A stretch of DNA of 64,000 bases from Tamlana sp. I1 (GTDB taxonomy: Bacteria > Bacteroidota > Bacteroidia > Flavobacteriales > Flavobacteriaceae). This document shows positions 1 to 64,000 of the stretch, one piece after another. The notes beneath the pieces were generated by a model. The model saw nothing but the letters and a program-made list of their open reading frames with translations, ran no database searches and was not told where the DNA came from. The position numbers were made by a program, and so were the translations under genes. The stretch spans positions 186,001-250,000 of the forward strand of contig NZ_JACLAF010000003.1 of NCBI RefSeq assembly GCF_015355625.1, given 5' to 3'. Numbering within the stretch: the stretch's first letter is position 1; each line of letters opens with the position of its first letter.

Positions 1-249
1 AAAAGCACTACTAAAAAAACTAAAGTGGTAAGTGTCTTTAATATGACGATTTAATGATGCTGAATTAAATTGAGTTAACACAAATATGCGTTTTATATCG
101 GCATTTAAACAGTTAGAAATAGGGATGTCTACCAATCTGTATTTTCCTGCTATGGGTACCGCAGGTTTTGATCGTTGATGTGTTAATGGGTATAATCTAG
201 AACCTTGTCCACCTCCTAAAATAATGGATAAAACCTTATTGTTAATCAT
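1..249 (-). CDS. glgC: Glucose-1-phosphate adenylyltransferase, N-terminal part (cut by window edge)
   Basis: This is the first 83 codons of ADP-glucose pyrophosphorylase, which makes ADP-glucose from glucose-1-phosphate and ATP for glycogen synthesis. Translation from the ATG at 249 gives the family's nucleotide loop [13 protein letters not shown], then [14 protein letters not shown] and the [12 protein letters not shown] block, with no stop before base 1. The start lies two bases after the glgA stop, so the two genes form one operon with glgA first. The rest of the protein, about 340 residues in this family, lies left of the window. Confidence 0.93.
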
Positions 250-251
250 AT

Positions 252-1664
252 TTATTTAGTTTTTAAAGAATTGTATAAGTTAATATAGTCGCGTGCTGAA
301 ACATCCCAGGAATGGTCAATTTCCATAATTTGGTTTTGAATGGCTTTATATTTTTTCTGATTTTCAAAAAGCTCAACAGCTCTGTCGATAGCTTCGGTAA
401 TTTCTGAAACTGTAACGTTTTGATGGCAAATACCAAAGCCGTTTTCTTGTTTAATATCCATAACGGTGTCTTTTAAACCACCTATACTTCTTACTATAGG
501 AATGGTGCCATAACGTAAGGCGTACATTTGGTTTAAACCACAGGGTTCTACGCGCGAAGGCATGAGTAAAAAATCGGCACCTGCATAAACAATGTGCGAT
601 AATTGTTCGTCGTAACCAATATGGGCATTAAAACGACCTTCAAATTGAGGTTTTAAAGCTTCAAGCTGATTTTCGGTTTCAGGATTTCCTGAGCCTAAAA
701 GCAAAATGGATATATCTTGTTTTTCTAAAGCTTGTTTAAAAACTTCGGGGAAAAGATCAGATCCTTTTTCATAAACCAAGCGCCCAATAAAGGCAAAAAG
801 CGGTTTTTTAGGATCGAGATTAAAGGTTTTGCATAAATAGCTTTTATTGGCAGCAGCACCAGAAACCACTGTTTTAATCGTGTAATTATCAATTAAATAG
901 GTGTCGGTTTCGGGGTTCCAAACGGCGTTATCGATGCCGTTTAAAATTCCGGTGCATTTTTTATATTCTGCACTTAATAAGTGTTCTAAACCATTGGCTT
1001 CTTTTTTAAGCTCTTCCATGTAACTTGGCGAAACGGTTGTTACCGTCCAAGCACATTTTATGGCTGAGGCCAACGGATTGATATTGCCACCCCAATCTAG
1101 TAAACCTACATGATCGAAATTAAATGGCGGTATTAAACCTACTTTTTCGTGTGAAAACCAACCTTGATACTGCGCATTATGTATGGTTAAAATATTTGGA
1201 ATCTTTCTAAAGGCTTCGTATTTGTAACTTTCTTGAAGCATAAACGGGATTAACCCTGTATGATGGTCGTGACAATGAATGATGTCTGGGTAAATATCCC
1301 AAGTTAGTAACCAATCTAAAGTCGCTATTTGAAAAGCTAAAAAGCGTTCGGTATCCGATGAAGAATATACATAATTTTTGAATAATAACTCTGGGATGTC
1401 TATAAAAAACACATCAAAATCTAATGGTTTTTTATCTAAAACTAAAACATTAAAAGGATAAGTATGATCTCCTAATGTAACATTCGACTGGTAAATTGAA
1501 GCAAATGTATTTTCTTTTGTGAAGGCGTTATCATAAAAAGGCATGATAACCTGCGACCTTATTTTAGGGCCGTTTTGGTACTTTGGTAAAGCACCAACCA
1601 CATCGGCTAGGCCTCCAACTTTAGCAATTGGGTAACATTCAGCACTTATATGAATAATATTCAT
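252..1664 (-). CDS. glgA: Glycogen synthase (GT5, ADP-glucose type)
   Basis: This cytoplasmic enzyme adds glucose from ADP-glucose to alpha-1,4-glucan chains. At 470 residues it has the usual family length. The N-terminal GT5 domain carries the [10 protein letters not shown] glycine-rich loop (residues 16-25; KTGGL in many homologues). The C-terminal GT-B domain carries [10 protein letters not shown] and the [17 protein letters not shown] nucleotide-sugar site. The ATG at 1664 opens directly into [18 protein letters not shown], the expected start. A possible -7 element (TATTTTCG on the minus strand, 1709-1716) lies 45 bases upstream. The gene leads a glgA-glgC operon. Confidence 0.95.
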
Positions 1665-2013
1665 TTAAAAAAAATTAGCATGGATATTTAGGTTCGTTTT
1701 TAAAATTACGAAAATATCATCTATTAATCGTGCTAATTTTTTTTTAGTGAGAAAAAATGCGGGATTAAAAAAATATGCTTATTTCAGTAAAAAAATGTAG
1801 TAAAAAACATATTTTTTTTATTTAATTGACTCGCAGTGTTTTATAGAACACCTTGCTCTTAATAACCAACTCCGATTATTAAAAAGCTTAAATTTTTAAA
1901 ATTAAGAGGCTGTCTAATAATTACAACTTTATCGACCCGACTCATTTAAATTTAAAATTTTAAGCCCTTTAATAGTGTTCACAAAAGTAATAAGGATTGT
2001 TTTATCAGTCTTA
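1665..2013. other. Intergenic spacer, no gene seen
   Basis: This 349-base, very AT-rich spacer holds the glgA leader and probable promoter on its left and the region downstream of the CotH-protein gene on its right. A short hairpin (GTGTT/AACAC near 1838-1853) is visible. I see no ORF or RNA gene here. Confidence 0.5.
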
Positions 2014-3567
2014 CTATAAGCTATTTAAAGCGGTATCCAACCAATTCATTCTTTTGGTGTACCAGGTTTTTAAATGATTAACTTCTTCCTGATGCGTATT
2101 GAAATACACAGGATTTGGCCAAACATAATTCCCAAAAAGATTCCATTTATTATCATTCTTTTCTTGTGCCCAATGCAGTTGTTTGGTGTAAGCATCAATT
2201 TTATCTAAAATAAGGGTTTCCTTGCTTCTAAAGTAAGCAAAACGCGCTTTTACTTGTGTTAAAAATTTAGGATCCTCAAACAAACGGGCGTACCAAGTGT
2301 GGTCTTTTACCCAAAAACCTTCAGGGTAACGGGCATCTGAATAATCTACATTTCCAAAGGCTAAATCGAAATCCCAAAGCGGTCCCATTTTAATTTTTTC
2401 GCCGGGGATTACATTCAAATAAATGCTCGAAAAATCTTTAGAGTCTTGATTTTTTACAATTTCGCTTATCAGATACCAATCTACAAAGCTATTTATATCT
2501 ATAAACTTCGCGTATCCCTCTATAGGATCTTTAAAATTTGAGGCGTGTAACGCGGTTTCAAAAGCAATTATTAGCTCCTTTATATAAACATGCGCTTCGC
2601 TATTTGTTTCTATTTCAGGTTCTTTAATATTGATTAAAAAATCGTTTGTTTCAAAATACACATCTTCAGGATCTAAACGATCCATTTGGTCTATTTCTAA
2701 TAAGTAGCCATCATCACCAAGATTTACTCTGTTTTCACTCGACTCAAGTTTTTGGGTAATATTATAGGTTCCTGCATATTCTTCATTAATAAAAACCTCG
2801 GCGAATTCGCTTTGTGGCGTCCAATCTAGATTACTTAAATACCCCATTTCGAAGGCTATTTTATTTCTTAATAGTGTTTTATCTGAGTATTCGGCAAGAA
2901 ACAACCATTTTTTATCTTTAGGCATCCCTAGAAATTCGGTTTTATCATCAAATTTCATTTGATAAGGCTTTTTGGGATGAGTGTACCAGGTGGAATTTCC
3001 ACGGCCTTTAATTTCCATGGCGGTGCTGTTTAGGTTGGCATAATCGTAATTTCCATCCACTAATACTGTTCCTGTTCTATAACCTTCTTTTGAATCGATA
3101 GCCTGACCGTTTGTGTTTAAATAAATTATTGGAAGACCCGTAAATTTTTCTAAATTAAAACTATACTCTTCAGTTTGATTTTCAGAGCCATTTAAGGTAT
3201 ATATTATTTCTTTTGAAAAATCGTTGCCTGTTTGGTCGCTTGTTTGTTCAGTTCCATTTACTAGAACTGTTTTACTATTGGTAGAAAAAGTAGCCACCAA
3301 ATTTTCCATATCTGTATTTAGTGGTAAATTAATCCAAACGTGATTGTTTTCAAAACTAAGATTGATGTCTGCCGCTAAACTCGGGTTGTTTGATTTTAAG
3401 AATTGGAATTGTGAAAATTCTGTACCATAAACTTCTTCTGTAACCTTGGAATCATCAACGGGTTCATTCTCTGAACAGGCAGTTATTCCAATAAATAAAC
3501 TAAGATAAAAAAGCAGATAAATAACGGATTTATATTTTACTTTTTTGTGACTATTTGTAGGTTTCAT
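2014..3567 (-). CDS. CotH-kinase family surface lipoprotein
   Basis: This 517-residue predicted lipoprotein has an N-terminal hydrophobic segment and a lipobox ending at Cys31 (GITACSENEP). Residues about 45-140 look like the small beta-sandwich domain common in Bacteroidota surface proteins. The rest is a CotH-kinase domain: MEIKGRGNSTW, KKPYQMKFDDK, KKWLFLAEYSDKTLLRNKIA, YAGTYNITQKLE and the conserved MGPLWDFDLAFGN. CotH proteins are atypical protein kinases in spore coats; their role in Bacteroidota is not established. The gene lies 167 bases beyond the terminator of the beta-glucan operon, on the same strand, so it is probably transcribed separately. A link with polysaccharide use is only inferred from position. 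Confidence 0.88.
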   Translation of the reverse strand: MKPTNSHKKVKYKSVIYLLFYLSLFIGITACSENEPVDDSKVTEEVYGTEFSQFQFLKSNNPSLAADINLSFENNHVWINLPLNTDMENLVATFSTNSKTVLVNGTEQTSDQTGNDFSKEIIYTLNGSENQTEEYSFNLEKFTGLPIIYLNTNGQAIDSKEGYRTGTVLVDGNYDYANLNSTAMEIKGRGNSTWYTHPKKPYQMKFDDKTEFLGMPKDKKWLFLAEYSDKTLLRNKIAFEMGYLSNLDWTPQSEFAEVFINEEYAGTYNITQKLESSENRVNLGDDGYLLEIDQMDRLDPEDVYFETNDFLINIKEPEIETNSEAHVYIKELIIAFETALHASNFKDPIEGYAKFIDINSFVDWYLISEIVKNQDSKDFSSIYLNVIPGEKIKMGPLWDFDLAFGNVDYSDARYPEGFWVKDHTWYARLFEDPKFLTQVKARFAYFRSKETLILDKIDAYTKQLHWAQEKNDNKWNLFGNYVWPNPVYFNTHQEEVNHLKTWYTKRMNWLDTALNSL

Positions 3568-3663
3568 AGGTGTTTTGTTTAATTATTATGGTTGCTCCAG
3601 GAGAAAGAATACGTGTTGTACAACACTGTAAGTTAATGCATTACATATACCTTGAAAATGATT

Positions 3664-3720
3664 AAAAAAACCCTTCAGGTTTAAACAAAGGTTAGCTTGT
3701 GTTAAAACCTTGAAGGGTTC
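3664..3720 (-). terminator. Rho-independent terminator of the beta-glucan operon
   Basis: A long hairpin has arms at about 3669-3682 (AACCCTTCAGGTTT) and 3706-3719 (AACCTTGAAGGGTT), with one bulge. On the minus strand it is followed by a run of seven T (3670-3664). It lies 15 bases after the GH128 stop codon and before the CotH gene, as expected for the end of the operon. Confidence 0.88.
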
Positions 3721-3734
3721 GAAAACTAATCTAA

Positions 3735-5045
3735 TTAATAAAGCTTTAACCAGTTTAAATGAAATTTCCCTGAATTTAGAAAAATTCTAATAGTGTGTTT
3801 CCCCGAGCTTAATTTTACAGGCACTTCAGCGTTGTTCCAAATAAATTCTCGATCGGTATTATTTAGTAAAAAAGTTGTTTCAGGTTTACCGTCTACTTCA
3901 ATACGGATTTCAGAATCTACAAAACAAGCATATCTTAATTCTAATATAAAATCTTTAGTCCTATCTACTTCAAATTGATATTCTACCCATTGCTTCGGTA
4001 AGAAATCGTAAAGCTCTAAGGATTCGTTAGGCGCATCGGTGGTTGTTTTTACACGTGGGCCTTTTGCCCAACCGCCTTCAAGGCCATCGGCAATACTAAT
4101 CGAGCTGTAATGTTCGGCTTCAACGGTTTGCTGTTCAACATAAAAAGTGCTTTTATCTTGAGACGACATTTGTGTAAATATTTTACCAAGTTCGGTTAAC
4201 TCTACATTTGCAGACCGTGTCAAAAGGGACATGTATGGAAATCCGTCTACATTTCCTGCTCTTGGAATAAACCAAGCATACCTTTCGATATCGGGATCAC
4301 TTTCTAAATAATTAAACACATCCGAAAGGTGTTTTTGCTGGCCTTCGGGTGTAAATGAATCTTGATTTAAACCATCCCAAGCACAAAACTCGGTGAGCCA
4401 AATAGGTTTTTTGTATTTTTTAAAAAGTTCTACATAAGATTTAAGCGCCGATGCGTTTGGCATATAACAGTGTATGGAAATACCATCAATATCATCTATA
4501 GGCACCAAAGCGAAAAACTCGTCTAACCATTTAATGGGATTGCTATAATTTGGCAATGTTCCGTAATTCATAGCTGGCGAAATAATTTTTAAGCCCAATT
4601 CATCGGCAATAGATTTAACATCGCCCCATTTTGCGGCCGCTTCTTGCGGTGTCATATTAGCCTGATCGGTTAAATTAGGCTCATTAAAAGCCAAAAGGTA
4701 TTCCGTTTCTGGATGGTTTTTCACATACTCGCGCAAGGCATCTTTATTCACACCGTTCCATGCCATTGGGAAATATTCCATGTTATTCTCTTTCATGGCT
4801 CCATCAAAACTAGCGCTTTGAGAAATTCCCCAATTATAAGACCAAGACATGCCTTTTCCTAAAGCATTTATGTCGTCTACATATTGATAATCAAAAGAAG
4901 CGCCTCTTTTAATGCTGCGTTTTTGTACTACAGGCGCTTTTGGCGTGTAATTGTCAGTATCGTTATCGTTAGAATCATCACTGGTACAGCCAAAAAAGAA
5001 GGATGTTACCGTAAATAAAAGTAATGAGATGTTTAATATTTTCAT
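3735..5045 (-). CDS. GH128 endo-beta-1,3-glucanase lipoprotein with C-terminal CBM6-like module
   Basis: This 436-residue predicted surface lipoprotein (lipobox FFFGCTSDD, Cys20) would cleave beta-1,3-glucan internally. Residues 45-290 match the GH128 (Glyco_hydro_cc) barrel: SWSYNW near residue 67, the acid/base motif LLAFNEPN with Glu122, SIHCYM, and the nucleophile motif IWLTEFCAWDG with Glu219. Residues 300-436 start with VEAEHYSS and end in a beta-rich stretch typical of CBM6-type glycan-binding modules. The gene follows the GH16 gene after three bases and is the last gene before the operon terminator. GH128 is inferred from motifs; a related clan GH-A family is the alternative. Confidence 0.85.
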   Translation of the reverse strand: MKILNISLLLFTVTSFFFGCTSDDSNDNDTDNYTPKAPVVQKRSIKRGASFDYQYVDDINALGKGMSWSYNWGISQSASFDGAMKENNMEYFPMAWNGVNKDALREYVKNHPETEYLLAFNEPNLTDQANMTPQEAAAKWGDVKSIADELGLKIISPAMNYGTLPNYSNPIKWLDEFFALVPIDDIDGISIHCYMPNASALKSYVELFKKYKKPIWLTEFCAWDGLNQDSFTPEGQQKHLSDVFNYLESDPDIERYAWFIPRAGNVDGFPYMSLLTRSANVELTELGKIFTQMSSQDKSTFYVEQQTVEAEHYSSISIADGLEGGWAKGPRVKTTTDAPNESLELYDFLPKQWVEYQFEVDRTKDFILELRYACFVDSEIRIEVDGKPETTFLLNNTDREFIWNNAEVPVKLSSGKHTIRIFLNSGKFHLNWLKLY

Positions 5046-5048
5046 GCT

Positions 5049-6122
5049 TTATTGTTTTGATTTTAGTTGGTAAACTTTAACGTAGTCTACTTGATAGATT
5101 ACAGGATTATCAAACATACTATCGTCTATACCTTGCGCGCCGCCCCATTGTCCGCCAATCGCTAAATTTAATATGAAGAAAAATTTATCGTTAAAAGGCC
5201 AATCGTCTGATTCTTGTAATTGTGAGGTTTCTCCAAAGGTTTTGGTTTTAACACCATCTACATAAATATGAATACGATCGAATCCAGATATTTCTTTTTC
5301 AGTCCATTCCATGGTTATAATATGAAAATCATCGGCTACATTTTCGGTTAATTCTTGATTCGAATGAAAATTTTGGCCATTCATTCCGTTTTTGTTTTTT
5401 GTATGTAAGGCGGTATGAAATATTTTAGGTTCGTAACCCACATGCTCCATAATGTCTATTTCCCCAGCACGTGGCCAAGAGCCATAACCAAGCATCCAGA
5501 ATGCTGCCCAAGTTCCTCTACCACTAGGCACTTTTAAACGCGCTTCAATTTTACCATATGCAAAGTCTTTTTTGTTGGCGGTTTTTATACGAGCCGAAGT
5601 ATAGGCACTACCATTGTAGTCTTCTTTTCTTGCTTCAATAAGTAAATAACCGTTTTCCACACGAATGTTTTCAGGCCTGTCTGTATAATATTGTTTTTCA
5701 TCATTTCCCCAGCCCCAGGATCCGGTACCAGTTTCATAGGTCCAGATGTCTGTGTTTAATGCGGTGCCTTCAAATTCATCCGACCACACCAATTCATAAG
5801 CTCTTTCAGCAACAGTAACAATACAAGTTGTTTCAATATCACCTAAACGCGCAGTAATTGTGGCCGTACCACTTTGATGCGCGGTTACAAAACCATTAAA
5901 AACAGTAGCGATTGTTTGGTTGTCTGAAGTCCATACTAATGTTTCATTTGTAGATGGCGCTTGAATAATGGTTAAAGTTTCCTCTTCACCAACATTCATT
6001 GCTAAAGCATTGGTATTTAATTCTAGATAATCTGAAGTGCTATCAGGTTCTACAGAATTGCCCGAGCAGGAGTTAAAAGCACATAAAAAAAGGGTGATTA
6101 AAAATATAAATTTGGGACGCAT
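5049..6122 (-). CDS. GH16 laminarinase lipoprotein with Big_2 domain
   Basis: This 357-residue predicted endo-beta-1,3-glucanase (laminarinase) is lipid-anchored at Cys19 (NSCSGNS). Residues about 32-105 form a bacterial Ig-like (Big_2) domain related to that of the upstream lipoprotein. Residues 107-357 are a GH16 jelly roll with the catalytic signature GEIDIMEHVG: Glu221 nucleophile, Asp223 and Glu226 acid/base. WPRAGEIDIMEH with the extra residue before the second Glu is the usual laminarinase form rather than the lichenase form. Three bases separate it from the GH128 gene, so the two glucanases are co-expressed. Confidence 0.93.
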   Translation of the reverse strand: MRPKFIFLITLFLCAFNSCSGNSVEPDSTSDYLELNTNALAMNVGEEETLTIIQAPSTNETLVWTSDNQTIATVFNGFVTAHQSGTATITARLGDIETTCIVTVAERAYELVWSDEFEGTALNTDIWTYETGTGSWGWGNDEKQYYTDRPENIRVENGYLLIEARKEDYNGSAYTSARIKTANKKDFAYGKIEARLKVPSGRGTWAAFWMLGYGSWPRAGEIDIMEHVGYEPKIFHTALHTKNKNGMNGQNFHSNQELTENVADDFHIITMEWTEKEISGFDRIHIYVDGVKTKTFGETSQLQESDDWPFNDKFFFILNLAIGGQWGGAQGIDDSMFDNPVIYQVDYVKVYQLKSKQ

Positions 6123-6164
6123 GTTTATAGGGTTTTCAAAGTTGAATGAGATAATCTGTAAATT

Positions 6165-6195
6165 ATTTAGGAGGAACGAAATGCTCCTCCTAAAT
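6165..6195 (-). promoter_or_regulatory. Intercistronic hairpin between lipoprotein and GH16 genes
   Basis: Perfect 11-bp arms (ATTTAGGAGGA at 6165-6175, TCCTCCTAAAT at 6185-6195) enclose a 9-base loop. The hairpin lies 13 bases after the lipoprotein stop and about 42 bases before the GH16 start. On the transcribed strand no clear T-run follows, so it reads more like an mRNA-processing or stabilising stem, or a partial attenuator, than a full terminator. Confidence 0.7.
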
Positions 6196-6208
6196 TTATG
6201 TTTAGCTA

Positions 6209-7192
6209 TTATTTATTCTTTTTATAGAAGAAAACAGCATCCATATCAAAAGTGGTGCCTTGAGTACCACCTGCTAAAAGTGCAAGAATATTAACATCAC
6301 TAAAAGGTTGGTTGAAAAATAAACCCAATTCATTTAAGTGTGTTACAGGAATATCAATACTGTTCCAAGTATTGTCTCTAGTAAGTTGAGAAAAAGCTTG
6401 GTATGTAGTACCATCATCTACAAAGTTATCTCCAATAGCTATTTTAGCCTCTGCTTGACCGTCGGTTAAAATAAACAAATATGAAGATGCTGCTTGTCCT
6501 GTTTTAAGGCCAATATGTAAATAATAATCTTCTGGATTATCAAACATACGCGTCATATCAATATCGCCATAGTTAGGACCAATACTAAAACCAGCACCAG
6601 ACCATCCCACATTAGCTACGGTAAAACTAATCCATCCTTGGTCTAAACCGTAAAAGTTAGGTCCTGTAGAAGTTCCGCCATTAAAAGTGTTTTCCCAGAT
6701 ATATAGGTTTTTATCAACTCCATCTGGACGGAAATCATTAATAACCTTAGTTGAAATACTATTGTAAGAGGTTTCATCTAATTGAATGATGTAGTAATCG
6801 CTACCTTTTAATGTTTCAGAATCAACAATTACGGTTTCTTTAGTAACTGTAACATCGCAAATTGCGGTAAGTGTACCAATGGCAGCAACAATAGCAGCTT
6901 CTCCTTCTTTTATGGCTGTTACTACACCTTCACTATCTACAGTTGCAACTGCTGCATTTGAAGAGCTCCATGTAATGGTACCCTCTGCATCTAAAGGTTC
7001 TAATGTAGCTGTTAAAGTTGCTGTTTCTCCTTCGTCGATGTCTAAGGTTGACTTATCCAATGTAATTCCTGTAGCTGGATTTTCGTTTCCGCCTCCGTTA
7101 TCAGAATCGTCTGTACTATCTTCACTACTGCAGCCTGTTAGGGTAAAAACTGCACAAAATAAGGTAATTAATAAAAATTTGATTTTAATCAT
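6209..7192 (-). CDS. Big_2-domain lipoprotein, probable surface glycan-binding protein
   Basis: This 327-residue predicted lipoprotein (lipobox TLTGCSSED) carries a Big_2 Ig-like domain (about residues 42-118: TLDKSTLDIDEGETATLTA, then VATVDSEGVVTA). A C-terminal domain of about 200 residues, rich in aromatic residues, has no catalytic motif I recognise. The size, lipid anchor and place between susD and the glucanases fit a surface glycan-binding protein (SusE/F-position protein) that holds beta-glucan for the SusCD pair. The gene is flanked on both sides by intercistronic hairpins. Binding function is inferred from context. Confidence 0.7.
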   Translation of the reverse strand: MIKIKFLLITLFCAVFTLTGCSSEDSTDDSDNGGGNENPATGITLDKSTLDIDEGETATLTATLEPLDAEGTITWSSSNAAVATVDSEGVVTAIKEGEAAIVAAIGTLTAICDVTVTKETVIVDSETLKGSDYYIIQLDETSYNSISTKVINDFRPDGVDKNLYIWENTFNGGTSTGPNFYGLDQGWISFTVANVGWSGAGFSIGPNYGDIDMTRMFDNPEDYYLHIGLKTGQAASSYLFILTDGQAEAKIAIGDNFVDDGTTYQAFSQLTRDNTWNSIDIPVTHLNELGLFFNQPFSDVNILALLAGGTQGTTFDMDAVFFYKKNK

Positions 7193-7262
7193 GGTTTTAA
7201 TATTTAAATTAATAATTGGGTTATTTGAGTTTGTAACTCGGGGAATTCAAGGCAGTTGTATA

Positions 7263-7296
7263 CTAAGGAGGTTGAATAAAACATCAGCCTCCTTAG
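7263..7296 (-). promoter_or_regulatory. Intercistronic hairpin before the glycan-binding lipoprotein gene
   Basis: Arms of 13 bases (CTAAGGAGGTTGA at 7263-7275, TCAGCCTCCTTAG at 7284-7296) pair at 12 of 13 positions around an 8-base loop. The hairpin is 18 bases after the CBM32-protein stop. No T-run follows on the minus strand. Its core AGGAGG is shared with the hairpin at 6165-6195. Confidence 0.68.
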
Positions 7297-7314
7297 AATA
7301 ACTAGGCTTTCTAA

Positions 7315-8667
7315 TTATTGCTTAATTAGTTTTGAAGTTTTTACAACGCCGTTTTCTGTTGTTATTTTTAAAATATATAAGCCGTTGTTATGGCTACTTA
7401 AATCAATAGTATTTGAATTTGTGCTTATTAGTATTCTTCCGTTGATATCATAAACTTCCACAGAATTAATGGCAATATTAGAATTGATGTTTATAATTCC
7501 TGAAGTTGGATTTGGAGCTACCGAAAATTCTATATTCTCAATAGCATTGTCTAGACTTAATGCGCTATCCAAGGCACCATATATTTCAAACTCAAATATG
7601 CTGAAGGCGTAAGGTGTTCCTCTTAATTTCCCGTTCATTCTCACGTATTTCGCACTTGTAGGCGTAAATGAAATATCATCAATACCACCGTCACCAGCAG
7701 TTTCATCATAAACAGAAGTCCAATTGGTTGCATCATCAGATACTTCAATACTATACTCTTTTCCGTAAGCCCCTTCCCAGCTTATGTTAACACCCTCTAC
7801 ATCGTAGGTGCCATCAAGGTCGACATAAATCCATTCTGTATCTGTAGCATCAGATTCCCAACGCGAATTGGCATCTCCATCAAAAGCAAGATTAGCAGTT
7901 CCTGTAGAAGCCATAGCTGTTTTACCTAAGGCGATATTTTCTTTGTCTACAGTAAAATTAAGGGTATACGTTTTTGTTGTGCTGCCGTCTTGAGCAGTAA
8001 CCAGAACCGTTGTAGTACCTGGTAATGCCGAAGCATTTGTAGTAGTAGCATTGGCAGATGCTTGTTTAGGTGTTCCAACTACCGTAGGTACGGTTGTAGT
8101 ACCAATTGGCAATTCAATATTGTAAGTTACTTTGCTGGAAGTAAAATCATCAATAGTAGTTCCGTTTACTGTTAAATCACTTAGGTTAGCATCAATAGAT
8201 GTGTCTATATATTCATAAACTTCAAACTCCCAAAAACTATGTCCGTATGGAATAGCTCTCGCAGTTCCATAATATCTTACATAGCGTCCAGTTCCATCAA
8301 CGCTTATGTCGTCTGTCCCTCCATTTCCAGCAGTTTCTGTGTATAAATCTGTCCATGTTGCGTTGTCTGAAGAAATTTGAATTTTAAATTCGCTACCATA
8401 AGACCCTTCCCAATAAATAATGACTTGCCCGATGTGGTAAGAAGCTCCAAGATCTACAGACCACCATTGCATATCGGTATGTTGCGATTCCCAACGTGTT
8501 GCCATATTACCATCAACAGCATCGCTACTGGTGTCGGTTGCAGGGCCTGGTTGCGCTGGGTCGGTAACTACAAAGCTTGATGCTGTTGTTTTGCCAGCTG
8601 CTAAATTCTGAGCATTTCCAAGTGTTATTGCAAAAATTGCAATTAGTAATGTAATTTTACGTATCAT
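7315..8667 (-). CDS. Secreted protein with two CBM32 (F5/8 C-like) domains and T9SS sorting domain
   Basis: This 450-residue protein has a signal peptide (to about residue 19) and no catalytic motif. Two discoidin/CBM32-like domains (about 22-152 and 243-365) share the pattern DGNMATRWES.. / DGDANSRWES.., WWSVDLG / WIYVDLD and KYVRMNG. Between them lies a cadherin-like beta-sandwich domain (about 157-240). The last 75 residues (SVAPNPTSGIININ ... GLYILKITTENG) are a type A T9SS sorting domain, so the protein should be exported and attached at the surface or released. It is probably a secreted glycan-binding accessory of the beta-glucan locus. Confidence 0.85.
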   Translation of the reverse strand: MIRKITLLIAIFAITLGNAQNLAAGKTTASSFVVTDPAQPGPATDTSSDAVDGNMATRWESQHTDMQWWSVDLGASYHIGQVIIYWEGSYGSEFKIQISSDNATWTDLYTETAGNGGTDDISVDGTGRYVRYYGTARAIPYGHSFWEFEVYEYIDTSIDANLSDLTVNGTTIDDFTSSKVTYNIELPIGTTTVPTVVGTPKQASANATTTNASALPGTTTVLVTAQDGSTTKTYTLNFTVDKENIALGKTAMASTGTANLAFDGDANSRWESDATDTEWIYVDLDGTYDVEGVNISWEGAYGKEYSIEVSDDATNWTSVYDETAGDGGIDDISFTPTSAKYVRMNGKLRGTPYAFSIFEFEIYGALDSALSLDNAIENIEFSVAPNPTSGIININSNIAINSVEVYDINGRILISTNSNTIDLSSHNNGLYILKITTENGVVKTSKLIKQ

Positions 8668-8685
8668 AATTTTCTAGTTTTAAGA

Positions 8686-8719
8686 TGTATTACAATAGAT
8701 GGTAAAGCTTTGTAATACA
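8686..8719 (-). promoter_or_regulatory. Intercistronic hairpin between susD and the CBM32-protein gene
   Basis: Perfect 10-bp arms (TGTATTACAA at 8686-8695, TTGTAATACA at 8710-8719) surround a 14-base loop in the 78-base gap after the susD stop. The stem is AT-rich with no T-run following on the minus strand, so processing or weak attenuation is more likely than full termination. Confidence 0.65.
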
Positions 8720-8745
8720 ATTAGTTAATTTAGTTGTATTAAAGA

Positions 8746-10296
8746 TTAATAATTAGGATTTTGTCCCCATCTTTCAACGGCATTGGCCAATTCTAATTCA
8801 ACCAATGGAATGGGGAATATCTCATTTTTGTTTGTTGTGAATCCTGGTATACTTTGTGCCGCTTTGTCTGTTCTTACGAGATCGAAAAAACGATGTCCCT
8901 CGCCCATAAGTTCAACGCGTCTTTCATGATAAATAGCATCTGTTAATGCAGTCCCAGAGAGGGTTACATCGTGACTAGCATCGCTAACACCAAAAGCACG
9001 TCGACGCACTTGATTTAAGTAATCTTGAGCTTGAGAGTCATCAGCAGAAATTTTTCTATTGTTTGCTTCGGCAGCCATTAATAAAACATCAGCATAACGG
9101 ATGGCTCTATAGTTGTTCGGATTGTTTAAGGTGAAATTTCCGTGAGTTTTATAGTCTTTTTTTCTAGGAAGATATTTTCTATTATAGTACCCGGTTTCGC
9201 CTCGGCTTAGTGTGTACGTTACTCCATTGTTTTTAGAAGCCCAGTCTACAATATCTAAAATTGCAACTTCCTTTCTTAAGTCTCCCATTTCAAATTCATC
9301 TACCGCTTCTTGGGTAGGCGTATTGTAACCATAGCCTGCAAAGAAAAATGGAGCTGCAGATGGGTAATCTCTAATGCCGCTGTATCCTACAGCAACATTA
9401 CCATTGCCACATTGTAAGCAGCCCCACTCAACCCCAGGTTCATTCGTATACTGCACTTCAAAAAGGGACTCTATATTGTTTTCATTTTCGTTTTCAAAAA
9501 TTTGATTATAGTCATTAACAAGACTATAAACGTTGCTATCTATAACATCTTTAAGCACGTCGGCTGCTAATTGAAATTTACTATCATCGTATTTACCATG
9601 GAATAGGTAAACTTTACCTAATAAGGCTTGAGCAGCACCTTTTCCTATTTGATATTCATAATTTTGAGTTAGATTTAATTTGCTAATGGCATCTTTTAAA
9701 TCTTCTTCAATTAAAGCATATCCTGTGGGAATGTCTTTAATTCTATTCATTGTGTATTGGTCTCCGGGTTTAATTCTTGAATTTAAAATACGAAGTGTTC
9801 CGGAGCTGTTATTGGTAAGTAACGGGACGTTTCCGAACCATTTTACGAGTTCAAAAGCAAAATAGGCTCTTAAAAAATAGGCTTGCCCAATAATATTGTC
9901 TTTCCCTTTAAAGTCTATATTATCTTGGAATTCAAGAATATAATTAGCCCTGTTTAATCCCACGTAATTCCATTGCCAAATATTTCTTAGTAATGTATTA
10001 TTGTCATTAGGAATCATATTGTCTATGGTATGGGTGTCGGGTCCGTCGATTTTAGAGGGATCTCCACCTGCCAAGGTATTGTCTGAGGCTATTTCTCCGA
10101 GCAGTACATTCCAAAAGGTAGGTTGTAAAGCATCATATGCGCCTATTAACGTTTTATTGTAATCGTCTGGAGTATTGAAAAAAGCATCGGTATTTTCAAA
10201 CTTCGGATCCACATTTACAAAATCATCACTACAAGCTATGGTAGACAATGAAACTGCTACTAAAATGATTGCTATTTTTAATTGATATGTTTTCAT
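8746..10296 (-). CDS. susD: SusD-family nutrient-binding outer-membrane lipoprotein (beta-glucan locus)
   Basis: This 516-residue lipoprotein (lipobox STIACSDDF) is the lid of a SusCD import complex. It has the SusD-like N-terminal TPR region (DDYNKTLIGAYDALQPTFW, YFLRAYFAFELVKWFGNVPLLT) and the C-terminal RagB/SusD block (YRAIRYADVLLMAAEANN, YHERRVELMGEGHRFFDLVRTDKA, IFPIPLVELELA). It follows susC after eight bases, so the two are translated from one message. The substrate is inferred to be beta-1,3-glucan from the neighbouring GH16 and GH128 genes. Confidence 0.95.
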   Translation of the reverse strand: MKTYQLKIAIILVAVSLSTIACSDDFVNVDPKFENTDAFFNTPDDYNKTLIGAYDALQPTFWNVLLGEIASDNTLAGGDPSKIDGPDTHTIDNMIPNDNNTLLRNIWQWNYVGLNRANYILEFQDNIDFKGKDNIIGQAYFLRAYFAFELVKWFGNVPLLTNNSSGTLRILNSRIKPGDQYTMNRIKDIPTGYALIEEDLKDAISKLNLTQNYEYQIGKGAAQALLGKVYLFHGKYDDSKFQLAADVLKDVIDSNVYSLVNDYNQIFENENENNIESLFEVQYTNEPGVEWGCLQCGNGNVAVGYSGIRDYPSAAPFFFAGYGYNTPTQEAVDEFEMGDLRKEVAILDIVDWASKNNGVTYTLSRGETGYYNRKYLPRKKDYKTHGNFTLNNPNNYRAIRYADVLLMAAEANNRKISADDSQAQDYLNQVRRRAFGVSDASHDVTLSGTALTDAIYHERRVELMGEGHRFFDLVRTDKAAQSIPGFTTNKNEIFPIPLVELELANAVERWGQNPNY

Positions 10297-10304
10297 AATT
10301 GTGA

Positions 10305-13300
10305 TTAAAATTTTAGGTTAACTCCAAAAAGGTATGTTTTTGCTACAGGGTAAAACCCTTTGTCTACTCCTGCCCCAATAGGGCTTCCAGAACTTGCGGA
10401 AGGATCGTAACCAGAGTAGTTGGTAAAGGTGTGTAAATTGTTAGCAGAGAGGTATAACCTTAATTTTTTAACACCAAATCTTGAAAGTGAATCTTCTTTA
10501 AAGGTGTACCCTAATTGAATATTCTGAATTCTAACGTATGAGGCGTCTTCAACATAGTAATCTGAAAAATTACTAGTGCTTGGGGTTTGTATTAAACTTA
10601 ATTTCGGGTTTGGACTGTTAGTATTTGTAGAGCTCCAACTATCTAAAACATAGCTCCCTCTATTTGCTAAAGGTTCGTCTCTGTGCTCGTAATCTCTAAC
10701 CATTTCGTTTCCAACAGAGCCAAAAAGAGAACTGTTAAAATCAAGTCTTTTATAAGTGAATCCAAAATTAAAACCAAAAGTTAAGTCGGGAATAGGATCT
10801 CCAATATAAGTTCGGTCATGTTCGTCAATTATCCCGTCCGGAGTTCCGTCTGGGCCGCTTAAATCTTTAAATTTTAAATCTCCAGCACTTGTATACGCAT
10901 TTGTTACGGCGCTATTGGCCACTTCGCTATCTGATTGAAAAATGCCGTCAGTTTCATACCCATAAAAGTACCCTATGGGATAACCTGCCTCCATTCGTGA
11001 AGTAAGTTGCCCAGTAATTCCAAAACCACCACCTTGTTCAAAACCATTTTCACTGGCAACAAACAACACGTTATTATTAATAGTAGAAAGGTTAAAGCTC
11101 GTGTTGAATTGAAAATTATCAGACACTACTTCGTTGTAATTTATTTGAAATTCAAAACCTTTGTTTTCTACCGTTCCAGCATTTACAGTAGGCCTAAAAG
11201 CACTACCTCCATAGTTGCCTGGAGAATTGGCGCCAACTAAACCTGAGATTTCAGGAGATAGCAATAAATTTTCGGTAGTCTTTATGTAGGCATCCATGGA
11301 AATGCTTAGTTTGTTGTTAAAAAACTGCGCATCTAATCCTATATTTGAGGTTTTTTGTTCTTCCCACTTAAACTCAGGATTCCCTAAAGTTCCTTCTGCA
11401 AACCCATAAATTCTTTCATCATCGGGGTTCGGGTTGTTTGCGGCATCTGCGGAAGCATAAGTAGCACCTCCGTTTAAAAGAGAAACCCATTTGTTATCTG
11501 GAATTCTATCGTTTCCAATGGTACCATAACTAGCCCTTAGTTTTAAGCCATAAATTACAGAGCTGTTTTTCAGGAAGTTTTCTTCTGAAATATTCCATCC
11601 TGCAGAGAAAGACGGGAAGTAACCAACTTTGTTTTTAGGACCGAATTTACTAGAAGCATCTCTACGAATTACAGCAGATAATAAATATTTTTCTTTGTAA
11701 TTGTATTGCATTCTAGCAAAGTAAGAAAGTAGGCGAGCATCAAAAGTATTTTCTTCTCTTGCCAATTGTTCCTCGGTATAAAAATTTTGTGTTTCCTTAG
11801 CATTGGTTAAAACTGCATTTTTAAAAGAATTAATAGGCGTGCCATTATAGGTTACATCTATCCCATTAATACCATTAAAAGTACCCGTTGTTTTATAGAT
11901 TGAATTTCCTAAAAGCACGGTTAAAGCGTGATTTTTTAAAAATGTTTTAGAGTAGTTTATGTAGGTGTCCATGGTAAAATCAAAGTAGTTGTCTTTTCTT
12001 TCAGCCATACTACTTACATCTGTATTCGGGTTTTTAGAATTCCCATAATCAAACATCGGGTTTACAGTTAGCCCATTGATTGTAGAATAGTTTGATAAAT
12101 ATTTTGCAGATACGATTAAGCCATCAATAATGGTGTAATCTAAACCTATTGTAGAGCTAATTTTATTAGTTTGGCCATTATCAAAACTATTTTGCATTTG
12201 AGCTATAGGATTCACAATTTCATTCCCTAACCCATCAGCTTGCGTAAATCCGCCTTCTATGTTTTTGTCGTGTACAAGTTGTGTTGGTGCTATATTTATT
12301 GCGTTGTAAAGTACAGAGCCTACGCCTCCTTCTTGTAAATAGTTTTTGTTGGCATGTGTAAGCAATGTTGTTACCGAAAACTTTAGCTTCTTTGTGATGT
12401 CGTAATTTAAGTTTGCACTTGCCGTTATTCTGTCGTAGTCTGATTTGTTTAAACCTACTATTCCATCTTGATTTAAATAAGAAAGACCAATAGAATATGT
12501 TGCTTTTTTTGTCCCTCCGTTTGCATTAAAATTAATGTTCATAATTGGAGCAAGATCAAAAGCTTCGTCTTGCCAATCCGTTCCTGTTTGTGGGACAGAT
12601 GTAAACCTTGGATCGTATCCTACAGAAAATAAAGGGTGTGATGTAGAATTATAATAAGCTTCATTTATAATATTAGCGTAATCTTTATAGCCTAGTAAAT
12701 CTAATTTCCTGCCTGTTTGTTGAACACCGTAATACGTGTCTATATTGTATTTTGTTTTTGTGTTTTTTATACCAGATTTAGTTACAATTAAAATAACACC
12801 ATTGGCAGCTCTTACACCATAAATTCCTGCGGTAGCATCTTTTAATATATTGATGCTTTTAATGTCGTTCGGGTTAATTACAGATAAATCTTCAATTGGA
12901 TTGCCGTCTACTAAAATTAAAGGGTTATTGTTTCCGTTGGTAGAAACGCCTCTAATATTGATATTCAATGCGCTTCCTGGAGATCCAGAAGAAGAGGTAA
13001 TGTTTACTCCAGGCACCTGTCCTTGTAATGCTTGCTCAATTCGTGTTGGGTTTAACTTTTCAATATCTTTTGTATTTACTACAGATACCGCTCCAGTTAC
13101 TTCTTTTTTCTTTTGTGTACCATAACCCACTACAACAACTTCTCCTAAGGAGGCCATTTCTTCTGCAAGGATAATGTTAATGGTTTTTTGGTTTGTAACG
13201 GTCACAGTTTGTGTAGCAAAACCAACATAACTATAGGTTATTTTCTCACCTGGAGACACATAAATTTGGTAGCCGCCATCAAAATCTGATATCGTTCCTC

Positions 13301-13445
13301 TGTTGCTACCTTGTATAATTATGTTTGCTCCTGCTATCGGGAGTTTTTCTTCTGAAGAAATTACAGTTCCTGTTACTAAAGTTTGTTGCGCATACATTAT
13401 AGTGACGCAAAACAATAGTAAAAATAAGATGACTTTACTTTTCAT
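10305..13445 (-). CDS. susC: SusC-family TonB-dependent outer-membrane transporter (beta-glucan locus)
   Basis: This 1046-residue TonB-dependent channel has a signal peptide (cut after about residue 19, MYAQQ) and a carboxypeptidase-D-like beta-sandwich (residues 22-95). A TonB box/plug start follows (VVVVGYGTQKKKEVTGAVSVV, about 103-123), with plug motifs NIRGVSTNGNNNPLILVDG and DATAGIYGVRAANGVILIVTK, then a long 22-strand barrel ending in YLFGVNLKF. It pairs with the SusD 8 bases downstream to import oligosaccharides into the periplasm. It is the first structural gene of the locus, and its leader region carries a large hairpin. Confidence 0.96.
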   Translation of the reverse strand: MKSKVILFLLLFCVTIMYAQQTLVTGTVISSEEKLPIAGANIIIQGSNRGTISDFDGGYQIYVSPGEKITYSYVGFATQTVTVTNQKTINIILAEEMASLGEVVVVGYGTQKKKEVTGAVSVVNTKDIEKLNPTRIEQALQGQVPGVNITSSSGSPGSALNINIRGVSTNGNNNPLILVDGNPIEDLSVINPNDIKSINILKDATAGIYGVRAANGVILIVTKSGIKNTKTKYNIDTYYGVQQTGRKLDLLGYKDYANIINEAYYNSTSHPLFSVGYDPRFTSVPQTGTDWQDEAFDLAPIMNINFNANGGTKKATYSIGLSYLNQDGIVGLNKSDYDRITASANLNYDITKKLKFSVTTLLTHANKNYLQEGGVGSVLYNAINIAPTQLVHDKNIEGGFTQADGLGNEIVNPIAQMQNSFDNGQTNKISSTIGLDYTIIDGLIVSAKYLSNYSTINGLTVNPMFDYGNSKNPNTDVSSMAERKDNYFDFTMDTYINYSKTFLKNHALTVLLGNSIYKTTGTFNGINGIDVTYNGTPINSFKNAVLTNAKETQNFYTEEQLAREENTFDARLLSYFARMQYNYKEKYLLSAVIRRDASSKFGPKNKVGYFPSFSAGWNISEENFLKNSSVIYGLKLRASYGTIGNDRIPDNKWVSLLNGGATYASADAANNPNPDDERIYGFAEGTLGNPEFKWEEQKTSNIGLDAQFFNNKLSISMDAYIKTTENLLLSPEISGLVGANSPGNYGGSAFRPTVNAGTVENKGFEFQINYNEVVSDNFQFNTSFNLSTINNNVLFVASENGFEQGGGFGITGQLTSRMEAGYPIGYFYGYETDGIFQSDSEVANSAVTNAYTSAGDLKFKDLSGPDGTPDGIIDEHDRTYIGDPIPDLTFGFNFGFTYKRLDFNSSLFGSVGNEMVRDYEHRDEPLANRGSYVLDSWSSTNTNSPNPKLSLIQTPSTSNFSDYYVEDASYVRIQNIQLGYTFKEDSLSRFGVKKLRLYLSANNLHTFTNYSGYDPSASSGSPIGAGVDKGFYPVAKTYLFGVNLKF

Positions 13446-13529
13446 TGGGGAGTTTAGTTAGATGATTAATTGTTACTTATAAACTCCTTTTTGGTTAAGA
13501 AAGGGTTAGCTGGTATGCTGAATAAATAA

Positions 13530-13580
13530 CAACACCCAATATTATCTTGAAAAAACAGTTTTCCAAAATATTGGGTGTTG
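13530..13580 (-). promoter_or_regulatory. Large hairpin between regulator gene and susC (terminator or leader attenuator)
   Basis: Perfect 14-bp arms (CAACACCCAATATT at 13530-13543, AATATTGGGTGTTG at 13567-13580) enclose a 23-base loop that can pair further (TTGAAAA with TTTTCCAA, one bulge). On the minus strand the sequence after it is TTATTTATTC, a weak T-rich tail. It is 96 bases beyond the regulator stop and 85 bases before the susC start. It may terminate the regulator transcript, or sit in the susC leader and control read-through. I found no perfect TAnnTTTG in this gap. Confidence 0.7.
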
Positions 13581-13675
13581 ACTAAATTACAGCAAGCTAA
13601 ATTTAGGTGTAGGTGTAGCTACTACATCAATAAATAACAATCTGTAAATTAGATTATTAAGAGCGCAAAGTAATA

Positions 13676-16351
13676 TTACAAATCGCGAATAAATTGATTT
13701 AAATCGGCGCCTTGTTCGAGGTTTAATTTCTTTTTAAGACGGTATCTATTGGTGTCTAAGCTCCTCGAAGAGATGTTCATTAGGTTACAAATCTCGTTTT
13801 TATCAAGGTTTATTCTAATAAAAGAAAGTACTCTTATATCATTTGAAGTAAGTGTTGGGTATTTTTCTGTAAGACGACTTATAAAATCTTGATGGATTTC
13901 AGAAAATAGTTTATGAAACAGAAAGTCCTTTTTTTCATTATTAACCTCGTTGGTAATCATGTTTACCCAACGCTTGGCTTCGCTGTTGCGCATTTTCTCT
14001 AAACCATTCTTTATTTTGTTAAGAAATTCGTTTTTATGACTAATAATTTCTGTGTATTGTAATAATTGATCGTTTTTCAATTGAAGCGTTTTATGGGTAT
14101 CACGATCTATAAATACATTTTTTTGTCTGTTTAATTTCTTACGGTTTATGCGTGTCATAATTATAATAACACCAAAAACCCATACCAATGTAACTAAAAC
14201 GATAGGCAGGATAACCCAAGCGGTTTGATACCATAGTTTTTTTATAGAAAATGTTAACGATGTTTCTTGAGAAAGACCGCCATTTACTCTACTTTGAAGG
14301 TAGAGCGTATAATTTCCACCCTTTATTTGTGGTAGTAAAAGTTCTTTTTTTACTTGATCCCATTCAGTCCAGTTTTTCTGCTTAGGAGCGAGTTTATACC
14401 TATACTCTACAACATCATAATTCGATTTATTGATGCCAAATTTGAATTTCAAATCCTTGTTTCCAGAATCTAGGTGAATGCCGTCTTTTGGATAGGGCAA
14501 GTGAAATGTTTTATTTTTTTCGTTTAAAACGGTAAAAGACGAAATAACTGGTTTACTAAATTTTTTCAGATTCGATTGGTAGTTTATATCAAATGTAGTT
14601 ACACCTCTATCGGTGGCAAGCCTTAGTAAATCGTTGTGAAAATCTATAAATTCAAATTCAGAGATTGTATTTTCCCCTAAAGAAGTTAGTAATGTGTTGT
14701 AAGAGTGAATCTGACCATCAGGAAGTAATACACTAAGTTTTATTTCTCTATTTTGCACATAAGCCAAGTAGCCTTTTTTATTAAAAGCCATAGCTTGTAT
14801 TGGACCTTTAACAGTTTTTACTAAAGCATGTTCTGAAGGATGAAATGCACCTTCTTTATATTGAAAAAGCGCTTTATTATCACTAAAATAAAAACCATTT
14901 TCAGTTTTAATAACCTTAGAAAAATTTAAAAACTCCTTTTTTTCTACTGTAAAATTAGGACTGAGGGATAATTGGCAAATCCCCTTATCTGTAAATTCTC
15001 CCCAAATGCATCTGTTTGTTTTGTCGTAATTTAATTTTCTGTTTCCCCAGAGGTTTAGGTTTTTTATGTAATTAAATTGTTCTCCAACCTTTTCCATTAA
15101 TACCGAACCATGATAGGTAGCGAATATAAAATAATTTGTTCCTTCAAAATGAGCCAAATCGTAAATGCCGGTGTAGTTTATTGATGACGGTAATGCTTTG
15201 TTATTTTTTACTTTTGAAAGCCCATTGTTATTGCAGATGTAAAGCTCGTTTTCAACCACTTTTAAAGACCAGATTTGCCCTCCAGAATTTTCCATCAATT
15301 GAAACCCCTTCTCATTAAAATTTGAATACAAACCTTTATTAGTTGCAATAAACGTTTTGTTATTAAAGTTTTTAATATCATAAGTTGCAGCACCCTTAAA
15401 AATCTGGTTGATAGGCCCTTGAAGCTCGACCTTTGCAGCACCATAATCAAGTCCAAGCCAAACATTGCCCAATTCATCGCTTGCCATCGATAAAACCGTA
15501 TTATCTAAGAGGCCATTTTTAGAATTTACAGCATTAAAAACAGTTCCATTTTCATTAATTCTTACAAATCCTTCCGAAATGGTTGCCAAGCAAAAAGAGT
15601 CGCTATCAAAGGACATCCCTGAAAACAAAGCTTTACCCTTAAGAATGTCGGGCAATATTATCGTTGTTAACTTTTCTCCATTAAAACTATAAACAGCTCC
15701 TTTAAGGGTTACGATATAAAGTTTATTATTATGAACAAATAGTTTTCGTACTTCTACATTCTTTAGTTCATTAAGTGTTGTTGCGTTTTGAAGCACACCA
15801 TTTTCTAAGAAGCCAATTTGACCGTCTTTATGCGCACTCCAAATTTTACCATTCCATTTTACAATGGAATAAATTCCAGGAGTAAATTTGTTTATTGTAG
15901 TAGTTTGATCTGTTTTATTGTAATAAATAACTTGTGTTTCTGCTAAAAAAACAATGTAGTTTTCATAAGCAATAATATCCCATACCTGTTCGTATTCTAA
16001 AAAACCTAAACTATGAAAAATTAAATCTCCCGTGTTTTTAGTAAAATAGCCATACTCATTCCCTCCGCACCAAATCTTATCATTATCTGCAAGAACAGCC
16101 CTAATAATACCTTTTTCAGACATGGTTTTTAGGTGCCATTCTCCATAAATATTATATAATAATCCGTCGGTATTCGCGAAATATACAACCCCATCTTGGT
16201 CTATATCAATATCCCAGTTCTGGCGTCCAGCATGATAGGATTTTTTATCGTAGCAAGTAAGTTTTGGTAAATTATTGTTGGCTAATAGATTTTTTGAAAA
16301 TAAAGATACCGCAACAATAAATACTATAATAAGGTAATTAGTGTATTTCAT
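13676..16351 (-). CDS. Membrane-spanning regulator: two-component propeller, Y_Y_Y and LuxR-like HTH, no kinase
   Basis: This 891-residue protein is the probable sensor-activator of the beta-glucan locus. After a signal peptide (residues 1-24) comes a periplasmic beta-propeller of Reg_prop-like repeats (about 30-590: GNVWLGLDYG, GKIWSAHKDG). Next are a Y_Y_Y domain (about 625-690: VEYRYKLAPKQKNWTEWD, GNYTLYLQSR), one membrane helix (about 705-730), a cytosolic coiled coil (735-800) and a C-terminal HTH (NDIRVLSFIRINLDKNEICNLMNISSRSLD). I see no HisKA, HATPase or receiver domain, so it is not a hybrid two-component system. It would signal from periplasmic ligand straight to DNA. It lies immediately upstream of susC in the same direction. 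Confidence 0.88.
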   Translation of the reverse strand: MKYTNYLIIVFIVAVSLFSKNLLANNNLPKLTCYDKKSYHAGRQNWDIDIDQDGVVYFANTDGLLYNIYGEWHLKTMSEKGIIRAVLADNDKIWCGGNEYGYFTKNTGDLIFHSLGFLEYEQVWDIIAYENYIVFLAETQVIYYNKTDQTTTINKFTPGIYSIVKWNGKIWSAHKDGQIGFLENGVLQNATTLNELKNVEVRKLFVHNNKLYIVTLKGAVYSFNGEKLTTIILPDILKGKALFSGMSFDSDSFCLATISEGFVRINENGTVFNAVNSKNGLLDNTVLSMASDELGNVWLGLDYGAAKVELQGPINQIFKGAATYDIKNFNNKTFIATNKGLYSNFNEKGFQLMENSGGQIWSLKVVENELYICNNNGLSKVKNNKALPSSINYTGIYDLAHFEGTNYFIFATYHGSVLMEKVGEQFNYIKNLNLWGNRKLNYDKTNRCIWGEFTDKGICQLSLSPNFTVEKKEFLNFSKVIKTENGFYFSDNKALFQYKEGAFHPSEHALVKTVKGPIQAMAFNKKGYLAYVQNREIKLSVLLPDGQIHSYNTLLTSLGENTISEFEFIDFHNDLLRLATDRGVTTFDINYQSNLKKFSKPVISSFTVLNEKNKTFHLPYPKDGIHLDSGNKDLKFKFGINKSNYDVVEYRYKLAPKQKNWTEWDQVKKELLLPQIKGGNYTLYLQSRVNGGLSQETSLTFSIKKLWYQTAWVILPIVLVTLVWVFGVIIIMTRINRKKLNRQKNVFIDRDTHKTLQLKNDQLLQYTEIISHKNEFLNKIKNGLEKMRNSEAKRWVNMITNEVNNEKKDFLFHKLFSEIHQDFISRLTEKYPTLTSNDIRVLSFIRINLDKNEICNLMNISSRSLDTNRYRLKKKLNLEQGADLNQFIRDL

Positions 16352-16696
16352 GTTTAAAGTAGTAGTTTAGTAGTTGGTTAGTAGTTGTAGCTTGTTTTTA
16401 ATAATCAGTACAGATTATAAAGGATTAAAATTATCAAATTAAGCTTAACAGCAGTGGTTATGCTCATGTTTTTTAAGTTTGTAAAGTTTTTGATGTGTTT
16501 TTCTTTTTATTAGAACTTCCCCTCTTACTGTTTAAGCCGTTAAAGGCATCCCTATAATAGTTTTTTTATTGGCATACAAAAGTTTAACGTAAAATTATTC
16601 CTGTATGTTAAATTATTCAGCTTACATGTTAAAGTGAATTTTCTTTCAGTTCTCTTGTGATATATTCGACTTTCATTAATCAAAAATCGAATAATT
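16352..16696. promoter_or_regulatory. Divergent intergenic region between regulator and small lipoprotein genes
   Basis: This 345-base AT-rich spacer should contain two divergent promoters. Next to the regulator start are three direct repeats of TAGTAGTT (16360-16367, 16368-16375, 16379-16386), reading AACTACTA on the regulator's strand. Near the other end TATATTCG (16661-16668) fits a -7 element for the small lipoprotein gene. A 7-bp inverted repeat (TATTCGA 16662-16668 / TCGAATA 16685-16691) overlaps that element and could be an operator. No gene is seen. Confidence 0.45.
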
Positions 16697-16945
16697 ATGA
16701 GAAATTTTATGTTAGTCGGTACAGTTATTTCATCAGTTTCTGTATTGGCTTGCTCGTCTGATGAAGGCGAAACAAAAAGAGGTGATTGCTCCTCTTGTGA
16801 ACCTTACGAAGCTCAAGGCCAAATATTTCCAGCAGTCGAGGTTTGTAAAAGTAGCACTGGCAGTTCTATTGTAGGCGGAGTAGATTTACTTGTTAATTAT
16901 GATGCTTATGTGGATTCTTTAGAAAAAGTAACAACCTGTAACTAG
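16697..16945 (+). CDS. Small Cys-rich lipoprotein of unknown function
   Basis: This 82-residue predicted lipoprotein has a hydrophobic N-terminus with lipobox VLACSSDE (Cys19). The mature part has four further Cys: GDCSSC near residues 31-34, one at about 52 and one at the penultimate position. The CSSC pair could bind metal or form a disulfide. It resembles no family I can name. It is transcribed away from the beta-glucan regulator, ends at a strong bidirectional terminator and stands alone. The ATG at 16697 starts a standard export signal, which supports a real gene. Confidence 0.65.
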   Translation: MRNFMLVGTVISSVSVLACSSDEGETKRGDCSSCEPYEAQGQIFPAVEVCKSSTGSSIVGGVDLLVNYDAYVDSLEKVTTCN

Positions 16946-16981
16946 GGTTTAACTTTTTGTTGAAGAAAAACATTTAAATTA

Positions 16982-17029
16982 AAAAACCATTTATCAAGTT
17001 AGTTTAGACTAAAATGATAAATGGTTTTT
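16982..17029. terminator. Bidirectional terminator between small lipoprotein gene and lepA
   Basis: Perfect 15-bp arms (AAAAACCATTTATCA at 16982-16996, TGATAAATGGTTTTT at 17015-17029) surround an 18-base loop. A-runs and T-runs sit on both sides, so the stem can end transcription of the converging plus-strand lipoprotein gene and minus-strand lepA. Confidence 0.88.
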
Positions 17030-17054
17030 ATTGAATTCCTGCGAAAGCAGAAAT

Positions 17055-18851
17055 TTAGTCGTTCAATTTAAGAACAGCCATAAACGCTTGCTGCGGAATT
17101 TCAACATTACCAACTTGACGCATACGTTTTTTACCTTTTTTCTGCTTTTCAAGGAGTTTACGCTTACGAGAAATATCGCCTCCGTAACATTTAGCCGTAA
17201 CATCTTTACGCAGGGCTTTTATCGTTTCACGAGAAATAATTTTAGCACCAATAGCGGCTTGAATTGGAATATCAAATTGCTGACGCGGAATTAACTCTCT
17301 TAACTTTTCACACATTTTTCGTCCGATATTCTGTGCATTATCGGCGTGAATTAATGCTGAAAGCGCATCAACAGGTTGGGCGTTTAATAAGATGTCTAAA
17401 CGCACTAATTTTGAAACTTTCATACCTATTGGCGAATAATCAAAAGACGCGTAGCCTTTTGATACTGTTTTCAATCTATCATAAAAATCGAATACAATTT
17501 CAGCAAGTGGCATTTCAAAAATTAATTCAACACGCTCTGGTGTTAAATAGGTCTGATTTATAATGTTACCACGTTTTTCAATACAAAGAGACATCACGTT
17601 ACCTACAAAATCGGCTTTGGTAATTATAGTCGCTTTAATATAAGGTTCTTCTACACGGTTAACGGTTGAAGGATCTGGTAAATCAGAAGGGTTATTTACT
17701 ACAAAAGCTTCATCAGGATTTTTGTTTGTAAACGCGTGATAAGATACGTTGGGAACCGTTGTGATTACCGTCATATCAAACTCACGTTCTAAACGTTCTT
17801 GAATAATTTCCATGTGTAGCATTCCTAAGAAACCACAACGGAAACCAAAACCTAAAGCCGCCGAACTTTCTGGAGCAAATACTAAAGACGCATCGTTTAA
17901 CTGCAATTTTTCCATAGAGTTACGAAGCTCTTCGTAATCTTCGGTATCAACAGGGTAAATTCCAGCGAAAACCATTGGTTTAACATCTTCGAAACCTTCA
18001 ACAATATTAGTAGTTGGTTTTGCAAAATCGGTAATGGTATCACCAACTTTTACTTCTTTAGCCGTTTTAATACCTGTAATTAAATAACCAACATCGCCCG
18101 CTTTTACGCTTTGTTTGGCAACTTGAGTCAGTTTTAAAGTACCAACCTCATCAGCAAAATATTCTTTGTTGGTAGCAACGAATTTAATTTTTTGGCCTTT
18201 TTTAATTTCACCGTTAAAAACTCTAAAATAGGTTTCAATACCTCTAAACGTATTGTAAACCGAATCGAAAATTAGGGCTTGCAAAGGTGCATTAGGGTCA
18301 CCTTTTGGTGCCGGAATACGTTCTATAATAGCCGCTAAAATATTATCAACTCCAAAACCTGTTTTTCCACTCGCGTGTATCACTTCTTCAGGGTCGCAAC
18401 CTAATAAATCTACGATATCATCGGTTACTTCTTCAGGGTTTGCACTTGGTAAATCAACTTTATTAAGTACTGGAATAATTTCCAAGTCATTTTCTAAAGC
18501 TAAATACAAGTTAGAAATTGTTTGTGCTTGTATGCTTTGAGCGGCATCTACAATAAGTAAAGCGCCTTCACAGGCAGCAATAGATCGAGAAACTTCGTAA
18601 GAGAAATCGACGTGACCCGGAGTATCAATTAGGTTTAAAACGTATTTTTCACCTTGATATTCATAATCCATTTGGATGGCATGCGACTTAATGGTAATAC
18701 CACGCTCGCGTTCCAAATCCATATTGTCTAGCAATTGATCTTGTTTCTCTCGGTCTGTTACCGAGCCTGTATGATCTAATAATCGATCGGCTAAGGTACT
18801 CTTACCGTGATCTATATGTGCAATAATGCAAAAATTTCTAATGTGCTTCAT
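17055..18851 (-). CDS. lepA: Elongation factor 4 (LepA), ribosome back-translocase GTPase
   Basis: This 598-residue translational GTPase acts on stalled ribosomes. The G domain shows [16 protein letters not shown] (residues 9-24), [21 protein letters not shown] and NKVDLPSA. Domain II follows, then the LepA-specific C-terminal domain with [19 protein letters not shown] and a short tail, [12 protein letters not shown]. Length and domain order are typical. Transcription appears to be single-gene, with a -7 element 30 bases upstream and the terminator at 16982-17029 downstream. Confidence 0.98.
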
Positions 18852-18880
18852 AAAAGAATCTAATACTTAGATTTAATTTG

Positions 18881-18888
18881 CAAATATA
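18881..18888 (-). promoter_or_regulatory. Predicted -7 promoter element of lepA
   Basis: TATATTTG on the minus strand matches the Bacteroidota TAnnTTTG element and lies 30 bases upstream of the lepA ATG. I see no good -33 TTG at the expected distance. Confidence 0.6.
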
Positions 18889-18992
18889 GACGTTTTATCG
18901 GTTTATATCTATTGTTTTTAACAGCTTAGTATGGAAGTCTATTTAAGCCTTTTTCAGAAAAAATAGAATCCATCTGAAAAAGGCTTAAGTAA

Positions 18993-21806
18993 TTAATTTA
19001 CTATTATTTTTTTAATCAAGTTTCGCCCTTCAACATTAAGCGATAAAATATTGAAACCTTGGCTTAGATTTTCAATAATATATTCGTTTTGCGTATTCAA
19101 AACTGGATTTTTAATCTCTTTAATTAAAGCACCTCTAACATCTAAAATTTTAACTGAATTTAGCTGTTTGGTCGTTTTGATATGAATTCTGCCATTGTTG
19201 GTAGGATTCGGATACACTTTAACCGATTGCGCTATAGCATCTTCAACCCCAAGAGCTCCTGTGGTAGTACCCCAAACCAATTTTGCATCGGAGTTTTGTG
19301 TCCCATTTGCAATAATTTGAAAGTAATGTTTTGTGCCAGATGCTAATCCGCTTGCGGCATAAGTTCTATCTGAAGCACCAAGGGTTGCTAATGGTGTAAA
19401 CGTTGTACCGTCAGTTGAACTATTTATTTGAAATCCTGTTGGGCTTGCACCAGAAGCAATATCCCAACTTAAATTTAAAGAGGTATCGGTGGCATTATCG
19501 GCCATGGCATTAATGACAGAAGATTCCTTTCCTCCTGAAATAATGACTTTGTAATCTTCGGTTTCGCCAAAGTTAGCATCGGCACAAGCATCAGTTATAG
19601 TATTAAAATACAATCTAAATCTTATTCTTGTTTCGCCATTAGTAGCATCAGAAGGAATTGTTATCTGAATGGATGCAGCACTCTGGTTAGCAACGGTATA
19701 ATTAAAATCGCCGTCTTGATTGCTGTCTAAAAAGACAGCGAAATTACCTTGTGGGCCATAATTAATATTTTCTCTATCTATAGTATAAGTGGTTCCAGCA
19801 GTTAAATTCATGGTTTTACTGTTAAAATAGTCCGAATATCCTGTAGAAGTCGTCCCGCAAGTACCATTACTATCGTTTTCAAAAGCGATAGAAACAATGC
19901 TTAATTTAGTGATGCCGTAGTTGTTTTCACACCCATTTGTGCTTATTGGTGGGCAGTAGTTGGTGGTAGTGTTTGGTGTATTAATAGCGACTACATTACT
20001 ATATGCTGTACCTGTTTCTTTTTTCACACGATATTCTACCTGCGAATTGGGTGGAGCTGTTTTATCGTTGTAGTTTTTTGTTGTACCGTCTGCTGTACTA
20101 CCAATTTTCGTAAAATTAACACCATCTATACTACGTTCAATATCGTATTTATTTGTGTCTACAGGATCTGTCCATGTTAATTCAACCTCGTTTGTTGTGC
20201 TATTAAATGTACCTGCTAATACAGGAGGTTGCTCTGTAACCAGTTTTACTACGTAATCTTCTGTTTCACTAAAATTAAAAAACTCTGTTGGATTTTCAGA
20301 GGCGTTTTGGGCTGTAGTTCGAACTCTTAATCTTGTAAAGCCTTCGGTGGCTGTAGCGCTAATATTAATTTTAGTATTTACGGTAAACTCTAAATTATTA
20401 TCTGGATGTTGGTATTTAAGCTCGCCAGGATCATCAAAATCACCATCCCCATTTTCATCTAAATATATCAAGAAAAAGGCAAAACCACCTTGACCTCCAG
20501 AACCTGTTAGTATTTTTAAGATAACATCGTTAGAGCCGCCAATAAATAGCTCGGGGGTATTTGGATAGGTAATAATTGAAAACGAATTGTTTTTATTCGA
20601 TGTATTATTTATGGGGGTGTTAGCAACCACAAATTCACCAATGCCTCCTAAAAACGCTTCGTCTCTATGTACAACGTAGGGTACAAAAACATGATTTTCG
20701 GTAGGTGAATAATCTAGAACTGCCGAATAGGTTTTACTATTTAAATGTCGTGCCCTTAGTTTATAATTGGTTCCTTTTTTTATTTCCGATAAAATTAAAG
20801 TGTTTTCGGTATCTAAAACGCCATTCATAACATGCCATGAAGTGCCATCAGGCGAATACTCAACCAGTGTACCGCGTTGCGAAGCTGCGTTTGTCCAAGA
20901 CAACTCATCGTAACCTGGATTATGAGTTATCATCAAACCTGTTGGGGCGGTTGTAATTTCACCATCTCCCACATAAGCTGTGTGGTATTGATTAAAGCCA
21001 GCTTTCATCCGGTCATATTGTTGGGGTGTGAATATCATCCCACAACTTCCTCCGAAATAGGACATGATATTATCTATTGGCGGACTATAAACATCGCCGT
21101 TGGAATCTGTTGCACCGTTAGCATTCATGCAATTTGTTATGGTTACACCATTGGTTCCTGGATCGGCAGCGGTATCACAAATTTTATCCCCCGCAGTAGC
21201 ACAGTTGCTACCGTTAACAAGTTCTACCCCATCTGCGATTTCAAAGGTGTGTGCCAGAGTTAAGAAATGACCAAACTCATGAGGAACCGTTGCTTCCGTT
21301 GTGTCTTTAAGTTCCACACCAGAAACACCTCCGTAACCCGTAGCGGTAGCAGCAGCACCTGGGCCAGACCAACCATCGTTTATCCAGACGTTTACCATAT
21401 TTGGTGTTTTGTTTGCTAACAAAGCGTTGTGCTCGGTACTACCTCTTTCGGGGCGCACCCAGCTACTGTTATCTAAATAAGCAAATCTGTCAATATAAAA
21501 CTGAATGCCTAGTTGCGAGAGTATGCGATTGGTTTCAATTAAAGAATACCTAAAGGCTATAAGATCTTTGTTTTCAGAAAAGCTTCCATCTGTATTTCTA
21601 ACTAAATATACAGCTAGTGGAATTCGCTGAATATTGCTAGGGCTCGGGTCTGCAAACACTGTTTTCGCATTAAAATTAACTTTATATGTTTTTTTAAATA
21701 ATGCAATTTGTTGCTGTGTGTATTCTGGTGTTACACCACATTGATTTTGTGAAAAACCAAAAAAAGATGCCAACATAAAAATTGAAAGGAGTAGTAGTTT
21801 TTTCAT
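18993..21806 (-). CDS. Secreted M43-like (pappalysin-type) metalloprotease with GEVED domains and T9SS sorting domain
   Basis: This 937-residue exported protease has a signal peptide to about residue 19. The catalytic domain carries the zinc motif HEFGHFLTLAH (176-186) and a Met-turn sequence NIMSYFGG near residue 245, as in M43 metzincins. Downstream are Fn3-like segments and two GEVED-type domains (YLDENGDGDFDD...FSETEDYVVKL; FLDSNQDGDFNY...FGETEDYKVII). A further Fn3 segment and a type A T9SS sorting domain (VKVYPNPTNNGRIHI to the end) complete it. It probably degrades external protein. It is a single gene, divergent from dusB. Confidence 0.9.
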   Translation of the reverse strand: MKKLLLLSIFMLASFFGFSQNQCGVTPEYTQQQIALFKKTYKVNFNAKTVFADPSPSNIQRIPLAVYLVRNTDGSFSENKDLIAFRYSLIETNRILSQLGIQFYIDRFAYLDNSSWVRPERGSTEHNALLANKTPNMVNVWINDGWSGPGAAATATGYGGVSGVELKDTTEATVPHEFGHFLTLAHTFEIADGVELVNGSNCATAGDKICDTAADPGTNGVTITNCMNANGATDSNGDVYSPPIDNIMSYFGGSCGMIFTPQQYDRMKAGFNQYHTAYVGDGEITTAPTGLMITHNPGYDELSWTNAASQRGTLVEYSPDGTSWHVMNGVLDTENTLILSEIKKGTNYKLRARHLNSKTYSAVLDYSPTENHVFVPYVVHRDEAFLGGIGEFVVANTPINNTSNKNNSFSIITYPNTPELFIGGSNDVILKILTGSGGQGGFAFFLIYLDENGDGDFDDPGELKYQHPDNNLEFTVNTKINISATATEGFTRLRVRTTAQNASENPTEFFNFSETEDYVVKLVTEQPPVLAGTFNSTTNEVELTWTDPVDTNKYDIERSIDGVNFTKIGSTADGTTKNYNDKTAPPNSQVEYRVKKETGTAYSNVVAINTPNTTTNYCPPISTNGCENNYGITKLSIVSIAFENDSNGTCGTTSTGYSDYFNSKTMNLTAGTTYTIDRENINYGPQGNFAVFLDSNQDGDFNYTVANQSAASIQITIPSDATNGETRIRFRLYFNTITDACADANFGETEDYKVIISGGKESSVINAMADNATDTSLNLSWDIASGASPTGFQINSSTDGTTFTPLATLGASDRTYAASGLASGTKHYFQIIANGTQNSDAKLVWGTTTGALGVEDAIAQSVKVYPNPTNNGRIHIKTTKQLNSVKILDVRGALIKEIKNPVLNTQNEYIIENLSQGFNILSLNVEGRNLIKKIIVN

Positions 21807-21920
21807 AATGAGTGGATTAATGTACCCTAAGATAATAATAATCGAAAAAATTCAATAGTTTAAAAATTAATTATTACAATTTCGTACGGCTTAAACTGCT
21901 CATATTTAACTTAAAAGCTG

Positions 21921-21928
21921 TAATTTTG
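21921..21928 (+). promoter_or_regulatory. Predicted -7 promoter element of dusB
   Basis: TAATTTTG fits TAnnTTTG and ends 18 bases before the GTG start at 21947. It overlaps the in-frame TTG at 21926, which therefore cannot be the start codon. Confidence 0.6.
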
Positions 21929-21946
21929 CGCCCAATTATTTTTTTT

Positions 21947-22942
21947 GTGGTTAAAATAGACAACATAGAACTTCCAGATTTTCCATTGCTTTTAGCGCCA
22001 ATGGAAGATGTTAGCGATCCGCCTTTTCGTGCCTTGTGTAAAGAACAGGGTGCCGATGTGGTATATACCGAATTTGTTTCAAGCGAAGGCTTAATTCGTA
22101 ACGCAGCAAAAAGCGTTATGAAATTGGATATTTACGAGAAAGAACGCCCTGTAGGCATTCAAATTTTCGGAGCTAATTTAGATAGCATGCTACAAACCAT
22201 AGATATTGTAGCCGAGTCTAAACCCGATATTATCGATATTAATTTTGGTTGCCCCGTAAAAAAAGTGGTGAGTAAAGGTGCCGGAGCTGGTATTTTAAAA
22301 GATGTCTGCTTAATGGAGCAACTCACTGCCGAAATGGTAAAACGTACCAACATCCCAATTACCGTAAAAACGCGTTTGGGCTGGGATCATGATTCTATCC
22401 GCATTGTCGAAGTTGCCGAGCGCTTGCAAGATGTAGGCTGTAAAGCCATTGCTATTCATGGCCGCACACGCGCCCAGATGTATAAAGGCGAAGCCGATTG
22501 GAAACCCATTATGGAAGTGAAAAATAATCCGCGTATGCACATTCCTGTTTTCGGAAATGGCGATGTCGATTCTCCAGAAAAAGCCATGCTTATGCGTGAT
22601 GCATTTGGTTTAGACGGCTGTATGATTGGTCGTGCTAGCATTGGTAACCCATGGTTTTTCAAGCAGGTGAAGCACTTTTTTGAAACCGGTGAACATTTAG
22701 CGCCCATTTCATTAGAAGAACGTGTGGAAGCCGCCCGCAGACATTTACAGATGTCTATCGACTGGAAAGGGGAAATCCTTGGCGTTTTCGAAACCCGCAG
22801 ACATTACACCAACTACTTTAAAGGCATTCCGCATTTTAAAGAACACCGTATGAAAATGGTAACATCAGACCATTCTGAAGATGTTTTTGCGGCTTTCGAT
22901 GAGGTTTTAGAAAAGTTTGCAGGCTACCAATTCACCGAATAG
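21947..22942 (+). CDS. dusB: tRNA-dihydrouridine synthase B
   Basis: This flavoenzyme reduces uridine to dihydrouridine in tRNA D-loops. It has the TIM-barrel Dus motifs LLAPMEDVSDPPFRALC, YTEFVSSEGL, the FMN/catalytic stretch IDINFGCPVKKV with the active Cys, TVKTRLGWD, AIHGRTRAQMYKG and GCMIGRASIGNPWFF. The frame stays open upstream, but the -7 element at 21921-21928 points to the GTG at 21947 (MVKIDNIELP), giving about 331 residues. It is transcribed alone. Confidence 0.93.
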   Translation: MVKIDNIELPDFPLLLAPMEDVSDPPFRALCKEQGADVVYTEFVSSEGLIRNAAKSVMKLDIYEKERPVGIQIFGANLDSMLQTIDIVAESKPDIIDINFGCPVKKVVSKGAGAGILKDVCLMEQLTAEMVKRTNIPITVKTRLGWDHDSIRIVEVAERLQDVGCKAIAIHGRTRAQMYKGEADWKPIMEVKNNPRMHIPVFGNGDVDSPEKAMLMRDAFGLDGCMIGRASIGNPWFFKQVKHFFETGEHLAPISLEERVEAARRHLQMSIDWKGEILGVFETRRHYTNYFKGIPHFKEHRMKMVTSDHSEDVFAAFDEVLEKFAGYQFTE

Positions 22943-23108
22943 ATTTTAAACTTTTTTGGCAAATGGCAAGCCACCGCGCTATCCGTTACTAGTTTTGGCT
23001 CGATGCACGCCTCGCCAAAAGCTATCCACTACTATCGCTTTTGCACCTGTTTACTAAGGTCTGTGTATATCATCAAAATTTAGGGAGTGTTTAAAAGCGA
23101 CCTGTGTT
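22943..23108. repeat. Intergenic palindromic repeat region, with a 36-bp element also found at 37997-38032
   Basis: Between dusB and the response-regulator gene lies a stretch with TTTTGGC ... GCCAAAA arms (about 23002-23029). A 36-base segment follows (23061-23096, starting CTGTGTATATCATC) that recurs without mismatch at 37997-38032. It looks like a dispersed intergenic repeat or the remnant end of a mobile element. No ORF is present. Confidence 0.6.
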
Positions 23109-23756
23109 TTATACGTTTTTTATATAGTCCATTTTTAAAGCATATTTGGTTAAACCAGCTAGATTTCTAACATTAAGTTTCGAGATGAGGTTCTTTCTAT
23201 AACTTTCAATAGTATGCTTACTTAAAAAGAGTTTATCTGCTATTTCCTGACTCGTGTATTCTTCCGCGATAAGCGTAATAACATCTATTTCTCTTTTGGT
23301 TAGTGTAATGTCTTCCTGCTTTTTCTTGGCAAATTTGTTTTCTAAATAAATGGATTGTATGTCTTTAGAAAAGTATTTGTCGCCATTTAATATGGTTTTT
23401 ATGGCTTCTAAAAACACTTCTTTTTCGGCGTTTTTTGGTACGTAACCATCTACATCATCCTCGATAAGCCTATCAATCATATCGGCATCGTTATGCATGG
23501 TTACCACAAGAGTTTTAATCTTGTTATTTTTTTGTTTAATTATTTTATTAAGTTCAATACCGCTTATTTCTGGCATCGAAATATCGGTAATAATTAAATC
23601 GATGTGTTCGTTGGGGTTTACATCTAAGTATTTTATAATGTGCTTTCCATCTTTGGCAGTGAGCAGAATACGGTATTCTTTTTCTTCACTAAGAATGCTA
23701 AGCAGACCATCTAAAAACATTTTATGGTCGTCTGCAATCATTAAATTATACATCAT
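23109..23756 (-). CDS. NarL/FixJ-type response regulator
   Basis: This 215-residue two-component regulator has an N-terminal receiver domain (MIADDHKMF, phosphoacceptor Asp58 in LIITDISMPE, Lys of the VPKNAEK motif). The C-terminal LuxR HTH spans about 148-210 (LTKREIDVITLIAEEYTSQEIADKLFLS). Its start overlaps the end of the upstream kinase gene by 11 bases, so the two are translationally coupled and very likely form a cognate pair. The target genes cannot be told from the sequence. Confidence 0.93.
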   Translation of the reverse strand: MMYNLMIADDHKMFLDGLLSILSEEKEYRILLTAKDGKHIIKYLDVNPNEHIDLIITDISMPEISGIELNKIIKQKNNKIKTLVVTMHNDADMIDRLIEDDVDGYVPKNAEKEVFLEAIKTILNGDKYFSKDIQSIYLENKFAKKKQEDITLTKREIDVITLIAEEYTSQEIADKLFLSKHTIESYRKNLISKLNVRNLAGLTKYALKMDYIKNV

Positions 23757-25884
23757 TTAGGGCGGGGGTTAGGGTTGGAATTTCTATGTTTATTATGGTG
23801 CCTCGGTGCAAACGGGAATCAATACTCAAGGTACCTTGTATTTTTTTTAAGCGGCTTTTAATGTTTTTAAACCCAATACCATCTACGGTGTGTTTTGTTT
23901 TAAACCCTATGCCATTGTCTTCAAATAAAATATTAAAACAATGTTCTAATAAGTTTAGTTGCAGCTCGACTTCGGAAGCTTTAGAGTGTTTAATGGTATT
24001 GGTTACTAATTCTTGAATAATTTTAAAGGTTTCAATTTGTATGGTTTCATCTAGCGCATCTATTTCTGCTCTAGGATATACGGAAAAAGTGGCTGTTAAG
24101 TTACTGTTACCACTAATATTGTTAAAATAGTCTTCAAGCAGATTGCAAAATTTTTGCTCGGTAAACTTTTTAGGCATTAAATTATGCGATAAGTTTCTAA
24201 CCTGCTCGTAGGTTTCATCCAACTGCGAATTAATGGTTTTTAATTGTGGCATATTGCTTTTTTCTGCCGTGGTGTTTAATTGCAGTTTTATGGCGGCTAG
24301 GTTTCCGCCAATACTGTCGTGTAGTTCTTGGGCAATGCGTTTACGCTCTTTGTCTTTCCCCTGGACAGTTGCTTTAATAAGTTTTAATTTTTGATCTTTT
24401 ATTAACGACGATATTTTCTGTTCGCTAATTTCTTCGCGTTTTTTGTTCAGCTCGTTTTTGGTTTGCTGCTTTTGGTAGTAAGTAATTAGCAGGCCTATAA
24501 GAAGTAGCATGAGTATTATAGACGAATACAGAATGGTGTTTTTTATACTTTTCTGTCTTATGGTTTCTGCCTGCTGTAGCTCGCTGTCCTTTTTTAAGAT
24601 GAGGTTTTCGTTTTGTATGCGCTCCTTAGTATTGGTGATTTCTAAAAGGTTATTTTCGTTTTCCTTTTCGTTAATCTTTTGTTCTAATAGCAGGTTTTTA
24701 ATGGCTTCCTCCCTATTTTTTAACTCTAATTCTCTGTTGGCATTTTCGGCTTGTAAAAGTGTGATTTCCTTTTCTTTCTTCAAGGTTTGGTATTTAACCT
24801 CTAAAATATTGATGTCTTTATCCTTTTGTAGTTTATTAATAGAATCTTTAATGCTGTAAGCCATATTAGCAAAACTAAGGGCGGTTTTATAATCTTCTTT
24901 TTTTTCTGCCAGGTGTTTAAGTTGGTTATAAATATCCATTTCATCGGCTAGAAGACTTAATTTTTTAGCAATATGCAGCGCCGATGAGAGCATTAATTCG
25001 GCATCTTGATACTGACCTAATTTTGTGTAAACAGCGCCTAAATTATTTTTAGCGGTTAATGCAATGGGGTACAACTCATGCGCATCGGCAATACCAATAG
25101 CGGTGTGGTATTGGTTAATTGCTTCGGGGTATTTGTTTAGTTTATCGTAATTAATTCCTAGGTTAAGGGCAACAACAGCTTTGGCTTGTTGGGAATTGTT
25201 TTTCTGGGCTAATGCATTGGCTTTTTCTAAATAAGGTATTGCAGTTTTAAATTTGTTGAGTTGGGTATATATATCTGAAATATTAATATAACTCCCCATA
25301 ATTATTTCGGGGTCTGCCTTATAGCCTAGGCATTCTTTAAAATGTATTAAGGCCTGTTCGTAATTTTCTAATGCGCTATAGGTTAAAGCCAAACCATGAA
25401 TGTGCATGTAATACAAATAGGTTTCGTTAAACTTTTGGGTTTCTGTAATGCCTTTAATATGCCATTTTTTGCTTTCGTTAAGCAAGCCCTTGTTTTTGTA
25501 ATTAATGGCTAGAATGTTATATGCAATGGCATTGCCACGAGCCTGTAGCGAGTCGTTACTTTGGGTATTGTATTTTAAAGATTGATTGACGTAATATATT
25601 GAAGAATCTATAGCCGTTTTGCTTTTATAGTAGTAAGCCAACAATAAATTGGTGGCCGTTTTAGCATATCTGGTTTTTACGGTTTTTAAAAGACTATGGG
25701 CGGTATTAACCACATTAGGGTTGCCCTTGTTAAAATCTTGAAATGCCTGTAAAACACGTTCCTTTTCTTGGCTTTCAAGATTTATATTTGAAGTTGTATG
25801 GGTATTATCGATAACCTGAGCCCAGTTTGTAAGCGATAGGCATAAAAATATAAATAGAATAAGGTGGTTAAGTGGTTGGGGCAT
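23746..25884 (-). CDS. TPR-containing sensor histidine kinase (HisKA_3 type)
   Basis: This 712-residue kinase has a signal sequence, then tetratricopeptide repeats from about 30 to 330 (KTAIPYLEKANALAQKNN, YPEAINQYHTAIGIADAH). A long coiled coil (about 345-450), a membrane helix (about 452-472) and a second coiled segment follow. The HisKA_3 H-box is KRIAQELHDSIGGNLAAIK, and the HATPase domain shows IQELVTNTIKHSKAS and DNGIGFK. It phosphorylates the response regulator encoded by the overlapping next gene. The sensory TPR part suggests a protein or peptide-linked signal; the ligand is unknown. Confidence 0.93.
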   Translation of the reverse strand: MPQPLNHLILFIFLCLSLTNWAQVIDNTHTTSNINLESQEKERVLQAFQDFNKGNPNVVNTAHSLLKTVKTRYAKTATNLLLAYYYKSKTAIDSSIYYVNQSLKYNTQSNDSLQARGNAIAYNILAINYKNKGLLNESKKWHIKGITETQKFNETYLYYMHIHGLALTYSALENYEQALIHFKECLGYKADPEIIMGSYINISDIYTQLNKFKTAIPYLEKANALAQKNNSQQAKAVVALNLGINYDKLNKYPEAINQYHTAIGIADAHELYPIALTAKNNLGAVYTKLGQYQDAELMLSSALHIAKKLSLLADEMDIYNQLKHLAEKKEDYKTALSFANMAYSIKDSINKLQKDKDINILEVKYQTLKKEKEITLLQAENANRELELKNREEAIKNLLLEQKINEKENENNLLEITNTKERIQNENLILKKDSELQQAETIRQKSIKNTILYSSIILMLLLIGLLITYYQKQQTKNELNKKREEISEQKISSLIKDQKLKLIKATVQGKDKERKRIAQELHDSIGGNLAAIKLQLNTTAEKSNMPQLKTINSQLDETYEQVRNLSHNLMPKKFTEQKFCNLLEDYFNNISGNSNLTATFSVYPRAEIDALDETIQIETFKIIQELVTNTIKHSKASEVELQLNLLEHCFNILFEDNGIGFKTKHTVDGIGFKNIKSRLKKIQGTLSIDSRLHRGTIINIEIPTLTPALNDV

Positions 25885-26236
25885 TTTAAGTAGGTCGTTT
25901 CAATAGGTTTAAAATTATTAAAACAAGAAACATTGTGTGCTTGCTTTTTTGAGGCTTGTAAAAGCAAATACAATGCTAAATTCTTGTATGTAAACTTCTT
26001 TTTAATTGAAAATAATAAGTCAAAAATATAACTTTTTCAATTAATATAATTTTAGGATACTAGACTTATTATAAACTAACTAGGTAAACTGGCTTAGTCT
26101 GTCTCACAGGCTTTAGTTATGCTGTGTTTTTTATGGAATACATTTATACACAATAAATATGATGTGCTGTACATTTTAGTGTTAGGAATTTAACGTAAAA
26201 TGTATACATTTACAAAATCTTACAAAGTATGTATTT
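25885..26236. other. Intergenic spacer with a 14-bp palindrome before tRNA-Ala
   Basis: This AT-rich 352-base spacer lies between the kinase gene start and tRNA-Ala. It contains the perfect palindrome AAATGTATACATTT (26198-26211), 25 bases before the tRNA. It should also hold the kinase promoter, but I saw no perfect TAnnTTTG. No gene is seen. Confidence 0.45.
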
Positions 26237-26310
26237 GGGGATGTAGCTCAGTTGGCTAGAGTGCTTGACTGGCAGTCAAGAGGTCGTGGGTTCGAATCCC
26301 ATCTTCTCCA
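26237..26310 (+). tRNA. tRNA-Ala (anticodon GGC)
   Basis: A full cloverleaf of 74 bases is visible: acceptor GGGGATG/CTTCTCC, D arm GCTC..GAGT, anticodon stem CTTGA/TCAAG with loop CTGGCAG (anticodon GGC), and T arm GTGGG-TTCGAAT-CCCAT. The G3-U70 wobble expected for alanine identity is present. The acceptor has one U-U mismatch at 6-67. CCA is not encoded. Confidence 0.93.
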
Positions 26311-26323
26311 CTAGTGTTAATAA

Positions 26324-26352
26324 GGGTTCCAAGAGATTGGAGCCTTTTTTTT
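26324..26352 (+). terminator. Terminator after tRNA-Ala
   Basis: A short stem, GGTTCC paired with GGAGCC (one G-U), has a loop AAGAGATT and is followed by eight T. It begins 13 bases after the tRNA. Confidence 0.75.
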
Positions 26353-26485
26353 GGGCAAACATTCTCCCCTACAATCCCTTGTGGAGCGATTTATTAGAAG
26401 TGATTATAGGAGTTTAGCCTTGATTAGAATAGCTCTTGCAGGGTATTTTATTTGTAATAAAAATGATTTACATATCATGATGGGC

Positions 26486-26504
26486 TGCCGAAACAAGTTC
26501 GGCA
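26486..26504. repeat. REP-like palindrome (TGCCGAA-ACAAG-TTCGGCA)
   Basis: Perfect 7-bp arms with loop ACAAG are followed by TGACGG. The same layout with different arm bases (CCTGAA-ACAAG-TTCAGt..TGAC, CCCTGAA-ATAAA-TTCAGGG..) is found at about 28435, 38300 and 40127. This indicates a dispersed palindromic repeat family. Confidence 0.6.
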
Positions 26505-26535
26505 TGACGGAAACAAGAAATCTGTTTTTATGAGA

Positions 26536-26634
26536 TTATGGTCTCCTTTTGCGGTTTACAATGTAGACAATAACTAAAACTAGAGCAAGAACGAGAAACA
26601 AACCGTTTCCGCTTAAAAATGACATAATATCCAT
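26536..26634 (-). CDS. Very small predicted membrane protein (32 aa)
   Basis: Translation from the ATG at 26634 gives MDIMSFLSGNGL, one strong membrane helix (FLVLALVLVIVYIV) and a basic tail NRKRRP. It starts five bases after the stop of the 56-residue gene upstream, which also encodes one helix plus a basic tail. The helix-plus-positive-tail design in both, and the tight spacing, support real coding. Function is unknown. Confidence 0.5.
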   Translation of the reverse strand: MDIMSFLSGNGLFLVLALVLVIVYIVNRKRRP

Positions 26635-26639
26635 AACGT

Positions 26640-26810
26640 TTATTGATTCTTTTTTTTGTTGAAATAATAAATTAAATAAGCAAGAAGCACAAGTAAAACA
26701 AAGGGCAACATGGAACCTATAAAAACGCCAATTTCGTAAGCACTACTTGGGGCGTTTTTAAGTTTTTCTTCAATGTTTACATCTTGAAATAGAGCAAAAG
26801 ATAGATTCAT
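26640..26810 (-). CDS. Small predicted membrane protein (56 aa)
   Basis: Translation from the ATG at 26810 gives a polar N-terminus (FQDVNIEEKLKNAPSSAYE), one helix (IGVFIGSMLPFVLLVLLAYL) and the end FNKKKNQ. It lies 25 bases after the MATE gene stop, in the same direction, and five bases before a second small membrane ORF. I do not recognise the family. The composition and membrane topology make chance unlikely but not excluded. Confidence 0.55.
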   Translation of the reverse strand: MNLSFALFQDVNIEEKLKNAPSSAYEIGVFIGSMLPFVLLVLLAYLIYYFNKKKNQ

Positions 26811-26835
26811 ACGGGGCTAAATTGCGAGCACAAAG

Positions 26836-28170
26836 TTACGAGTTTTGGGCTAGTGGCATAAACATTTGTCTAAATTTTATGATTAAAGGTACGCCTCTGG
26901 CAATAATCCAAAAAGTAATCGCTATAAACATGCCTTGCAATTTATAGTCGAAACCATCCAACCAAAATAATATGGGAACAAATATTAAAAAGGTTGAAAA
27001 TAAAAGGACGTTTCTAAGGTATTTCATTTCGCCAAGCCCTTTAAAAATACCATCAAATATAAAAGCCAAAGTACAAAGGGGTTGCATTACTAAAACAATC
27101 CAAAATACATTATAAAAAGCCTCTAAAACTTCGGGTTCTTTTGTAAAAATCATTCCGATAGGGTAATAAAATAAAGCACCAACTAAACCGATAATAACAC
27201 CCACAATAAGTCCGTATTTAATAAGCTTATTACTTAATGCTATAAGCGTGCTGTAGGCTTTGGCGCCAAAGAGTTTTCCCGATAATATATTGCCGGCACT
27301 TGCGTAACCATCAACAATAAAAGCACCTAAAAACCATAAATTTATAGCAATGGTATAGGCTGCAATATATTCGGCGCCGTAACTTGTGGCTTTGGCACTC
27401 GCAAAATACAGGGTTACATTTAAGGCGATGGTGCGTATAAAAAGATTGAGAATCATTCCTATAAAGCGTTTGATTTCCGGATGAAAAGGAAAAGAAGGCT
27501 TTAAGGGAATATTTGTTTTCTTCAGAATAAAATAGGTCGAAAACCCAGCCATTAAAATTTGAGCCATTACACTGGCGTAAGCAGCACCTTTTATATTCAT
27601 GGGTTCTAGGTATCCTGAAATACCGTAGACTAAAACCACATCTAAAACAATGTTTGAAGCTGCTCCAATAATGGCAATAACCATAGGGTAATAGGTGTTT
27701 TGCAACCCTCTAAAAACACCAAAAATGGCAATGGTAAAAAGTGTAAAAGGAAAACCTAAAACGCGTATTTTGTAATAATCGACACTATAATCTAAAATAA
27801 GGTTTGTGGCATTATACAGTTGAAATATGTGTTTAGCAAACGGATAAGTACTTAAAATAATGATAATACTCAGTGAGGTGATTATAAAAATAGCCTGCGC
27901 CGGTAGGTTTTTAATTTTCTCTAAATTATTTGCCCCTACATATTGCGAAACAATGGAGGAAATGGCGCTTCGGGTTTGCCCCAGCACCCAAATAAGCATG
28001 GAAATAAAAGTGGTTACAATGCCCACTGCTGCCAAAGATTCGGTAGCGTTATTGGGTATATTTCCAACAATAGCAGCATCGGTAAGTGATAAAATAGGTT
28101 CCGATACACCCGAAATTAAAGCAGGAATAGCAAGTTTGTTTATATTTTTAAAACTAATATTTGTTTGCAT
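26836..28170 (-). CDS. MATE-family multidrug/cation exporter
   Basis: This 444-residue inner-membrane antiporter has about 12 predicted helices. The N-terminal half begins FKNINKLAIPALISGVSEPILSLTDAAIVG, the typical MATE/DinF start, and contains GVFRGLQNTYYPMVIAIIGAASNIVLD at the end of the first bundle. The closing part, IFDGIFKGLGEMKYLRNVLLFS, mirrors it. The DinF-like branch is the best fit. A -7 element lies at 28243-28250, and two tiny membrane ORFs follow on the same strand, perhaps in one message. Confidence 0.93.
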   Translation of the reverse strand: MQTNISFKNINKLAIPALISGVSEPILSLTDAAIVGNIPNNATESLAAVGIVTTFISMLIWVLGQTRSAISSIVSQYVGANNLEKIKNLPAQAIFIITSLSIIIILSTYPFAKHIFQLYNATNLILDYSVDYYKIRVLGFPFTLFTIAIFGVFRGLQNTYYPMVIAIIGAASNIVLDVVLVYGISGYLEPMNIKGAAYASVMAQILMAGFSTYFILKKTNIPLKPSFPFHPEIKRFIGMILNLFIRTIALNVTLYFASAKATSYGAEYIAAYTIAINLWFLGAFIVDGYASAGNILSGKLFGAKAYSTLIALSNKLIKYGLIVGVIIGLVGALFYYPIGMIFTKEPEVLEAFYNVFWIVLVMQPLCTLAFIFDGIFKGLGEMKYLRNVLLFSTFLIFVPILFWLDGFDYKLQGMFIAITFWIIARGVPLIIKFRQMFMPLAQNS

Positions 28171-28242
28171 TAATTGAGTTTATAGACCTAATGGACACAG
28201 ATGAATTTAGTATTAAGTTTTTGTTGCAAATTATGTGCTATG

Positions 28243-28250
28243 CAAATGTA
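28243..28250 (-). promoter_or_regulatory. Predicted -7 promoter element of the MATE gene
   Basis: TACATTTG on the minus strand matches TAnnTTTG, 73 bases before the MATE start codon. Confidence 0.45.
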
Positions 28251-28410
28251 TACAGTAAAGTTGAGACCTTTATTAGGGGTATGTATTTAATATGATTTTG
28301 AAATTAATTGGGAGATATTGAAATTGTGTAATGCTATAAGCTTGTTTAGTAGTAAAGTTCCTGTATTGGTTTTAAGTGGTTTAAAATAGAAATCCACTAC
28401 AGGATAAAAT

Positions 28411-28484
28411 AAAAAGCTGTTTAAAAGGGAGCGAACCTGAAACAAGTTCAGTTTGACTAAAGTCATCCTTTTAAACAGCTTTTT
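28411..28484 (-). terminator. Long terminator hairpin with a REP-like palindrome in its loop
   Basis: Perfect 18-bp arms (28411-28428, AAAAAGCTGTTTAAAAGG; 28467-28484) lie 18 bases after the stop of the small outer-membrane protein gene and end in a T-run. The 38-base loop contains a palindromic CCTGAA-ACAAG-TTCAG repeat related to others in the window. The spacer from 28171 to 28501 holds nothing else I can support apart from the MATE promoter. Confidence 0.85.
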
Positions 28485-28501
28485 TATGCGTGGTTTAGAA
28501 C

Positions 28502-28990
28502 TTAAAGTTCAAAAGACACCCCAATATTCATAACAAACTGGTTGTTAATTTCTTCAGCAGGGCTTAAATTTTTATTGTATTTGGCAATAGGAAACTGAGC
28601 TTCGGCAAAAACACCAAGTCCAGAGCCAAAGAAATAGCGTGTTCCTAATTGGCCTCCAAAGTTTTTTAAACTTAAGGTAAGTCCTGGATATAAATCGAAG
28701 TTCTCATCAACATTTATAACGTTACAAAGGTTAGCATTTAAACGTAATTTGGCATCAAAACGATCGTCGAAACCAGCGTCTAAATGATCGGCCACATCTA
28801 AAACATAGCCTGTGCTAAAACCAATAGAGGCACTTTCGCCTATACCATGATCGTAACTCACATTAATACCTGTGGCATGCGATTGAAAAGCTACACCCAC
28901 TTGTAGTTTTTGGTCTCCTTTTCCTGTAAAAGCTTGTGCATTTGCAAACGATGCTGTAAGTATAGCGGCAATTACCAATAGTTTTTTCAT
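28502..28990 (-). CDS. Small outer-membrane beta-barrel-like protein (DUF6646-like)
   Basis: This 162-residue exported protein has a signal peptide (MKKLLVIAAILTASFANAQ). The mature part is made of short amphipathic strands (KLQVGVAFQSHATGINVSYDHG, SIGFSTGYVL, GLGVFAEAQFPI) and ends in VMNIGVSFEL, a Phe/Leu-type barrel end. This fits an 8-stranded outer-membrane barrel of a family common in Flavobacteria that I recall as DUF6646. Its role is unknown. It is a single gene with its own promoter and terminator. Confidence 0.75.
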   Translation of the reverse strand: MKKLLVIAAILTASFANAQAFTGKGDQKLQVGVAFQSHATGINVSYDHGIGESASIGFSTGYVLDVADHLDAGFDDRFDAKLRLNANLCNVINVDENFDLYPGLTLSLKNFGGQLGTRYFFGSGLGVFAEAQFPIAKYNKNLSPAEEINNQFVMNIGVSFEL

Positions 28991-29020
28991 TATATATTTT
29001 TAAGTTAAATTAAAACAGGG

Positions 29021-29028
29021 CAAATATA
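29021..29028 (-). promoter_or_regulatory. Predicted -7 promoter element of the small barrel protein gene
   Basis: TATATTTG on the minus strand lies 31 bases before the start codon at 28990. Confidence 0.55.
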
Positions 29029-29078
29029 TTAATTAATTCAAATTTGTGATGTGGTTGATGTTTTAAAATAAAGGCTGA

Positions 29079-30362
29079 TTACTTAATGATTTTACCAATA
29101 AAGTTCTGCTCGTGTTTTACCAAATACACTCCCGAAGTTAAAGCATTTAAATTGGTAATTGTAGCATTTTGCAACCTACTAGAAACGACTAAGCGTCCTT
29201 GAATGCTGTAAATATTAACCAAATCGCCATCATGTAATCCGTTTATAACTAAGTAATCTTTAAACGGATTCGGATAGATTTTATAATTGTTATTTGGGTT
29301 ATTTATAAGATTGCTACTTAAAGACGGACAAGCCGCACCTGTTGTTTTATACTTTTCTAAAATGCTCATTTGTGGTTTATCTACATTCCCGTTGGGTTCA
29401 ACAGACAGGATATAGTTTCCCCACCATGGGCCACCTGCCCAATAGGTGCCGTTAATGCAATTTTGGTTGAGGTAGTTTAAAAAATTATCAAGTACGGTAA
29501 GCCAACGGCTGTCGTTTGCAGGTACACCGTACTCGCCAATAAATCCGTTTAGATTATTTGTTTGAAGCCAATTTACAAAGGGCGTAACACGGTCTATGCC
29601 AATGTTTGGATAAGCTCCATCGGCATCGTAACTATTTGGATAAGTTCCAGAAGCGTCTTTGTCAAAATACACATGCGCTTCAAAAACAAGCTTATTTGAA
29701 GGGTCTGAAAGGTTTTTTAGGTTATCACTATACTGCATCCAACGCTCTGCCGAACTCCAACTATCGCCACCAACAATTATTTTGGTTTGGGCATCTTTAG
29801 TTCTTATGCCATTAATAATTTCTTGGGCAATATTAAACCAAGGGGTGTTTGCTAACAAATCGTGTGGCTCGTTCATAATGCCGTAACCGTAAAGGTTTGG
29901 GGTATCTTTAAACGCCAAGGCTAATTTTGTCCAAAGATCTTTTACGTGCGCAATGCTTAGGTTGCTTGAGCCAATTAGCACTTCGTTCCCATTTAATTTA
30001 TAACGGCAGTAGTTGTGTAAATCGAGAATGACTTGCATATTTCTGTCTTGAGCGAATTGTAAAACGGTTTTCATTCTTGACAATTCATCGGTATCTAAAT
30101 TTCCGTTTAAGGTTTGCTGTATGCGTTCCCATTTAAAGGGTAAACGAATTAAGTTTAAGCCTTTGCTGTGGTAATACTCCAATTCGCTTTCGTTTGGGTA
30201 GGTGTAGTCTACACTATAAGTTCCTGGCATGTTGTTGCCAAAATCGGCGCCAGCCAGATTAACACCATAAGGGGTTTGCGAAAACGCTATTAAATTAATT
30301 AGTGTTAGTAGCGTTAGAAATAGGGACTTCTTATTTAGTTTCATGTTTGGGGGTTGTTTCAA
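29079..30362 (-). CDS. Secreted GH5 glycoside hydrolase with T9SS sorting domain
   Basis: This exported endo-glycanase (up to 427 residues) has a GH5 clan-A barrel: GVNLAGADF, HSKGLNLIRLPFKWERIQ, VILDLHNYCRY, acid/base motif YGIMNEPHD with Glu165 and nucleophile motif GFIGEYGVPAN with Glu277. The last 75 residues (YKIYPNPFKDYLVI ... SGVYLVKHEQN) are a type A T9SS sorting domain. The second ATG (30344, MKLNKKSLF) opens directly into the signal peptide and may be the true start. Substrate specificity (cellulose, mixed-linkage glucan or mannan) cannot be told from motifs. It is not linked to a SusCD pair. Confidence 0.9.
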   Translation of the reverse strand: MKQPPNMKLNKKSLFLTLLTLINLIAFSQTPYGVNLAGADFGNNMPGTYSVDYTYPNESELEYYHSKGLNLIRLPFKWERIQQTLNGNLDTDELSRMKTVLQFAQDRNMQVILDLHNYCRYKLNGNEVLIGSSNLSIAHVKDLWTKLALAFKDTPNLYGYGIMNEPHDLLANTPWFNIAQEIINGIRTKDAQTKIIVGGDSWSSAERWMQYSDNLKNLSDPSNKLVFEAHVYFDKDASGTYPNSYDADGAYPNIGIDRVTPFVNWLQTNNLNGFIGEYGVPANDSRWLTVLDNFLNYLNQNCINGTYWAGGPWWGNYILSVEPNGNVDKPQMSILEKYKTTGAACPSLSSNLINNPNNNYKIYPNPFKDYLVINGLHDGDLVNIYSIQGRLVVSSRLQNATITNLNALTSGVYLVKHEQNFIGKIIK

Positions 30363-30581
30363 TGGATTATAAGTGTGTAAATATAATACTACATCATGTA
30401 TGTGGCAATATATTTTATAATGTATTTTGTTGTTAGTTTAAATCATTAGTATTTAATTATTTAGGGTTTATCCTTTTTGCTGTATTAAGTAAAAACACAA
30501 AGCCAAAAACACCCCATAAACAGGGGGTCATGCTTAAAGGAAAACCCCATTTATAGTGATGGATGCCAAAACGGGTATAAA

Positions 30582-30589
30582 TAGTTTTG
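30582..30589 (+). promoter_or_regulatory. Predicted -7 promoter element of the giant surface protein gene
   Basis: TAGTTTTG matches TAnnTTTG and lies 24 bases before the ATG at 30614. The 251-base spacer between this gene and the divergent GH5 gene holds no ORF. Confidence 0.55.
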
Positions 30590-30613
30590 CCAAAACAAAT
30601 TATTTAATCAAGT

Positions 30614-33600
30614 ATGAGGCGTTTACATCGTAATATTCAGGCATTAAGACTCACGTTACTCCTTGTTGTCTGTCATTTCTTTTCTATGATATCTTGGTCT
30701 CAGCAGCTTTATCCAGCAAATTTTGATGTCAATATATTAAATGGTACCAATGGTTTTGTTATTCCCGGACTTAGTACAGGCGCTAAATTAGGTGCTGAAA
30801 TACAATTTATTGGGGATATAAATAACGATGGGTTAGAAGATTTTTGTCTTGGTAACGGTGATGAAACGGTAAACAGTCTAGATTTAGCAGGAAGGGCATA
30901 CATTATCTTTGGGTCTGCAACTGGCTATGCTAATCCTTTTGATTTAACGTCTTTAAATGGCACCAATGGGTTTATTGTAAAAAGTATTGGTTATGATGAA
31001 AGAAGAGGCTCTACAGTGGCTGGGCCTGGAGATATAAATGGTGATGGTATTGATGATTTAATTGTAGGAACGAGTAATACAACTGCCAATAATATGGTTA
31101 TTTATGGTCGTACTTCCTTTCCTTTAGAAATGACTGTAAACGATATTAATGGTACCAATGGCTTTTTAATAGATGCTCCAGGGAGTAAACAAGTTGCTGC
31201 TTTAGGCGATGTTAATAATGATGGTATTAATGATTTTATAATTGGCACTCCACATTGGTCGGGGCAATCGTGGATTGTATTTGGGCGAAGCAGTAATTTT
31301 CCTGCATCCATAAATTCCTCTTGGTTAGATGGGATTAATGGATTTAGAACAAGTGACTTTACAACAAGTAGGGACTCCTATAAGGTAGGCGGTGCAGGTG
31401 ATATTAACAACGATGGCATTAATGACATGCTGATTGGGAGTTGGAATAGTTTAACAGATCCATGGAGTTATGCTTTATTTGGAAAAAATACACCTTTTGA
31501 TGCTTTGGTTGATATTGAAGCGGTAGATGGAACCGACGGTTTTCAAATTGATAATACAGGAAATTCATTTATAACATTTGTTGGCCCCATTGGCGATGTA
31601 AATAATGATGGTATAGATGATTGTTTTTCAGAAAGTAACATCATTTTTGGTTCCAATAATCCTTTTTCTGCTAAACTAGCCATTAGCGACCTTAATGGTA
31701 CTAATGGATTTGTATTAGCAAATAATGTTATTTGTGCAGCTCCAACGGGCGATATAAATAATGATGGTATAGATGATTTTATTGTAGCTGGTGCTGGCGA
31801 TTATGTTGTATTTGGAACTGATGCTGGTTTTCCTTCATCTTTTGATCCAACGACATTGGATGGCACTAATGGGTTTAGAATTCCTGTTAGCAATTCAAAT
31901 ATTGGCAGACCCATTGATGGCGGTAGAGACTTGAATGGTGATGGCATTACCGATTTTATTTTTGGAGATAGAGCTACAACTTCAGATGGCGCAGTTTATG
32001 TTATTTTTGGAGGCGATCATTATGCAAACCCTTTAACCACACATGTGGTTAGAAATGTAACCACTTCAGGCTTTACCTTTGTGGTTAATGGACCGGAAAC
32101 AGGCAGCATTCATTATGCTATTTTTCCAGTAACAACTGCTCCGGTAAATAACTACAACACGATACTTTCTGGAACTGGAGCCGTAGCGCATGGTAGTTTT
32201 TTAATGGATACTGCAAATACCGATATTTCAGAGGTTATTTCATCCTTATCTCCAGATACCACTTATGATGTGTACTTGTTTTTAGAAGACGCTGCAGGAA
32301 ACCAAGGCGAAATTTTTAGTGGCGATAATGTAACAACCTTAGCAGAACCAACAGCGCCCTTTATCACCACTTGGCAAACCACTACAGTTAATGAATCGAT
32401 TACTATTCCAACTATAGGTTTAGGGAACAACTACACAATTGATTGGGGTGATGGTACAGTAGATGCGAATCAAACGGGAAACGCAAGTCATATTTATACC
32501 ACAGCAGGGGTGCATACAGTAAGTATATCGGGTGATTTTTCTAGAATTTTTTTTAATAATTCAGGGGATAAAGATAAAATATTAACCATAGAGCAATGGG
32601 GTGATATTGCATGGACTTCTATGAATCGTGCTTTTTACGGATGTACCAATCTTAATATTACCAATCTGGCTATAGACAGTCCAGATTTATCTCTGGTTAC
32701 AGACCTGTCTTTTATGTTTGCTGGCACAAATTCTTTTAATGCACCGCTTTCAAATTGGGATGTAAGCACTGTAGAAAATATGGCATTTCTGTTTTCTGGT
32801 GCTCTCATTTTTAATCAGGATTTAAATACTTGGGATGTAAGTGCCGTGCGTAGTATGTATAATACTTTCAATTATACTTTTGACTTTAACGGTGATATAA
32901 CGAATTGGGATGTTAGCAATGTGGAAGATATGCGATATATGTTTGCTGGAGCAAGGGCTTTCAATCAAGATATTGGTGGTTGGAATATTGATAGTTTAAA
33001 ATACATTCATGGGATGTTTTCCACAACTGATGCTTTTAATCAAGATGTAAGTTCTTGGGATGTCTCTCAGTTAACCGATTTGAGTTTTGTATTTAATAAC
33101 GCTATGGCTTTTGATCAAAACCTAGGCGCTTGGCAAATACAAAATGCAACCAATTTATCGTACTTTTTTAATGAAAATGCTTTATCTGTTGCCAATTATG
33201 ATGCTACACTAAAAGCTTGGAGTGCCCAATCCTTACAATCTGGAGTAAATTTTCGTGGCGGATACAGTAAATATTGTACAGCCGAAGCAGAGCGTCAATC
33301 TATGATTGACACCTATGGGTGGACGATCTATGATAAAGGTAAAGTCAACTCGGCAGCAATTACACCTATTACAGATGTAAATGAAGGCGATAGCTATACC
33401 CTACCAACCATAGCAGGGACAAATTTATCTGGAAACCAAAAATATTATACACAAACTGGCGGTACAGGAACTGCTTACGAAATTGGCGATGCCTTAAATT
33501 ACGCCGATTTTCCGAGCTACCCTGTAACTCTATATGCTTACGATCCAGGCACAGGTTGTGGTGCATCCGAGGAAAGTTTTAATGTCACTATTACTTTAAC

Positions 33601-36600
33601 AGATACCACAAATCCAACGGCCAGTAACCCAGCAGCCGTAAACGTACAATGTTTAGCGGATGTTCCTGCGGCAGACATTAACGTAGTCACCGATGAAGCC
33701 GATGATAGTGGCATAGCACCTACAGTTGCTTATGTAAGCGATGTTAGCGATAGCAATACCAATCCGGAAACCATCACAAGAACTTATCGTATTGAGGACT
33801 CAGCAGGAAATTCAATAAATGTAGAACAAATCATCAGCATCAACGATACCACAAATCCGACGGCAAGTACGCCAGCTTCAATTCATGTAGAATGTTCTAG
33901 TGATGTGCCTTCAGCAGATATTTTAGTAATTAATGATGCTTCCGATAATTGTAGTATGCCAACCGTAACCTTCATCAGTGATGTAAGCGATGGCAATACC
34001 AATCCAGAAATCATCACAAGAACCTATCGTGTTACTGATGCGGCAGGCAATTCAATTGATTTAGAACAAATCATTACTATAAACGACACCACAAATCCAA
34101 CGGCAAGCACGCCCGCTTCAATTCATGTAGAATGTTCTGGCGATGTGCCTTCAGTAGATATTTCAGTAATTAGTGATGCTTCCGACAATTGTAGCACTCC
34201 AACTGTAACTTTCATCAATGATGTTAGCGATGGTAATACCAATCCAGAAACCATCACAAGAACTTATCATGTAGAGGATGCAGCAGGAAATTCAATTGAT
34301 GTAGAACAAATCATCACAATAAACGATACCGGCGATGTGCCTTCAGTAGATATTTCAGTAATTAGTGATGCTTCCGACAATTGTAGCACTCCAACTGTAA
34401 CTTTCATCAATGATGTTAGCGATGGCAACAATAATCCAGAAACCATCACAAGAACTTATCGTGTTACAGACGCAGCAGGAAATTTTATAGATGTTGCACA
34501 AATCATAACTATAAACGATACCACAAATCCAACGGCAAGCACGCCCGCTTCAATTCATGTAGAATGTTCTGGCGATGTGCCTTCAGCAGATATTTCAGTA
34601 ATTGATGATGCTTCCGATAATTGCAGCACTCCAACTGTAACCTTCATCAGTGATGTTAGCGATAGTAATACCAATCCGGAAACCATCACTAGAACTTATC
34701 GTGTGACGGATGCAGCAGGGAATTTTATAGATGTTGCACAAATCATCAGCATCAATGACACCACTAATCCAACGGCAAGTACACCAGCTTCAATTCATGT
34801 GCAATGTTCTGGCGATGTACCTTCAGCAGATATTTTAGTAATTAATGATGCTTCCGATAATTGTAGTATGCCAACCGTAACCTTCATCAGTGATGTAAGC
34901 GATGGCAATACCAATCCAGAAATCATCACAAGAACCTATCGTGTTACTGATGCGGCAGGCAATTCAATTGATTTAGAACAAATCATTACTATAAACGACA
35001 CCACAAATCCAACAGCAAGTACGCCAGCTTCAATTAATGTACAATGTTCTGGCGATGTGCCTTCAGCAGATATTTCAGTAATAAAAGATGCTTCAGATAA
35101 TTGTAGTACTCCAATTGTAACCTTCATTAGTGATGTTAGCGATGGCAACAGTAATCCAGAAACCATCACCAGAACCTATCGTGTTACAGACGCTGCAGGA
35201 AATTTTATAGATGTTGCACAAATCATCAGCATCAATGACACCACTAATCCAACGGCAAGTACGCCTGCTTCAATTAATGTACAATGTTCTGGCGATGTAC
35301 CTTCAGCAGATATTTTAGTAATTAATGATGCTTCCGATAATTGCAGCACTCCAACTGTAACTTTCATCAATGATGTTAGCGATGGTAATACCAATCCGGA
35401 AACCATCACCAGAACCTATCGTGTAGAGGATGCAGCAGGGAATTTTATAAATGTTGCACAAATCATTACTATAAACGACACCACAAATCCAACAGCAAGT
35501 ACGCCAGCTTCAATTAATGTACAATGTTCTGGCGATGTGCCTTCAGCAGATATTTCAGTAATAAAAGATGCTTCAGATAATTGTAGTACTCCAATTGTAA
35601 CCTTCATTAGTGATGTTAGCGATGGCAACAGTAATCCAGAAACCATCACAAGAACTTATCGTGTAGAGGATGCTGCAGGGAATTCAATTGATGTAGAACA
35701 AATCATCAGCATCAATGATACCACAAATCCAACGGCAAGCACGCCAGCTTCAATTCATGTAGAATGTTCTGGCGATGTGCCTTCAGCAGATATTTCAGTA
35801 ATTGATGATTCTTCCGATAATTGTAGTACTCCAATTGTGACCTTCATCAGTGATGTAAGCGATGGCAATACCAATCCAGAAATCATCACAAGAACTTATC
35901 GTGTAGAGGATGCAGCAGGAAATTTTATAGATGTAGAACAAATCATCACAATAAACGATACCACAAATCCAACGGTAAATTGCGTTTCAGATTTCTCTCA
36001 ATACGTAGCTGCAAATATGCAAACAGCTATGGTAACGTATGCCGCTCCAGTAGGAACCGACAATTGTTCGGCTACCACGACAACGCAAATTGAGGGATTG
36101 CCTTCGGGAGCCGAATTTCCTATAGGGGTAACAACAAACACGTTCGAGATTTCCGATACTTCAGGAAATACAGTTAGCTGTAGTTTTCAGGTTACTATTT
36201 TGTCAGATGAAGACGAAGAGGAGCTTGTTTGCACTATAGATGCAGGAACCGATGTTGAGATTGAACAAGGGGAAGCCGCTCAATTGGAGGCTTTGGTTTC
36301 TAATATTGGTAGTGTGGTTTGGTATCCTAGTACAGGCTTAAGTAATGTCGATATTTTAAACCCAATTGCTACGCCAACCGAAACTACATCGTATACGGTT
36401 TATTACACGAGCAACCAAGGTTGTACTGTAGAAGATACGGTTACGGTATACGTTATTAAAAAACAAGAAGATGAAACTAAATACGGTTTTTCACCAAATG
36501 GCGATGGTGTTAACGATTATTGGGAAATTCACGGTATAGAACAATATCCTAAAAATAAAGTATCCATTTTCAACCGTTGGGGCGATTTGGTTTTTGAAAC

Positions 36601-36763
36601 CGAAGGCTACAATAACAGCAGTAAGGTATTTAGAGGTATTGCCAACCGAAAGCGCCAACTAGGTGCCGATGCTCTACCTGAAGGCACTTACTTTTTCAAC
36701 ATCAAAATAGAAGGTCAGCACCATTTAAAAAAAGAAACAGGCTTCCTTGTTTTAAAGCGTTAA
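30614..36763 (+). CDS. Giant modular T9SS surface protein (FG-GAP, DUF285-type, HYR-like repeats, type B CTD)
   Basis: This 2049-residue protein has a signal peptide (to about 29) and FG-GAP/VCBS-like repeats from about 35 to 475 with calcium-loop motifs (DINGDGIDD, DINNDGIND). An Fn3-like stretch follows, then a PKD-like segment and DUF285-type surface repeats (about 590-890: NWDVSTVENMAFLFSGA, FNQDIGGWNIDS). Ten HYR-like repeats of 80 residues span 997-1781, followed by one diverged HYR domain. A gliding-type C-terminal domain (YGFSPNGDGVNDYWEIHG ... GTYFFNIKI) serves as a type B T9SS signal. It is probably an adhesin or matrix protein at the cell surface. Three bases separate it from a PorP/SprF gene, the usual partner of type B substrates. 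Confidence 0.9.
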   Translation: MRRLHRNIQALRLTLLLVVCHFFSMISWSQQLYPANFDVNILNGTNGFVIPGLSTGAKLGAEIQFIGDINNDGLEDFCLGNGDETVNSLDLAGRAYIIFGSATGYANPFDLTSLNGTNGFIVKSIGYDERRGSTVAGPGDINGDGIDDLIVGTSNTTANNMVIYGRTSFPLEMTVNDINGTNGFLIDAPGSKQVAALGDVNNDGINDFIIGTPHWSGQSWIVFGRSSNFPASINSSWLDGINGFRTSDFTTSRDSYKVGGAGDINNDGINDMLIGSWNSLTDPWSYALFGKNTPFDALVDIEAVDGTDGFQIDNTGNSFITFVGPIGDVNNDGIDDCFSESNIIFGSNNPFSAKLAISDLNGTNGFVLANNVICAAPTGDINNDGIDDFIVAGAGDYVVFGTDAGFPSSFDPTTLDGTNGFRIPVSNSNIGRPIDGGRDLNGDGITDFIFGDRATTSDGAVYVIFGGDHYANPLTTHVVRNVTTSGFTFVVNGPETGSIHYAIFPVTTAPVNNYNTILSGTGAVAHGSFLMDTANTDISEVISSLSPDTTYDVYLFLEDAAGNQGEIFSGDNVTTLAEPTAPFITTWQTTTVNESITIPTIGLGNNYTIDWGDGTVDANQTGNASHIYTTAGVHTVSISGDFSRIFFNNSGDKDKILTIEQWGDIAWTSMNRAFYGCTNLNITNLAIDSPDLSLVTDLSFMFAGTNSFNAPLSNWDVSTVENMAFLFSGALIFNQDLNTWDVSAVRSMYNTFNYTFDFNGDITNWDVSNVEDMRYMFAGARAFNQDIGGWNIDSLKYIHGMFSTTDAFNQDVSSWDVSQLTDLSFVFNNAMAFDQNLGAWQIQNATNLSYFFNENALSVANYDATLKAWSAQSLQSGVNFRGGYSKYCTAEAERQSMIDTYGWTIYDKGKVNSAAITPITDVNEGDSYTLPTIAGTNLSGNQKYYTQTGGTGTAYEIGDALNYADFPSYPVTLYAYDPGTGCGASEESFNVTITLTDTTNPTASNPAAVNVQCLADVPAADINVVTDEADDSGIAPTVAYVSDVSDSNTNPETITRTYRIEDSAGNSINVEQIISINDTTNPTASTPASIHVECSSDVPSADILVINDASDNCSMPTVTFISDVSDGNTNPEIITRTYRVTDAAGNSIDLEQIITINDTTNPTASTPASIHVECSGDVPSVDISVISDASDNCSTPTVTFINDVSDGNTNPETITRTYHVEDAAGNSIDVEQIITINDTGDVPSVDISVISDASDNCSTPTVTFINDVSDGNNNPETITRTYRVTDAAGNFIDVAQIITINDTTNPTASTPASIHVECSGDVPSADISVIDDASDNCSTPTVTFISDVSDSNTNPETITRTYRVTDAAGNFIDVAQIISINDTTNPTASTPASIHVQCSGDVPSADILVINDASDNCSMPTVTFISDVSDGNTNPEIITRTYRVTDAAGNSIDLEQIITINDTTNPTASTPASINVQCSGDVPSADISVIKDASDNCSTPIVTFISDVSDGNSNPETITRTYRVTDAAGNFIDVAQIISINDTTNPTASTPASINVQCSGDVPSADILVINDASDNCSTPTVTFINDVSDGNTNPETITRTYRVEDAAGNFINVAQIITINDTTNPTASTPASINVQCSGDVPSADISVIKDASDNCSTPIVTFISDVSDGNSNPETITRTYRVEDAAGNSIDVEQIISINDTTNPTASTPASIHVECSGDVPSADISVIDDSSDNCSTPIVTFISDVSDGNTNPEIITRTYRVEDAAGNFIDVEQIITINDTTNPTVNCVSDFSQYVAANMQTAMVTYAAPVGTDNCSATTTTQIEGLPSGAEFPIGVTTNTFEISDTSGNTVSCSFQVTILSDEDEEELVCTIDAGTDVEIEQGEAAQLEALVSNIGSVVWYPSTGLSNVDILNPIATPTETTSYTVYYTSNQGCTVEDTVTVYVIKKQEDETKYGFSPNGDGVNDYWEIHGIEQYPKNKVSIFNRWGDLVFETEGYNNSSKVFRGIANRKRQLGADALPEGTYFFNIKIEGQHHLKKETGFLVLKR
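33602..35956 (+). repeat. Ten tandem 240-bp repeats inside the giant surface protein gene
   Basis: Units begin at 33602, 33845, 34085, 34325, 34517, 34757, 34997, 35237, 35477 and 35717, each opening with DTTNPTAS or a close variant. All are 240 bp except the first (243) and the fourth (192), which lacks 48 bp (16 residues) after DT. Blocks of units 2 and 6, and of units 7 and 9, look identical over roughly 150-190 bases, showing recent duplication or gene conversion. Confidence 0.93.
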
Positions 36764-36766
36764 TTT

Positions 36767-37579
36767 ATGAAAGAATTTATAAAAATAATGGTGTTTATGT
36801 TGTCAGGAGGCATGATTTGTTCCGTTTTTGCTCAGCAAACACCTGTTTTTACCAACTATAATTATAATACGGTTATAATAAATCCGGCGCATGCTGGGTT
36901 CTATCCCGATACCGATATTACCATGACAAACTTGGGGTACTTCAATAACATTGAAGGGAGTCCGCGGAATATTGGTATAACAGTTAACACGCCTATGGGG
37001 TTAAGGCGTGTTGGCTTAGGGGCAGGTGTGTATAGCGATCAGGTAGGGGTTACACGTACCACAAGTTTATTTGGTGCTTATGCCTATAAAATAAATTTAG
37101 ATGACGACCAGAGAGGCGGACGTTGGTGGAACTACAACCCAAGTGTGTTGTCTTTCGGAATTACAGGTGGCCTAACCAAATACGATGAAAATTTAACCGC
37201 ATTAGGCATTACAAACGATAACGAGTTTGCTAATAATGTTAACGCCACCATGCCCACTTTAGGGATTGGGGTGCTATATAACCGCGAACGCCTGTTTGTT
37301 CGCGTATTAATTAAACCCAGTATGTTATTTAAATATGAAGCAGGTGCACCGCTACAGGTTGAGCTCAATGCTACTTTTAATTATGAGAATAAAGTTGAAT
37401 TCGGACTCGGCTATAAAACCAACGCCTCGCTTAATTGCTTAGTAGGTTTTCGTGTTACTAACCACTTAAGATTTATTTATAATTATAACGTAACACTAAA
37501 AAACACGCCCATTAATAACACACACGGTATTGTTTTAAGCTACCGTTTTGGCGATGGATTTATGAAGTATAGTAAATAA
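36767..37579 (+). CDS. PorP/SprF-family type IX secretion membrane protein
   Basis: This 270-residue outer-membrane protein has a signal peptide ending near VFAQQ. It carries the PorP/SprF opening FTNYNYNTVIINPAHAGFYPD, then alternating barrel strands (GLGAGVYSDQVGVTRTTSLFGAYAYKI, SFGITGGLTKYDENL) and the end GIVLSYRFGDGF. SprF-like proteins are needed for secretion or attachment of the adjacent type B substrate. The gene lies three bases after the giant protein's stop, so they form one export-and-cargo operon. Confidence 0.93.
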   Translation: MKEFIKIMVFMLSGGMICSVFAQQTPVFTNYNYNTVIINPAHAGFYPDTDITMTNLGYFNNIEGSPRNIGITVNTPMGLRRVGLGAGVYSDQVGVTRTTSLFGAYAYKINLDDDQRGGRWWNYNPSVLSFGITGGLTKYDENLTALGITNDNEFANNVNATMPTLGIGVLYNRERLFVRVLIKPSMLFKYEAGAPLQVELNATFNYENKVEFGLGYKTNASLNCLVGFRVTNHLRFIYNYNVTLKNTPINNTHGIVLSYRFGDGFMKYSK

Positions 37580-37690
37580 AAAAATGTACAACAGACAAAG
37601 TTAGAGTGTCACTTTTATAAGAAATAAGAAACCTAATTTTGATAGGGAGGATAGGGAGTTTTAATAGTTGCTGGGGGGTAATTGGATTAA

Positions 37691-37730
37691 AACACCTCCC
37701 TTAATCCCTCCTTTTTAGGAGGGAAACTGT
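37691..37730 (+). repeat. 40-bp inverted repeat, left copy
   Basis: It starts AACACCTCCCTTAATCCCTC and contains its own small hairpin (CCCTCC/GGAGGG). The reverse complement recurs at 38563-38602 with one mismatch. Confidence 0.85.
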
Positions 37731-37996
37731 TGTGCTAACGTTTCCTATTTTTAAGAAAATGTTTTATACGTTCGAACACCTTGATATTCAATCCTTAAAT
37801 TTAATTTCATATTCTAAAGTCTAAAGGTAATGGTCTTCGAGCGGCGTCGAGAAGGTTATTTTAATTGAGATTGCGAATCAAGTAACCATTTAAACTGTAT
37901 GAATGAAAATAACAGACAGTTTGATTCAAACGTGAATGTTCTCGACTATACTCTAACACCCTATTATTAGAACTTGCTAGACTGCCTCGAATAGGC

Positions 37997-38032
37997 CTGT
38001 GTATATCATCAAAATTTAGGGAGTGTTTAAAA
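37997..38032 (+). repeat. 36-bp dispersed repeat, second copy
   Basis: It is identical over 36 bases to 23061-23096, in the same orientation, about 15 kb away. Both copies lie between genes. Confidence 0.85.
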
Positions 38033-38101
38033 TCTTTAACTTTAAACTTGTTTTGGAGTAGTTTAGAACTTAAAATTACGATAAAAAAATTCTAACTATT
38101 A

Positions 38102-38370
38102 TCAGAACGTGCGTAGCGAAAGTGAAGTATCTTGTAACCTAAAACTAAGATACTTAAGTCGTACTCCTTCTGTATAACAAAACACTATGTCTTACTAATT
38201 AGTGCATTACACAATGAATCATCACCATACACTACTTTGAGATTCCTCCTAACGTCGGACAGAGCTATTACATAAAAAGTATTCTGTTCTTGTAAGACCC
38301 TGAAATAAATTCAGGGTAACGTAAAAACAACAAGTTTAAAGTGTACTTCTCGACTCAACTCGAAGACTCC
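38102..38370 (+). repeat. Composite intergenic repeat, copy A
   Basis: About 270 bases that recur, diverged, at 39921-40199 in the same orientation on the other side of the decarboxylase gene. Shared blocks include AACCTAAAACTAAGATACTT, the palindrome CCCTGAA-ATAAA-TTCAGGG and a 31-base block ending in TTCTCGAC. Confidence 0.8.
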
Positions 38371-38562
38371 ATCAATAACAAAAAAACAGCAAAAAACAAC
38401 CGCTTATAGCAATATGTTCACTCAAATAAAACCAAGAATGTTGGCTGAGGCTACAGAATCTCTCCTTACTTTCTAACTTCATGACCTTATAACTATTTTC
38501 AAGTCAACACACTTTCAACACGCCTCTTAGCTCCCGATTTCTAGCGAATAAACTCAAACGTA

Positions 38563-38602
38563 ACAGTTTCCCTCCTACAAAGGAGGGATTAAGGGAGGTG
38601 TT
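38563..38602 (-). repeat. 40-bp inverted repeat, right copy
   Basis: Reverse complement of 37691-37730 with 39 of 40 positions matching; the two copies enclose about 0.83 kb without genes. Confidence 0.85.
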
Positions 38603-38793
38603 CTATAACGACTACATTTTTTATTACTTAAATAGCCTAAAGTATTCAATAAAATGGTGTTCGAGCGAAGTCGAGAACTTATAATTACGGTTCAAAATTT
38701 ACTTCTCGACGCCGCTCGAAGACCCTATCTAAATCTATAAACCCAAAGAGCGACTTTATAGACCCTGAATATCTGTTTTTTTTTATAAATCCA

Positions 38794-39819
38794 CTATACC
38801 TTTATATGACTTTTAAAATCCTTATGTTCACTTTTATAAAGCTCTTCTTCAGTTAAACTTTTAAAATAATCAAAAGTAATTTTCATGCCTTCAGATCTAT
38901 CTACTTTAGGAACCCAACCTAATAATTTTTTAGCTAAACTAATATCTGGCTGTCTTTGCAAAGGGTCGTTTATAGGCAAGTCCTGGTAGATTACTTTTTG
39001 AGTCGTCCCAGTTAACTTTATAATCTCTTCTGCGAATTCTTTTATGGTTATTTCGTGAGGGTTACCAATATTCACGGGTTCTGCATAATCACTTAATAGC
39101 AGTCTATAAATCCCTTCCACCTGATCGTCTACATAACAAAACGATCGGGTTTGCGAACCATCTCCAAAAATAGTTAAGTCCTCCCCTCTTAGTGCTTGCC
39201 CCATAAATGCAGGGATAACTCGACCATCATTCAGACGCATTCTAGGCCCATATGTATTAAATATGCGAACAATACGGGTTTCTAAGCCATGAAAACGATG
39301 GTAAGCCATCGTGATAGACTCTTGGAAACGCTTGGCTTCATCATAAACCCCGCGTGGCCCTATAGTATTTACGTTACCATAATAATCTTCAGTCTGAGGA
39401 TGTACCAATGGATCGCCATATACTTCGGAAGTAGAAGCAATAAGAATTCTTGCTCCTTTAGCTTTGGCTAACCCTAATAAATTATGCGTTCCTAACGAAC
39501 CTACTTTTAGGGTTTGAATAGGGATTTTTAAATAATCAATAGGACTTGCTGGTGAGGCAAAATGAAGAATATAATCTAAATCGCCTTCAATAGATACAAA
39601 CTCCGTAACATCATGGTTAATAAATTGAAAATTGGGGTGGTTTTCTAAATGAACAAGATTCTTTTCGTCTCCAGTAATAAAGTTATCCATTCCTATAACG
39701 GAATAACCTTCATTAATAAATCGATCGCATAAATGTGATCCTAAAAATCCTGCTGCTCCTGTGATTAAAACTTTTTTCAATGGCCTCGTTTTTAATTTTT
39801 TAACTTTATCTCCTAGCAA
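38794..39819 (-). CDS. uxs: UDP-glucuronic acid decarboxylase (UDP-xylose synthase), SDR family
   Basis: This 341-residue cytoplasmic enzyme converts UDP-glucuronate to UDP-xylose using bound NAD. The Rossmann loop is [16 protein letters not shown] (Gly21-Gly27). The UXS-typical [15 protein letters not shown] follows, then STSEVYGDP and the catalytic YDEAK (Tyr159, Lys163). [21 protein letters not shown] and [13 protein letters not shown] are also conserved in UXS. It supplies xylose-type nucleotide sugars for surface polysaccharide, but no polysaccharide cluster is in the window. The gene stands alone between two repeat-rich spacers, with the 270-bp repeat on each side. Confidence 0.93.
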
Positions 39820-40668
39820 ATTTAATGGAATTACTTCAAAGTTATCGCTTCTTTTTTAGTAATCTTCGTCACATGAAATAAGCTAGCCTCTTCATTTTAA
39901 ATCACTACAATATTTTAAACTGTCATTCAGAACCTGTGCAGCGAAACTGAAGAATCTTCTAACCTAAAACTAAGATACTTTAGCCGTACTCCTTCTATGT
40001 GACAAAAACCTGTGTCGTTCTAATTAGAACGTAACTCAATGAAATATATATACACACTGCTTTGTGTTTCCTCCGAGCGTCGGATGACAGAGCAATTACA
40101 TAAAAGTACTATGTTCTTTTGAGACCCCTGAAATAAATTCAGGGTGACGTAAAACAACAAGTTTAAAGTGTACTTCTCGACGCCGCTCGAAGACCCTATT
40201 TTTGAGGTTAGAATATGAAGTTGAATTTAAAGCTTCAATATTAGGGTGTTCGAGCGCAGTCGAGAACCTGTAAATTACAGGTGAATATCGCTTCATATTT
40301 CAGTAATTCAAAAAAAAGATGTTTCAATATCGCTTTAAATACCTGATAATAAAATTGTTACTAACACACCCCTTAGTCCCCTCATTTTAGAGTGGAAACT
40401 AGAACGTGCTAATATTATTTCTAAAGAAGGAAAACAGTTTCCCTCCTAAAAAAGTGGGAATAAAGGAAGGGGTTTAATTTTTTTAAATCATAAATTTTGA
40501 TTCTCGACGACTCTCAAATACGGTTAAAACCTAGAATAGCCCTTTGTAGCAAATAAAAACGAACTTAGCAAATACGCCCGCAAGAAGGATTGAGCAATTT
40601 GTTTGAGCTCCTCGCAGAGAGCGAGTTGCGAAAGCCTGTTTGCCATTTTTCATGGCAACTTGCCCAAA
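39820..40668. other. Repeat-rich intergenic region, no gene seen
   Basis: This 0.85-kb spacer contains composite repeat B, a GTTCGAGCGCAGTCGAGAAC palindrome (about 40248-40267) and degenerate copies of the CCTCC/GGAGG repeat (about 40370 and 40440). I see no coding frame with plausible composition. Confidence 0.7.
39921..40199 (+). repeat. Composite intergenic repeat, copy B
   Basis: Diverged direct copy of 38102-38370. It contains GCAGCGAAACTGAAGAATCT, then CCTCCGAGCGTCGGATGACA, CCCTGAA-ATAAA-TTCAGGG and TTCTCGACGCCGCTCGAAGA in the same order as copy A. Confidence 0.8.
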
Positions 40669-41877
40669 TTATATGTTTTGAATTAAAGATTCTGTAATGC
40701 GTACCGAGGCGATTTTCGAGGCGATTATACCTAATACAGATATGGTAAAAAATACAATGAAAAAGTTTTCAACCTCTATGGCTACAGGGTATGCGAGTGT
40801 TGGAGTAATCATGAGTAGGCTAAAATGTTGCTGTATTAAAACGACAATTACAGCTACTATCAAGCCTATTATTCCGCCAATAACACTCATTAAACTGCCT
40901 TGAAGAAAGAATATTTTTCGAATGTCTTTAAGGGTTGCTCCAATATTATATAGGGTGGAAAGGCTTTGTTTTTTGTCTAACATCATCATGATTAATGAGC
41001 CAATTACATTAAAACAAGCGATAATTAATACTAGGGTAAAAATGAGATAAACGGCTAAATTTTCGGTGTTTAGCATTTTGTAAAGCGCATCGTTTAATTG
41101 GGCACGGTTTTTTAAAATAACGTTATCGCCTAATATTTTTTGAATTTTTACACGAGATTCTTCAACATTATAGCCGTCTTTAAGCTTAAATTCTATGGAT
41201 GAAATTTGATTGTCTTTATAATTTAATAGTTTTTTTGCCAAATCGATAGGCGCAAAAACGTAAGTTTCGTTTAAATCTTCGTTTATAAAAAAGATGCCTA
41301 CATTAAAGGCTTTTACTGAGTTAAATGCTGTTTTTGCCGAGGTTATTTGTCCTGTTCCTGGTTTGGGAACATAGAGGTTTATGGGTTTTGAAAAATCTAA
41401 AACTCCTAGCGACAAACTGTTTGAAATGCCCCAACCTATTACAATTTGATTGGTTTTTTGTGACAACCAGCTTCCGGGATCTTCGATAACAGAATCGATG
41501 CTCACTACTTTTTCGAAATTTTCATCGACTCCTTTTATTACAGCCAAAGCGTTTTTATCGCGCGATTCTATGATAATACGTTCTTCGATGGTTTTGGAAT
41601 AAAAAGCAATATCGTCTAAGTTATTTAGCTTTTCAATCGTGCTGTCGTTTAGGAAAAAGGATTTCCCTGCGGCCGATTCAGCTTTTAAATCGGGGTCGAC
41701 TACACTTGTAAACTGTAGTGTAAAATCTTTTAAACCGGCAAAACCAGAAAGTACAATAAATAAGGATGCGGCACCTAAAATAACGCCAATAATAGCGATA
41801 TAGGTGATGAAATTTATAGCATTATTTGTGCTTTTAGAGCGTAAATACCGTTTTGCTATATATAAAGACACATTCAT
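40669..41877 (-). CDS. FtsX-like ABC transporter permease (LolC/E-like)
   Basis: This 402-residue inner-membrane permease begins IAKRYLRSKSTNNAINFITYIAIIGVILGAASLFIVLSGF, the usual LolC/E-type first helix. A periplasmic MacB_PCD-like domain spans about 50-265, and three C-terminal helices of the FtsX domain follow (LAVYLIFTLVLIIACFNVIGSLIMMMLDK onward). Lol-type permeases release lipoproteins from the inner membrane. No ATPase gene is adjacent, so its partner lies elsewhere. It follows rbfA on the same strand after about 86 bases and may share its transcript. Confidence 0.9.
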   Translation of the reverse strand: MNVSLYIAKRYLRSKSTNNAINFITYIAIIGVILGAASLFIVLSGFAGLKDFTLQFTSVVDPDLKAESAAGKSFFLNDSTIEKLNNLDDIAFYSKTIEERIIIESRDKNALAVIKGVDENFEKVVSIDSVIEDPGSWLSQKTNQIVIGWGISNSLSLGVLDFSKPINLYVPKPGTGQITSAKTAFNSVKAFNVGIFFINEDLNETYVFAPIDLAKKLLNYKDNQISSIEFKLKDGYNVEESRVKIQKILGDNVILKNRAQLNDALYKMLNTENLAVYLIFTLVLIIACFNVIGSLIMMMLDKKQSLSTLYNIGATLKDIRKIFFLQGSLMSVIGGIIGLIVAVIVVLIQQHFSLLMITPTLAYPVAIEVENFFIVFFTISVLGIIASKIASVRITESLIQNI

Positions 41878-41963
41878 AACGCTAATATTATAAAAAAATA
41901 GTGATTAATGAATGTTCTGATAACGCGATAATAAAAATTAAGGGTTCTAAATTGGCGAAAAAA

Positions 41964-42362
41964 TTAGGATTTTTTCCTTTTATCTAAAATTGAAGGGTCT
42001 TTAATAGGGTTTTCTTCGCCTTTTAAAGATTTTTCAATTTTGTCGATATACTCTAAAGAATCGTCTATAAAAAACTCTAAATGCGGCATACGTCTTAATT
42101 GATTTTTAGTACGTTGCGCTACTTCATGACGAATTAAAGGGGTGTTAGATTTTATACCTTCAAGAAGTTCTTTGGCTTTATTGTTAGGAAAAATGCTTAA
42201 ATACACTTTTGCAACCGATAAGTCTACCGTGACTTTTACCTTCGATACAGAAATTAAAACACCACGCATACCACCTTGTGTAGCGGCGCCTTGTAATACT
42301 TCAACTAAATCGTTTTGTAAAACCGTTCCTATTTTTTTTTGTCTTTGACTTTCTTCTTCCAC
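41964..42362 (-). CDS. rbfA: Ribosome-binding factor A
   Basis: This 132-residue KH-type protein matures the 16S rRNA 5' end in the small subunit. The family signature is visible: RQKKIGTVLQNDLVEVL, VTVDLSVAKVYLSIFP, RTKNQLRRMPHLEFFIDDSLEYIDKIEKSL. The position upstream of an FtsX-type permease gene is common in Flavobacteria. A -7 element lies 38 bases upstream. Confidence 0.95.
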   Translation of the reverse strand: MEEESQRQKKIGTVLQNDLVEVLQGAATQGGMRGVLISVSKVKVTVDLSVAKVYLSIFPNNKAKELLEGIKSNTPLIRHEVAQRTKNQLRRMPHLEFFIDDSLEYIDKIEKSLKGEENPIKDPSILDKRKKS

Positions 42363-42399
42363 AGTATAAAAATTATAACCCGTTAAGGGGTTTAGAATG

Positions 42400-42407
42400 C
42401 AAAAATA
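42400..42407 (-). promoter_or_regulatory. Predicted -7 promoter element of rbfA
   Basis: TATTTTTG on the minus strand fits TAnnTTTG, 38 bases before the rbfA start. Confidence 0.5.
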
Positions 42408-42521
42408 CGGATATTTAAAGATTATGTTACTTTTAGAGGCTTAATTTCGTAATTTGATGGATGAATTTAGGTTGGATTTAAAAAGACACGCTTCTTCAAG
42501 AGTATGAAAAAGACTATGATC

Positions 42522-42926
42522 ATGAAAAATATAGAACATATAGGTATTGCGGTTAAAAGCCTTGAAGCATCGAATGTTTTATTCTCCAAACTTTTTGGGG
42601 CGCCACCTTATAAAACAGAAACCGTAGCGAGTGAAGGCGTAAAAACCTCTTTTTTTAAGGTAGGTGAAAATAAAATTGAGTTGCTTGAAGCGATCTCAGA
42701 AACCAGTCCGATTTCCAAATTTTTAGATAAAAACGGTGAGGGTATTCATCATATTGCTTTTGAAGTAACAGACCTTTTATCTGAAATTGAGCGACTTAAA
42801 AATGAAGGTTTCACGGTGCTTAATGACAGCCCCAAATTGGGTGCCGACAATAAACTAGTTGCCTTTTTACATCCTAAAACTACCAACAGTGTTTTAATTG
42901 AACTATGCCAGGAGATAAAGCCATAA
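42522..42926 (+). CDS. mce: Methylmalonyl-CoA epimerase
   Basis: This glyoxalase-fold metalloenzyme interconverts (R)- and (S)-methylmalonyl-CoA in propionate metabolism. Motifs are KNIEHIGIAVKSLEASN (first metal His), VGENKIELLE, GEGIHHIAFEV and the C-terminal SVLIELCQE. There are ATGs at 42504, 42516 and 42522. I chose 42522 because the family usually begins one or two residues before IEHIGIAV, but the longer start adds only six residues. It is a single gene divergent from rbfA. Confidence 0.92.
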   Translation: MKNIEHIGIAVKSLEASNVLFSKLFGAPPYKTETVASEGVKTSFFKVGENKIELLEAISETSPISKFLDKNGEGIHHIAFEVTDLLSEIERLKNEGFTVLNDSPKLGADNKLVAFLHPKTTNSVLIELCQEIKP

Positions 42927-42975
42927 TTTTTCTTGGTAGAAATTAAAATAAGTGGTAATATTGCACTCCAATTTC

Positions 42976-43049
42976 GGTCCTATAACTCAGTTGGTTAGAG
43001 TATCTGACTCATAATCAGAAAGTCCCTGGTTCGAGCCCAGGTGGGACCA
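42976..43049 (+). tRNA. tRNA-Met (anticodon CAT; tRNA-Ile2 not excluded)
   Basis: A full 74-base cloverleaf: acceptor GGTCCTA/TGGGACC, D arm with GTTGG, anticodon stem TCTGA/TCAGA with loop CTCATAA, and T arm CCTGG-TTCGAGC-CCAGG. A fully paired first acceptor base pair makes it elongator Met or lysidine-modified Ile2, not initiator. CCA is not encoded. Confidence 0.92.
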
Positions 43050-43053
43050 CCTT

Positions 43054-43090
43054 AAAGCCTAAATTACAAATGTAGTTTGGGCTTTTTTTT
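43054..43090 (+). terminator. Terminator after tRNA-Met
   Basis: 14-base arms (43054-43067, AAAGCCTAAATTAC; 43072-43085) pair with two G-U pairs around a 4-base loop. A run of T follows to 43090. Confidence 0.85.
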
Positions 43091-43134
43091 GGAACAAATC
43101 CTGGGTTTGAAGTTTATCCCGCTATTTTAGCGGA

Positions 43135-43198
43135 AAGCCCAGATGGGAGCACCACAAAAAAATCACAAAAGCCTTGTAAACATTATGTTTGTGAGGCT
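43135..43198 (+). repeat. tRNA-end-like/terminator repeat, copy 1
   Basis: The first 19 bases match the tRNA-Met 3' end (43033-43051) at 16 positions. The 35-base core at 43164-43198 (CACAAAAGCCTTGTAAACAT...) is identical to cores at 45196-45230 and 46417-46451. The core can fold as AGCCT..AGGCT with AAACA/TGTTT. It lies just before the hipBA module. Confidence 0.8.
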
Positions 43199-43393
43199 AT
43201 TTTGTTTACAGGACTTGTTATAAGGCTTCAAATTTCTGAGAGATCTCTAATGCGCTTATTTAATGTTTTTCGTGTTCAAATTTTTACTAGACTTAATTTT
43301 GGGAAATAATAAGACCTGGTGAAGTCACATATTCTATATCTTCTATATTATTTTTATAAGCAGTTTCTCATTCCTTGATTAAATATTAGGACT

Positions 43394-43450
43394 ATAACGT
43401 GTAATATATTACTCAAAATAGGTATATTTGTGTTATATATTACACGTTAT
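43394..43450 (+). promoter_or_regulatory. hipBA promoter between two operator arms
   Basis: A perfect 16-bp inverted repeat (ATAACGTGTAATATAT at 43394-43409; its reverse complement at 43435-43450) encloses the -7 element TATATTTG (43423-43430). The right arm overlaps the hipB ATG (43449). This is a classic layout for autorepression by the HipB HTH protein. Confidence 0.85.
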
Positions 43451-43763
43451 GTCTAAAAATAATTCAGTATTATTACCAAAGCTAGAGCGTTTATTGGAAG
43501 AAATGGGCGAGCAAATAAAATTAGCACGTCTAAGACGAAAACTAAGTACAGATCAAGTTGCGGAACGGGCAGGTACTAGTAGAAAAACGCTATATTCCAT
43601 CGAGAAAGGAAAAAGCTCTGTTAGTATCGGTATTTACATTAAAGTTTTAAATGTACTTGGTTTGGAAAAGGACGTTTTACACATAGCAAAAGATGATGTT
43701 CTAGGTCGAAAACTGCAAGATATTGGTTTAACAACTAAAGAGCGTGCTCCAAAAAGAAGCTAA
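43449..43763 (+). CDS. hipB: HipB-like HTH antitoxin
   Basis: This roughly 104-residue XRE-family DNA-binding antitoxin has its HTH at about residues 18-72 (MGEQIKLARLRRKLSTDQVAERAGTSRKTLYSIEKGKSSVS). The frame opens earlier at a TTG (43428), but that would put the start inside the promoter spacer. I take ATG 43449 (MSKNNSVLL). It represses its own operon through the flanking 16-bp arms and neutralises HipA, whose gene starts two bases after the hipB stop. Confidence 0.9.
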   Translation: MSKNNSVLLPKLERLLEEMGEQIKLARLRRKLSTDQVAERAGTSRKTLYSIEKGKSSVSIGIYIKVLNVLGLEKDVLHIAKDDVLGRKLQDIGLTTKERAPKRS

Positions 43764-43765
43764 AA

Positions 43766-45028
43766 ATGAAACGGACTATATATGTTTATGCCGATTGGCT
43801 GGAGTTAGGTGCTCCTGTATTAGTTGGTACATTATATTCAGAGACTTTAAGGGGGAAAGAAATTTTTTCTTTCGCTTATCATAATGATTGGTTACAATCC
43901 GATTATGCCTATCAGCTTGATCCAGATTTAGACTTGTTTGAAGGTGTACAATATTTGCATGATGAAAAGTCTAATTTCGGCTTGTTTTTAGATTCTTCTC
44001 CAGATCGTTGGGGAAGAGTGCTTATGAAAAGAAGAGAAGCGGCACTAGCTAGAAAAGAAGAAAGAAGAGCAGATAAATTATTCGAAACAGATTTTTTATT
44101 AGGCGTTTTTGATGGACATAGAATGGGGGCTTTACGTTTTAAATTGGATAAAGAAGGCCCTTTTTTAAATGATAATAAAGCGTTAGCAAGTCCACCATGG
44201 ACATCAATAAGGGAATTGGAGCAAATAAGCCTGCGTTTAGAAGATGATGATAGTCTGGATGATCCCGATTATTTAAAGTGGTTACAAATGTTGGTTTCTC
44301 CTGGTTCTTCTTTAGGTGGCGCAAGACCAAAAGCAAGTGTACTTGATAACGATGGTCATTTATGGATTGCTAAATTCCCAAGTAAAAATGACGACGATGA
44401 TATTGGTGGATGGGAAATGGTAACTTACGAATTAGCCATTCAGTCTGGAATTATAATGGCGGACTCTCAAGCTGAAAAATTTAGTAGCAACCAACATACA
44501 TTTTTAACAAAGCGTTTTGATAGAACTAATGCGGGTGAAAGAATTCATTTTGCATCAGCAATGACCCTATTAGGCTATACCGATGGCACAGATGCTTCCT
44601 CGGGAGCTAGCTATCTAGAATTGGTGGATTTTATCACGAAGCATGGCGCAAGCCCTGACAAGGATTTAAAACAACTATGGCGAAGAATTGTTTTTAGTAT
44701 TTGCGTGTCGAATACCGACGATCACTTAAGAAATCACGGTTTTCTATTAACAGACAAGGGTTGGATTTTATCACCAGCCTATGACATAAATCCAGTAGAA
44801 ACGGGAACGGGTTTAAAATTAAATATTTCTGAAGATGATAATGCTTTAGATCTTGATTTAGCTTTAGAAGTGGCTGCTTATTTTAGGATAGAAGAAGCAG
44901 AGGCATCACAAATAATAAACCAAATAACTCAAGTTGTAAGTAATTGGAAGGTAATAGCTAACAAATATGGTTTGTATAGAAGAGAACAAGAATTAAAAGC
45001 TTCTGCGTTTATAAGGATAGAGGGCTAG
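43766..45028 (+). CDS. hipA: HipA-like serine/threonine kinase toxin
   Basis: This 420-residue toxin kinase is of the HipA family; the best-known members phosphorylate glutamyl-tRNA synthetase and cause persistence. It has an N-subdomain-1-like part (FGLFLDSSPDRWGRVLMKRREA) and the loop PGSSLGGARPKA (179-190). The ATP lysine is in WIAKFPS (Lys203). The catalytic loop is SNTDDHLRNHGF with Asp318, and the metal Asp is in SPAYDINP (Asp340). All key residues are present, so the toxin should be active. The true target is unknown. It forms an operon with hipB. Confidence 0.92.
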   Translation: MKRTIYVYADWLELGAPVLVGTLYSETLRGKEIFSFAYHNDWLQSDYAYQLDPDLDLFEGVQYLHDEKSNFGLFLDSSPDRWGRVLMKRREAALARKEERRADKLFETDFLLGVFDGHRMGALRFKLDKEGPFLNDNKALASPPWTSIRELEQISLRLEDDDSLDDPDYLKWLQMLVSPGSSLGGARPKASVLDNDGHLWIAKFPSKNDDDDIGGWEMVTYELAIQSGIIMADSQAEKFSSNQHTFLTKRFDRTNAGERIHFASAMTLLGYTDGTDASSGASYLELVDFITKHGASPDKDLKQLWRRIVFSICVSNTDDHLRNHGFLLTDKGWILSPAYDINPVETGTGLKLNISEDDNALDLDLALEVAAYFRIEEAEASQIINQITQVVSNWKVIANKYGLYRREQELKASAFIRIEG

Positions 45029-45442
45029 TCTTTGATGAAAACAAGGTTTATGAGCTAAGACCCTTTTTTACCGCTGTATGTTGGGGTAAAATTAAAACTT
45101 ATTTAAATTAATCTATAACAATTTGATTATTAGTGGAAAATGTATCTTTTTTATTAAAAACCTTGTTTACTCCAGCTAAGACCAACACTAAAAACCACAA
45201 AAGCCTTGTAAACATTATGTTTGTGAGGCTTTTTTATTGTTTCAAGAGTGCTTGACAGGGTGATAAAATGAACTTTAACAGGAAATCTATCTGACTTGTA
45301 ATATTAAACAAAAGAGGCTACCTAAAAAGTAGACCAGATGTCATAAACTTATTGCTAATCAATATCGGTATCGACAACCAGACAAATCAAATTTTACTTA
45401 CTGTTTCGACAACCTCTATCACGTGAAGTTTTCAACATAAAA
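45029..45442. other. Intergenic spacer between the two toxin-antitoxin modules
   Basis: The two modules converge on this 414-base spacer. It holds repeat copy 2 (45174-45239), which can terminate transcription from hipA. I see no gene. Confidence 0.6.
45174..45239 (+). repeat. tRNA-end-like/terminator repeat, copy 2
   Basis: These 66 bases match copy 3 (46395-46460) at 65 positions. They open with AGCTAAGACCAACAC, loosely like the tRNA 3' end, and close with the hairpin and a T-run (GAGGCTTTTTTATTG). Confidence 0.88.
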
Positions 45443-45802
45443 TTACACACCTAATACAATAGACGGCTCAATACTTAATTTTTTACTTATTTCTCTTGCT
45501 ACTTTTAGAGTAGGTTCACTTTTGCCTGTTAAGTATTCACTAACTCTTGAAGTACTCACACCTAAAAGTTCGGAAAGACGTTTTTGGTTTAATCCCAATT
45601 CTACCATACGCATTTTTATAACTTCTGTTAATGATGGTTTATTAACAGGAAAGTTTTGTTCTTCGTAATCGGCAACAAGGTCAGATAAAATATTGAGCTC
45701 CACATAACCTTTGGCGTTTTGACTTTCTATGTTATTAGAGTCTTGTAAAAGCTCCTCTATACGAGCTAAAATAACGTTATATTGCTTTTCTGTCTGTATC
45801 AT
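45443..45802 (-). CDS. higA: HigA-like XRE antitoxin
   Basis: This 119-residue protein has a C-terminal HTH (about 62-115: VIKMRMVELGLNQKRLSELLGVSTSRVSEYLTGKSEPTLKVAREISKKL). It sits two bases after a HigB-type toxin gene. The toxin-first order, the size and the HTH fit the HigBA family. It would bind the toxin and repress the promoter at 46121-46166. Confidence 0.9.
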   Translation of the reverse strand: MIQTEKQYNVILARIEELLQDSNNIESQNAKGYVELNILSDLVADYEEQNFPVNKPSLTEVIKMRMVELGLNQKRLSELLGVSTSRVSEYLTGKSEPTLKVAREISKKLSIEPSIVLGV

Positions 45803-45804
45803 AG

Positions 45805-46101
45805 CTAAATGTTTTTAATATCGGTAATTTTATCATATTCCGCATGTGTACCAATAAAACATATGTATACTTTTTGAGCGTTAAAAGAAATAATAGCCAC
45901 TAACCTGTAATCGTTACCTTTTATATTAAATACATACCTATTATTACCCACATAATCTACATTATTAAAAGTTTGTCTTATATCATGTAGGTTTTTCCAA
46001 GATTTAGCACTTGTGGTATGATACCAAACATTTAAAGACGTTTCTGCATCGGCGTGTTTTATTGAAAACGCTTGTATTCGTTTATAAGTTACAATACGCA
46101 T
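45805..46101 (-). CDS. higB: HigB-like mRNA interferase toxin
   Basis: This 98-residue toxin starts MRIVTYKRIQAFSIKHADAE, followed by WYHTTSAKSWKNLHDIRQTF, KGNDYRLVAIISF and KVYICFIGTHAEYDKI, the pattern of the HigB_toxin (PF09907) family of ribosome-dependent mRNA interferases. The conserved His near GTHAEYD is present. The start is 20 bases after a -7 element. It forms an operon with higA. Confidence 0.9.
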   Translation of the reverse strand: MRIVTYKRIQAFSIKHADAETSLNVWYHTTSAKSWKNLHDIRQTFNNVDYVGNNRYVFNIKGNDYRLVAIISFNAQKVYICFIGTHAEYDKITDIKNI

Positions 46102-46120
46102 TATTTATACATTATGATCA

Positions 46121-46166
46121 CAAAGATAATATTGAATTTTGAATTTTAAAACAAAATTTTGTTTTA
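46121..46166 (-). promoter_or_regulatory. higBA promoter with a 20-bp palindromic operator candidate
   Basis: TATCTTTG (minus strand, 46121-46128) matches TAnnTTTG. A TTTTG at the -33 distance (46152-46156) lies inside the perfect 20-bp palindrome TAAAACAAAATTTTGTTTTA (46147-46166). HigA binding there would block the promoter. Confidence 0.65.
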
Positions 46167-46394
46167 TGTTATTTAAAAATCGTTTTTAAAAACTACCAAT
46201 ACCTGTTGCTCTTTTTCTATTCATAGATATTTATAAAATCCGTTTTAATTTTATGTCTTAAGAATGGCGTACGTTCACCTTCTAATAGCGCTATAAACTT
46301 TGATAATTAATAAAGACTTCGTCGAATTTCAGAGTAGTATGGTACTTATATTGAAGTTTTTCAAACATTTTCAGGGTTTGATTGCAATACTGAT

Positions 46395-46460
46395 AGCTAA
46401 GACCACCACTAAAAACCACAAAAGCCTTGTAAACATTATGTTTGTGAGGCTTTTTTATTG
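46395..46460 (+). repeat. tRNA-end-like/terminator repeat, copy 3
   Basis: Same 66-base element as copy 2 with one difference (AGCTAAGACCACCAC at the start). It lies upstream of the higBA promoter and closes the two-module region. The spacer 46102-46651 contains this copy and the higBA promoter; nothing else was recognised. Confidence 0.88.
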
Positions 46461-46651
46461 AAAATATTTTATGAATCTGAAGTTAAAAAGTGGATAAAGA
46501 CTTAAAAAAATCGAATCTTATTTTTTAACACCCACCAAAAATACCATATAAATTAAGAGCATGGCATTAGTAATTAACCCGTTTTATAGACTGTAGAATA
46601 ATTTTATAAAACTATTAGAGAAGGGTATACTGTAAATTATTACCGTATTAC

Positions 46652-47356
46652 TTAGTCTATGTTATAACAATACTGATACAAAGCGCTAAAGTGACTTTTC
46701 ATTAGCTCTTTTGCTTTTTCTGGATCTTGTTCTTTTATGGCTTGAAAAATACCTTGGTGCTCTTGTAAATCTCTACTACTTCTATCTTTAGGACATACAT
46801 GATGCTTTTCGAAATTGGTAATTATTTCTGGAGTAATAATAAGCATCATTCTATTTATGGTACTATTTCCACTCGCTTGGGCAATAGTTAAATGAAATAA
46901 CAAATCTTCTTGAACAGCATCTTCCTTATTAAGTACTTTTTCACTGTAAGCTTCTAGAGCATGAGCCATTTTTTTTAAATCGGAATTTTTTCGTCGTTTT
47001 GCTGCTAAAGTCACTGCATTTAATTCGAGAAGAATTCTAGTTTCTACCAACGATTTAAAATCGGGTTCGTCTAACCTACGAATGTCTTCCATCATGCCAT
47101 TCATGGCAATTTGACCTATATCTGCTACAAAAGTGCCACTTTGTGGCTTAGACATTAATATGCCATAAAATTCCAGTTTATGTATGGCTTCGCGTACACT
47201 GGTTCTACTTACTCCAAATTTATCGGATAACATGCGTTCCGAAGGCAGTTTGTCGCCTGGTTCTAAATTTTTAAAATTTATTAATTCTTGAATTTTAGAA
47301 ATAATATCATTTTGAAGTTCGAGATTTTCATTATTGGTTAGTGGTTCTAACTTCAT
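46652..47356 (-). CDS. GntR-family (FadR/FCD) transcriptional regulator
   Basis: This 234-residue repressor-type regulator has its winged HTH at about 12-80 (KLPSERMLSDKFGVSRTSVREAIHKLEFYGIL). An all-helical FCD ligand domain follows (about 95-228: RILLELNAVTLAAKRRKN, DLLFHLTIAQASGNSTINRM, HQGIFQAIKEQDPEKAKELMKSHF). FCD domains usually bind organic acids or sugar acids through a metal site. It lies downstream of a SusCD pair on the same strand and probably controls it. In other Flavobacteria such regulators accompany uronate (for example alginate) loci; here the inducer is unknown. Confidence 0.92.
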   Translation of the reverse strand: MKLEPLTNNENLELQNDIISKIQELINFKNLEPGDKLPSERMLSDKFGVSRTSVREAIHKLEFYGILMSKPQSGTFVADIGQIAMNGMMEDIRRLDEPDFKSLVETRILLELNAVTLAAKRRKNSDLKKMAHALEAYSEKVLNKEDAVQEDLLFHLTIAQASGNSTINRMMLIITPEIITNFEKHHVCPKDRSSRDLQEHQGIFQAIKEQDPEKAKELMKSHFSALYQYCYNID

Positions 47357-47465
47357 TTGTAAAATACTTAATCATTAATAAGGCTAATCATGTAGGTTGG
47401 AAAGTGGTGTAAATTATATGTTAAGCTAGATAGCAGACACTAATTTAATGAGTAACAATTAAAGA

Positions 47466-47494
47466 CTCTACCGGCTAAAAATAGCCGGTAAGAG
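47466..47494 (-). terminator. Hairpin terminator between susD2 and the GntR gene
   Basis: Perfect 9-bp arms TACCGGCTA (47469-47477) and TAGCCGGTA (47482-47490) have a 4-base loop, extended by CTC/GAG with one bulge. On the minus strand TCTTTAATTG follows. It is about 135 bases after the susD2 stop. Confidence 0.75.
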
Positions 47495-47507
47495 ACTTTA
47501 AACAGGA

Positions 47508-47554
47508 ACTAACTCCAATCAAAATAAACAAAATTTGAAATGATTGGAATTAGT
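47508..47554 (-). promoter_or_regulatory. Second hairpin after susD2
   Basis: 14-base arms (ACTAACTCCAATCA at 47508-47521, TGATTGGAATTAGT at 47541-47554) match at 13 of 14 positions, with a 19-base loop. It precedes the terminator stem on the transcribed strand and may protect the 3' end of the susCD message. Confidence 0.6.
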
Positions 47555-47627
47555 GTTTAGTATTAGATATACCTAAAATTTACCAATGACATTATATAAA
47601 CTTATGTTTATAAGCCTATTTAATAGC

Positions 47628-49178
47628 TTAATTTGTAAGTTTATCTAAATTAGGATTTCTCTCAATTTCATCTTGAGGAATTGGTGTATCATAATCAACT
47701 GATGCATTCCAATCTGGTTTAGCTCCTTCATAACCAGATGCACTAAATACTTGATCACCTAAATTTCTACGCTTAATATCATACCATCTTTTAGCCTCGA
47801 AAGCTAACTCGATTCTACGCTCTTCAATCACGTCATCTAAAGTAACTGTTCCTGAAAGATCTGCAGGAACTGCACTAGCTGGCACCGTCTCAGGTACATA
47901 TCCTCCATTTGTAGAAGCACCACCCTTTCTTGCTCTTTCTCTAACTTGGTTAATGTAGTTTAATGCACCAGCATTATCTCCAGTTTCAACAGCGCACTCT
48001 GCTGCAATTAATAACACTTCTGCATAACGCATCATAGGGTAATTAATACTTGTTGCACGTTTATTTCCTCTTGCATAATCACCAGGGTAACGTGTATACT
48101 TAGCTATGTAAGGCATATTACCAGCATCACCGTGTCCACTAATAGAGAAGTTTGTATAGTCTACAGTTGTACCACCAATAGTAGCTTCTGTTTGAAAACT
48201 TACTCGTGTTCTGTAATCTGCTGGATCAAATGAATTGTAAACAGCCATTACTGGAACAGCAACAGACCAACCTTGATCATCATCGTCACTTCTAATACCA
48301 GTCATTGGAGCAACTTGATCATAAGCATTGTCATCAGCTTCAACATTGTTATAATCTAAAGTGAAAATCATTTCAGGAGAAGCACCTGACTCAGCGGCAT
48401 TAAATAAATTTTGGAAGTTACTATCTAAAGTATAAGCACCACTATTAATTACTTTTTTCGCATATGAATAAGCTGTGCTAAAATCGCTAGCACTACCAAA
48501 ATTACTAGTTGCTCTTGTTAAGTAAACCAATGCTAAATAAGAACTAGCTGAATAAGTAGTAGGGATCCCTGATGCTTCTGAAGCTGGATACAACCATTGT
48601 TCAGCAAATTCTAAATCAGAAATGATATTAGCATAAACTTCAGCTTCAGGTGTACAACTAATATTTCTATAAACCTCAGCATTAGCACCTGTGATAGGCT
48701 CGTCGATATAAGGCACATCACCAAATAAACGTACTAAGTGAAAATAATACCATGCTCTAATAAAATAAGCTTGTGCAACAACCGGGTTTTTTAAGTCAGC
48801 GGCTGCATCTACATCGGCTGCGCCAGCAATAGCTGTATTAGCTGCAGCAATACCTAAATAAATTCGTCTCCATGGATCATATACCATTTCGTTATTTCCT
48901 GAAATTGTATGCATATCCATTTCTACCCTGTGTGTCTGATTTGATTGTAGGTTAACCATATCTGAACGTAGCATTAACGAAACTGATAATTTTCTACCCC
49001 AAATCTCTTCGTTAATAGCATGGGTATACGCACCATTTACAGCGATCTGTATGTCTTCAGTTGTATTAAAGAATCCATCAGGAGACAATAGCCCTACCGG
49101 TTCTTCTTCAAGATCTGAACATCCCATTATTGATAATCCAATTACCAATAACCATATTATATATTTTGTGTTTTTCAT
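47628..49178 (-). CDS. susD: SusD-family nutrient-binding outer-membrane lipoprotein (second locus)
   Basis: This 516-residue lipoprotein (lipobox LSIMGCSDLEEEP) is paired with the upstream SusC. SusD features are DIQIAVNGAYTHAINEEIW, AQAYFIRAWYYFHLVRLFGDVPYI, YPMMRYAEVLLIAAECAVETGD, INQVRERARKGG and the C-terminal DVIEERRIELAFEAKRWYDIKRR. The gene follows susC after 24 bases. No glycoside hydrolase or lyase is in reach, so the ligand is unassigned. Confidence 0.95.
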   Translation of the reverse strand: MKNTKYIIWLLVIGLSIMGCSDLEEEPVGLLSPDGFFNTTEDIQIAVNGAYTHAINEEIWGRKLSVSLMLRSDMVNLQSNQTHRVEMDMHTISGNNEMVYDPWRRIYLGIAAANTAIAGAADVDAAADLKNPVVAQAYFIRAWYYFHLVRLFGDVPYIDEPITGANAEVYRNISCTPEAEVYANIISDLEFAEQWLYPASEASGIPTTYSASSYLALVYLTRATSNFGSASDFSTAYSYAKKVINSGAYTLDSNFQNLFNAAESGASPEMIFTLDYNNVEADDNAYDQVAPMTGIRSDDDDQGWSVAVPVMAVYNSFDPADYRTRVSFQTEATIGGTTVDYTNFSISGHGDAGNMPYIAKYTRYPGDYARGNKRATSINYPMMRYAEVLLIAAECAVETGDNAGALNYINQVRERARKGGASTNGGYVPETVPASAVPADLSGTVTLDDVIEERRIELAFEAKRWYDIKRRNLGDQVFSASGYEGAKPDWNASVDYDTPIPQDEIERNPNLDKLTN

Positions 49179-49202
49179 TATTTATTTTTATTAAAATGAT
49201 TC

Positions 49203-52200
49203 TTAAAATGTTAAGTTTAAAGTAAAACTGTAGGACCTAGCTGTTGGATAAGATCCAAAATCAAAACCTCTAGTTGTGTTTGTCGCCTGGTTGTTACCAT
49301 TAGTTCCCCCTTGAGCACCAAAGTAGCTTACTTCAGGATCTAAACCAGAGTAATTTGTCCATGTCAATAAATTTTGTCCGCTTATTGAAAGTCTTAATTT
49401 TTCTACACCAATATTTTCTAAAACTTTTGAAGAAAAGTTATAACCTAAAGCTAAGTTTTTCAATCTAACATAACTTCCGTCTTCTACGAAACGAGATGAA
49501 ATCTCTCTAGTACTAAAATTACCTACACGCGGTTGGTCTGTATCCGTATTAGTAGGAGTCCAAGCGTTGTTATAATAATCGTAGGTTGTATTAGAATCTC
49601 CGTTATTTAATTGTACTTGAGTCATATTAAAAATTTCGTTACCCTGAGAACCTTGGAAAAAGATGTTTAAATCCCAGTTTCTATAAGTAAAGTTATTTGT
49701 GAAACCCCAAGTAAAATCTGGATTTGGGTTACCAATCATCGTTCTATCAGCATCATCAATATCACCATTACCATCTAAATCTCTAAATAAAGGCTCACCT
49801 GGTATTGGGTTGCCAGCATCTCTTGAAGCTGGAATTACAGCAGTTCCATTAGGAAGTGTTCCTCCTTGATATACACCTACATAATCATAACCCCAGAACT
49901 GTCCAACTTCTTCTCCTTCTCTTAAGATAAAAGTTTCACTTAAACTAAAGTATGATGGTGCTCCATTCCCAAACCAATCATCTCCGTTAATTAAAGAAGT
50001 AACTGTGTTGGTGTTCTTAGAAAACACAAAGTCTGTAGTCCAAGTAAATTTATCGTTACTAATATTGTTAGTCGTTAAAAACACTTCAAATCCAGTATTG
50101 TTAATAGCCCCAGCGTTAACTAGTGATGAGTCATTATAAAACCCTAAGTAATCAGGTTGACCTCTATTTACCATGATTAAATCTTCAGTATCGATATTAT
50201 AGTAATCTAAAGAAAGTGTAATTCTATTCTTTAAGAAACCTAAATCCAAACCAAAGTTAGATTGATAAGACTTCTCCCATTCTAAATCTGGGTTTGCCAT
50301 TTGATAAGGAGTAATTGCAGCTACAGTACTACCAGCGTTTGAAGCATAAATAACTTCTGCACTAGCTAAAGATTGGTAAGGCGCAATAGAAGGGTTACCT
50401 GTTTCACCATAACTAGCTCTTAACTTTAAGTTAGAAATTATGTTGCTATCTTTTAAGAAATCTTCATTAGAAATTTTCCATCCTAAAGCTCCTGATGGGA
50501 AAATAGCATATTTCTTATTTGCTGCAAAGTTTGAAGCTCCGTCACGTCTTACTGTAGCAGTAAATAAGTATTTGTCGTTATAATCGTAGTTAATTCTACC
50601 AAACAAAGACTGAATAGTACGTTCATTTTTATAAATTTGACCTGAAGTTGGTTGAATTAAATTAGTTGCAGTATACAACCCATAGTAAGAAAATGAATCA
50701 GAAATAGTACCCGTTCCTTCATTATAAGAGCTTTGGTTTATATTTCTCTGGTACGAATAACCTCCTAATAAGGTTAAATTACCTTTACCTATTTCTTTGT
50801 TATAAGTTAAATAGTTTTCACTTAATACACTATTCGATTTCCAATTTTGCATAATAGCTCTACCTTGCTCTGTACTTGCCGTAACTTTTAAGGTACGAGG
50901 CATATACATTCCTCTAAAAATATTTTCTGTACTAATACCAAAAGTTGTTTTGAAATTTAATCCTTCTAAAATATCATAGCTAGCATAAAGATTAGCTCTG
51001 AAATTATCAATCTCAGTATCATCATCTCTTTGAGTTGCTACAGCGTATGGGTTATCTACCTCATCACCAATTTGATCATTTGTTGTAAATGTTCCATCAG
51101 GATTATACACACCTTTGTCTGGAGCAAATCGCATTGCCAAAGAAACTACATCATCACCACCTACTGTTACCGAACCATTAGACTGCGTAGTTACACCGCT
51201 TTTCTTGCTTGTGCCACCAACTAAGTTTACACCAACGTTTAATTTGTCTGTAACTTGAGCATCTACATTAGATAAAAAGGTAAGCCTTTCATAGTCAGAA
51301 TTTACTAAAACACCATCTTGACCATAGTAAGTCGCTGAACTATAAAACTTAATTTTATCAGAACCCCCAGAAACAGACAATTGGTGGTTTGCAACACTAC
51401 CATTTCTATAAATCATGTCTTGCCAATCTGTATTCTCAGCCCCTTGAATGTAAGGATTTGAATTGTTTCGGTTTACACGGATATCATTTTGATAGTCTGC
51501 AAAATCATCTGCATTTAACAAATCTAATCTGTTAGAATTAGCTTGTATCTGGTATGTTGAATTAAAATCAACAGTTATTTTACCTGTTTTACCTTTTTTA
51601 GTTGTTACTAAAACTACACCATTAGCAGCTTGAGAACCATAAATCGCAGTTGCAGAGGCATCTTTTAAGATTTCCATAGACTGAATATCTCCAGGTTGCG
51701 GCATAGTTGCCCCTACAAACCCATCTACAACAATAAGCGGTGAACTACTAGCATTAATTGAAGTGTTACCTCTAATTTTAATGCTTATAGGTGCACCTGG
51801 CTCACCACCATTATTAGACTGTACATCTACACCTGCTGCACGACCTTGTAGCGCCTGTGAAGCGTCTAACACAGGGAATGCTGTTAATTCTTCTGTTTTT
51901 ACGGAAGAAACAGCTCCGGTTATGTCACTCTTTTTACGAGATCCATATCCTACTACGACTACTTCGTCAAGTTGACTAGCGTCCTCCATAAGCGTAATGC
52001 TTAATGTTTTTTGTCCGTTTATAGCAACTTCTTTAGAAGAATAACCTAAGGTAGAAAACACTAAAATATCACCATTTTTTACCTCAATAGTAAAAGAACC
52101 ATCAAAATCGGCATAAGTACCTGTTTTGGTGTTTTTAATAATGACATTAGCTCCAGTAATGGGCACATTTTTATCGTCGGTTATTTGACCAGTCAAGGTA

Positions 52201-52274
52201 TAACCGCCCTGTGCAAATAATGTGATATTGAATAACAATATCATCGTTAATGTTAATTTAGTTTTTAAATTCAT
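49203..52274 (-). CDS. susC: SusC-family TonB-dependent outer-membrane transporter (second locus)
   Basis: This TonB-dependent channel of about 1023 residues has a signal peptide (MNLKTKLTLTMILLFNITLFAQ) and a CarboxypepD_reg-like domain (TLTGQITDDKNVPITGANVI). The plug starts LDEVVVVGYGSRKKSDITGAVSSV and includes IKIRGNTSINASSSPLIVVDG and DASATAIYGSQAANGVVLVTTK. The barrel ends ARSYSFTLNLTF. The frame opens nine codons earlier at 52301, but ATG 52274 opens directly into the signal peptide. A predicted promoter about 320 bases upstream gives an unusually long leader. Confidence 0.95.
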   Translation of the reverse strand: MNLKTKLTLTMILLFNITLFAQGGYTLTGQITDDKNVPITGANVIIKNTKTGTYADFDGSFTIEVKNGDILVFSTLGYSSKEVAINGQKTLSITLMEDASQLDEVVVVGYGSRKKSDITGAVSSVKTEELTAFPVLDASQALQGRAAGVDVQSNNGGEPGAPISIKIRGNTSINASSSPLIVVDGFVGATMPQPGDIQSMEILKDASATAIYGSQAANGVVLVTTKKGKTGKITVDFNSTYQIQANSNRLDLLNADDFADYQNDIRVNRNNSNPYIQGAENTDWQDMIYRNGSVANHQLSVSGGSDKIKFYSSATYYGQDGVLVNSDYERLTFLSNVDAQVTDKLNVGVNLVGGTSKKSGVTTQSNGSVTVGGDDVVSLAMRFAPDKGVYNPDGTFTTNDQIGDEVDNPYAVATQRDDDTEIDNFRANLYASYDILEGLNFKTTFGISTENIFRGMYMPRTLKVTASTEQGRAIMQNWKSNSVLSENYLTYNKEIGKGNLTLLGGYSYQRNINQSSYNEGTGTISDSFSYYGLYTATNLIQPTSGQIYKNERTIQSLFGRINYDYNDKYLFTATVRRDGASNFAANKKYAIFPSGALGWKISNEDFLKDSNIISNLKLRASYGETGNPSIAPYQSLASAEVIYASNAGSTVAAITPYQMANPDLEWEKSYQSNFGLDLGFLKNRITLSLDYYNIDTEDLIMVNRGQPDYLGFYNDSSLVNAGAINNTGFEVFLTTNNISNDKFTWTTDFVFSKNTNTVTSLINGDDWFGNGAPSYFSLSETFILREGEEVGQFWGYDYVGVYQGGTLPNGTAVIPASRDAGNPIPGEPLFRDLDGNGDIDDADRTMIGNPNPDFTWGFTNNFTYRNWDLNIFFQGSQGNEIFNMTQVQLNNGDSNTTYDYYNNAWTPTNTDTDQPRVGNFSTREISSRFVEDGSYVRLKNLALGYNFSSKVLENIGVEKLRLSISGQNLLTWTNYSGLDPEVSYFGAQGGTNGNNQATNTTRGFDFGSYPTARSYSFTLNLTF

Positions 52275-52301
52275 TGTGGTTTTGTTAATTATGTTTGACA
52301 T

Positions 52302-53202
52302 ATTTTATGCTTGTTCAAAGCATTTAAAATAAAATTGAGAGTTTTCTCAATTCTTTTTATTTCACCAATACGACTTTCTTCAGCATTATTAAAGTGCTTT
52401 TTTAGAAGAAAACTTAAAAAGTAAAATATTACATGTTTTTTGGAAGTACTTCTTACTTGTTTTACATGCAAGAAATACGCTTTTGAAAAGAGCAGGTTTT
52501 TACCCACCTGTTTAGTGTGCTAATCTTTGTTTTGAATCATTCTGTTTAGTTTTAGTTTTTTTGGTTTTCCAGAGTGGTTTCCCAATCTGGTTTTCCAAAT
52601 GTATGTTATTTTTTTGTTAAAAAAAAAGTGATTTTAGAATTTAACCTTTCGCTTCTTCAATTTTAACAGCCCAAAAAATGGCTGTTAACAGCCCTTATCT
52701 CACGTGTATCAAGCAAATAGGCCAATTTTTGCAGTCTGTATTTTTTTTAAGTTAAAATGTGATTTATTATAAAAAAAATGGTTTTCGTATTGAATTATTC
52801 GGATTTTTTAACAGGATTTTTTGAGACTTCAAATTCCATTTTAATTGAAAAAACTAGGTTTGTTTTATTTAAAATGAAGTATTTTTTTACAATTTTATTC
52901 GAAAATTTATGCTTGCATCTGCTATGGAAAAGATGTCTGATTTAAGCGTTTAAAAAAAGTAATTTAAACCCCTAAACTAGATTAAAAAATAAGCACTATT
53001 AATGTGATATTTTTCAATGCTGATATGTGTATTTTATAAGAAGAAATTTCAACTCTTGTTTGTTGAAGAAAACATACTATATATTATTATTTCCTGTTTT
53101 TATAAAACCTAAGAGAAGACCGATTTAAAGCTAAAAACCTGTATTTTATCGGATTATTTTGTTTTTTACAGACGTTTTTATAGTGAAATTACATATCATA
53201 AT
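52302..53202. other. Long non-coding leader and spacer upstream of the second susC
   Basis: This 0.9-kb AT-rich region lies between susC and the divergent small-protein gene. Besides the promoter/operator (52562-52603) it contains a hairpin TAACAGCC/GGCTGTTA (52664-52671, 52680-52687). The possible 72-codon frame near 52289-52507 overlaps the susC start and has no recognisable features. No gene is supported. Confidence 0.55.
52562..52603 (-). promoter_or_regulatory. Second susC promoter with triple TGG-N4-CCA operator candidate
   Basis: Three direct copies of TGGTTTTCCA-type boxes (52562-52571, 52575-52584 with TGGTTTCCCA, 52588-52597) have an exact 13-base period. The last overlaps the -7 element TACATTTG (minus strand, 52596-52603). 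GntR/FadR-family sites often have TGG...CCA ends, so the nearby GntR/FCD protein is the likely ligand. Confidence 0.65.
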
Positions 53203-53232
53203 ATTGTTAACTCACTTTTTTTTTTACATTTG
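53203..53232 (+). promoter_or_regulatory. Promoter of the PID-CTERM-like protein gene
   Basis: ATTG (53203-53206), 18 bases, then TACATTTG (53225-53232) fit the -33/-7 Bacteroidota pattern. The ATG is at 53241, so the transcript has almost no leader. Confidence 0.65.
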
Positions 53233-53240
53233 CCACGTTT

Positions 53241-53447
53241 ATGACTATACCAAAAACCAAAATATTAACCACAATCCTATTTTTATTAATAGGTTTTGCT
53301 TGTTTGGCTCAGGGAGTTTCTCCTCCACCTCCCGCGGGACCAGTAGTACCAGGGCTTGTTCCTATAGATGGCGGGGTATTGGCAGGTATTCTTGTTGCGC
53401 TAGGTTATGGGGCAAAAAAATTACTGTTTCAAAAAGAAAAAAAATAA
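53241..53447 (+). CDS. Small exported protein with PID-CTERM-like sorting end
   Basis: This 68-residue protein has a signal peptide (ILTTILFLLIGFACLAQG), a proline-rich linker (VSPPPPAGPVVPGLV) and a tail PIDGGVLAGILVALGYGAKK with a short hydrophobic helix and basic end. This is the layout of the Bacteroidota PID-CTERM protein-sorting class as I remember it. The function of these tiny proteins is unknown. The gene ends two bases before the end of the converging ribE gene. Confidence 0.8.
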   Translation: MTIPKTKILTTILFLLIGFACLAQGVSPPPPAGPVVPGLVPIDGGVLAGILVALGYGAKKLLFQKEKK

Positions 53448-53449
53448 GG

Positions 53450-54040
53450 CTACTTATTTAATTGTGTAAGCTTTGTTACATATTTTCCTAATACATCAAA
53501 TTCTAAATTTATAATACTACCTACTTTAAAAGTATTAAAATTGGTATGCGCATAGGTGTATGGTATAATTGCCACACTAAATGCATCTTTTTTAGAATTC
53601 ACCACGGTTAAACTGGTGCCGTTTACGGTTATTGAGCCTTTTTCTATAGTAAGATTATTTAATGAAGCATCGTATTTAAAAGTAAATATCCAGCTACCGT
53701 TCGCTTCTTTTACCTCGGTACAAACACCTGTTTGATCGACATGCCCTTGCACAATATGGCCATCAAGCCTATCGCCAAGCTTCATAGCGCGTTCTAAATT
53801 CACTTGATCATTTACATTTAAAGTTCCCAAGTTTGTTTTGTCTAAGGTTTCTTTTATCGCAGTTACGGTATATTCATCTTCATTTATGTTTACCACAGTT
53901 AAACAAACCCCGTTATGTGCAACGCTTTGGTCTATTTTTAATTCGGAAGAAATGCGGCTTTTTATCGTGATGTGAAGATTGTCCAATTCACTTTTTAAAT
54001 TAGAAACCACACCAATATCTTCAATAATTCCAGTAAACAT
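53450..54040 (-). CDS. ribE: Riboflavin synthase, alpha subunit
   Basis: This 196-residue enzyme makes riboflavin from two 6,7-dimethyl-8-ribityllumazine molecules. It has the two tandem lumazine-binding domains (MFTGIIEDIGVV, VAHNGVCLTVV; GHIVQGHVDQTG, ITVNGTSLTVV) that define the family. The gene stands alone, converges on the small-protein gene and starts back-to-back with pdxA. Confidence 0.96.
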   Translation of the reverse strand: MFTGIIEDIGVVSNLKSELDNLHITIKSRISSELKIDQSVAHNGVCLTVVNINEDEYTVTAIKETLDKTNLGTLNVNDQVNLERAMKLGDRLDGHIVQGHVDQTGVCTEVKEANGSWIFTFKYDASLNNLTIEKGSITVNGTSLTVVNSKKDAFSVAIIPYTYAHTNFNTFKVGSIINLEFDVLGKYVTKLTQLNK

Positions 54041-54061
54041 AATATTCTCTGTTTATTTAGT

Positions 54062-54083
54062 TAAATTTGCAGCATCAAAATTA
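54062..54083. promoter_or_regulatory. Back-to-back -7 elements for pdxA and ribE
   Basis: TAAATTTG (plus, 54062-54069) would serve pdxA, and TAATTTTG (minus, 54076-54083) ribE. Their predicted start points nearly touch between the elements, so RNA polymerase can hardly occupy both at once. Confidence 0.55.
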
Positions 54084-54105
54084 CGAACAAAAGTTATCAT
54101 TTTTA

Positions 54106-55158
54106 ATGAAGCAGATGGAAAATATAGTTGTAGGCATATCAATAGGTGATTTAAACGGTATTGGCGGCGAGATAGTTTTAAAAACTTTTGAAGACGCTAG
54201 AATACTAGATTTCTGCACCCCCGTAATTTTTGCTTCGTCGAAAACCATGGCTTTTTATAAAACCCATTTTAAGTCGGAAATCAATTTTTTCAACATAAAC
54301 GACATGAGCCAAGTGGCCCTTGGTAAAGTTAATGTGTTTAATTGCTGGAACGAACCTGTTAAAATTGAATTTGGCAAAGAAGACCTTAAAATAGGCGCTT
54401 ATGCCATAAAATCTTTAGAAGCAGCCACCAAAGCTTTAAAAGAGGGCAGCATTCAAGTATTAGTAACAGCACCTATAAATAAACACAATATACAGTCTGA
54501 AGATTTTAAATTCCCTGGCCACACCGATTATTTATCTCAGCAATTGGAAGGCGATAGTTTAATGTTCATGATTACCGATACGCTACGCGTTGGTTTACTT
54601 ACCGACCATGTACCTGTTAAAGATGTTGCGGCGCATATTACACCAAAACTAATCGAGCAAAAAATAGAAACGGTTTATAATTGTCTTAAAAAAGACTTTA
54701 AAATTCAGAAACCTAAAATTGCTGTTTTGGGCATTAATCCGCATACAGGCGACAATGGTGTTATTGGAACTGAAGACGACACCGTTTTAAGGCCAACACT
54801 TAAAAAAATTAAAGACAGCGGAAAATTAGTTTATGGCCCTTATGCTGCCGATAGTTTTTTCGGATCGAATAATTACAAAAACTTTGATGCCATTATAGCA
54901 TCGTATCACGACCAAGGGTTAATTCCTTTTAAAACCCTGTCTTTTGGGCAAGGCGTTAATTTTACGGCAGGACTTAGTAAAGTAAGAACCTCGCCAGACC
55001 ACGGTACCGCTTATGAAATTGCAGGAAAAGGCATTGCCGATGAAAACTCGTTTAAAGAAGCGGTTTATAGTGCCATGCAAATTTTTAAAAACCGAACCGA
55101 TTACGAAACCCTTACTGCAAACCCCTTAAAAAAGGCAGCGCGAAACGAGCGCCGTTAA
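54106..55158 (+). CDS. pdxA: 4-hydroxythreonine-4-phosphate dehydrogenase
   Basis: This NAD-dependent enzyme of pyridoxal-phosphate synthesis has the PdxA motifs GISIGDLNGIGGEIVLKTF and VTAPINKHN. The metal ligand His residues are in FPGHTDYL, LTDHVPVKDV, GINPHTGDNG and ASYHDQGLIPFK, and the family end DHGTAYEIAGKG is present. The frame is open from a TTG at 54067, but the -7 element at 54062-54069 excludes that start. ATG 54106 (MKQMENIVVG) or 54115 is likely. At about 350 residues it is normal in length. Confidence 0.95.
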   Translation: MKQMENIVVGISIGDLNGIGGEIVLKTFEDARILDFCTPVIFASSKTMAFYKTHFKSEINFFNINDMSQVALGKVNVFNCWNEPVKIEFGKEDLKIGAYAIKSLEAATKALKEGSIQVLVTAPINKHNIQSEDFKFPGHTDYLSQQLEGDSLMFMITDTLRVGLLTDHVPVKDVAAHITPKLIEQKIETVYNCLKKDFKIQKPKIAVLGINPHTGDNGVIGTEDDTVLRPTLKKIKDSGKLVYGPYAADSFFGSNNYKNFDAIIASYHDQGLIPFKTLSFGQGVNFTAGLSKVRTSPDHGTAYEIAGKGIADENSFKEAVYSAMQIFKNRTDYETLTANPLKKAARNERR

Positions 55159-55252
55159 GCAATTGATTTCTAGTTTTTTTGGTTAAAAGGACAGTCTTTT
55201 AGGATATAAACAAAAAAATGTTAATAAGTAATGCTGCATTAATAAAAATTTA

Positions 55253-55260
55253 TATATTTG
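55253..55260 (+). promoter_or_regulatory. Predicted -7 promoter element of the DUF177-rpmF operon
   Basis: TATATTTG matches TAnnTTTG, 22 bases before the ATG at 55283. Confidence 0.6.
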
Positions 55261-55282
55261 CAGGCTCAAAATAGATGTGATA

Positions 55283-55828
55283 ATGAAGTCGTTAAAAGAG
55301 TTTACAATTCCATTTGTAGGGTTAAAAATTGGCAAACATCATTTTGAGTATGACATTAAGGAGGCGTTCTTTAAACATTTTGAGTACGAAGATTTTAATG
55401 ATGTAGACGTACATGTTGATTTAATATTAGAAAAAAAATCAACTTTATTAGAATTACATTTTAAAATTTTTGGATGGGTTAATGTGAATTGCGATTTAAC
55501 CAACGAGCCCTATAATCAAGACATTGAAAATGAATTTGATTTGGTGGTAAACTTTGGAAATGAGTATAATGATGAAAACATTGACTTATTAATTGTACCT
55601 CACGGAACTTACGAAATTAATATTCAGCAATATATATATGAATTAATTATACTTGCTGTTCCTATTAAACGTATTCATCCAGGCGTTGAAGACGGCACCT
55701 TAGATTCAGAAATACTCAAAAAATTAGAAGAATTAAGCCCAAAGCTTAAAGAAGATAAAAAGAAAGACAAAACAGAGGATATCGATCCTCGTTGGAATAC
55801 ATTAAAGAAATTATTAACGGATAAATAA
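55283..55828 (+). CDS. YceD/DUF177 family protein
   Basis: This 181-residue protein is of the DUF177 family, encoded immediately before rpmF in most bacteria and linked with 23S rRNA/ribosome assembly in some. It starts KSLKEFTIPFVGLKIGKHHFEYDI and contains LELHFKIFGWVNVNCDLTNEPYNQ (the position of the usual CxR..C part, only partly kept). The end is PRWNTLKKLLTDK, typical of the Bacteroidota form. I use ATG 55283 rather than the GTG two codons earlier. It is co-transcribed with rpmF. Confidence 0.9.
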   Translation: MKSLKEFTIPFVGLKIGKHHFEYDIKEAFFKHFEYEDFNDVDVHVDLILEKKSTLLELHFKIFGWVNVNCDLTNEPYNQDIENEFDLVVNFGNEYNDENIDLLIVPHGTYEINIQQYIYELIILAVPIKRIHPGVEDGTLDSEILKKLEELSPKLKEDKKKDKTEDIDPRWNTLKKLLTDK

Positions 55829-55837
55829 ACATATAAA

Positions 55838-56041
55838 ATGGCACATCCTAAGAGAAAAATCTCGAAAACCAGAAGAGATAAAAGAAGAACACATTATAAA
55901 GCAACTGCGCCACAGATTGCGACATGCCCTACAACAGGTGAGGCTCACTTATATCACAGAGCGCACTGGCATGAAGGAAAATTATACTACAGAGGTCAAG
56001 TATTGATTGATAATTCTGAAGAAATAGAAAATGTTGCATAA
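55838..56041 (+). CDS. rpmF: 50S ribosomal protein L32
   Basis: This 67-residue ribosomal protein starts [20 protein letters not shown]. It has a single Cys ([16 protein letters not shown]) and lacks the four-Cys zinc site of some homologues, as is usual in this phylum. It lies nine bases after the DUF177 gene and ends before a strong terminator. Confidence 0.97.
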
Positions 56042-56060
56042 TTAATTATGCATGCATATT

Positions 56061-56090
56061 AAAAAACGCTCATTTATGAGCGTTTTTTTT
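56061..56090 (+). terminator. Terminator after rpmF
   Basis: Arms AAAACGCTCA/TGAGCGTTTT with loop TTTA are followed by eight T in a row. The stem separates rpmF from fabH, which must have its own promoter in 56091-56222. Confidence 0.92.
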
Positions 56091-56222
56091 ATGAAATAAT
56101 TTTTATGATTAACAAAAACACGTAATTTGCATATTATTACGACAAAATTTAGTAGTTTTCGCCAAATTTTGAATGTTTTTGTCCATTTTTAACGAATTTT
56201 TGGTCAAATTAACTATAAAGTT

Positions 56223-57218
56223 ATGAGTAAAATCACAGCGGCTATTACAGCTGTAGGTGCGTATGTACCAGAATACGTATTAACCAATCAGATTCTTGAA
56301 ACGATGGTTGATACAAATGATGAATGGATAACCTCCAGAACAGGTATCAAAGAACGTCGAATTTTAAAAGACGAAGGCAAAGGAACTTCTTACCTGGCCA
56401 TTAAAGCAGCCCAAGATTTAATAAATAAAAAAGGACTAGATCCTAAAGCTATCGAGTTGGTTATTGTAGCTACCGCGACGCCAGATATGAAAGCCGCTTC
56501 AACAGCTTCATATACAGCTTCAGAAATTGGCGCAACCAATGCATTTTCATTCGATATGGATGCAGCATGCTCAAGTTTTTTATACGGCATGTCTGTAGCA
56601 GCAAGCTATATTGAATCTGGAAGATATAAAAACGTATTACTTATTGGAGCAGATAAAATGTCTTCAATAATTAATTATAAAGACCGTGCCACCTGTATTA
56701 TTTTTGGTGATGGTGCTGGCGCTGTTTTATTTGAACCTAATGAAGAAAATTTAGGACTTCAAGACGAATATTTAAGAAGTGATGGTACGGGACGTGACTT
56801 TTTACAAGCCACTTACGGCGGATCTTCGCACACCATTACACCAGAAGTTTTAGAAAAAGGCGGACAGTACGCTTTCCAAGAAGGACGAACTGTTTTTAAA
56901 AATGCTGTTTTTAATATGGCCGATGCCGCAGAGAAAATTTTAAAACGAAACAACTTAACAAAGGATAGTGTTGATTGGTTGGCTGCACATCAAGCAAACA
57001 AACGTATTATTGATGCTACGGCACAACGTATCGATTTAGCTGAGGAAAAAGTAATGATTAATATTCACAAATATGGGAATACGACCTCTGCTACATTACC
57101 TTTGCTAATAAATGATTACGAATCACAATTAAAAAAAGGAGATAATATTATATTTGCCGCTTTTGGTGGCGGATTTAATTGGGGGTCTATTTATTTAAAA
57201 TGGGCTTACAACGCTTAG
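56223..57218 (+). CDS. fabH: 3-oxoacyl-ACP synthase III
   Basis: This enzyme starts fatty-acid synthesis by condensing acyl-CoA with malonyl-ACP. At 331 residues it has normal length. Catalytic Cys116 is in DMDAACSSFLYGM, the His is in WLAAHQANKRI, and the Asn is in IHKYGNTTSATLPL. The GGGFNWGS loop ends the protein. It heads a fatty-acid group with accB and accC, with 27 bases to accB. Confidence 0.97.
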   Translation: MSKITAAITAVGAYVPEYVLTNQILETMVDTNDEWITSRTGIKERRILKDEGKGTSYLAIKAAQDLINKKGLDPKAIELVIVATATPDMKAASTASYTASEIGATNAFSFDMDAACSSFLYGMSVAASYIESGRYKNVLLIGADKMSSIINYKDRATCIIFGDGAGAVLFEPNEENLGLQDEYLRSDGTGRDFLQATYGGSSHTITPEVLEKGGQYAFQEGRTVFKNAVFNMADAAEKILKRNNLTKDSVDWLAAHQANKRIIDATAQRIDLAEEKVMINIHKYGNTTSATLPLLINDYESQLKKGDNIIFAAFGGGFNWGSIYLKWAYNA

Positions 57219-57245
57219 AATTAACGACTAAATAACAAGCATATT

Positions 57246-57728
57246 ATGGATATAAAGGAAATTCAGAACTTAATTAAGTTTGTTGCCAAGTCTGGCGCAA
57301 GCGAGGTTAAATTAGAAATGGATGATATCAAAATCACTATTAAAACAGGATCAGAATCAGACACAACTATTGTGCATCAAGTTCCAGCACCACAGTTAGC
57401 TGCACAACCAGTAGCCACTGCACCAGTAGAAGCAACAGCACCTGCCGCTCCTGCTGCACCAGCTCCAGCAGCGACAGAAGACTCAAAATATATTACAATT
57501 AAATCGCCAATTATTGGAACGTTTTATAGAAAACCAGCTCCAGACAAACCTTTATTTGTAGAGGTAGGACAAACCATTGCAGCTGGTGATGTACTTTGTG
57601 TTATTGAAGCCATGAAACTTTTCAATGAAATTGAATCTGAAGTTTCAGGAAAAATTGTTAAAATATTAGTTGACGATTCTTCACCAGTTGAATTCGATCA
57701 ACCATTATTTTTAGTAGATCCATCTTAA
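57246..57728 (+). CDS. accB: Biotin carboxyl carrier protein of acetyl-CoA carboxylase
   Basis: This 160-residue carrier holds biotin on Lys124 in [12 protein letters not shown]. It has the usual N-terminal helix ([17 protein letters not shown]), an Ala/Pro-rich linker (about 45-78) and a C-terminal lipoyl-like domain ([16 protein letters not shown]). It works with AccC, encoded 89 bases downstream, to carboxylate acetyl-CoA. Confidence 0.97.
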
Positions 57729-57817
57729 TTTTAGATTATTAGATTTTCAGTTATTAAAGTGTACATCATTTTAATGTTTGAAAAATCCAATTGTCTATTT
57801 AATCTAATTCAAAAAAG

Positions 57818-59170
57818 ATGTTTAAAAAAATATTGATTGCCAATCGTGGGGAAATAGCATTACGTGTTATTAGAACCTGTAAAGAAATGGGCATAAAAAC
57901 AGTTGCAGTTTACTCTACAGTAGACGCAGAAAGTTTGCACGTAAAATTTGCAGACGAGGCGGTTTGTATAGGACCAGCAGCTAGTAGCGAGTCTTATTTA
58001 AAAATGTCTAACATTATATCTGCTGCCGAAATTACTAATGCAGATGCCATTCATCCAGGTTACGGATTTTTATCTGAAAACGCGAAATTTTCAAAAATTT
58101 GCGAAGAACACGGTATAAAATTTATTGGAGCTTCTCCAGAAATGATTGACCGTATGGGGGATAAAGCAAACGCTAAAGCCACCATGAAAGCTGCCGGTGT
58201 ACCATGTGTACCAGGGAGTGATGGTGTGATTGAGTCGTTTGAAGATTGCCAAAGAATTGCCGAAGAAACTGGTTATCCGGTTATGCTTAAAGCTTCTGCC
58301 GGTGGTGGTGGTAAAGGAATGCGTGGCGTTTTTAAACCTGAAAATCTTAAAGATGCTTGGGATTCAGCAAGACAAGAAAGTAAAGCTGCCTTTGGAAATG
58401 ACGATATGTACATGGAAAAACTTATTGAAGAGCCAAGACATATTGAAATTCAAATTGTGGGCGATTCTACAGGAAAAGCGTGTCATTTATCTGAAAGAGA
58501 TTGCTCGGTACAACGTCGCCATCAAAAATTAACTGAAGAAGTACCTTCGCCATTTATGACGCCTGCACTTCGTAAGAAAATGGGTGAAGCCGCTGTAAAA
58601 GCTGCCGAATATATAAAGTATGAAGGTGCTGGAACCATTGAGTTTTTAGTTGATAAGCACCGTAATTTCTACTTTATGGAAATGAATACACGTATTCAAG
58701 TAGAGCACCCAATTACCGAACAAGTAATTGATTTCGATTTAATTCGCGAGCAAATTTTAGTTGCCGCAGGAGTGCCAATTTCTGGTAAAAACTACTTACC
58801 AAAATTACACTCTATAGAATGTAGAATTAACGCTGAAGATCCTTTTAATGACTTCAGACCATCGCCAGGCGTTATCACAACATTACATGCCCCAGGAGGT
58901 CATGGTGTGCGTTTAGATACGCATGTGTACGCAGGTTATGCCATTCCGCCAAACTACGATTCTATGATTGCTAAGTTAATTACAACAGCACAAACCAGAG
59001 AGGAAGCCATTCATAAAATGAAACGTGCTTTAGACGAGTTTGTTATTGAAGGCATTAAAACAACCATTCCTTTTCACAGACAATTAATGGAACATCCAGA
59101 TTATTTGGCTGGTAATTATACCACCAAATTCATGGAAGATTTTGTTATAGAAAAGCAAATTGAAGAATAA
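57818..59170 (+). CDS. accC: Biotin carboxylase of acetyl-CoA carboxylase
   Basis: This 450-residue ATP-grasp enzyme carboxylates biotin on AccB. Motifs are [34 protein letters not shown], the ATP-binding glycine loop [29 protein letters not shown], and [26 protein letters not shown] with the catalytic Arg. It closes the fabH-accB-accC group at a strong terminator. Confidence 0.98.
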
Positions 59171-59177
59171 AACATTT

Positions 59178-59210
59178 AAACTCCGAAAGTCATTTTCGGA
59201 GTTTTTTTTT
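59178..59210 (+). terminator. Terminator after accC
   Basis: Arms AAACTCCGAAA/TTTTCGGAGTTT around GTCA are followed by a run of T to 59210. Confidence 0.92.
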
Positions 59211-59214
59211 AGAT

Positions 59215-59222
59215 TACTTTTG
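59215..59222 (+). promoter_or_regulatory. Predicted -7 promoter element of mtgA
   Basis: TACTTTTG matches TAnnTTTG. It lies just after the accC terminator and 28 bases before the GTG at 59251. Confidence 0.55.
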
Positions 59223-59250
59223 CGATTAATCTGATAATTTAATACCCTAA

Positions 59251-59952
59251 GTGATTCAGCGATTTTTCAAATTTTTATTTAAAATTTTTTGTTGGTTTGT
59301 TCTACTCTCATTAGCCTTTGTGCTTCTGTTTAAATGGGTTCCTGTGCCTGTAACTCCATTAATGCTACTGCGTTATTTTGAAAAAGACAGCCCTAAAATT
59401 CTTAAACACGATTGGGTTGAAATCAGTGCGATTTCTAAAAATTTACAACTGGCAGTAATTTGTAGTGAAGATCAAAATTTCTTAAAACATAAAGGCTTAG
59501 ATTATGGCGCCATACAAAAAGCGGTGACTCATAACGCCAAAGGAAAACGCCTAAAAGGCGGAAGTACTATAAGTCAGCAAACAGCTAAAAACGTATTTTT
59601 ATGGCCAGAGCGCAGTTGGTTAAGAAAAGGCTTAGAAACATATTTCACCTTCTTAATGGAGTTGTGTTGGAGCAAAGAACGCATTTTAGAAGTCTATTTA
59701 AACAGTATCGAAATGGGCCGAGGCATTTATGGTGCCGAAGCAGCCTCGCAATATTGGTTTAAAAAATCGGCAAGCACATTAACGCCGTATGAAGCAGCAG
59801 CCTTAGCAGCCATTTTACCCAACCCTAGAAAGTATAAAGCCGCCCCAGCAACTGCATATATTCAATCTAGAAAAGATTGGATTGTAAGACAAATGCGCTA
59901 TTTTGGTCCCTTAAAGTTTGAAGAAAAAGACGATGGAAAACGAAAAAATTAA
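59251..59952 (+). CDS. mtgA: Monofunctional peptidoglycan transglycosylase (GT51)
   Basis: This 233-residue inner-membrane enzyme polymerises lipid II into glycan strands. An N-terminal membrane helix (residues 7-30) is followed by the GT51 motifs VICSEDQNFLKHKG (catalytic Glu73), KRLKGGSTISQQTAKNVFLWPERSW, KERILEVYLNSIEMGRGIYGAEAASQYWF and LAAILPNP. The start is GTG 59251, after the promoter. Its end overlaps the next gene by 20 bases. Confidence 0.94.
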   Translation: MIQRFFKFLFKIFCWFVLLSLAFVLLFKWVPVPVTPLMLLRYFEKDSPKILKHDWVEISAISKNLQLAVICSEDQNFLKHKGLDYGAIQKAVTHNAKGKRLKGGSTISQQTAKNVFLWPERSWLRKGLETYFTFLMELCWSKERILEVYLNSIEMGRGIYGAEAASQYWFKKSASTLTPYEAAALAAILPNPRKYKAAPATAYIQSRKDWIVRQMRYFGPLKFEEKDDGKRKN

Positions 59953-60391
59953 AGCCACTTTATACCGTTTGTGTGATGATTTTGTAAATCGCAGATTTCA
60001 AACTATTCAAAGTACAATCAATGAAATACAGCTTTCTTTAACTTCAGAAACTAAAAGTAGTGCTGGCGATAAGCATGAAACCGGTAGAGCCATGCTTCAA
60101 TTAGAACGTGAAAAAGCAGGACAACAATTGGCAGAAGTTGAAAAAACTAAAGAAATTCTTTCCAAAGTAAATCCTTCTAAAACTTCCAAAATAATAGGTT
60201 TAGGGAGCGTAGTTTATACCAGCAAAGCCAATTATTTTATAGCCATTAGCGCTGGAGAACTTCAAATAAATACCCAAAAATTTTACGCCATTTCCCCAAA
60301 TACACCTATAGGTTTACTATTAATGGGAAAAACTGTTGGTGACACTATAATCTTTAGAAATGAGGGTTTTGAGATTGAACTTGTGTTTTAA
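59933..60391 (+). CDS. GreA/GreB-like small protein
   Basis: This roughly 152-residue cytoplasmic protein has a helical N-terminal half (LYRLCDDFVNRRFQTIQSTINEIQ, then QLEREKAGQQLAEVEKTKEIL). Its beta-rich C-terminal half (IIGLGSVVYTSKANYFIAISAG, ISPNTPIGLLLMGKTVGDTIIFR) matches the FKBP-like C-terminus of transcript-cleavage factors GreA/B. The acidic tip residues typical of active GreA are not obvious. ATG 59933 lies inside the mtgA end, so the pair is translationally coupled. Homologues are often labelled 3-oxoacyl-ACP synthase; I see no thiolase motif supporting that. Confidence 0.75.
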   Translation: MENEKIKATLYRLCDDFVNRRFQTIQSTINEIQLSLTSETKSSAGDKHETGRAMLQLEREKAGQQLAEVEKTKEILSKVNPSKTSKIIGLGSVVYTSKANYFIAISAGELQINTQKFYAISPNTPIGLLLMGKTVGDTIIFRNEGFEIELVF

Positions 60392-60455
60392 TATAGTAAA
60401 CGATCCTCTAAAGAGTAAGAACTTTTGTTTATTTTTAACAAACAAACGCCTTCCT

Positions 60456-61577
60456 ATGAAAACTGCACTAAAAATTTTCTTCTGTATTTTGTTTTTTCCA
60501 GTACTTCTGTTTGCTCAAAAAGCGGAAGAAAATGAAGGTAAAAACCCTAAAAAAGAAAAACGCGTCAATACGGTTATTATTCCAACAATAACCTATAATA
60601 ATAGTTTTGGAGCCATTTTCGGCGCCATGGCTTCAGGCTTTTATAGGATGCAAAAAAACGATAGCATTTCACCCTTATCTAAAACCATGTTAATTGCCAA
60701 TTATTCAACCAATAAAACTTGGTATGTGGTGCAGCCCAATCGTTTTTATTTTAAAGAAAATATATATCGTGGTAAATTAGTTTCTGGTTTAGGGTCTGTA
60801 AATTTTCAAACCTATTTAGAATGGGGCGACCTTTTTCCGAACTTACCAAATGGCATTCTACCCATTCCAGGTGATGAAGGCGAATTTGTAAATTATAACA
60901 ATAAGTTTCAGTTTGTGTTTTTAGAATTTTTAGGTCGCGTTTACGGGCAGCTCTATGTTGGCGGACGTATTTTATTTTCACATGCTTACACCACTTTTGA
61001 TACGAATTTAAAGCCTGATGAAGAAGTGATTCAAATTGGTTTTGGGGTTTCTTCAGAATACGATATTCGCGATAATCAATTTCAACCTACAAAAGGAATT
61101 AATGCAAAGTTAAGCACCAATTCCTTTTTTGAAAGTTTAGGCAGCACCGATACCTACACAAATATAAATTACGAAGTGAATAAATACCTAGACCTAAAAG
61201 GCAAAAACACCTTGCTTATTAGGGCTTACGGACAAATAGCGACGGGTAATGTGCCTTTTTCCGGACAAAATGTTGTTGGTCAAGACGATTTAAGAGGATA
61301 CTCTAATGGGAAACACCGCGCCAACCAAGTCTACGATGCACAAACCGAATACAGGCATTGGTTTAAACCGCGTTGGGGTTATGTGGCATTTGGTGGTGTA
61401 GCCACTGCTATTAATGGGCTTAACGATTTAAATTCCGATAATATTTTACCTGCCATTGGGGCTGGAATACGGTATTTAGCCATTCCTAAAGCTAATATTA
61501 ACGTAGGAATAGATTTGGCTGTTGGTCGCGAAGATTGGGGCGTTTATTTTAGAATAGGAGAAGCCTTTACCAGATAA
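60456..61577 (+). CDS. Omp85-superfamily outer-membrane protein (BamA/TamA-like barrel, no POTRA)
   Basis: This 373-residue exported barrel has a signal peptide (MKTALKIFFCILFFPVLLFAQ). Its strands include NTVIIPTITYNNSFGAIFGAMASGF, EYDIRDNQFQPTKGINAKL (the D-R-D-N-x-x-P pattern of Omp85) and GQDDLRGYSNGKHR (the LRGY motif of the essential loop). It ends YFRIGEAF. It is too short to hold POTRA domains, so it is the barrel-only surface-antigen type. I chose ATG 60456, which opens the signal peptide; the frame itself is open from 60360. Its function in export is unknown. Confidence 0.85.
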   Translation: MKTALKIFFCILFFPVLLFAQKAEENEGKNPKKEKRVNTVIIPTITYNNSFGAIFGAMASGFYRMQKNDSISPLSKTMLIANYSTNKTWYVVQPNRFYFKENIYRGKLVSGLGSVNFQTYLEWGDLFPNLPNGILPIPGDEGEFVNYNNKFQFVFLEFLGRVYGQLYVGGRILFSHAYTTFDTNLKPDEEVIQIGFGVSSEYDIRDNQFQPTKGINAKLSTNSFFESLGSTDTYTNINYEVNKYLDLKGKNTLLIRAYGQIATGNVPFSGQNVVGQDDLRGYSNGKHRANQVYDAQTEYRHWFKPRWGYVAFGGVATAINGLNDLNSDNILPAIGAGIRYLAIPKANINVGIDLAVGREDWGVYFRIGEAFTR

Positions 61578-61670
61578 AATTTCACTTATACAGACTTCTT
61601 CATAAATTAAAACCTTATATCCCTTTACTTTTTTATCTTCACTTGCTGAATTTTTTTCTAAAATTAGAAT

Positions 61671-62438
61671 ATGATATACACGGTTTTATTTTTAATCATA
61701 CTCGCTTTCGTGATTTTCGCTTTACGCGGAACAAAAACGAAAAAACCCGACACTTTTCCTAAAGCATGGAAACCCCTTCTTGAAGAACATGTTGCTTTTT
61801 ATCGGGAACTCACTCCTGAAAAGCAAACCTTATTTGAAAACAGAATGATGCTTTTTTTAAAAGAAGTTAATATTGAAGGCGTTCAGTTAGAATTACAAGA
61901 TTTAGACCGAATATTGGTTGCCGCCAGTTCGGTAATTCCTGTATTTGGTTTTCCAGAATGGCATTATAATAATTTAAGCGGCGTGATTTTATATCCCGAT
62001 AATTTTAATGCCGATAACGAATTTGACACCAAACAGCAGGATAGAAATATTATGGGCATGATTGGTACTGGCCGTTTAGAAAAACAAATGATCCTTTCTA
62101 AAAAAGCCCTTTACCATGGGTTTTCTAACGCAAACGATAAAAGCAACACTGCCATACATGAATTTGTACATCTAATTGATAAAATGGACGGCGACACCGA
62201 TGGTGTTCCAGAGTACATCATGCAACACGCTTATAGTATTCCGTGGCTTAATATCATTCATAAAGAAATAGAAGCCATTCGTAAAAACAAATCGGATATT
62301 AGAAGTTATGGTGGTACAAACCAAGCGGAATTTTTTGCTGTAGCCTCCGAATATTTTTTTGAAAACCCAAAGCAAATGGAAAAAAAACATCCCGAATTAT
62401 TCCGCATGTTACAAATGTGTTTTCATACCAAAAATTGA
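61671..62438 (+). CDS. mtfA: MtfA-like zinc peptidase
   Basis: This 255-residue protein is of the MtfA family (PF06167), aminopeptidase-type zinc enzymes; E. coli MtfA binds the repressor Mlc. The N-terminal membrane helix (1-19) is a feature of the Bacteroidota form. The metal site is AIHEFVHLIDKMDG with HEFVH at residues 163-167. FGFPEWHYNNLSGVILYPDNF and NQAEFFAVASEYFFENP, which includes the distal Glu, are also conserved. It is a single gene converging on the right-edge gene. Confidence 0.92.
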   Translation: MIYTVLFLIILAFVIFALRGTKTKKPDTFPKAWKPLLEEHVAFYRELTPEKQTLFENRMMLFLKEVNIEGVQLELQDLDRILVAASSVIPVFGFPEWHYNNLSGVILYPDNFNADNEFDTKQQDRNIMGMIGTGRLEKQMILSKKALYHGFSNANDKSNTAIHEFVHLIDKMDGDTDGVPEYIMQHAYSIPWLNIIHKEIEAIRKNKSDIRSYGGTNQAEFFAVASEYFFENPKQMEKKHPELFRMLQMCFHTKN

Positions 62439-62727
62439 GGATGTGAGATTGAAGAGACGTAACCTCCACTCCCGCTAAGCTTTGCTTAGTGGCGGGAATA
62501 AAATCAGGCTAGTATTAATATCTTCTCTTAAAGGCACCAAGAGCGTTTGGCAGTAGCAGAAATACAAAACAGAAGCTAACTACTCAAGTTATAACTTTTT
62601 CACAAGCAAGTACCATTTAAGCAGCTTCAAAAAAATTAACAAATAACAAAAGCCGATGCCGACGCGTTACGCATTCAACTACGAAATACAATTAATGCCC
62701 CTTTGCATGAAAAGTATGGGGTATAAA
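62439..62727. other. Convergent intergenic spacer with a GC-rich palindrome
   Basis: The 289-base spacer between two converging genes contains a palindrome with CCCGC-TAAGC (62471-62480) and GCTTAG-TG-GCGGG (62484-62496). It is probably a dispersed intergenic repeat or a shared terminator, though no T-run is attached. No gene is seen. Confidence 0.55.
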
Positions 62728-64000
62728 TTACCTTTCGTAAATACGATAATCTTGTAAAATGGTTTTAGCTTCTTTTGATTTCAAAGTGATTTCACTCAAA
62801 CTTAAATCTTCAATATCCACTGAAATATCAAAATAAACAGCGTCTTTATATATTTCAGTAAAGGTATTATACGCATTAAATAATGCTTTTTTATCGAAGG
62901 CAATAGCTATCCTACGTCTTTCATCCTTATCATTTAACAATTTTATTTCAATATAACTAGGCAAAGGTTTGGTGCTAATTACTTTTAAGGAATCTACTTG
63001 TCTGGTATACTGATTCAAATAGAAATCGATGATTTTAATTTCCTGTAGCTCGTTAATTTCATTTGGTTTTTCATTGATTTCAATAGTCATTCCATAGGGA
63101 TACACACGTCTAAAACTTAAAATTTCTTCGGGCGTTAATAAGGTTCGTGTATTAGCTTCAAGCTCAGCAAAATCTCTTTTTAAGTTTTCTTTATGTTCCT
63201 CAGGTTTCCCAATAGGCGTAAAAAGTTCCCAAATAGCCTCTTGGCTTTGCCCTTCAACATCGGTAAAAGCCACATCATAATAAGGTGCTATGTGGCTATA
63301 ATTACTATAACTGTGCTTTAATAAATCCACATGTCCATTAGGTAAAATGTTAATCAGCATATCACTAATTAGCATTTGCCCTTCATAAGTTTTACTTACC
63401 TTTAACTTCTTCTGATCTAAAGGAAAAACATCTTTATAAAAACGATGTTCTAAAACCGAATACCAAGACAATTCAAAAGCATTAAAAGTTATAGGAATTA
63501 ATGTAGCTGCTAGTTTCCTATAATATCTTTGACTTTGCATGTCTTCATTTTCGTAATTCAACCCTTCAATTCTAGATAATTCACGATCGGTTTCTAGAAA
63601 TCGAGAATATGGAATCGATGATTGATTTGTTTCAGAATTAAAAAACCTCAGCTGGTCTATTTGTATTGGAAAATCTATAGGATGCGCAATAATAACCTCC
63701 GTTTTATAATTTTTTACTTTGGTAGTATAGGCACTATAAGTTTCTCTTGCCAATAAAAATGAAGGATAGCCTACCAAAATTAAAGTACAAACAAGCCATT
63801 TTAATTTATAGCCCGCTACCCCATGTGCCATTTGACTAAAGCAAAAAGCACCATAACCAATAAAAGCATATAATGCAGCAAAACTTAAAAAAAGGAGAAG
63901 TATTTCTACGTTAAAAGTCGTAGGCGAACTACTGTTTGCAAAAGATTTGCCTAATGCCATACCGTACATTAATACAAAGCAACTAAACGCTGTTAAAATT
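62728..64000 (-). CDS. Membrane protein of unknown function, N-terminus beyond window edge
   Basis: At least 413 residues are visible. The frame has no stop between 63969 and the window end, and codons upstream of that ATG read ILTAFSCFVL, continuing a membrane helix, so the true start probably lies to the right. Two hydrophobic segments near the visible start (EILLLFLSFAALYAFIGYGAFCF and LKWLVCTLILVGYPSFLLA) are followed by a long soluble domain rich in charged residues, with no motif I recognise. A PQQ- or ligand-binding role cannot be claimed. Confidence 0.7.
   Translation of the reverse strand, partial: ILTAFSCFVLMYGMALGKSFANSSSPTTFNVEILLLFLSFAALYAFIGYGAFCFSQMAHGVAGYKLKWLVCTLILVGYPSFLLARETYSAYTTKVKNYKTEVIIAHPIDFPIQIDQLRFFNSETNQSSIPYSRFLETDRELSRIEGLNYENEDMQSQRYYRKLAATLIPITFNAFELSWYSVLEHRFYKDVFPLDQKKLKVSKTYEGQMLISDMLINILPNGHVDLLKHSYSNYSHIAPYYDVAFTDVEGQSQEAIWELFTPIGKPEEHKENLKRDFAELEANTRTLLTPEEILSFRRVYPYGMTIEINEKPNEINELQEIKIIDFYLNQYTRQVDSLKVISTKPLPSYIEIKLLNDKDERRRIAIAFDKKALFNAYNTFTEIYKDAVYFDISVDIEDLSLSEITLKSKEAKTILQDYRIYER

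Follow-up and report, generated by a model that had tools for sequence, protein, structure and literature searches.

The alginate utilisation system and its regulator AusR were reportedly described by Dudek et al. in 2020. In Zobellia galactanivorans, AusR is characterised as a GntR protein that represses most alginate genes through single, double or triple operators, from which degradation products keep it away (PMC7874173, PMC8286568). Escherichia coli NanR is described as placing three dimers on the three close repeats of its (GGTATA)3 operator, where binding is cooperative and a defined spacing is needed (PMC8012715), and UxuR exemplifies a class of FadR-subfamily sites in which GT and AC lie 2 nt apart (PMC4494728). 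At susC genes of Bacteroides, the DonS family comprises cis-antisense RNAs of 78-128 nt (PMC7366714).

The operon compared with these systems here is a susC-susD-gntR group of Tamlana sp. I1 (Flavobacteriaceae). It lies in the window, by which is meant the whole 64,000-nucleotide stretch of DNA that was analysed, and its genes and promoter features are the following.

46652-47356, minus strand: gntR, predicted AusR-type GntR/FCD repressor (Pfam), 66% identical to its paralogue at the main alginate locus of this genome
47628-49178, minus strand: susD
49203-52301, minus strand: susC, SusC/RagA TonB-linked outer membrane protein
52562-52571, unstranded: box 3, putative distal operator, TGGTTTTCCA, predicted +21 to +30
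52575-52584, unstranded: box 2, putative operator, TGGTTTCCCA, predicted +8 to +17
52588-52597, unstranded: box 1, putative promoter-proximal operator, TGGTTTTCCA / TGGAAAACCA, predicted -6 to +4
52591, minus strand: predicted susC transcript start, from a -7 box at -12 to -5
52596-52603, minus strand: -7 element TACATTTG (TAnnTTTG), sharing two bases with box 1

The three TGG-N4-CCA boxes, TGGTTTTCCA at 52562-52571, TGGTTTCCCA at 52575-52584 and TGGTTTTCCA again at 52588-52597, follow one another in steps of exactly 13 bp, as a first-pass annotation of the window had described, and Tandem Repeats Finder returns a period of 13, 2.9 copies and a score of 48. The same annotation had the boxes running into the -7 element about 300 bases upstream of susC. 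They do overlap that element and do lie upstream, but the distance measured from the annotated start at 52301 is 261 bp, and in the sense of transcription the array begins in the -7 box and extends downstream, so that it is predicted to cover the transcript start and the first ~30 transcribed bases. The minus strand, which is the susC strand, reads TACATTTGGAAAACCA-GAT-TGGGAAACCA-CTC-TGGAAAACCA, with the last two bases of TACATTTG inside the first box; the start was placed at 52591 because the TAnnTTTG box of Flavobacterium psychrophilum occupies -12 to -5 (PMC9723704). Since the window holds 19 matches to TGG-N4-CCA against 9.4 expected from shuffles, single boxes carry little weight and it is the spaced array that counts. 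We regard it as highly likely that the three boxes form a tandem operator array of an AusR-type GntR/FCD repressor, controlling a satellite operon for the uptake of alginate (oligo)saccharides. The array, its targets, its conservation in the family, its rigid spacing, its overlap with the -7 element and its restriction to genomes with GntR were all computed directly.

The genes susC, susD and gntR share one strand, with gaps of 24 bp between susC and susD and of 271 bp between susD and gntR, and Pfam finds both the GntR and the FCD domain in the regulator that the first-pass annotation had placed downstream of susCD. Because neither a box (one mismatch allowed) nor TAnnTTTG was found in the 271-bp gap, co-transcription of gntR with susCD is likely. 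The gap also contains two inverted repeats, at 47466-47494 and at about 47514-47547 (located by eye), one of them GC-rich, which may uncouple gntR from susCD. The susCD locus is labelled enzyme-less on the basis of Pfam for the seven ORFs around the operon and of sequence reading for the others. Next to gntR lie a HigB-type toxin gene with an HTH partner (45443-46101) and a HipA-like gene (43766-45028); the other flank carries PdxA and, presumably, riboflavin synthase, which was assigned by reading of its sequence. Elsewhere in the window, 240-bp tandem repeats occur at 33740-35975 within a 2049-aa ORF.

Across the 4.04-Mb genome (32 contigs), a search for two boxes separated by 3 bp, with at most one mismatch, gave 14 matches per strand compared with 4 for the reversed pattern. 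Nine of the 14 are exact and resolve into six arrays, which precede two susC genes, two PL6 genes, one PL17 gene and a gene for a secreted protein of the alginate locus.

Window: exact triple before susC
C29:66260: exact triple before susC
C29:73127: exact triple before a 316-aa secreted protein in which no lyase domain was found
C29:53994: exact two-box array before PL6
C29:68920: exact two-box array before PL17
C30:120357: exact two-box array before PL6

Three of the five one-mismatch matches also precede lyases (PL6 on C11, PL7 on C31 and PL7 on C32), and the other two fall within unrelated ORFs. A failure to find further copies near plausible target genes, together with a lack of GntR binding, had been named as grounds for discarding the operator reading, and arrays were found before PL6, PL17 and PL7 lyases; the alginate theme proposed for the regulon is likewise borne out, as these further copies precede alginate genes. 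Contig C29 carries a complete alginate locus with a second GntR, the 66% identical paralogue listed above. When the gap was allowed to vary, the search recovered the same arrays and added three pairs elsewhere with wide spacing, as well as a single step of 14 bp. That step lies at C31:26040-26076 (L044:1501-1537) in the array before a CBM6-PL7 lyase and is a natural departure from the 13-bp spacing. A loose pattern, TGGTTTYCCANNNTGG with two mismatches, was dropped as evidence because its 150/141 matches in the genome barely exceed the 113/110 of its control.

At the level of the family, 83 of 397 genomes contain the exact triple. The idea that the repeat arose by chance and has no function, to which the abundance of single boxes might seem to lend something, deserves almost no credence, given that the reversed triple has no match in any of the 397 genomes and that arrays in the examined loci lie solely outside ORFs. 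A relative of the window GntR (E <= 1e-40) is encoded in 103 of the genomes, including every one of the 83 with a triple; none of the 294 genomes without GntR has a triple, and 20 of the 103 with GntR have no exact triple. The boxes could in principle serve another regulator, for instance a LacI-type protein beside the main-locus KDG genes, where an ORF at L049:4166-5227 was assigned to that family by reading of its sequence. This is very improbable, as the triple is confined to genomes with GntR and as TGGT-N2-ACCA corresponds to the 2-nt class of FadR-subfamily sites described to include UxuR (PMC4494728). The earlier reading of the boxes as GntR/FadR-subfamily sites is supported, with the GntR of the operon as the likely regulator. 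In the Flavobacteriaceae, TGG-N4-CCA repeated every 13 bp would offer a simple genome signature for alginate regulons.

Box spacing was examined in 919,855 bases from 51 loci that surround GntR relatives (none titled Zobellia); these loci are not independent, since they were selected by GntR and are related to one another. Box pairs no more than 45 bp apart in these loci comprise 113 at 13 bp, 43 at 26 bp, 8 at 39 bp and one at 15 bp, with no other distance represented, and ten shuffles of the loci gave a mean of at most 0.2 pairs per distance. Together with the window and three stretches of its own genome, the loci contain 76 arrays with at least two boxes, of which 38 are double, 34 are triple, 3 are quadruple and one has eight units. 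None of the 76 arrays lies in an ORF of at least 90 aa, compared with 213 of the 257 single boxes. The sequence TAnnTTTGG occurs at the promoter-proximal box in 59 of the 76 arrays, one unit upstream in 5 and at neither place in 12; the same test at the far end of the array succeeds once in 76. Base frequencies give TTGGT(A/T)AACCA(A/G) as the consensus of first boxes, a 12-bp palindrome, so that a 13-bp step exceeds the unit by a single base. At its outermost positions the palindrome is less well conserved, with T in 93% and A in 76% of first boxes, and T in 61% and A in 65% of later boxes. The arrays precede 48 proteins of SusC size (1,009-1,084 aa; called susC from size, N-terminus and sequence matches), 4 gntR genes, 4 genes of the Tamlana genome other than susC, and 20 others, among which PL6 accounts for 6, PL7 for 6, PL17 for 4 and PfkB kinase for 3. 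The eight-unit array, from an uncultured Maribacter (L085:4875-4975), ends in six identical units and seems to grow by 13-bp duplication.

The first-pass annotation had taken the period of 13 to suggest overlapping, alternative binding; on such a reading the boxes would compete for one or two dimers and would not all be filled together. At 10.5 bp per turn, 13 bp rotates successive sites by ~86 degrees, placing neighbouring dimers on different sides of the helix, and the weaker conservation of the outermost bases in later boxes would agree with competition. The spacing nevertheless departs from 13 bp once in 51 loci, and arrays run to 2, 3, 4 and 8 units; neighbouring boxes need not share bases, as the consensus unit is a 12-bp palindrome; and NanR, itself a GntR/FCD protein, is described as setting three dimers on three close repeats (PMC8012715). 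Competition between the boxes therefore appears improbable, and the rigid spacing and long arrays favour simultaneous, side-by-side occupancy in a fixed geometry. Such a rigid pitch would allow a direct test of how several dimers of a GntR/FCD repressor are arranged on DNA.

As to binding, dimer stoichiometry, inducer, transcript start and substrate, we infer the following. The repressor would be the product of gntR at 46652-47356, its main-locus paralogue, or both. When alginate breakdown products are absent, a row of adjacent dimers with a fixed 13-bp repeat would extend from the -7 box over the transcript start and sterically block initiation of susC-susD(-gntR), the dimer on box 1 covering the -7 box and the start and those on boxes 2 and 3 adding cooperative strength. 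An alginate-derived intermediate would then free the dimers from the array, and the locus would act as a satellite of a larger alginate regulon. If so, the array would indicate both the regulator and the substrate class of a transporter operon that carries no enzymes.

It is also possible, if rather unlikely, that the window GntR, as a separate paralogue, answers to an inducer of its own and acts mainly at a target of its own, so that the two regulators read the same box in response to different sugars and the locus is not simply controlled by alginate. The genome does encode two paralogues at 66% identity, and in a tree of 53 GntR proteins (bootstrap not settled) the window protein falls within Maribacter (100/91) and the C29 protein with Cellulophaga (91/88); in addition, the best segment shared by the window and main-locus susC shows 29% identity. 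Against this, box and spacing are the same at both loci, and in Lacinutrix, Joostella and Winogradskyella susC and susD of the window type likewise follow an array of this kind, with a gntR of this kind nearby. The identities to these three genera are 60-66% for susC and susD, and the window susC is about a third identical to most others. Transfer of the whole locus from Maribacter was considered for the nested gntR and rejected, as susC and susD have their nearest relatives in those three genera; because the affinities of the genes differ, we claim no more than that the locus, judged from its sequences, is a mosaic. Control of the window operon by alginate remains the preferred reading.

The long leader had been taken as a sign of tight repression. 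Its length is no evidence of this, since the distance from array to start is 113-321 nt in 46 of the 48 susC arrays and since the leaders of many relatives contain a separate conserved element. An alignment of 19 of the 48 susC leaders revealed a conserved AAAAAAAAGGAYAGGUGCACGCCUAUCCUUUU, followed by UUACUUC-loop-GAAGUAA, and a pattern search found this two-hairpin element in 29 of the 48. Twenty-eight elements, one near-duplicate being excluded, were aligned for a structure test and a covariance model. In the proposed structure 94.1% of pair cells are paired, compared with 50-62% when the structure is slid, and shuffles average 92.4%, a value they reach because the alignment columns hardly vary. 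Nine pair cells have changed on both sides, which none of 500 shuffles attains; the covarying pairs number 2, a figure matched by 272 of 500 shuffles, and there are fewer pair types than in shuffles. With columns that hardly vary and so few covarying pairs, conservation of the element is strong and covariation is thin. Hairpin 1 might accordingly be a DNA palindrome for a second regulator, in which covariation would look just as thin.

The covariance model matched the susC leader strand in 32 loci (E < 0.001), of which 28 supplied its own training sequences. Among 249 family genomes, 47 were matched, some perhaps of the same species as training sequences, and all 47 have GntR; the GntR genomes among the 249 number 64 if, as the number suggests, these are genomes G000-G248. 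In the Tamlana genome the C29 susC leader is the one strong match (74 bits), the next place scoring 35 bits (E 0.05), and its element lies at L050:4094-4179 on the minus strand. Rfam 15 at gathering thresholds left the leader element unmatched in eight relatives' loci, where its matches were to tRNA and Flavo-1 elsewhere; a Flavo-1 RNA (RF01705) occurs at L079:18903-19004, near the gntR locus of Aquimarina mytili.

The antisense strand of these leaders was examined for promoter and terminator features. Of 54 leaders, 45 carry CAAAnnTA, the -7 box in antisense orientation, between 20 and 160 nt beyond hairpin 1, compared with a mean of 9.2 and a maximum of 18 in shuffles. In all 45 it falls at 56-81 nt, a band set after the positions had been seen, where shuffles average 1.9 and reach at most 7. 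Within this band the sense -7 pattern occurs in 1 of 54 leaders and two control patterns in 7 and 0 of 54; in the wider stretch the control ATnnAAAC is itself raised, at 18 of 54 against a shuffled mean of 8.8. A -33 TTG of the antisense promoter showed no preferred spacing in leaders with the element. A terminator scan of one locus, L050, gave a terminator-like site on the antisense strand and none on the sense strand, and the antisense RNA predicted in the 45 leaders would be 80-106 nt long (median 97), a length inside the range given for the DonS family. Of 42 long leaders, 36 have a mini-ORF directly before hairpin 1, compared with 7 on average and 16 at most in shuffles (12 short leaders uncounted). 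As the leaders are related, the shuffles overstate their independence. The mini-ORFs mostly have 2-6 codons, often read ATG-AAA-..-stop and lie 15-35 nt before hairpin 1 (for example in L053, L057 and L085). They raised the idea that hairpin 1 is a sense attenuator, which is disfavoured by the short sense T-run at the hairpin (median 4); the A-run, read as a T-run on the opposite strand, is longer (median 7), and an antisense terminator is for this reason preferred.

The window leader has the following features.

52302-52591, minus strand: predicted susC leader of ~290 nt, folding better than 200 shuffles (z -4.4)
52520-52540, minus strand: mini-ORF MIQNKD-stop, near the usual mini-ORF place of long leaders with the hairpin element
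52443-52516, minus strand: possible diverged two-hairpin leader element, 15.8 bits

The window array is among the 16 of 48 susC arrays without an element match at E < 0.001, and the normal search did not find the two-hairpin element in the window leader. The 15.8 bits come from an unfiltered search of 401 bases, in which the expected place compares with 14.8 bits at an unrelated one. The leader has no A-run ahead of the hairpin and no CAAAnnTA. A match there to Rfam mir-890 was set aside as chance-like (E 0.04, 23 bits where the gathering score is 56).

On balance we lean slightly towards a two-layer switch at alginate susC genes of Flavobacteriaceae, in which GntR dimers in a rigid 13-bp lattice over the start would be combined with a conserved DonS-like antisense RNA gene in the leader (~97 nt, with its own -7 box, two hairpins and a terminator whose T-run is conserved), often preceded by a mini-ORF; the window copy would have kept the operators and lost the antisense gene. 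Both hairpins are so strongly conserved in sequence that further targets of the RNA, or a protein bound by it, are suggested. The leader element with its predicted antisense RNA may be new, in the sense that the titles and abstract openings of the literature searched, together with PMC11697453 and PMC7366714, contained no report of either at a flavobacterial susC. If the antisense RNA is real, control of glycan uptake of the DonS type would extend from gut to marine bacteria.

Compared with the described systems, the relatives and the C29 locus, though not the window, would resemble DonS in a predicted divergent antisense RNA of 80-106 nt in the susC leader, and the window leader lacks the DonS-like pair of an antisense -7 box and an antisense T-run. 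They differ from DonS in their family, Flavobacteriaceae, in a susC behind a GntR array and in a strongly conserved sequence. UxuR-class sites, as PMC4494728 presents them, share the GT and AC 2 nt apart in a TGGT..ACCA-like palindrome, and 13-bp arrays are absent from that description; the window GntR scores 64 of 442 bits against the NCBIfam Uxu regulator model, far under its cut-off, and no NCBIfam regulator model reached cut-off among the 25 matches listed. NanR, in the account of PMC8012715, is likewise a GntR-type repressor with three close tandem sites, but binds direct hexamer repeats with dimers about half a turn apart, whereas here palindromes stand at 13 bp: the window units are palindromic TGG-N4-CCA and not direct GGTATA repeats. 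In addition, NanR is said there to have a 32-residue N-terminal extension, and no such extension was found in the window GntR, whose Pfam domain match begins at residue 15. The closest likeness is to AusR, described as a GntR-family alginate repressor of a marine flavobacterium with one, two or three operator copies. In Tamlana, too, a GntR-family regulator is encoded with alginate or susCD genes, and double and triple copies precede alginate genes; the differences are that the susC-susD-gntR operon is a satellite in a genome that encodes another gntR, and that arrays of 4 and 8 units occur among the 51 loci. That the array is of the published AusR operator type we infer from system, taxon and copy number, and on this comparison it very probably belongs to a known kind, that of AusR.
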